This document shows, in pieces, positions 1 through 21,704 of a stretch of DNA of 21,704 bases. Position 1 is the first letter of the stretch; every line of letters starts with the position of its first letter. The position numbers and the translations under genes are program-made. The DNA is from a virus: the IMG/VR virus record IMGVR_UViG_3300017755_000136, positions 1 through 21,704 of that record. The stretch is one strand, 5' to 3'. The notes below the pieces were generated by a model. That model was not told the DNA's origin. It did no database searches and saw nothing but the letters and a program-made list of their open reading frames with translations.

Positions 1-348
1 GCTGGTGAGAAACAAATACAAAAAGAAAGATTTGGTAATAAATCCATTATAGGTCAAACCAAAGATGCGGCATCTTCAGTCATTGATGCCAAACTGGCTA
101 AGGAACAAATGGACGAGTTAGCTATACTAATCGATAATCGCTTCGGTTATGGAACATGGCGCCAGATTGTAGACGAAAGAGCAAAACGTTTACAAGAAGA
201 AAAGATGCGTGAAAAAGAGGAACGTGCAGCCGCTATTCGCAAGAGACAAAAGCTGATGAAAGATATTAAGACCATAGGGATTGTCAGTAGTATCATGTTT
301 GGAGTTGTAATGGTTATAGTAATAGGATTAATCGTATGGATTGGGTAA
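1..348 (+). CDS. C-terminally anchored charged-helix protein, 5' end cut by window
   Basis: The frame is open from the first base, so this is the last 115 residues of a gene that probably begins before the window. Everything before the end is charged and helix-prone, with a dense Lys/Glu/Arg stretch (visible residues about 60-95) typical of a coiled coil. A hydrophobic segment follows at the extreme C-terminus (IGIVSSIMFGVVMVIVIGLI), so it should be a tail-anchored membrane protein. An internal ATG at 109 has a good ribosome site (AAGGA, four bases upstream), so a shorter 79-aa product starting there is also possible; the coding-like sequence before it makes me prefer the long form. It overlaps the next gene by 13 bases, pointing to co-translation. 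I do not recognise a family; a lysis-associated or virion membrane role is only a guess. Confidence 0.65.
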   Translation, partial: AGEKQIQKERFGNKSIIGQTKDAASSVIDAKLAKEQMDELAILIDNRFGYGTWRQIVDERAKRLQEEKMREKEERAAAIRKRQKLMKDIKTIGIVSSIMFGVVMVIVIGLIVWIG

Positions 349-461
349 CAGCAGATTTAATTGATGCTATGAACAACACAAGTTGGTTTGATGGTATCGG
401 AACAATAGTCGTATTGTTACTTGCATATGCGGCATACAGATGGATAAAGAAAAATGTTTGA
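336..461 (+). CDS. 41-aa single-pass membrane protein
   Basis: A short frame starts at ATG 336, inside the end of the previous gene, and ends at TGA 459-461, inside the start of the next one. An AGGA box lies eight bases before the ATG. The product begins MDWVTADLID, has a hydrophobic segment around residues 20-34 (TIVVLLLAYAAY) and ends in a basic tail RWIKKNV, which fits the positive-inside rule for a single membrane span. The overlaps on both sides and the good ribosome site argue that it is real despite its size. It has no recognisable family. Its position directly after another C-terminally hydrophobic protein suggests a pair of small membrane proteins. Confidence 0.6.
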   Translation: MDWVTADLIDAMNNTSWFDGIGTIVVLLLAYAAYRWIKKNV

Positions 462-714
462 AGGTCTTTTATTCGCTTCAACACTTAACATGATGACTTG
501 CAATCTGAAAAGTGGTAAGATTGAAGATGTGGGAACAAGTCAGAATCCTATGTATCAGAGAGTTTGCGAATACATATGTCAGGACTTCTCAAAGGTATTT
601 CAGAACACAAGCAAAGAATATCAGTGTCCACCTATTCTTCACGAGAGAGTAGAGAGACCTAAACCTAAATCTATCTACAAAGGTAGTGGCCCAAACTTTT
701 GGCAAAAAAAGTAA
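454..714 (+). CDS. unknown 86-aa protein with four cysteines
   Basis: The ATG at 454 overlaps the stop of the 41-aa gene (ATGTTTGA). A GGAT box about nine bases upstream can serve as ribosome site. The N-terminus (MFEGLLFASTL) is mildly hydrophobic but lacks the basic residues of a standard signal peptide. Cysteines lie at about 16, 38, 42 and 58, and the C-terminus is proline- and lysine-rich (RPKPKSIYKGSGPNFWQKK). The family is unknown to me. The gene is the last one before the strong promoter at 724, so it belongs to the upstream transcript. Confidence 0.65.
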   Translation: MFEGLLFASTLNMMTCNLKSGKIEDVGTSQNPMYQRVCEYICQDFSKVFQNTSKEYQCPPILHERVERPKPKSIYKGSGPNFWQKK

Positions 715-723
715 AAATAATGC

Positions 724-752
724 TTGACAATTCCTTCTTGTTATGATAATAT
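724..752 (+). promoter_or_regulatory. sigma70 promoter of the DUF932/peroxiredoxin operon
   Basis: A consensus -35 box TTGACA (724-729) and a -10 box TAATAT (747-752) are separated by exactly 17 bases. The transcription start should fall near 759-760, about 30 bases before the downstream ATG. The near-perfect match suggests recognition by unmodified host RNA polymerase, so the four genes downstream are likely expressed early or early-middle, unlike the late genes on the other strand. Confidence 0.85.
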
Positions 753-776
753 GATTATATTGTTTGATAAATTGAA

Positions 777-780
777 AGGA
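777..780 (+). promoter_or_regulatory. ribosome binding site choosing ATG 789 over ATG 783
   Basis: AAAGGA ends at 780. It is only two bases from the ATG at 783 but eight bases from the in-frame ATG at 789, the normal spacing. The protein therefore most likely begins MISSTLKQEL rather than MIMISSTLKQ. Confidence 0.6.
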
Positions 781-788
781 AAATGATT

Positions 789-1046
789 ATGATTTCATCA
801 ACATTAAAACAGGAACTCCTCTCCTTGTCTTCTTTTGAAGAACTAAATGAGGTAATGAAGTTTGCACAAGATGCACTCTCATTGAAAAACAAAGTCAACA
901 TCAATCTTGGTGACGAAGTTTATATCGTTCGTAAGAATGGAAAAACTCTTGGCACTGTTGAAAAAGTAAACCAGAAAAAAGCGATTATTAAAATCTATGA
1001 TGGTCAACGTTACAGCGTTCCATTCACAATGTTGGAGGCTGCATAA
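789..1046 (+). CDS. small protein with KOW/SH3-like C-terminal half
   Basis: This 85-aa protein is the first gene after the sigma70 promoter. Residues about 1-35 are predicted helical (LKQELLSLSSFEELNEVMKF). Residues about 38-80 have the pattern of a small beta-barrel: GDEVYIVRKNGKTLGTVEKV followed by AIIKIYDGQRYSVP, as in KOW or SH3-like domains that bind RNA or protein. The stop overlaps the next start (TAATG at 1044-1048), so it is translationally coupled to the DUF932 gene and may work with it. An internal ATG two codons upstream (783) is less likely because of ribosome site spacing. No enzyme motif is visible. The KOW assignment rests on pattern only. Confidence 0.75.
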   Translation: MISSTLKQELLSLSSFEELNEVMKFAQDALSLKNKVNINLGDEVYIVRKNGKTLGTVEKVNQKKAIIKIYDGQRYSVPFTMLEAA

Positions 1047-1996
1047 TGGCTCATCAGGTAGAAACAATGGCATACGCAGGGGAAGTTCCGTGGCATGGCC
1101 TCGGTGTCCCTGTCTCAAATGACCTAACACCTCAACAGATGCAACAGAAGGCAGGTCTTGACTGGACAGTCGAGAAACAAGACCTTGTGACTGCATCTGG
1201 TGCAAAGGTCGATGGTAAACAAGCACTGGTTCGCACATCTGATAACAAAGTTTTAGATGTTATTGGTAAAGGTTGGAATCCAGTTCAGAATGATGAGGCG
1301 TTTGACTTCTTCTCTGAGTATGTTCTTGCAGGTGATATGGAAATGAACACCGCAGGTTCACTTAGGGATGGTAACATGGTCTGGGCTCTTGCGAAAGTAA
1401 AGGACTCCTTCACTATTCTTGGTGAAGACCAAGTTGACTCTTATCTCTTGTTTTCAAATCCACACCAATATGGTAAAGCAATTGATGTTCGGTTCACACC
1501 TATTCGTGTGGTCTGTAACAACACACTTTCTTTGTCACTTGGTCAAAAGGTAGAAAAGTCTGTATCTTTGAACCACCGCACACAGTTCAATCCTGACTCT
1601 GTAAAAGAGACATTGGGTATTGCGTCTGAAAAATTCCAACTATATAGAGAGACTGCCGAGTTTCTTTCAACCAAGAGGTTTACAGTGGAATCACTCGTTC
1701 AATACTACAATGAGGTCTTTCCTCGCACCTATCAAGGTAAGAAGGAAATCTCTGTCAAGGACTTTACTGACTTGTCTTCTAATGGACAGAAAGCGTATGA
1801 AGTTCTGGATACTCAGCCAGGCGCACAGTTTGGTGAGGGAACATGGTGGCAAGCACTGAATAGTGTCACCTATCTGACCGACCACCAACTTGGTCGTGAG
1901 GCAGACACACGTTTGACCTCTGCATGGTTCGGTGCAAACCAATCACGCAAAGTGAAAGCAGTTGAGAAAGCAGTGGAGTATGCGAACGCTGTTTAA
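1046..1996 (+). CDS. DUF932 (phage/plasmid-like, TIGR03299-type) protein
   Basis: The 316-aa product has the family's hallmark N-terminus: METMAYAGEVPWHGLG near residues 6-22, then a conserved core including VIGKGWNPVQNDEAFDFF (about 74-91), and the FTPIRVVCNNTLSLSLG block (about 150-166). Full length matches usual members of roughly 300-400 residues. The family is common in phages, plasmids and mobile islands, and its biochemical role is not established as far as I know. Its start overlaps the stop of the KOW-like gene by one base, and its stop lies inside the following small ORF. Expression from the upstream consensus promoter suggests an early function acting on host or DNA rather than in the virion. 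Confidence 0.9.
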   Translation: MAHQVETMAYAGEVPWHGLGVPVSNDLTPQQMQQKAGLDWTVEKQDLVTASGAKVDGKQALVRTSDNKVLDVIGKGWNPVQNDEAFDFFSEYVLAGDMEMNTAGSLRDGNMVWALAKVKDSFTILGEDQVDSYLLFSNPHQYGKAIDVRFTPIRVVCNNTLSLSLGQKVEKSVSLNHRTQFNPDSVKETLGIASEKFQLYRETAEFLSTKRFTVESLVQYYNEVFPRTYQGKKEISVKDFTDLSSNGQKAYEVLDTQPGAQFGEGTWWQALNSVTYLTDHQLGREADTRLTSAWFGANQSRKVKAVEKAVEYANAV

Positions 1997-2132
1997 TCTC
2001 ATAAATCGTTGGAGAGGGGTGTTCTTTGAACACCCTGACCCAATCGAAGAAAATATCGGAGAAGATGTAAGACCACATTGGGTTATGTCTACTCAAGATA
2101 AATATCGTTCGCAGGAAGAAGAAGAGTTCTAA
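1980..2132 (+). CDS. 50-aa acidic-tailed small protein
   Basis: A short frame runs from ATG 1980, inside the 3' end of the DUF932 gene, to TAA 2130-2132, whose last base is the first base of the peroxiredoxin ATG. The protein starts MRTLFNLINRWRGVFFEHPD and ends in an acidic run RSQEEEEF. Supporting it: it fills the only gap in the operon and shares start/stop overlaps on both sides. Against it: the ribosome site is poor (GGAG one base before the ATG), and a perfect hairpin occupies codons 13-19. It could instead be a structured intergenic leader for the peroxiredoxin gene. No family recognised. Confidence 0.5.
   Translation: MRTLFNLINRWRGVFFEHPDPIEENIGEDVRPHWVMSTQDKYRSQEEEEF
2017..2035 (+). 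other. perfect 8-bp stem-loop after the DUF932 stop
   Basis: GGGTGTTC (2017-2024), a TTT loop and GAACACCC (2028-2035) form a perfect, GC-rich hairpin 20 bases after the DUF932 stop codon. No T-run follows, so it is not a standard intrinsic terminator. It could stabilise the upstream message or set the ratio of DUF932 to peroxiredoxin. Confidence 0.6.
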
Positions 2133-2668
2133 TGTTTAATCAAATACCAAATGTGACCTTCCAAACAAGAGTTCGAGACGACAGTTTGTTTGGAGATAAT
2201 CCCTTTCGATGGGAAGAAGTAACAACCGATGAACTATGGGGAAAAGGACGACACATCGTCTTTAGTTTGCCTGGCGCATACACTCCAACCTGTTCCACCT
2301 ATCAACTACCAGATTATGAAAAGATGACCGCCGATGGCGAGTTTGCGAAGTTTGGTATCGATACAGTAAATTGTATTTCCGTCAATGATGCGTTTGTCAT
2401 GAACTGTTGGGGACGTGACCAAGGTATCGAAAATATTCGATTGATTCCTGATGGCTCAGGCACATTTACTCGTCAGATGGGTATGCTTGTTGATAAAGAT
2501 AATCTTGGTTTTGGAATGCGTTCATGGCGATATGCGATGATTATCGATAATGGTTTCATTGAAACATTCTTACCCGAAGAAGGATTTATTGACAATTGTC
2601 CTGAAGACCCTTATGGAGAATCTAGTCCTCAGAATGTATTGGATATTTTGTCGGAGAATAATCTTTAG
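2132..2668 (+). CDS. peroxiredoxin, Prx5 (AhpC/TSA-redoxin) type
   Basis: This 178-aa enzyme should reduce hydrogen peroxide or organic peroxides through a reactive cysteine. The peroxidatic motif PxxxTxxC is intact as PGAYTPTC with Pro47, Thr51 and Cys54, preceded by the strand HIVFSL. Typical Prx5 blocks follow: SVNDAFVMNCWGRDQ (about 89-103), a LVDKDNLGFGMRSWRYAMII region supplying the conserved arginine, and a FLPEEG block before a C-terminal helix. Its length matches the single-domain Prx5 family, usually about 160-180 aa, which often uses glutaredoxin or glutathione as reductant. Other cysteines (about 86, 98, 155) could act as resolving residues, but I cannot tell. It is the last gene of the DUF932 operon, with a one-base overlap upstream. 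A phage-carried peroxiredoxin is likely an auxiliary gene protecting the infected cell from oxidative stress. Confidence 0.9.
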   Translation: MFNQIPNVTFQTRVRDDSLFGDNPFRWEEVTTDELWGKGRHIVFSLPGAYTPTCSTYQLPDYEKMTADGEFAKFGIDTVNCISVNDAFVMNCWGRDQGIENIRLIPDGSGTFTRQMGMLVDKDNLGFGMRSWRYAMIIDNGFIETFLPEEGFIDNCPEDPYGESSPQNVLDILSENNL

Positions 2669-3959
2669 ATAGAATAAATCGACTTGCATGGTTTGAGACC
2701 AATTGTAATATTGCGACTCTTTGGTGCAAGTCTTTTTCTATCTGTTGACACAACAACTCTGTTTCATGTCCTCGAAGTTGTTCCATATTGATTTTGGTGT
2801 CCTGCATAAATGGTGTTAGGTCAATGTCGTCTGGTAGATTTAACTTTCGAGGTTCGATAAAGAACTGGTCATCAATCATATATAAATCATCTTCGATATA
2901 TCTTGGTTTGTCCCACAATTCACACATAATCTCTTTACCATCAAATTCATAGAAGTCATCTGGTAAGACTCCAAGACCATTCTCTTTGACCACACTATTC
3001 TCATCAACAAAGTTTACAAGTAAAGGAATGGCCGTATCGATTGAACCATAATGAGAATGAAACTTTACATTATATTCTCGTGTAAGGTCGGCAAAAGATT
3101 GGTCGAGTGCAAATCCACACATATTGATATTGACAGTTCGTTTGAATGGCCCTGAGAATGATTCAAGAAAGTTCATCAGTTCTGCCTTGTTTGGTATCAT
3201 AATGTGTGAGGGTGGATACTGAAGTAGGTCATGAAGTCCCTGCATCATATCTTCATTTTCTTCTTGACTGAGGTCATGACCTATTGCAAATGACCCGTGG
3301 ACATGCGCTTTCATCAAGGCAGGTAAGAGTGATGTAAGTAAAGCAGATGCGTGATGTAAGTTTCTAGAATGAATGACCTTTGAATCGGACTTGAACTCAA
3401 ATACATCTACATTGCGTTTCGATATTTCATATACCTCTTTGTGTGAAAACAAGATTGGTCGAGAGGGTTTTGTTGAACCACTAGTAGAAGATAAAAGAAA
3501 TGGGTCAGTCGGTTCTATCGAGACATTGTAAGTCTGTTCAGGCCAGTGACCATTCTTATCTAGTTGAGGTGTCTTTCTTACATCAATTGATTTGCCACCA
3601 TATAGTCTTATCATCTTATCGTGTAGACCATCATATATCCCTGACATGTCTAATGAGGAGTCGTAGATAAAATAATCAGATGGGCCGTGTAGTGCAAGTT
3701 TCGTATATGGAAGGGACAATTCAGTAGCAGGACTATCTAGAATAATTATTTTAAGACCAAGTTCTGCACATGCGAAGATAGATGCGACATGATAAGTTGA
3801 AACAGGTAAAATTGATATTGTAATGAGGTCACCTTTTTTTGCACCTCGGTCTGTGAGAAGTGCCTTGACCTTATCAATTTTTACACATATTTCAGATTTA
3901 CTTTCGTTGTCAAAAATAATATCATCAACTATGATACTACGATTTAATGTGTTTTGCAT
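2622..3959 (-). CDS. ANL-superfamily (AMP-binding) adenylating enzyme
   Basis: The 445-aa product resembles acyl/aminoacyl-adenylate-forming enzymes, which activate a carboxylate with ATP. The A3 phosphate-binding motif is visible as LLSSTSGSTKPSRP (about 155-167). An A5-like HYGSIDTA follows (303-310), and near the C-terminus DYSPTKYP (433-440) may place the catalytic lysine at 438. The N-terminal pattern GAKKGDLITISILPVSTYHV followed by CAELGLKIIILDSP is typical of the family. It is shorter than most members (about 500-600 aa), and the region between A5 and A10 is divergent, so substrate and even activity are uncertain. It ends a run of overlapping genes: its start lies 23 bases inside the GIY-YIG gene, and its 3' end overlaps the opposing peroxiredoxin gene by 47 bases. 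No carrier-protein gene is visible nearby. It probably acts with the upstream carbamoyltransferase. Confidence 0.75.
   Translation of the reverse strand: MQNTLNRSIIVDDIIFDNESKSEICVKIDKVKALLTDRGAKKGDLITISILPVSTYHVASIFACAELGLKIIILDSPATELSLPYTKLALHGPSDYFIYDSSLDMSGIYDGLHDKMIRLYGGKSIDVRKTPQLDKNGHWPEQTYNVSIEPTDPFLLSSTSGSTKPSRPILFSHKEVYEISKRNVDVFEFKSDSKVIHSRNLHHASALLTSLLPALMKAHVHGSFAIGHDLSQEENEDMMQGLHDLLQYPPSHIMIPNKAELMNFLESFSGPFKRTVNINMCGFALDQSFADLTREYNVKFHSHYGSIDTAIPLLVNFVDENSVVKENGLGVLPDDFYEFDGKEIMCELWDKPRYIEDDLYMIDDQFFIEPRKLNLPDDIDLTPFMQDTKINMEQLRGHETELLCQQIEKDLHQRVAILQLVSNHASRFILSKDYSPTKYPIHSED
2667..2743 (+). terminator. two-part inverted repeat at the convergent gene junction
   Basis: Beginning on the last bases of the peroxiredoxin stop, AGATAGAA (2667-2674) pairs with TTCTATCT (2736-2743), and inside it GACTTGCA (2681-2688) pairs with TGCAAGTC (2725-2732). 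TTTTT (2733-2737) directly follows the inner stem on the plus strand. A small internal hairpin TGGT/ACCA (2689-2692/2698-2701) lies in the loop. Read as an intrinsic terminator it would end the plus-strand operon here, but the 36-base loop of the inner stem is long for that, so confidence is moderate. It lies inside the 3' end of the minus-strand ANL gene. Confidence 0.45.
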
Positions 3960-4350
3960 GAATCTTACATCCTATAAATTCATTATAATACATATCATTC
4001 AAAAGAACATCGTGTTCGAACTGGAGTTTGGCCTCGTAGTAAGAACACTCACCTTTGGTTTGACAAAGACGAAGTATCTCACGTTCAAATGATGCACCCT
4101 CTTCAATAAGAGTCTGAACAGTTTCACTTGAACCACAGTAGTCTCTCCAGTTAGATTCTACTCGTGAAACTCTTTTTCTTTTTTTACCTTTAAGTGGTGG
4201 AAGTTTACGACTTGACCAAAAGAATTTTTTACCAATATATTTTTTACCATTTTTCAGATTCATCAAACAATAGACAAACCCTTGATAACTCTCTAATAAC
4301 TCATCAGTCGGAAGAAACGTCTTCCCCTGATATGACCACTCGTGTATCAT
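3937..4350 (-). CDS. GIY-YIG family endonuclease, Seg-like
   Basis: This 137-aa protein carries the two strand motifs of the GIY-YIG nuclease fold as FVY (residues 25-27) and YIG (38-40) in the context GFVYCLMNLKNGKKYIGKKF. A candidate metal-binding glutamate lies at residue 106 (SYYEAKLQ), following a basic stretch KLPPLKGKKRKR. Similar single-domain proteins are common in T4-like phages, where some are free-standing homing endonucleases. I chose ATG 4350 because the ATG at 4380 would overlap the carbamoyltransferase by 77 bases and has no ribosome site, whereas a GGA lies about nine bases before 4350. The gene still overlaps both neighbours, unusual for a recently inserted homing gene, so it may be a resident gene with another role such as DNA repair or host DNA cutting. 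Confidence 0.8.
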   Translation of the reverse strand: MIHEWSYQGKTFLPTDELLESYQGFVYCLMNLKNGKKYIGKKFFWSSRKLPPLKGKKRKRVSRVESNWRDYCGSSETVQTLIEEGASFEREILRLCQTKGECSYYEAKLQFEHDVLLNDMYYNEFIGCKIHAKHIKS

Positions 4351-6073
4351 TTTTTTCAATCCAGTAATATCTGTCTTCATGGTGTAACACTAGTGCATCA
4401 AGAGGTGTTCTCGCTAGCACTTTTAATGCACCTACTAGATTATTTATAATGGGTTCACCTCTACGATTAAATGACGTATTGAGAAGAACTCCATCAAACG
4501 CAGTGAGTATATCGTAGAATAATGGATTGGTATCTTGGTCTACAACGTGTAGACGAGTCGTGTTGTCTATGTGAGTGACGGCGTTTAGTTTGTTTTGATA
4601 TCTTGGTTTTACCTTTGCGACATATGACATGTGTTCCATGTTATCAAGACTAGAGGACTCAAAATACTTGTTGCAATCTTCTTTGCGACAGGCAGCCGCA
4701 TATGGTCTGAACCACTCTCTGAATTTTACAGTAGAATTTAGTTTTTCTTTTGCGGTTCTAATAGATGCGTCACATATGATTGACCTGTGTCCAAGAGCTC
4801 TAGGCCCGACCTCAACATCACCTTGAATCAAACCAATGACTTTACCATCACGAAGTCTCTGTCCAATCTCTTCGATAGTAACTTCAGTATCAAAGAACTT
4901 AGGACGATTGTGTAGGTCTCTGTCATTCATCGAGAATGCAGGGCCTGCAAATCTAAGGTCATAATCTGTTTTCTTGAGAAGATTTAGTCTACTCATTTCT
5001 CGGAACATCATACCTACAGACAATCCACCATCTTCAGGATTCGGTGGAACATACACATTTATATCTGGAAATGTTTGTCTTACTTTCTCATTTGCTAGGA
5101 CGTTCATTGCAGAACCACCAGTGAGAATGAGATTATTGTCATGGAGTTTGATGTCGTCTATGAAGTGTTCTTTAATAATATCAATAAGTGTTTCTTCAAA
5201 AAAGGATTGAAGTGTAGCGGCAATCATATATTGAGATGCCCCATTGATTGATACTCTTCCTCTGTTTTCAGGAAACTTTTCAAGAAAGTGTGATGCAGTA
5301 TATGCTCCAAATCTCTGGTCGTCTATACCAAACACCTCTTGTGCCATGGCCCGATAACCATCACACGTTATAAGATTTTCACGATGTTTATGAAAGTCTC
5401 TATTTCTGTCAACAAGGGATTGAACATCTCTTGGTTTTGGACTAGCATATGCCGCCATTGCCATCACCTTACCAACCACACCTAAAGAATATCCATGAGA
5501 TGTGTTAGCATAAACTTCGTTTAGTGGATATGAGTTTGATTGATAGAACCCTGATATATGATATCCATAATTAGTTCCAGTTATCTGTTTCTTATTTCTA
5601 AATGTTGCTGTGCGAAAATGTGTATCGTCTCCACCATTATCGAATGATATCACAAAAGCATTATCGAATCCAGACTGACCATATCCACACCAAGCATGTG
5701 CGTCATGATGATGAATGGAATCACTAGATTCGTAAGCGCCATAGGTTGTTATTATTTTATCTTCAACGAAGACTTTGCCAGTAAAATCACCCAATGCACT
5801 AGTTCTCTCGACAACATGAGGTGTATCTGAAAATAGATTGGCACTATTAAACTTTATATAAACATTACTAAATTCTTTAGAACCATAGAGGTCTAATACA
5901 CTATCTTGACAAAAAACAAAGTCTGAAGTTATCATGTTAGATTTTATGAATAATGAGTGTTTCACTCCTATGATGCGGTCAAACTCATACACAAACATCT
6001 TATCAGTGTCAGGTTCATATATGGTTATAGACGAGTCGTGAAAACCCATGTAGTATGTAAGTATCGGTTTCAT
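4304..6073 (-). CDS. carbamoyltransferase, NodU/TobZ family
   Basis: This 589-aa enzyme should transfer a carbamoyl group from carbamoyl phosphate, via an ATP-derived carbamoyl-adenylate, to a hydroxyl of an unknown acceptor. The Kae1-like N-terminal domain has the metal-binding cluster HHHDAHAW (121-128), the nucleotide loop SFDNGGDD (143-150) and LTGGSAMN (317-324). The C-terminal YrdC-like domain has the signature GPRALGHRS (423-431) and LNTSFNRRGEPI (531-542). The length is normal for the family. Family members carbamoylate Nod factors and antibiotics, and some phage members have been implicated in DNA base hypermodification; which applies here cannot be read from the sequence. It begins eight bases after the small zinc-ribbon gene and overlaps the GIY-YIG gene, so it is part of the nrd operon transcript. 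Confidence 0.93.
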   Translation of the reverse strand: MKPILTYYMGFHDSSITIYEPDTDKMFVYEFDRIIGVKHSLFIKSNMITSDFVFCQDSVLDLYGSKEFSNVYIKFNSANLFSDTPHVVERTSALGDFTGKVFVEDKIITTYGAYESSDSIHHHDAHAWCGYGQSGFDNAFVISFDNGGDDTHFRTATFRNKKQITGTNYGYHISGFYQSNSYPLNEVYANTSHGYSLGVVGKVMAMAAYASPKPRDVQSLVDRNRDFHKHRENLITCDGYRAMAQEVFGIDDQRFGAYTASHFLEKFPENRGRVSINGASQYMIAATLQSFFEETLIDIIKEHFIDDIKLHDNNLILTGGSAMNVLANEKVRQTFPDINVYVPPNPEDGGLSVGMMFREMSRLNLLKKTDYDLRFAGPAFSMNDRDLHNRPKFFDTEVTIEEIGQRLRDGKVIGLIQGDVEVGPRALGHRSIICDASIRTAKEKLNSTVKFREWFRPYAAACRKEDCNKYFESSSLDNMEHMSYVAKVKPRYQNKLNAVTHIDNTTRLHVVDQDTNPLFYDILTAFDGVLLNTSFNRRGEPIINNLVGALKVLARTPLDALVLHHEDRYYWIEKNDTRVVISGEDVSSD

Positions 6074-6078
6074 ATCTC

Positions 6079-6086
6079 TATTTATC
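6079..6086 (-). promoter_or_regulatory. weak late-promoter-like box before the carbamoyltransferase
   Basis: GATAAATA on the minus strand matches the T4-type late box at seven of eight positions and contains the stop codon of the zinc-ribbon gene. A start about six bases downstream would fall at the carbamoyltransferase ATG and leave no leader, so it may be chance. Confidence 0.25.
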
Positions 6087-6207
6087 CTATTTCAATCTCT
6101 GACCCACACATCGGACAATAAATTGGTTCTTCATCAGAGTCAACTACAGACACCTCTGTCTCTGTCTGGCATACAACACAGAATAATTCAAAGATGTCAC
6201 CCTCCAT
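6082..6207 (-). CDS. 41-aa double-CxxC zinc-ribbon protein
   Basis: A short frame begins at ATG 6207, overlapping the nrdB stop by one base (TAATG), and ends at TAA 6082-6084. The product has two CxxC knuckles, FCVVCQ (Cys10, Cys13) and YCPMCGSE (Cys31, Cys34), separated by an acidic linker. This is the layout of a zinc ribbon or rubredoxin-like metal site. Coupling to nrdB and its position before the carbamoyltransferase suggest it is co-expressed with both. Small zinc ribbons of this kind bind nucleic acid or protein; a redox partner role beside ribonucleotide reductase is also conceivable. Too short for family assignment, but the regular cysteine spacing makes it very unlikely to be noise. 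Confidence 0.75.
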   Translation of the reverse strand: MEGDIFELFCVVCQTETEVSVVDSDEEPIYCPMCGSEIEIG

Positions 6208-7169
6208 TATGCCGCAACCTTATCCCAGCCCCAATCACCTTCCATACCATTTACGGAATATTCTGTGACACGTTTCTCAAAGAAGTTGTCGTGGGATGCA
6301 CCATTCAGAACCCAATCTAACCACGGCAGTGGATTGTCCTTGACACCGAACTTTGGTTTCATACCAAGTTGTAGAAGTCTGCGGTCTGCAATGTGACGGA
6401 TGTATTGTTTAACATCTTCCTCAGACAGACCTTCCATCTCCATACCATCAAAAGCAAGTTTGATGAAACGGTCTTCGAGTTTGACTACATCTTTTGCCAT
6501 CTGATAGATTTTAGATTTGAGTTCATCATTGACGATACGAGGATGTTCCTCGCAGAACTCACGGAAGAGTTTCGCATTACCCTGAACGTGAACAGTCTCG
6601 TCACGAATAGACCACTCAACGATTGTTCCCATACCCTTCATCTTACCGAATCTTTGGAAGTTCAACAACATTACAAACGATGCGAACACTGACAAACCCT
6701 CGTTGAATACAGACTGTGCAAGTGCTAATGCAAGTCCTGTGTGACTGTTGATATCACCCTGTTTCATGAAGTCAATCTTGTCGGACATCTCTTTGTATTC
6801 GAGGAACATATGAAAATCCTCATCAGGTAAACCTAATGTGTCATTCAACAATGCATATGCACGTTGGTGAACAGCCTCACGACCTGCAAACGATGATAAC
6901 ATATTACGGACTTCGTTGTTCTTAAACTTTGGTATCAGGAGTTCATGATAGTTCTCACCGACTTGCACATCTGATTGTGTGAACAGACGAAGAACCTGTG
7001 TGATAAAGTTCTTTTCTGGTTCAGTCAGTTTGGTTTTCCAATCCTGAACATCTTCGGATAGTTCTGCTTCATCTTCTACCCAATGAATCTCTTCGTGTTT
7101 CTTTGATAAGTCTACTGCCCACGGATATAGAAATGGACGATATGTTTTTGAAAAATCTAGTAGTGACAT
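6207..7169 (-). CDS. nrdB: class I ribonucleotide reductase, radical subunit beta
   Basis: This 320-aa subunit houses the dimetal cofactor and radical that start catalysis in NrdA, making dNTPs for phage DNA. All six expected metal ligands are visible: Asp67 (TQSDVQ), Glu98 and His101 (GREAVHQ), Glu157 (FNEGLS), Glu191 and His194 (RDETVH). The radical tyrosine is present as Tyr105, four residues after His101, which fits a tyrosyl-radical enzyme rather than tyrosine-free subclasses. The C-terminal tail (EYSVNGMEGDWGWDKVAA) should dock on NrdA. The start lies two bases after the nrdA stop, and the ribosome site GAGGGG sits in the last nrdA codons, so the two subunits are coupled. No ATP-cone or glutaredoxin extension is present on this subunit. 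Confidence 0.96.
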   Translation of the reverse strand: MSLLDFSKTYRPFLYPWAVDLSKKHEEIHWVEDEAELSEDVQDWKTKLTEPEKNFITQVLRLFTQSDVQVGENYHELLIPKFKNNEVRNMLSSFAGREAVHQRAYALLNDTLGLPDEDFHMFLEYKEMSDKIDFMKQGDINSHTGLALALAQSVFNEGLSVFASFVMLLNFQRFGKMKGMGTIVEWSIRDETVHVQGNAKLFREFCEEHPRIVNDELKSKIYQMAKDVVKLEDRFIKLAFDGMEMEGLSEEDVKQYIRHIADRRLLQLGMKPKFGVKDNPLPWLDWVLNGASHDNFFEKRVTEYSVNGMEGDWGWDKVAA

Positions 7170-7171
7170 GT

Positions 7172-9160
7172 TTACCCCTCACAAGCTCGGCATTCTTCGC
7201 CTTCTTCGGTTTCGATTGATTTGTTAAAATATTCCATAAGTTCGTCATAACCTCCGACATATTCACCTTGTAAATATATCTGAGGAACAGTTCTAACATC
7301 TCGACCTGTCACCTCACGAGCAGTTTTACCTACTTCTTTCAGGTCGATGTAATCAAAAGGAATACCACGCAAGCGAAGTTCTTCCTTTGCCATTGAACAG
7401 AATGGACAGTCTGACTTGCCATATACAATAGAACGCATATCACCTTGCAATGCAACACGTTCTACCTTCTCAGACACGTTCTCTGCCCTTTGTTTTGATT
7501 CAGTGCGTAGATAGTAAAGACCTTTCAATCCTTGTTTCCACGCATTAAAATGAACTTTATTTACATAAGATTTATTCGCACCAGACGGAAAAAATAAATT
7601 TACAGATTGACCCTGACAAATAAAATCCTGACGTTCTGCGGCATGTTGCACTACCCACATCTGGTCAAGTTCATCAGCAGTTTTGTAGATTGCCTTCTCA
7701 CCCTCTGTGAGAAATGGCAAATGTTGGACTGACCCTTTCTTGGTAATGATAGATGTCCAAGTCGAGTCGTTGTTCTCACCTTTTTCTTCAAGCAGTTCTT
7801 GAAGGTATTTATTCTTTACAAGAAATGAACCAGCACGAGTTCGGTGAGTATACGCATTTGCCTTCATCGGTTCGATAGAAGGACTTGTGGATAGAATTAT
7901 TCCACTGGAAGCGTTTGGTGCAATAGCAAGCAAGTGAGAGTTTCTCCTTCCACTTCCTTCACCGTCAAGATACTCACCACGTTCTTGGGCAAGGAGTTCT
8001 GTTTCTGCGACTGCTTCTGATTTGATGTGGTCAAATACTGTTTTGTTGATTTCTCTTGCGGCTTCTGATTCCCATGCGACTCCATGTTTTTGTAACAAAC
8101 TGTGGAATCCCATTGCACCGAGTCCGAGAGACCTCTCTCTAACTGCGCTGTATTTAGCACGCTCGATGGTATCGGGCGCCTCGTCAATGAAGAATTGCAG
8201 GACATTATCAAGCATCCGCACAAGGTCACGCACAATAGTCGTATCTTTCCATTCATCATAATACTCTAAGTTTAAAGATGATAGGCAACAGACCGCAGTC
8301 CTATCATCAGATGTTGGTAAGTGGATTTCATTACATAGGTTTGACCCATGAATTTTAAGTCCTTTGTCTTTCAATGGTTGCGGTAATGCATTGTTTGCTG
8401 TATCAATAAAGTTTAGATATGGTTCACCTGTTCGAAAACGAATCTCAAGAAGACGTTCCCATAACTTACGAGCATTGACTGTATCTCTTACACTATTGTC
8501 TTTCGGGTCACGAAGTTCAAAATCATCATCATTGACTACACATACCATAAATTCATCTGTGACATTTATTGCATTGTGAAGATTAAGTGCTTTGCGTTGC
8601 ACGTCACCTGTGGGAATACGCATATTCATAAACTCAACAATGTCTGGATGTGAGATATCCATGTATGCGGCATATGAACCCTTGCGTGTCTTACCCTGAC
8701 GATAAGCAATCATGTCTGCATCTACTGTATGCAGAAATGGGATGGGGCCTGGAGCGATATCTGAGACCGTTCGCACATCAGACCAATGTCCGCCAACACC
8801 GCCGCCATAAACACTGAGCCAACGAAGCTCAGAAGAATGGCTAATAAGACCCTCAAGAGTATCGGGGACATATGTGAGAAAACACGAGATAGGCATCCCC
8901 TTTCCCTTTTTCTCTCCATTGGGAGCGTTCGATAATACTGGACTAGCAAACATAAAATACTTGTTGCTAACATAATCATATAAACGTTGTGCAAGTGCAT
9001 CATCCATTTCCTCTCTGTATCGTGACCATGCACCTGCGGCACGAGCAAACCCCTCTTGAGGACTCTTTTCATATTCATTCAGATAGAAATCTTTGAGCAT
9101 ACCTACGGCGTAGTCTGCTAATAGATTATCTTTCTTTTTATCAATTTTTAGGGTATGCAT
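7172..9160 (-). CDS. nrdA: class I ribonucleotide reductase alpha subunit with inserted glutaredoxin domain
   Basis: This 662-aa protein reduces ribonucleoside diphosphates. There is no N-terminal ATP-cone, so overall activity feedback by dATP is probably missing. Catalytic residues are intact: Cys93 and Cys291 (redox pair), Asn274, Cys276 (radical cysteine) and Glu278 in SNLCNEI, and the radical-transfer pair Tyr549-Tyr550 in GLYYLRT. A full glutaredoxin domain follows at about 577-648: active site CPFC (585-588), TVP with the cis-proline (624-626) and GGYDEL (636-641). After it comes a short acidic tail ending ECRACEG, whose Cys657 and Cys660 match the C-terminal shuttle cysteines of ordinary NrdA. 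The reductant thus seems built between enzyme core and shuttle tail. The start has a GAGGA ribosome site six bases upstream and a clear promoter before it. Confidence 0.96.
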   Translation of the reverse strand: MHTLKIDKKKDNLLADYAVGMLKDFYLNEYEKSPQEGFARAAGAWSRYREEMDDALAQRLYDYVSNKYFMFASPVLSNAPNGEKKGKGMPISCFLTYVPDTLEGLISHSSELRWLSVYGGGVGGHWSDVRTVSDIAPGPIPFLHTVDADMIAYRQGKTRKGSYAAYMDISHPDIVEFMNMRIPTGDVQRKALNLHNAINVTDEFMVCVVNDDDFELRDPKDNSVRDTVNARKLWERLLEIRFRTGEPYLNFIDTANNALPQPLKDKGLKIHGSNLCNEIHLPTSDDRTAVCCLSSLNLEYYDEWKDTTIVRDLVRMLDNVLQFFIDEAPDTIERAKYSAVRERSLGLGAMGFHSLLQKHGVAWESEAAREINKTVFDHIKSEAVAETELLAQERGEYLDGEGSGRRNSHLLAIAPNASSGIILSTSPSIEPMKANAYTHRTRAGSFLVKNKYLQELLEEKGENNDSTWTSIITKKGSVQHLPFLTEGEKAIYKTADELDQMWVVQHAAERQDFICQGQSVNLFFPSGANKSYVNKVHFNAWKQGLKGLYYLRTESKQRAENVSEKVERVALQGDMRSIVYGKSDCPFCSMAKEELRLRGIPFDYIDLKEVGKTAREVTGRDVRTVPQIYLQGEYVGGYDELMEYFNKSIETEEGEECRACEG

Positions 9161-9190
9161 GGTTGTCCTCGGCTATAGATTTGAGTTGAA

Positions 9191-9219
9191 AGTATAACAT
9201 AATATAGAGTAAAAGTCAA
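9191..9219 (-). promoter_or_regulatory. sigma70 promoter of the nrdAB operon
   Basis: On the minus strand a -35 box TTGACT (9219-9214) and a -10 box TATACT (9196-9191) are separated by 17 bases. The start should fall near 9184, giving a leader of about 23 bases with a GAGGA ribosome site before the nrdA ATG. The promoter begins two bases past the end of the holin gene, letting the metabolic operon be transcribed without waiting for late transcription. Confidence 0.85.
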
Positions 9220-9220
9220 G

Positions 9221-9679
9221 TTACTTTCGCATTTTATCTATAGCACGAGAACCAAACCAAAACGAGATGATTGCAGCGAAGATTGCCTTGGTATCATCAT
9301 CCCAAAGAATCTGAATGGCTTCTGAAAAGTCTGTGCCTTTTTCGAGCGCTTCCATCAAAAGTGTTATTTCAATAACAGCAAACAACCCAAAAAAGCAATA
9401 TGTAATGACAGGTCTAACTGACTTCTGTAAACCAGCAATAAACCCTGTGCCTTGATTAATAGAGATATCATGTTGAATTAACCTATCGTGTTCATTGTCT
9501 GCGGCCTGTGCTTCCCATGCTCTTAACTCATGGTCGAACCCTGCTTTACGCAGTTCAGCAAGAGTTTTCATTTTTTCAAGTTCAAACTTCTGTTGACCTT
9601 TTTGTTTGAAATGGTCTGTTATGGCAGGGACAACCGAACCACCAAAACCTAATAGACTACCAAGAATACCACTAAGCAT
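9221..9679 (-). CDS. holin, 3TM (GTA-holin-like) family
   Basis: The 152-aa protein has hydrophobic segments at about 4-20 (GILGSLLGFGGSVVPAI), 89-109 (PVITYCFFGLFAVIEITLL) and 129-146 (AIFAAIISFWFGSR), with a charged helical stretch between the first and second. The FWFGSRAIDK ending and the overall layout match the three-transmembrane holins described from gene transfer agents and many marine phages, which open the inner membrane at the end of infection. The start has a strong AGGAG ribosome site seven bases upstream. It is the last gene of the late region, followed within two bases by the nrd promoter. No endolysin is recognisable in the window. Confidence 0.8.
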   Translation of the reverse strand: MLSGILGSLLGFGGSVVPAITDHFKQKGQQKFELEKMKTLAELRKAGFDHELRAWEAQAADNEHDRLIQHDISINQGTGFIAGLQKSVRPVITYCFFGLFAVIEITLLMEALEKGTDFSEAIQILWDDDTKAIFAAIISFWFGSRAIDKMRK

Positions 9680-9688
9680 TATTCACTC

Positions 9689-10300
9689 CTATTTGTTTTT
9701 CTTTTGTTTAGTAATCTTCTTCATCTTTTCGATGTATGCACGATAGACATTTGCTTCTGCTGTCTTACCCATCACTCTTGCTCTTTGTTCCATAGCAATC
9801 GCTGCTTGTATTTTGTGTGCATGAGTTCTACTAGAAGATTCTATTTTATTTACACTTGTCTTTGCAGTTTCAACATCTTTGAAACCAAGACCATGAATAG
9901 TTCCTTTCGGATTTTCGTCCGTGTATAAATCTGAGTGTTTGTCTGACCCAGCTGGTTGACCTTTTTTTCTAGGTATTCTAGATGCTTCGTATTTTGCTAG
10001 AATCCTTTCTCGCATCAGGTTTTCACTTTTTGTTCTATTTTCGATAAACCTACGAATAACGTTCTCTCGGTCTTTTTTTCTTTTCTTCATATGAACAGGG
10101 ACAATCTTTTCTGGATTGTCCCCTGCTCCTGCTACTGAGGATGTGCTTGTCATCTCCTCATTAGCTTCTCCCTTTGCTCTTTTTAGTTGGTTTGGAGTCG
10201 GTGCGCCCTTCTCCCCCTTCTTTCTCATCTTCTCACCAGAACCTCTTTTGATTCTCTCTCTTTTCTTGTGAATGTTTGCCCAGAGACTTTCGTAATTCAT
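9689..10300 (-). CDS. conserved basic marine-phage protein
   Basis: The 203-aa product is strongly basic. The N-terminal 45 residues contain a module (ESLWANIHKKRERIKRGSGE, then APTPNQLKRAKGE) found as a recurring block in T4-like marine phage proteins. The C-terminal block (about 130-198), including THAHKIQAAIAMEQRA and ANVYRAYIEKMK, is another recurring domain of unknown function. The middle is low-complexity and charged. Its start overlaps the stop of the upstream gene (ATGA). A virion-internal or DNA-associated role would fit charge and neighbourhood, but no direct evidence is visible. Confidence 0.75.
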   Translation of the reverse strand: MNYESLWANIHKKRERIKRGSGEKMRKKGEKGAPTPNQLKRAKGEANEEMTSTSSVAGAGDNPEKIVPVHMKKRKKDRENVIRRFIENRTKSENLMRERILAKYEASRIPRKKGQPAGSDKHSDLYTDENPKGTIHGLGFKDVETAKTSVNKIESSSRTHAHKIQAAIAMEQRARVMGKTAEANVYRAYIEKMKKITKQKKNK

Positions 10301-10890
10301 TTCGTGATTTCCGCAGTAGAGAAGTAGACATTCTGTCCTGAATTTAAATGTTGTCCTTTATATATATTAATTCCAAGTTCTTCACCAATAGGAGAATTTT
10401 CAATAACTCTAATCTGGTCATTCTTATTCACAACTTCTTCAAGTTGTGTTGTAATTGTATCATACTTCATACGATATATGCCAGGTGAGAGATTGTCTCC
10501 TTCTATCATAAACCACTGACTTTCTTCGGCAAGACAATCTAACAAGTCTATACCTGTCTGTTCGTGTATCTCATTTATTTGTTTATTGTTGAGTTCACCA
10601 TGTTCTCGAATAAGAAGAAGTGCCGCACCATATCTGGCGAGAATAGATTGACCGCCAGGCGCCTTTGACATGATTCTTTTGAGGTTGACTACCAGACGAA
10701 TAAAGGGTGTGTAGTGTTTGCGATATGCGGCTCGGTCATCTGCACTGTTGGTATTGAAGTCTGGATTTTTCTTACCTTCTTTGTCGATGATACCTGCTTC
10801 ATATGCCCCTAACTTTTCGAATGGTGTTACGAGAAGTTTAAGAAATCGAATCGTATAAACGAGGTCGGCTGCTGTCTTTAGAATACCCAT
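10297..10890 (-). CDS. conserved T4-like marine phage protein of unknown function
   Basis: This 197-aa protein begins MGILKTAADLVYTIRFLKLL, an amphipathic start followed by LVTPFEKLGAYEAGIIDKEG, a pattern I associate with a conserved family in cyanophage-type myoviruses. A helical centre (about 63-95, RLVVNLKRIMSKAPGGQSIL) and a strand-rich C-terminus (EESQWFMIEGDNLSPGIYRM) suggest a compact globular protein. No catalytic motif is seen. A TATAAATA box lies immediately upstream, and the gene is coupled to the next by an ATGA overlap. It lies in a block of late genes, so a structural or assembly role is likely, but I cannot name it. Confidence 0.75.
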   Translation of the reverse strand: MGILKTAADLVYTIRFLKLLVTPFEKLGAYEAGIIDKEGKKNPDFNTNSADDRAAYRKHYTPFIRLVVNLKRIMSKAPGGQSILARYGAALLLIREHGELNNKQINEIHEQTGIDLLDCLAEESQWFMIEGDNLSPGIYRMKYDTITTQLEEVVNKNDQIRVIENSPIGEELGINIYKGQHLNSGQNVYFSTAEITK

Positions 10891-10895
10891 AGTCC

Positions 10896-10903
10896 TATTT
10901 ATA
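10896..10903 (-). promoter_or_regulatory. T4-type late promoter box, TATAAATA
   Basis: An exact TATAAATA on the minus strand spans the stop codon of the 118-aa gene. Late transcripts normally start about six bases downstream, which here is the ATG at 10890, so the message would be almost leaderless unless the start is slightly shifted. Sequence match is perfect, geometry is doubtful. Confidence 0.4.
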
Positions 10904-11255
10904 TCTCCCGAAGTCTTTCAACAACAAATTTATCCATTTCAATGTTAGTGTATTCTGTATTTTTTACTGCTTTGAGAAAGATAAGAAATGGTTTGAGTAT
11001 TTCCCAATATTCTAATTCAATTTTGAGTTCAAGAATATTGAGACCTGCATCGTAACCAAACACATTGAATATCACAATGAGATGATTAATGATGAGTCGT
11101 TCAGACAGTTCACCACTCTGTCGATAACGGTTCAACAGTCGTTTAACATATTTGAATTTTTTTAGGTCTTCGAAGAACTCTTCGCTGTCAATACACTTAG
11201 GATTATAATAATGTTTCGCAGCGTATACGACTAAATTCTCTTTTGTAAGTCTCAT
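10899..11255 (-). CDS. unknown 118-aa helical phage protein
   Basis: The product (MRLTKENLVVYAAKHYYNPK at the start) is almost entirely predicted helical, with leucine/isoleucine-rich stretches (LIINHLIVIFNVFGYDAGLN and YWEILKPFLIFLKAV) interleaved with charged residues, so soluble and globular rather than membrane-bound. There is no signal peptide or catalytic motif. A GGAA ribosome site lies six bases before the ATG. The stop codon is embedded in the TATAAATA box. I believe similar proteins occur in T4-like cyanophages but cannot assign a role. Confidence 0.7.
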   Translation of the reverse strand: MRLTKENLVVYAAKHYYNPKCIDSEEFFEDLKKFKYVKRLLNRYRQSGELSERLIINHLIVIFNVFGYDAGLNILELKIELEYWEILKPFLIFLKAVKNTEYTNIEMDKFVVERLREI

Positions 11256-11299
11256 AACAATTCCAAATAAACGGTTTTACTCCGATTATTTAGGGATTA

Positions 11300-11635
11300 C
11301 TAAGAGTCCTCTTCAACTATCTCTTCTTTTAATTCCTGAAGAGATTTCGTGTAATGTTCCGCAGTTGCTTCGGCTTCTACCTCAGTCATATCCTCAACAG
11401 ATTTATTTGCAACAGGTGCTTCTGTGAGAGTCGTAAACTGTTTTGGTTTACTTCTTTTCTTTGACTTAGTTACAACCTTGACGGATTCTCTTTTGATTGT
11501 TTTCACACCAAAAAATTCGTCAATGTCACTTTGTTTGAAACCACCAGATACATAAAGTTCACCTGTATCTGGGTCTTCCCAACCACGATTAGTTGGAACT
11601 GCGTTACTACACCATGAAGGAGCTTTGATTGTCAT
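11300..11635 (-). CDS. unknown 111-aa protein with conserved N-terminal motif
   Basis: The first 45 residues (APSWCSNAVPTNRGWEDPDT, then GELYVSGGFKQSDIDEFFG) form a conserved-looking block with one cysteine and a tryptophan/glycine-rich turn. The rest is basic (VTKSKKRSKPK) and then acidic (ELKEEIVEEDS), probably disordered. The N-terminal block reads like a short adaptor peptide found in marine myoviruses, but I cannot assign it. It starts two bases after the stop of the 391-aa gene and probably shares its transcript. Confidence 0.7.
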   Translation of the reverse strand: MTIKAPSWCSNAVPTNRGWEDPDTGELYVSGGFKQSDIDEFFGVKTIKRESVKVVTKSKKRSKPKQFTTLTEAPVANKSVEDMTEVEAEATAEHYTKSLQELKEEIVEEDS

Positions 11636-11637
11636 AA

Positions 11638-12813
11638 TTATTTACCTCTACGATTATTCATTCTTTCAAGAAATTCTTTTGCAGCCTTTGTGCGACCATC
11701 AAAAGGATTTTGATTTTCTGTATCTTTTCTATTTTCACCTGCAAGTTCACGGCGGGCAAGTTCAACCATTGATATAGAACCATCTTTAGTATCCATATCA
11801 ATATCCTCTTTTACATTAGTGTCACCACTCTGATTATCTTGAGGACGTTTACCTGATTTGGGTTTCGTTCCATCTTTCTCAGCTTTGGTAGTTGTAGCAA
11901 CACCATCCTCATAATTGTCTTCTATTTTCTTGTCAGACTTCTTATGAGCATTTTCAAATTCTTTAGACTTAGGAGACTCTTTATCATCATAGTCTTCACC
12001 ATTGTTCTGGTCTTGCTTACGTTTTCCCTTATGCTCTGCTTCCCATAAACGTTCGAACATAGAATTTAACTCGTCAATCTCTTCTCCGATTTTTGAGATT
12101 TCTGCTGTCTTATCGTCTGTTTTTGGGTTTCCATTTTTCTTTTTCTTTTTCTCATCATCTCCATTGGCGGTATCGGGTTTATCCTCACCATTCTCATCAT
12201 CACCATGTTCGTCTTCCTTCGTTATTGCTTTACTGACCGCTTTTCTTCTCTTGTGAAGATACTCGTCAGATGAATCTACATCACCATCGTTATCGATGTC
12301 TTTGTCTTTACGGTCTTTGAACTTTTTCTTGACTGCTTTAGGTTGGACTTTATCCATACCATCACCATCGTCAGACTTGTCGTTAGTGTTGTCTTCTTTT
12401 GAAAGTCTTGCTTCCTCTGCTTTCACATCATACTCTTTTCCACCAACTACAAATTTTTCATCACCATTCTTTTTTGCAGCTTGTAGAGCCGCACCGAATG
12501 CATTACCTTCAGTTTTCTTTTTCTTCATATGATGGGCTTCTTCGATGACTTCCATGTCAGAGGCAGGAACTTTCTTCTCAAGACCATGCTTGAACTGAAC
12601 GTCATACCACTCAACATTACCTTCATCATCAGGTATTGCGTGTGATTCATAGACAGGTTTACCAAGACCCCATTCAGGGTGGTTGACTGTGATTGCACAG
12701 TTGTGGTCTTTGCTGTGACACAGTTCTTTTATTTCGTCATCCGTATAACCGATTTGTGGCGAAACTACGGATGCAAATGCCTCACCCAATCTTTTTATGT
12801 CAGAAGTTCTCAT
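11638..12813 (-). CDS. acidic/lysine-rich protein with EF-hand-like calcium loop
   Basis: This 391-aa protein has an ordered N-terminal region of about 95 residues (GYTDDEIKELCHSKDHNCAI, then the NHPEWGLGKPVYES block), followed by a very long Lys/Asp/Glu-rich low-complexity region. Within that, residues 172-183 (DIDNDGDVDSSD) match the DxDxDG calcium-binding loop of EF-hand and dockerin repeats, flanked by basic helices. It ends in a short ordered helix (GRTKAAKEFLERMNNRRGK). Possible T4 prohead-protease sites occur at IEE|A (90-93) and LWE|A (256-259). Composition and context fit a head core, scaffold-like or internal protein that is proteolysed during maturation, but no known scaffold is recognised. 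Confidence 0.7.
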   Translation of the reverse strand: MRTSDIKRLGEAFASVVSPQIGYTDDEIKELCHSKDHNCAITVNHPEWGLGKPVYESHAIPDDEGNVEWYDVQFKHGLEKKVPASDMEVIEEAHHMKKKKTEGNAFGAALQAAKKNGDEKFVVGGKEYDVKAEEARLSKEDNTNDKSDDGDGMDKVQPKAVKKKFKDRKDKDIDNDGDVDSSDEYLHKRRKAVSKAITKEDEHGDDENGEDKPDTANGDDEKKKKKNGNPKTDDKTAEISKIGEEIDELNSMFERLWEAEHKGKRKQDQNNGEDYDDKESPKSKEFENAHKKSDKKIEDNYEDGVATTTKAEKDGTKPKSGKRPQDNQSGDTNVKEDIDMDTKDGSISMVELARRELAGENRKDTENQNPFDGRTKAAKEFLERMNNRRGK

Positions 12814-12831
12814 TTTATTTTTTCTCCGTTG

Positions 12832-13134
12832 TTACATCCACTTGTTCACGCCAGTGGCGGCGACTATAGCTGCTAATAAAATCCAAAAGGCCTTTTGAAT
12901 GAAACTAACGACTCGTGAGTTATCATTCACCTTATCGTTCAGTGCATCAAGTTTTGACGAGAACTTATTCATGCGTTCATGTTGATTCGCATTGTATTGT
13001 TCTATAGATATGAGTCTTTCCTCTGCCCGAGCAATAGAAATCATTGCGTCAGCAAGTTTATCAATCTTTTCCTCAATACGGTCTAACCGTTGAGTTTGAG
13101 TCTGTCTCGCCACTTGTCTTACTTCCTGTTTCAT
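12832..13134 (-). CDS. XhlA-like coiled-coil protein with C-terminal membrane anchor
   Basis: The 100-aa product starts with a long amphipathic coiled coil (about 15-78: LDRIEEKIDKLADAMISIAR through KLDALNDKVNDNSRVVSFIQ) and ends in one hydrophobic segment (about 82-98, AFWILLAAIVAATGV). This layout matches the XhlA/haemolysin-associated phage proteins that work with a holin at the membrane. The holin lies 3 kb downstream in the same transcription direction. The gene is directly preceded by the best late promoter in the window. A role in lysis timing is therefore plausible, though tail or membrane-tether roles cannot be excluded. Confidence 0.7.
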   Translation of the reverse strand: MKQEVRQVARQTQTQRLDRIEEKIDKLADAMISIARAEERLISIEQYNANQHERMNKFSSKLDALNDKVNDNSRVVSFIQKAFWILLAAIVAATGVNKWM

Positions 13135-13159
13135 TTTTTTCCCATAGGATTTATAACTT

Positions 13160-13167
13160 TATTTATA
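13160..13167 (-). promoter_or_regulatory. T4-type late promoter, TATAAATA
   Basis: An exact TATAAATA lies on the minus strand in the 45-base gap between the cupin and the coiled-coil gene. The predicted start at about 13154 leaves a 20-base leader before the ATG at 13134. This is the cleanest late promoter in the window: it is intergenic and spaced as in T4, implying a gp55-type late sigma factor elsewhere in the genome. Confidence 0.7.
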
Positions 13168-13179
13168 TAAATTTAGTTT

Positions 13180-13428
13180 TTATTCCCACATTTTTATCAC
13201 GAGATTACCATAACCCTTTATGATACGATGATACTCCATCGCCTTTATCTCGTAAACTACACCATGTTCCATGATAATAGGTTTCTCGTTGTCTTTCTGC
13301 AACTTCCATGCAGTTCCTTCGATAACCATAATTTGTCTATCATTTTGGTCACGATGCCAAACCAAATCCTCTTCATCAACATATTTTGAAAAGACTCTAA
13401 TGTCTTTATTTTGATAATAAGGTTGCAT
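13180..13428 (-). CDS. small cupin-like protein
   Basis: The 82-aa protein shows the strand/turn pattern of a single small cupin barrel: LVWHRDQNDRQIMVIEGTAW, then an EHGVVYEIKAMEYHRIIKG block with His and Glu residues placed as possible metal ligands. I chose ATG 13428 because GGTGAT, complementary to the 16S rRNA tail, lies just before it and it begins four bases after the stop of the upstream gene; a GTG at 13458 would overlap that gene by 26 bases. Single-domain cupins occur in T4-like marine phages, but substrate and role are unknown. The gene ends just before the late promoter. Confidence 0.7.
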   Translation of the reverse strand: MQPYYQNKDIRVFSKYVDEEDLVWHRDQNDRQIMVIEGTAWKLQKDNEKPIIMEHGVVYEIKAMEYHRIIKGYGNLVIKMWE

Positions 13429-13432
13429 GTAA

Positions 13433-13966
13433 TCACCAAAAGAAGTTTCCACCACCACTTAATCCTAATTGTTTTGCATATCTTGGTAATCGACACGCCC
13501 AATATCCAGCCTTTGTTTTATCGTTTTGTTGGTCACATCTATGACGAGCGGCAAATGATTTACGAGCCTGCTTGTCATTTAGTTTGACCTTCAATCCTGT
13601 GGTGTCACCCCATGTAACCTTCTTCACGTTACCACTTGAAGGGTCACGAACATACACATAGTATTTCTTCGGCCCACCTCTCTTCGGTTGATTTAGAGGC
13701 ATATCTTGTTTGTCTTCTTCAAAGATACAATCTAGTGCGACATTTTCTCCACGCCATTCTGCGAACTCGCCGAGGTCAGACTCCATGATATCTATATCTG
13801 CGACATCTAACTCAAGGTCACCTGCATAATACTTCTCTCTTGCTTCACGAAAGTATTCGAAATACTTCTCTGACCCAACACGAAAAATGTTGTTTTCAAT
13901 AAGAGAAGAGCAAGTACCACAACACTCATCAGTTCCACAATCTGTGTGTTCAGTAAATGTTTTCAT
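13433..13966 (-). CDS. Cys-rich N-terminus plus conserved marine-phage C-terminal domain
   Basis: The 177-aa protein begins MKTFTEHTDCGTDECCGTCS, with Cys10, Cys15, Cys16 and Cys19 forming a possible metal or redox site. A middle acidic region follows. The last 75 residues (KRGGPKKYYVYVRDPSSGNV, then KSFAARHRCDQQNDKTKAGY, and WACRLPRYAKQLGLSGGGNF) make up a domain that recurs at the C-terminus of many T4-like marine phage proteins; its arginines, histidine and paired cysteines suggest a small zinc- or nucleic-acid-binding fold. The start overlaps the preceding stop (TAATG). Function is unknown to me; the recurrence of the domain suggests a virion-associated module. Confidence 0.75.
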   Translation of the reverse strand: MKTFTEHTDCGTDECCGTCSSLIENNIFRVGSEKYFEYFREAREKYYAGDLELDVADIDIMESDLGEFAEWRGENVALDCIFEEDKQDMPLNQPKRGGPKKYYVYVRDPSSGNVKKVTWGDTTGLKVKLNDKQARKSFAARHRCDQQNDKTKAGYWACRLPRYAKQLGLSGGGNFFW

Positions 13967-15201
13967 TATCTACCTAAGATTTTCTTGATGTCTGCGAGAG
14001 ACCTGATGCTCTTTTGGAATTTCTCTTTTTCATTCGGTTTTGAAAGGCCATCAAAACGAGCCAATGTCGCTTTCGCTTGGTCTCTAGAAACTTTTCCTTT
14101 TCCTCTGTTAAATACAACTTCTGCTCCTGTTGGTAAATCAGCCGCCTTACGCAACTGCATGATAATATTTTTAGAAGCAGCCTTTCTATCGTCATCGGTT
14201 GCTTCAGTGTCTTTGTCTTTTTTGGTGAGTGCCATACCTTTGGTTGCACCACGAGACTTCATCGCTCTTCTCGCATCAGCAGCGGCACTTGCCTCATTCT
14301 TTGGTTTCTCACCACGTTCTTTCTTTGAGATTGCAATCGCAGCTTGTTGAGCAGGAGAGACTGCTTCACCTAAACCTTGTTTAAGTTTGATTTTAGGTAA
14401 TGCTCTTTGAAGATTTTTGAACTGAGCATCAGATAAGATAATTTGGCCACCAATTTCGCTTGCGCTTGTGCCTTTTTTGACAGTTATCTCAACTCCTAGT
14501 TTTCCTTTACCAGCCGCAAACCTTACTATTTGTATACCACCTTTATTGTATAAATCGGTGGCTTCATTAAGTTCGACTTCTTCAGCAAGCAACCAACCCT
14601 TTGAGAGATACTCTTTCTGTTTCGATTTGTCGATAACGATAACCTTGTGTCGTTTACCTGACATCATCTTGACAACCATAACTTCTTTCTTAGGGTCAAT
14701 CAACTGACGAACAGATTTTTCCTCTGCAACACGTTTTGCCGTGGCGGTTGCAATTGCCATCTTCTTGTCCATAGGCATGTCAGGTTCGTCCTTTTTCATT
14801 GCTTTCGCTATTTCATTTCTTTTCTTTATCTCAGCGGGAGTGAGTGTTTTCTCTTCAACAGACTTAGACTTCTTTACCAAGGAGGTAACTGTATCTATAT
14901 GTCCTTGATGATAATCATGGTCATCAGCACTTAGTCCTGCATCTGCAATTTTCTTTTTCGCAACATCAACCATACCTTTCATTTTTTCAAGGTCAGTCTC
15001 ATCAATATTACCATCAAGACCTTTTCTTTCAATTGCAAGATAGTCATCTACTGCTTGGGCTGCACTAAGAATTTCTTCTTTATTGTCTTTGGTCTCGTAA
15101 TCTTTTTTAAACGCCTTTATTGCGCCAGGACATAATTCCATATCGTCAAAGGTTTTATTTCCTATTTTTGTTTCTTCAAATAAATATCTAAACTTTTTCA
15201 T
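13966..15201 (-). CDS. modular polyprotein-like late protein with prohead-protease-type sites
   Basis: This 411-aa lysine-rich protein looks like three modules in series. Module 1 (1-213) begins MKKFRYLFEE, resembling a capsid-targeting leader, and contains a recurring block LTPAEIKKRNEIAKAMKKDE (about 120-139) and a strand-rich MVVKMMSGKRHKVIVIDKSK segment. Module 2 (214-279) is a small mixed fold (GIQIVRFAAGKGKLGVEITV). Module 3 (280-411) starts with the recurring block AVSPAQQAAIAISKKERGEK and ends in a basic helical domain. The module boundaries coincide with LNE|A (211-214) and LGE|A (277-280), which match the (L/I)xE|A cleavage rule of the T4 prohead protease. The start overlaps the upstream stop (TAATG). 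Likely an internal head protein processed in the prohead. Confidence 0.7.
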   Translation of the reverse strand: MKKFRYLFEETKIGNKTFDDMELCPGAIKAFKKDYETKDNKEEILSAAQAVDDYLAIERKGLDGNIDETDLEKMKGMVDVAKKKIADAGLSADDHDYHQGHIDTVTSLVKKSKSVEEKTLTPAEIKKRNEIAKAMKKDEPDMPMDKKMAIATATAKRVAEEKSVRQLIDPKKEVMVVKMMSGKRHKVIVIDKSKQKEYLSKGWLLAEEVELNEATDLYNKGGIQIVRFAAGKGKLGVEITVKKGTSASEIGGQIILSDAQFKNLQRALPKIKLKQGLGEAVSPAQQAAIAISKKERGEKPKNEASAAADARRAMKSRGATKGMALTKKDKDTEATDDDRKAASKNIIMQLRKAADLPTGAEVVFNRGKGKVSRDQAKATLARFDGLSKPNEKEKFQKSIRSLADIKKILGR

Positions 15202-15467
15202 TACGCTAAGTCCTTATCGTGATTTAAGTTGCCCTTTTTCTTTTTTACAATAAATGCATTAACTCGTGCATATCCCCACTGAGAAGGTGTTGTGCCAGGC
15301 CTGTGTCCAGTTCTCCATGCGGCAACACCACGGTCAAAGACTTTCTTGAGTGTTCCATAAGAGATACCAGACTTCGATGCTTTCTTTGCAAGTGCCTCAT
15401 TTTTTTCCTGAAGAGACTCGTCCAGTCTCTCTGCATAAAATTTTCTAAAGGTTTTTCTGCCACTCAT
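15201..15467 (-). CDS. small conserved phage protein, DUF5824-like
   Basis: The 88-aa product has a charged N-terminal helix (KTFRKFYAERLDESLQEKNE) and a conserved compact domain at about 28-73: KASKSGISYGTLKKVFDRGV, then AAWRTGHRPGTTPSQWGYAR and VNAF. I recognise this SYGTLKKVxxRG/TGHRPGTTxxQW pattern as a family of unknown function in large phages, likely DUF5824, though I cannot verify the number. The basic-aromatic composition suggests nucleic acid binding. Its ATG overlaps the stop of the 498-aa gene (ATGA), and its stop overlaps the next start. Confidence 0.8.
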   Translation of the reverse strand: MSGRKTFRKFYAERLDESLQEKNEALAKKASKSGISYGTLKKVFDRGVAAWRTGHRPGTTPSQWGYARVNAFIVKKKKGNLNHDKDLA

Positions 15468-16960
15468 GGTTGTGTCTCTCTGTTTTTTTGTTGTGCTTTT
15501 GCGAGTCGTCTTGCATCTCTTGCTTTATCAAGAGTTGCACGATATTGTTTTTTCAAGTCTTCTTTATCATCTTTATAATCAGTTCTTATTTTTATAACCT
15601 CTGGGTCAGTCTCAGCCTTCAACTCAAGATGTTTTGGAAGAAGACCTTTCTTTATCATCTGATTCATATACTGTAGAACTTGTCTTGGAGATTCGACACC
15701 AAGTTCATGTCTCAGAAAATCATACGCACCTGATTGTCCTGCCTTCGGATTCTTACGTCTCCAATCAAGATACAATCGAACCGCCTTCTGATATTTCTTT
15801 TTGTTTACAATTTTATCCAATGCTTTATCTAAGGCTGGACTCAACACTCCTGTCGCAGACTTCGTGCCAAACGCACCAGTGCTACCTATCTTTTCATCAA
15901 ACATCTTCTTATATGCTTTGGTATACTTTGATGGTTTGGTCTCTGCACCCTTATCGCCAGGCGCTGGTTTGTATGCAGATGGGTCATCATCATCCTTTGC
16001 AGTGCCTTTCTTGAAATGTGCGGCACGTTTCTTCTTGGTTGACTTTGACATGTCATCGCCTTCAGCATCCTTCGCATAATACTTTGCAGGCTGTGTTCCT
16101 TTTACATCCTTACCAATCTCTTTGTCCTGACGTGCTTTCTTCTCGACCAGTTCTACATCGTCTAACCACTTGCGATATCTTTTTTGATTCACTTCTACAA
16201 TGACATAGTTCGCACCAAGCATAGAGACAATACCAACCTCTCCACTTTCTTTGATAATAACATCATCACCGATTTCAAACAAATCACCTGAGACATATGC
16301 CTCACGAGTATCGTCTAATTTACCTAAATCGATATGACGTTTGAAAGAACGTTCTTCTTTGATACCAAGTCCTGCTCGAACTTTGTTAAAGAGTGTGCGA
16401 GTATCTTTGTCAGAAAATCCTTTGGGAACACCCTGTGCGAATGCCGCATAGTCATTATCCTTTGCTGACGCACGTTGCTTGGATGCAGACATTCCTTCAA
16501 CACCCTCTGCATCAGGGTCACGTTGACCAGCAGATACAATATTGATTGTCTCGAAGTTATAAAAACCATGTTTGGCTTTCTTACCATTGTATTTTTTCAA
16601 TAGAGTTTCGAACTCATTCAAACGGTCTTGACCGACAACCATGTTGATTTTACGATATCCCAAATCATAAAGTTTTGCGGCTACGTCAAAAACATTACGA
16701 ATCTTTTTATCGGCAATGATATTGCGACCATGTTTGGGAAACATCTTACGAAGAGTTTTGATTTTATCAGAATAAGACAATGGGTCTTTCTCACCTGTTG
16801 TCTGAGATACAAAGATTTTATAATCTGCACCTCTCGCCTTTTTAACAATCGTATCGATAACTTTACCATGACCAATTGTCGGAGGATTCATTCTACCAAA
16901 TGTAAAGAATACCTCACGTTCCGACTCAACCAGATACGATTTAAAATTCTTAATTACCAC
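15464..16960 (-). CDS. nucleotidylyltransferase fused to conserved phage modules
   Basis: The 498-aa protein carries an N-terminal HIGH-type nucleotidylyltransferase domain (about 15-180): GRMNPPTIGHGKVI with the TxGH motif (Thr28-His31), a GQDRLNEF segment, and MSASKQR (157-163), which matches the ISSTxxR nucleotide-binding motif. Such domains transfer AMP or CMP in NAD or lipid precursor synthesis. C-terminal to it lie a KOW-like module (GDDVIIKESGEVGIVSMLGA, about 233-270), a disordered Lys/Asp region and a helical module (AVRLYLDWRRKNP onwards). I chose GTG 16960: AAAGG lies eight bases upstream, it overlaps the preceding stop by 11 bases, and the product then begins with a leader-like NFKSYLVESE. 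The frame is open to an ATG at 17032, but that would overlap the upstream gene by 83 bases and add a very basic, unlikely N-terminus. Confidence 0.8.
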   Translation of the reverse strand: MVIKNFKSYLVESEREVFFTFGRMNPPTIGHGKVIDTIVKKARGADYKIFVSQTTGEKDPLSYSDKIKTLRKMFPKHGRNIIADKKIRNVFDVAAKLYDLGYRKINMVVGQDRLNEFETLLKKYNGKKAKHGFYNFETINIVSAGQRDPDAEGVEGMSASKQRASAKDNDYAAFAQGVPKGFSDKDTRTLFNKVRAGLGIKEERSFKRHIDLGKLDDTREAYVSGDLFEIGDDVIIKESGEVGIVSMLGANYVIVEVNQKRYRKWLDDVELVEKKARQDKEIGKDVKGTQPAKYYAKDAEGDDMSKSTKKKRAAHFKKGTAKDDDDPSAYKPAPGDKGAETKPSKYTKAYKKMFDEKIGSTGAFGTKSATGVLSPALDKALDKIVNKKKYQKAVRLYLDWRRKNPKAGQSGAYDFLRHELGVESPRQVLQYMNQMIKKGLLPKHLELKAETDPEVIKIRTDYKDDKEDLKKQYRATLDKARDARRLAKAQQKNRETQP

Positions 16961-17396
16961 TACCGCCGCCTTTTTTCTTTTCAATCTCTTTCTTACGAAT
17001 CTTCGGAAGCATCTTCCTCGCAAGTTTATCAATCTTTGGTTTCATCTTATCTAGACGTTTCTCAATATCTGTTCTTCGTGCTAATCCAAGGTCACTCTTA
17101 TCTTGACCCTTTGTTATTTTCTTAGCAAAGAAGTTCCTTGCTTGTTTGGCAGCTCTTTTCTTGAGAACATCAACAGATGCAACTTTTCTCTCTGCTCTCT
17201 TACGACCAAGAGCAATTTTTGCTTTCATCTTTTTCATCTGACGAGATTTTGCCATGCGTTGTTGCACAGTGAGTGCCTCATAAGGGCCTTCACCATCATC
17301 ACGTTTACGTCTTTTGGCATTGTATGCTAACTGACCATCACCTGTTTCAGTGTAGTCAACGGTAAGAAAATCTTTAAAACCTAATGGTTTTGGCAT
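16950..17396 (-). CDS. very basic DNA-binding-like conserved phage protein
   Basis: The 148-aa protein starts MPKPLGFKDFLTVDYTETGD, a block recurring in marine T4-like phages, then DGQLAYNAKRRKRDD. From residue about 45 it is an almost continuous series of Lys/Arg-rich helices (MAKSRQMKKMKAKIALGRKR, KLARKMLPKIRKKEIEKKKG). The charge suggests tight DNA or RNA binding, as in internal head proteins. No enzyme motif is present. It starts five bases after the stop of the ligase-like gene. The FKDFLTVD segment resembles the leader motif of neighbouring proteins, which supports, but does not prove, packaging into the capsid. Confidence 0.78.
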   Translation of the reverse strand: MPKPLGFKDFLTVDYTETGDGQLAYNAKRRKRDDGEGPYEALTVQQRMAKSRQMKKMKAKIALGRKRAERKVASVDVLKKRAAKQARNFFAKKITKGQDKSDLGLARRTDIEKRLDKMKPKIDKLARKMLPKIRKKEIEKKKGGGSGN

Positions 17397-17401
17397 TTGG
17401 T

Positions 17402-18622
17402 CTACCTCTTTGGTTTATCCCATCCCTTCAGCACATCAGGACTGAAGTTGTTATACGAAAATTCAAGGCGGTCAACCAACTTGACCGCATCACCACCTAA
17501 TTTGTCAATCGCAACAAAACCTTCCGCACCTGTAGTCTTATAACCAGTTTTGGTTTTTACAAAAGCGTCATAGTTTTGTATACTATTAAGTTTATTTATA
17601 AGTTTTAATTTTGCTAATACAATATTTTTCTGTAGTTCAAACATATTGACGAGAGACTTCTTGTTCTTGTTTGAAAAAAAGGTGAGAATATCGTCTAATT
17701 TCTTTTGTTGAGTCGCTTTACCCTTCTCACTCTTTCGTTTTTCTATCTCTTTTGCGAACTTATTCTCAATCCATTTGATAAGACCTGTGACATGTCTACG
17801 ACTATCAGGTATCATCTGTCCTTCACGCACATATGTATTGTTGTATTGTTCGATGAGTTGTGCAAGTTCTTGATTGTTCTCTAGTTCACGCAGTGTCGAA
17901 CCTGCAATCTTATTGAATATCTTACCAGCCGTTGACAGGTTCTTGGTAACTTCGGCAGTCTCTTTGTCATCCATAGTTGCACCACCGACATCACGCAACA
18001 TCGCATCTGCTGAGTAAACATTCTTAGATGACTTGAACTTAGATACATCAACACCATACTTTGCTTTCATCGACTCGAAGTCTTTACCTGTATAGGTTGT
18101 GTGCCAAACAATACCAATCTGTGCTTTGCGTATGGTATCTGCCTGTTCGTATGGAACAGCATAGATAATTGTATTGGGGTGAAAGGTTGTGTATTTCTGT
18201 CCATCGATTTTCTTCGTCTCAACGTCTCCTTTTGAGAACAAGAAGTCTCCTTGAATAACACCCTTGATATTAAGGTCTGGTAGATACTTCAACGCAGCCT
18301 TCATCTTATCTGCAAGGTCACCAGACATATCTGCATCAATCTCTGCATTGGTTTTATAGACCTTTGGATTCTTAGCAAAGATACCTTTCTTTGCGACAAA
18401 GAACTCACCATCACGAGGGTCTTGACCACAAAAGATTGCAGGCGCACCATCCCACTTGGTAGATAGTTTACTTTTAGACTGACCACCTAACATATCACGC
18501 AACTCACGCAATGCATTGATTGCCTGTCGTGTTCCATTCACACCACCATAGAGAACCTTATCCTCGATATGGGTCATGTGAGTGTTCTTCTGTTCTGTTA
18601 TATAATTTCTAAAACCAACCAT
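17402..18622 (-). CDS. ligase-like covalent nucleotidyltransferase
   Basis: The 406-aa protein shows the motif series of the DNA/RNA-ligase and capping-enzyme superfamily. Motif I is KWDGAPA (Lys56, Asp58, Gly59), where the lysine would carry AMP. EFFVAKKG (73-80) and GVIQGDFLFS (121-130) fit the motif III area, AEGFV (366-370) fits motif IV and VKLVDR (380-385) fits motif V. Motifs III and IV are separated by more than 200 residues, including a predominantly helical insertion (about 215-345), so this is not a standard ligase; I recall related cyanophage proteins listed only as a DUF family (possibly DUF6267). The protein starts MVGFRNYITEQK, a leader-like motif. RNA or DNA end sealing or nucleic acid adenylation is plausible. 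It overlaps the sulfotransferase stop by 14 bases. Confidence 0.7.
   Translation of the reverse strand: MVGFRNYITEQKNTHMTHIEDKVLYGGVNGTRQAINALRELRDMLGGQSKSKLSTKWDGAPAIFCGQDPRDGEFFVAKKGIFAKNPKVYKTNAEIDADMSGDLADKMKAALKYLPDLNIKGVIQGDFLFSKGDVETKKIDGQKYTTFHPNTIIYAVPYEQADTIRKAQIGIVWHTTYTGKDFESMKAKYGVDVSKFKSSKNVYSADAMLRDVGGATMDDKETAEVTKNLSTAGKIFNKIAGSTLRELENNQELAQLIEQYNNTYVREGQMIPDSRRHVTGLIKWIENKFAKEIEKRKSEKGKATQQKKLDDILTFFSNKNKKSLVNMFELQKNIVLAKLKLINKLNSIQNYDAFVKTKTGYKTTGAEGFVAIDKLGGDAVKLVDRLEFSYNNFSPDVLKGWDKPKR
17593..17600 (-). promoter_or_regulatory. TATAAATA box inside the ligase-like gene
   Basis: An exact TATAAATA on the minus strand lies about 200 bases upstream of the basic-protein start at 17396. 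It could serve as an internal late promoter for that gene and those after it, but it is within coding sequence and may be a chance match. Confidence 0.35.
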
Positions 18623-19196
18623 TGTCGTAATCTTCTTTATATATTTTTCTTATATCATCTATCATCTTGAGTGATAAATCTTTCTCTTTCCAAATCGATT
18701 TTGATATTGTAGCCTTTACTCTATCAAGTTCACAATCAATCTCATTCTCAATAAATGTCACACATTCCTCAAAGTTTTCAAAATCAAATACCTTATCATA
18801 CTGACTTAGGTCACCCCCACATTCATATTGAGAACGAAACTCTGGTCTTAAAGGCCAGTATTTTCCACCATTTATAATCTTTCCTATTTCCCATTTAGTC
18901 CAATCTGGAACTTTTTCATTATATCTTGCTTTCATAAAACCATAAAAGTTTATTGAAAAATTCACTGCACTTAAATATCTTTTTATCGGGTCTCTCTTTA
19001 TCGTTATTCTTTTCACATTCCGAAACTCATTTGAGACCATAGAATTTTGTAAAGTCAAGTCATACCAGTTTGAGGTAACTTGTTTACTCTCAATGCCATT
19101 TAGATGTGACCACATAATCTTGAGTGATGACGAACAATTTTTCGGTATCAAACAAACATCTAAAACATCATCAAAGTATAATACTTCACTAACCAA
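18609..19196 (-). CDS. small PAPS-dependent sulfotransferase-like protein
   Basis: The 195-aa product has the two PAPS-binding signatures of the sulfotransferase 2-type family: the 5'-phosphosulfate loop CLIPKNCSSSLKIMW (15-29) and the 3'-phosphate motif TIKRDPIKRYLSA (65-77) with Arg68 and Ser76. The remaining sequence, with VFDFENFEECVTFIE near 134-148, fits a short single-domain enzyme. Family members transfer sulfate from PAPS to carbohydrate or other hydroxyls. The start is a TTG at 19196 overlapping the upstream stop by eight bases, with a GGA about seven bases before it; no in-frame ATG is available near the N-terminus. By eye it is more AT-rich than its neighbours and splits two virion-type genes, suggesting a later acquisition. 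Its acceptor is unknown. Confidence 0.8.
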   Translation of the reverse strand: MVSEVLYFDDVLDVCLIPKNCSSSLKIMWSHLNGIESKQVTSNWYDLTLQNSMVSNEFRNVKRITIKRDPIKRYLSAVNFSINFYGFMKARYNEKVPDWTKWEIGKIINGGKYWPLRPEFRSQYECGGDLSQYDKVFDFENFEECVTFIENEIDCELDRVKATISKSIWKEKDLSLKMIDDIRKIYKEDYDNGWF

Positions 19197-20499
19197 CTTT
19201 TAATCCATTATAAAGTGTTTTCAAACTCCATTGTTTAAGTTTACCACCTGAACTCGAACGAACCGACATTGCAAGCGTTACCTTCTCGTCTCCCGACCTC
19301 AATTCAATAAACCAGTTCTGTTTCGAACTCCGAGATGAATATGACTTCACGAATCTAACCTGTGGTAGAAATACTCCGAGTTGGTCTTTGTCTGTTATCT
19401 CTTCATATGTTCCACTCTTCTCTATTGCTTTAATAACAATAGTCGGAACATCAGGTGCATCTCGAAGTATTGCCTCTTTGATATAGTTCAAAGTCGCATC
19501 TTTGTTCTGATTAAATCTTTCAACCAATCCCTGACGAACAATCTCCAGATATTCATCATAGAGTTTGTTTTGTTCTTTGGTCGGAAGTTTATTGATGGTT
19601 GCGATTGCTTTTGTTTTATCAGGGTGACGGCCGCCTTTACCACCATCGTGATTACCATACTTAGGAAAATCAGGTATCTTTGAATAAACCTTATCATATA
19701 CTTTTTTTCGAAGGGCCTCTTTACCTTTAGCGTCATTAAAAGAAGGGCCACTTCTCTCGTTCACAAATACAGTATAATGATAAGTGTTGAGTTGAGGTTC
19801 TTTGGTTTTCTTACCACCAGACTTGAGTGATGCACCAAGCATCTTTCCATCTTGATATTCAATAAACATATCGCCTGGATGATTTTGTGGGACACCTTTT
19901 GGTTTTGCTCGATATCCCCAATACACTCTTCGTATTGGTTTATCTTTATTTTCATCAATCAAATAGTTGTAAATCGAAATTGCAGCCTTCATCTTTTCGA
20001 AATATTTGGATGATGAGTCTGCTCTCTGTAATGTATCTTTTGCGGCCGCTTGGTCTTTAGCACCTACACATTTAAGTTTGCGAGTATCAACTGAGAGTAA
20101 TCTTTCCATTAATTTGTCAATGTCTTTGTCAGACATACCTGTCGGTTTGATTTGACGTTCAAACATAATACAGGGAAAGAGTTCGGTGATGCTTGCATTG
20201 AGTGTAGATTCTCCCATGCCGCCCTTTTTGGGTTTTACGAGAATTATAAATTTACGACCTTCATGTTCTCCGTAAATAGGGTCAACCGAAGATGCGCTTG
20301 TTTCTCTTTTTTCAGCACTAATACCTGCATTCTTCAGTCTACGAAGAATCTCATCTCGGTCAGTTTCACGGTCATCAGACGTAACACGAAATTCTATTCT
20401 CGATTTCTCACTTGCAGATTTCTGAGTATACTCAAATCCTGAAAACACATCTCCAGCGAGTTCAAAGTCTTCGACTAAGTAGTGATTAAAAGATTTCAT
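19189..20499 (-). CDS. possible PD-(D/E)XK-like nuclease with leader-like N-terminus
   Basis: The 436-aa protein opens MKSFNHYLVEDFELAGD, close to a T4 capsid-targeting leader. A small alpha/beta domain follows (RIEFRVTSDDRETDRDEILR). The most conserved-looking part contains GMGESTLNASITELFPCI (95-112, acidic Glu97 and Glu106) and, after a helical stretch, NHPGDMFIEY (206-215) then LGASLKSGGKK (221-231). Asp210 and Lys226 are spaced as in the active site of PD-(D/E)XK nucleases, with Ser-Leu-Lys in place of ExK. I do not recognise the family, so nuclease activity is an inference. A late promoter lies directly upstream, and the stop overlaps the sulfotransferase start. Confidence 0.65.
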   Translation of the reverse strand: MKSFNHYLVEDFELAGDVFSGFEYTQKSASEKSRIEFRVTSDDRETDRDEILRRLKNAGISAEKRETSASSVDPIYGEHEGRKFIILVKPKKGGMGESTLNASITELFPCIMFERQIKPTGMSDKDIDKLMERLLSVDTRKLKCVGAKDQAAAKDTLQRADSSSKYFEKMKAAISIYNYLIDENKDKPIRRVYWGYRAKPKGVPQNHPGDMFIEYQDGKMLGASLKSGGKKTKEPQLNTYHYTVFVNERSGPSFNDAKGKEALRKKVYDKVYSKIPDFPKYGNHDGGKGGRHPDKTKAIATINKLPTKEQNKLYDEYLEIVRQGLVERFNQNKDATLNYIKEAILRDAPDVPTIVIKAIEKSGTYEEITDKDQLGVFLPQVRFVKSYSSRSSKQNWFIELRSGDEKVTLAMSVRSSSGGKLKQWSLKTLYNGLKVG

Positions 20500-20535
20500 C
20501 GATATCCCATTTGTTACAAAAGTGTATTATAACAC

Positions 20536-20543
20536 TATTTATA
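20536..20543 (-). promoter_or_regulatory. T4-type late promoter, TATAAATA
   Basis: An exact TATAAATA on the minus strand overlaps the exonuclease stop codon. The predicted start near 20530 leaves a leader of about 30 bases with GGGA five bases before the ATG at 20499. Spacing and position are good, so this probably opens late transcription of the internal-protein block. A TATAAT follows nearby but has no matching -35 box. Confidence 0.6.
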
Positions 20544-21219
20544 ATAAAACGGAAGTGTTATTTTCTTTATTGTATTGTTCAATGGTATCTTTGAGACTAT
20601 TGACCCAATTATCACGATGTTCGATAAAGACTTGAGGTTCATCCATACCATCAACAGAGATAATTGTAACCAACTGAGTGATAGGCATATCTGTGCGTTC
20701 TTCCCACATGATTGCATAACCAGACTCTTGCATGAAGTAGTTCTTAATCATTGAGGGTGTTTTACGTTTACGACTTGTCTTGAAGTCAATGATAGATAAC
20801 TTACCATCAAACTCTGCAACGCAGTCAACACGACCAGCAAGACCTAGATGTGTAGAATAAAGTGGGGCTTCCTGTGCATATACTTTTCCAATACGTTCAT
20901 CAAGAGTTGGTTTCATAACAAGAAACGACTCAATGATATCAGGTGTATATCCATCTTTGAAGTTCGGGTCATTGTCAATATACTTCTCGATGATTTCGTG
21001 AACCTTTGTGCCTCGTGATGATGCACGATGAGAGATACGATTGGCTTCCTCTTCACCGACACGTTTACGCCATGCGGCGATACCTGCACGACTTAGAATG
21101 GATAAGACTGTCGTGATAGAAGGAAGGTTGACTCCTTCGGGTGTCACATACTTACGACCACCATCAACATTAATGGTTTCCATTTCAGTGAGTTCTGTTT
21201 GTTCATGTATAAAGGTCAT
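20539..21219 (-). CDS. PD-(D/E)XK exonuclease, RecB/Cas4-like
   Basis: The 226-aa enzyme carries the full motif set of RecB/Cas4/MGME1-like nucleases: RGTKVHE (His74), AQEAPLYS (Glu117), GRVDCVAEF (Asp132), LSIIDFKTS (Asp145 and Lys147) and QESGY (Gln164, Tyr168). Such enzymes degrade single-stranded or broken DNA ends; in phages they act in recombination, replication or host DNA breakdown. I chose ATG 21219 because it forms an ATGA overlap with the stop of the preceding membrane-protein gene; the open frame extends to 21318, but that start would overlap 103 bases and adds no conserved sequence. It has no four-cysteine iron-sulfur cluster like Cas4 (only one cysteine is seen). Its stop codon is embedded in the late promoter. 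Confidence 0.9.
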   Translation of the reverse strand: MTFIHEQTELTEMETINVDGGRKYVTPEGVNLPSITTVLSILSRAGIAAWRKRVGEEEANRISHRASSRGTKVHEIIEKYIDNDPNFKDGYTPDIIESFLVMKPTLDERIGKVYAQEAPLYSTHLGLAGRVDCVAEFDGKLSIIDFKTSRKRKTPSMIKNYFMQESGYAIMWEERTDMPITQLVTIISVDGMDEPQVFIEHRDNWVNSLKDTIEQYNKENNTSVLL

Positions 21220-21491
21220 GCTATTGCTTTCAGTAATCCAACGACTAGAATGATAAACATCGTTGTGTTTAAAATAATCAGGGCTCGGTCTTGCCAAATC
21301 ATAGACACCCATCCCCATAGTGCAGTTCCAACCACACCAAAGATAAGGTCATAGAGTGCATACTCAGGGCCTGCTGACCTACAAATAACACCTGCAATAA
21401 TAAAGGCTGTCGCTGCCCATTTGACATACCAATCAATAGTATATGAGGGTGTTACCTTCTCGATTAGATTTGTGTTATTTTTTTCTGCCAC
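21216..21491 (-). CDS. small three-span membrane protein
   Basis: The 91-aa protein has a polar N-terminus (MAEKNNTNLIEKVTPSYTID) and three hydrophobic segments at about 22-38 (YVKWAATAFIIAGVICR), 46-66 (LYDLIFGVVGTALWGWVSMI) and 69-90 (ALIILNTTMFIILVVGLL). Start codon is GTG at 21491 with a GGAGAGG ribosome site, overlapping the upstream gene by 17 bases. The layout resembles small marine phage/bacterial membrane proteins of unknown function. It could be a second holin-like or transport-related protein, but no motif decides this. It is coupled by ATGA overlap to the exonuclease. Confidence 0.75.
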   Translation of the reverse strand: MAEKNNTNLIEKVTPSYTIDWYVKWAATAFIIAGVICRSAGPEYALYDLIFGVVGTALWGWVSMIWQDRALIILNTTMFIILVVGLLKAIA

Positions 21492-21704
21492 GAATCCTCT
21501 CCATTTTTTTCTTCGATTCCAACCATTTCTCGTATGACAATGGTTTACTTTCTGCTCCGCATTTGAGTTTGCGTTTGGTGAACTCTTTTTTCAACATCTT
21601 CTTGGCATCTACACCAATGAATGCACCGACTAGTTCTAACAACGCACGGCGGAAAGAACGACCATGATGCATGTGACCCAAGCAATGTGCCAACTCATGC
21701 AACA
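21475..21704 (-). CDS. zinc metallopeptidase-like protein, 5' end cut by window
   Basis: Only the last 75 residues are in the window; the frame is open to the edge, so the gene continues beyond it. The visible part opens LHELAHCLGHMHHGRSF, which contains a complete HExxHxxGxxH motif: two zinc-binding histidines and the catalytic glutamate in HELAH, then Gly and the third histidine. This is the metzincin signature; the following HGxxF with RALLELVGAFIG also recalls SprT-like and related zincins. The remainder is basic (KKMLKKEFTKRKLK, ending KKMERIRGRKK). A role in virion maturation or host protein cleavage is possible. The family cannot be fixed without the N-terminal part. Confidence 0.75.
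   Translation of the reverse strand, partial: LHELAHCLGHMHHGRSFRRALLELVGAFIGVDAKKMLKKEFTKRKLKCGAESKPLSYEKWLESKKKMERIRGRKK

Follow-up and report, generated by a model that had tools for sequence, protein, structure and literature searches.

Capsid-targeting leaders suggest that a marine T4-like phage carries enzymes in its particle and delivers them with its DNA

Why should several neighbouring phage genes, encoding otherwise unrelated proteins, begin with a similar stretch of about ten residues? The window analysed here, 21,704 nt of the IMG/VR virus record IMGVR_UViG_3300017755_000136, is a genome fragment without head genes, and the genes in question, with all the leader variants described below, lie on its minus strand. 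A preliminary description had placed such N-termini on four genes, at 19189-20499, 17402-18622, 15464-16960 and 13966-15201, and had read them as possible T4-type capsid-targeting sequences on enzymes that would be injected with the DNA. We found all four where it had put them, the one at 15464-16960 when translation begins at the GTG at 16960.

According to published accounts of the T4 capsid-targeting sequence, aromatic residues at positions 4 and 7 serve targeting, and an aliphatic residue at position 8 and Glu at position 10 serve processing. From these mutational data we fixed beforehand a strict motif that requires all four residues, and permitted the start position to shift in the search. 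Among 107 six-frame ORFs, only three N-termini satisfy it: MKSFNHYLVE (20470-20499) and MVGFRNYITE (18593-18622), both in exact register, and MVIKNFKSYLVE (16925-16960), two residues later. This amounts to 3 of 28 plausible window genes; when residues 2-20 were permuted with one start per gene (the leader-bearing GTG for the nucleotidylyltransferase), the mean was 0.03 and none of 20,000 shuffles reached 3.

A profile of marine leaders was also used. Its first application tested several starts per ORF; for this reason the resulting 289 proteins were not taken as a count of real leaders, and a stricter comparison of N-terminal with internal ATGs was made. Scores of 10 or more were reached by 151 of 3424 N-terminal ATGs versus 4 of 4857 internal ones, which confines the leader to N-termini; with the trained families removed, 25 of 3147 N-terminal ATGs still reached this score (p = 2.5e-7). 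At a score of 8 or more, the profile picked up 1 of 966 ORFs in random DNA and 30 of 7719 internal methionines. On T4 the profile proved too narrow to be a good detector, placing IPII at rank 8, IPIII at 16, IPI at 94 and Alt at 105 among 438 ranked, and for this reason the strict T4-derived motif was used as well. The strict motif matched four T4 ORFs and missed IPI and Alt.

It could be that short, degenerate N-termini merely look alike through chance or composition. The motif is short, only two of its four T4 matches are internal proteins, and ORFs 30 and 71 of phage S-CREM2 match a widened form of it and are undetected in the virion. The shuffle and internal-ATG controls argue against coincidence, as does the exact gain or loss of the leader at a domain boundary described below, and we consider this explanation very improbable.

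What do the three strict carriers encode? The 17402-18622 product is a DUF6267 protein (PF19782, E 6e-107) containing K56WDGAP, QGDFL, E367GFV and VKLV, which we take to be motifs I (KxDG), III, IV (EGxV) and V of the ATP-dependent RNA/DNA ligase superfamily. In a regular-expression search for these motifs, in this order, in seven DUF6267 proteins, motifs I and IV occur in 7/7 and motifs III and V in 5/7. The structural model (pLDDT 72.3, pTM 0.56) had no Foldseek match below E 0.001, and a sequence search of solved structures returned nothing relevant; in structural comparison 30 of 50 rows were ligases or ligation complexes, and the match to REL1 (Z 6.5 over 122 residues) was tied with an unrelated row. 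As judged from its motifs and from the predominance of ligases among the structural rows, the protein is a predicted RNA-ligase-type nucleotidyltransferase. The 15464-16960 product is a nucleotidylyltransferase of the cytidylyltransferase/NMNAT-like kind, matching phrog_3041 (E 4.4e-65) and phrog_395 (E 1.1e-62) in a scan that used the longer TTG start at 17032. It contains TIGH and MSASKQR, presumably the HxGH-like and ISSTxxR-like motifs of NMNAT/cytidylyltransferase-like enzymes; it had no NCBIfam match, and a sequence search of solved structures was empty. The ligase-like and nucleotidylyltransferase labels given to these genes earlier both stand.

The nuclease label given to the third carrier, the 436-aa phrog_2496 protein at 19189-20499 (E 2.6e-82), fared less evenly. 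A PD-(D/E)XK nuclease would have a catalytic D...(D/E)xK on a restriction-endonuclease-like core. GD210 and SLK226 are invariant in an alignment of relatives, and Foldseek gave weak matches to Cas4-family proteins, but nucleotidyltransferases were matched weakly too, the best structural comparison (Z 8.9) covered 89 residues of a uridylyltransferase, and neither Pfam nor a search of solved structures returned a match. We therefore describe it as nuclease-like or nucleotidyltransferase-like. Of 19 aligned relatives, 10 have rows that extend to the N-terminus; these carry the leader, while the stretch just behind it diverges. Defence-gene models gave no match for seven proteins, and the only NCBIfam matches lay far below curated cut-offs.

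Around these carriers lie weaker variants, none of which satisfies the strict motif. The fourth N-terminus of the preliminary description, MKKFRYLFEE on a basic 411-aa protein (13966-15201), ranks 5th of 71 ORFs by a profile to which its own family contributed nothing. This protein had no Pfam, PHROG or phage-collection match. Three further variants had been overlooked. The DUF5824 protein at 15201-15467 (MSGRKTFRKFYAERLDE; PF19141, E 2.5e-18) carries the weaker variant MSGRKTFRKFYAE (15429-15467), with a poor profile score at rank 13. A very basic protein (pI 10.5) at 16950-17396 has the leader-like GFKDFLTVD, lacking the Glu, at profile rank 4 of 71; its orthologue in C48C1, the closest complete relative, begins MLSFKQFVSE. 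The 177-aa protein at 13433-13966 has MKTFTEHTD, and its relatives include MKRFSQFISES and MKKFSQFIEDK. Neither the sulfotransferase within the run (18609-19196) nor the exonuclease at 20539-21318 has a leader.

If the leader is a tag, it should be separable from what follows it, and the N-termini of homologues show that it is shared by otherwise unrelated proteins, independently of the domain behind it. The leader core is present in 77 of 95 window-type DUF6267 proteins versus none of 50 in the sister clade, with the leader gained or lost precisely at the domain boundary between the two. Nucleotidylyltransferases carry it in 67 of 70 relatives of the window's own group and in 43/43, 31/36 and 2/2 members of other groups. 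In DUF5824, the full core is found in 25 of 46 stand-alone genes versus 0 of 11 fused copies (p = 0.0013). We rejected the view that a leader accompanies each domain of the cluster wherever it stands apart, as the full core is rare in stand-alone relatives of two domains (2/20 for the 13433-13966 domain and 1/70 for that of 16950-17396).

Published virion proteomes of relatives bear on whether tagged proteins reach the particle. In the nucleotidylyltransferase family, all 4 virion proteomes of phages with a leader-bearing member contained it, and 0 of 4 leaderless relatives were detected (p = 0.029). This family-level comparison of published data for homologues covers members with available virion data, which omits P-HM2, DLP6, Melnitz, CBB, C48C1 and the DUF6267 protein of S-SM1, and with a checked leader, which omits S-CBWM1 and S-CREM1. 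An NMNAT is placed in S-CBWM1 virions by published accounts; for the S-CREM1 virion, with 14 proteins, the available text names none and a figure legend lists one. In S-CREM2, the four highest leader scores among 219 proteins all belong to virion-detected proteins, and the strict motif occurs in 3 of 28 non-structural virion proteins versus 0 of 167 undetected ones (p = 0.0027). In S-SZBM1 four ORFs match the strict motif at their annotated start, namely the 43-aa ORF 3 and ORFs 140, 191 and 192, and only ORF 140 is in the virion list, so that this phage alone shows no enrichment (p = 0.45); summed over both phages, 4 of 7 strict matches are virion-detected (p = 0.021). The scan of S-SCSM1, covering 190 of 228.8 kb, gave strict matches at the annotated starts of ORF91, which is flagged as a virion protein, and ORF30, which is not. 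Virion-labelled syntenic neighbours, namely ORFs 89, 90, 92 and 93 of S-SCSM1 and ORFs 155, 156 and 160 of S-CREM2, do not have the strict motif.

These lists may hold contaminants, since that of S-SCSM1 flags the translational repressor RegA, and the S-CREM2 authors could not exclude co-purification. Both points would suit an explanation in which the shared N-terminus docks another partner, such as a cytoplasmic enzyme complex, the tail or the baseplate, and virion detection reflects contamination or tail association. However, the residue register agrees with the T4 targeting and processing positions and leaderless relatives are undetected in virions, and we regard docking elsewhere as improbable.

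Would the window genes be expressed when heads are built? An exact T4-type late promoter consensus box, TATAAATA, lies on the minus strand at 20536-20543, with 36 nt between it and the ATG that opens 19189-20499. The window contains five exact matches, all on the minus strand, versus 0.78 expected, and none of 100 shuffles reached five; two of the five sit inside genes. CTAAATA, as an alternative late box, gave 2 matches versus 3.27 expected. Evidence for a gp21-type protease and a gp22 scaffold comes from C48C1, which encodes a head maturation protease and a scaffold.

We therefore read the leaders as T4-type capsid-targeting sequences on late-made enzymes that are packaged, cut and delivered with the DNA, and put the probability of this at roughly 0.8. 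The T4-type assignment, proposed in the preliminary description, is well supported by the matching residues and spacing, the restriction to N-termini and the modular gain and loss, and further by the C48C1 genes, the late-promoter box and the relatives' proteomes. The carrier genes would be read late, and the N-terminal peptide would dock each enzyme onto the prohead scaffold core. A gp21-type protease would then cut after the leader Glu, for which the preliminary description proposed LVE, ITE or LFE, and the freed enzymes would remain beside the DNA inside the head and exit with it into the next host. In relatives, others have detected the nucleotidylyltransferase and several further leader-bearing proteins in purified virions; cleavage, packaging in the window phage and injection are steps that we infer.

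The same machinery would also serve proteins that are brought to the prohead core but never delivered to the host, whether they are degraded or work there in assembling the head, packaging the DNA or processing ends. The T4 core proteins gp22 and gp67 are cut to fragments, as published, and our computed results fit head residence and injection alike. Yet a SAM hydrolase and an APH-like kinase are among the leader-bearing proteins of the S-CREM2 virion and point to targets in the host, and T4 internal proteins and Alt, with such leaders, are reported to be ejected. Confinement to the head thus seems unlikely to us, and we favour delivery, in which the packaged enzymes would most likely act early in the new host, in protection or repair: the ligase-like enzyme would seal RNA or DNA, and the NMNAT-like enzyme would act on NAD or nucleotides.

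The nearest parallel is T4 itself, whose IPI, IPII and IPIII likewise have a leader of about ten residues on otherwise unrelated basic proteins. The window leaders share with IPII/IPIII (MKTYQEFIAEA) the pattern aromatic-xx-aromatic-aliphatic-x-Glu in identical register. However, the T4 proteins have 95-193 aa, whereas the window carriers are conserved enzymes or enzyme-like proteins of 406-498 aa, sometimes parts of fusions elsewhere, with packaging and cleavage predicted from sequence. The T4 Alt ADP-ribosyltransferase is likewise a large enzyme, reportedly carried in the head and ejected, but it starts MELITELFDED, fails the strict motif and belongs to a different enzyme class. In S-CREM2, S-SZBM1, S-SCSM1 and S-SM1, published data place a homologous NMNAT-like/cytidylyltransferase domain with a leader in the virion. 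The available portions of the cyanomyovirus NMNAT papers connect this detection to no leader, and in the window leaders are additionally found on the DUF6267 and phrog_2496 proteins. In giant phages of the SPN3US/phiKZ type, a different group, head proteins are also described as being trimmed by a prohead protease before their ejection. Among open-licence papers we found no report that links the enzymes of marine T4-like phages with capsid-targeting sequences.

It is tempting to speculate, quite tentatively, that Kyanoviridae and their relatives keep a modular arsenal of packaged enzymes by gaining and losing a ten-residue tag, that the RNA-ligase-like enzyme of the window shifted in this way from expressed to injected, and that a kit of ligase, nucleotidylyltransferase and possible nuclease answers the host's first-response defences, such as tRNA cleavage or NAD depletion, before phage expression. 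According to published accounts, virion proteomes of marine T4-like phages repeatedly list enzymes with no structural role, and a readable packaging tag would allow the injected proteins of a phage to be predicted from its genome. Enzymes that occur both with and without the tag form natural pairs for asking why a phage should carry an enzyme rather than express it. A packaged RNA-ligase-like protein would widen the cargo of T4-type heads past small inhibitors and Alt.

The 21,704-base virus record belongs to a T4-like marine phage and is a genome fragment. Among the complete genomes compared, phage C48C1 (Kyanoviridae, 156 kb) is nearest, with 66.3% identity between its DUF6267 protein and that of the window. 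A run of genes on the minus strand comprises an exonuclease with a PD-(D/E)XK match (20539-21318), a phrog_2496 protein (19189-20499), a sulfotransferase-like gene with a TTG start and no leader (18609-19196; PF03567, E 8e-5), DUF6267 (17402-18622), a strongly basic protein of 148 residues (16950-17396), a nucleotidylyltransferase (15464-16960) and DUF5824 (15201-15467); 13966-15201 and 13433-13966, which complete the run, encode proteins of unassigned function. The preliminary description had reported T4-like capsid-targeting leaders, with a predicted cut after Glu, on four of these genes, and all four N-termini are indeed present: MKSFNHYLVED (19189-20499), MVGFRNYITEQ (17402-18622), NFKSYLVESE (15464-16960, from a GTG start) and MKKFRYLFEE (13966-15201). 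The leaderless sulfotransferase-like gene sits between two leader-bearing ones. At 15201-18622 of the window, each of DUF6267, the nucleotidylyltransferase, the basic protein and DUF5824 has a gene of its own; elsewhere they are fused (phrog_455, phrog_3041, DLP6, Melnitz, S-PM2).

According to a T4 head review, targeting by the T4 leader depends on residues 4 and 7 and processing on residues 8 and 10 (PMC9026906). These positions define our strict motif (aromatic-x-x-aromatic-aliphatic-x-Glu), which derives from T4 data and is independent of the window. Three of the window's 107 six-frame ORFs carry it, all proposed leader carriers (19189-20499, 17402-18622 and 15464-16960). When each gene is given a single start, 3 of 28 genes match, where shuffled N-termini predict 0.03 and 0 of 20,000 shuffles reached this count, although using the leader-carrying GTG start for the nucleotidylyltransferase slightly favours the motif. 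The three carriers have pI values of 9.4 to 9.7, compared to 5.4 for the leaderless sulfotransferase. C48C1 has the motif in 7 of 714 ORFs, with five in the orthologous cluster at 61.8-68.4 kb, and T4 has it in 4 of 633, two of which are IPII and IPIII. For the C48C1 nucleotidylyltransferase, the annotation begins at 63514 and omits the leader, whereas a GTG at 63448 includes it (63448-64857; 23448-24857 within stretch L154); GTG and TTG starts may hide leaders in databases in this way.

A leader profile built from 123 distinct leaders of IMG/VR relatives scored at least 10 at 151 of 3424 N-terminal ATGs. For the internal ATGs of these loci the count was 4 of 4857. Without the trained families, 25 of 3147 N-terminal ATGs still reached this score (p 2.5e-7), and the outcome was unchanged at thresholds 8, 12 and 14.

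The leader is also gained and lost across families. DUF6267 falls into two clades, with the leader core in 77 of 95 distinct window-type proteins and in 0 of 50 of the S-SZBM1 clade, whose displayed members begin right at the conserved KNTH (p 5e-24, ignoring kinship of the sequences). Among the 18 window-type proteins without the core, the eight displayed comprise six variants (e.g. MLSFADTLTEQ and MTTILHLPDFLYEQ) and two truncated sequences. Four nucleotidylyltransferase groups carry the leader in 67/70, 43/43, 31/36 and 2/2 members, though the stretches that follow it are quite different. For DUF5824, the full core precedes 25 of 46 stand-alone genes and none of 11 copies fused behind a nucleotidylyltransferase (p 0.0013; the search reached up to 60 residues upstream of stand-alone domains and 30 upstream of fused copies). 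A leader on every stand-alone domain is ruled out as a general rule: the full core precedes the 13433-13966 domain in 2 of 20 stand-alone genes and the 16950-17396 domain in 1 of 70. In a Melnitz-type phage another leader-bearing gene (MQGFKTFLSE) precedes DUF6267, and in Stenotrophomonas phage DLP6 DUF6267 likewise has a leader (MMKFTQFLAE).

Other N-terminal arrangements occur as well. In one nucleotidylyltransferase group the leader is followed by another module, about 45 residues long (AKKLNLKSDGHGGWYDSRGEFVAKTEGGKLKFYDK; S-SCSM1, L169 18819-20048; S-SM1, L170 28256-29419, counted within each stretch); it also occurs in the S-CREM2 APH-like kinase, in two copies, and in the Cas9-like protein of S-CREM2 (L159 7704-12846). 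A leader-like core directly precedes 42 of its 43 distinct matches in the loci of relatives examined; the module was not found in the window. The window protein at 9689-10300 begins MNYESLWANIHKKRERIKRGSGEKMRKKGEKGAPT, where several relatives instead have a capsid-type leader (e.g. MKGFKEFNEEMTATGSVAGAGD) before the common part, so that two N-terminal modules seem to substitute for one another. The protein at 11638-12813 is acidic and has an EF-hand-like loop (DIDNDGDVDSSDE) as well as an N-terminus of a different kind (MRTSDIKRLGEAFASVV); relatives share a similar helix-like pattern at the start, and a weak homologue, S-SCSM1 ORF92, is labelled a virion protein. The 13966-15201 protein is a mosaic whose separate segments match separate proteins in relatives, with LxE/A or KNE/A sites between some of them; judging from its sequence, it may be a precursor that is processed to yield several internal peptides.

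For S-CREM2, a published list gives 52 virion proteins among 219 (PMC10665884). A profile trained without S-CREM2 ranked its nucleotidylyltransferase, APH-like kinase, ORF13 and SAM hydrolase 1 to 4, and all four were listed there as virion-detected; rank 5 (ORF32) was not and rank 6 (ORF15) was. Among the 28 non-structural virion proteins versus the 167 undetected ones, thresholds of 10.5, 8, 6 and 3 were reached by 4 vs 0, 4 vs 1, 5 vs 3 and 5 vs 8 (p 3.5e-4, 0.0016, 0.0018 and 0.024; rank test p 0.0056), with thresholds chosen once scores were known and ORFs 13, 14 and 15 adjoining one another. The strict motif gave 3/28 vs 0/167 (p 0.0027). Widening it to residue 30 added four proteins, of which ORF136 and the Cas9-like ORF12 are on the virion list and ORFs 30 and 71 are not; ORFs 155, 156 and 160, virion proteins of the syntenic stretch on that list, have no leader.

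The S-SZBM1 data list 30 virion proteins among 218 (PMC9146016), and one of four strict matches is among them (p 0.45), so this proteome alone gives no support. Two of the undetected matches, ORFs 191 and 192 (L359 22311-23125), are small head-region genes with perfect leaders, and S-SCSM1 ORF30 (44215-44535), another such gene, is absent from its virion list (leaders MKSFKSFLSESVNISGDFNG, MKTFKQYITEAKNC and MKTFKQFMSESVNISGDFNG). The S-SCSM1 record labels ORFs 89-93, 95 and 97, around the nucleotidylyltransferase, as virion proteins; among those read, only ORF91 has a leader. It also flags a translational repressor (ORF70), likely a contaminant.

Within the families, published sources report the leader-bearing nucleotidylyltransferases of S-CREM2, S-SZBM1, S-SCSM1 and S-SM1 (the last tied to its report via cluster number T4-GC190) in virions. 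They do not list the leaderless DUF6267 proteins of S-SZBM1 and S-CREM2, and they report as undetected the S-PM2 nucleotidylyltransferase, which is fused without a leader behind the C-terminal part of DUF6267. The leaderless PA5oct nucleotidylyltransferase bears no mass-spectrometry note, while 7 of 9 other features in its stretch do. Among members with virion data, detection is thus 4/4 with a leader and 0/4 without (two-sided p 0.029). Because the proteomes differ in depth, this association is suggestive, not decisive. For S-CREM1, the accessible text on 14 virion proteins names no NMNAT, yet a figure legend lists one (PMC9964418).

Other authors call relatives of the nucleotidylyltransferase NMNAT-like; the window protein contains TIGH and MSASKQR. 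DUF6267 contains KWDGAP, QGDFLF, EGFVAI and VKLVDR, which we take to be ligase motifs I, III, IV and V and which occur in that order; among seven members, I and IV are present in all and III and V in five. Its AlphaFold model is of middling quality (pLDDT 72.3, pTM 0.56) and gave no Foldseek match below E 0.001. In a second structural comparison the RNA editing ligase REL1 came top (Z 6.5, 122 residues, 3.5 Å), tied with an unrelated helical domain, and 30 of 50 rows were DNA, RNA or tRNA ligases or ligation complexes. By the range aligned, K56 would fall near residue 87 of REL1, the nucleophile of that enzyme. All this fits a covalent nucleotidyltransferase without proving it. In the phrog_2496 protein, GD and SLK are invariant and may together form a PD-(D/E)XK site; fold searches were mixed.

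As for machinery and timing, head maturation protease and scaffold genes adjoin the major head protein gene in C48C1. The box TATAAATA, which we take to be the T4 late promoter consensus, has five copies in the window, all on the minus strand of the leader genes (0.78 expected; 0 of 100 shuffles). One lies 36 nt before the ATG of 19189-20499 and another shortly before 12832-13134; at least two are inside genes.

Most likely, the leader would dock each enzyme on the scaffold core, a gp21-type protease would then trim it, and the trimmed enzyme would be packaged and ejected, as is described for T4 (PMC9026906, PMC3012670). The packaging signal itself is of a known kind. In the literature searched, mainly open-licence papers, we found no description of such a tag on large, conserved, sometimes fused enzymes that exist both tagged and untagged. 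In T4, the internal protein IPI acts as an inhibitor of a restriction enzyme, and growth on one E. coli strain requires IPIII, which has been proposed to counter a defence (PMC9391042). By analogy, the leader-bearing enzymes may work at the very start of infection, within the first minutes, where RNA or NAD repair would be a fitting task for a ligase paired with a nucleotidylyltransferase.
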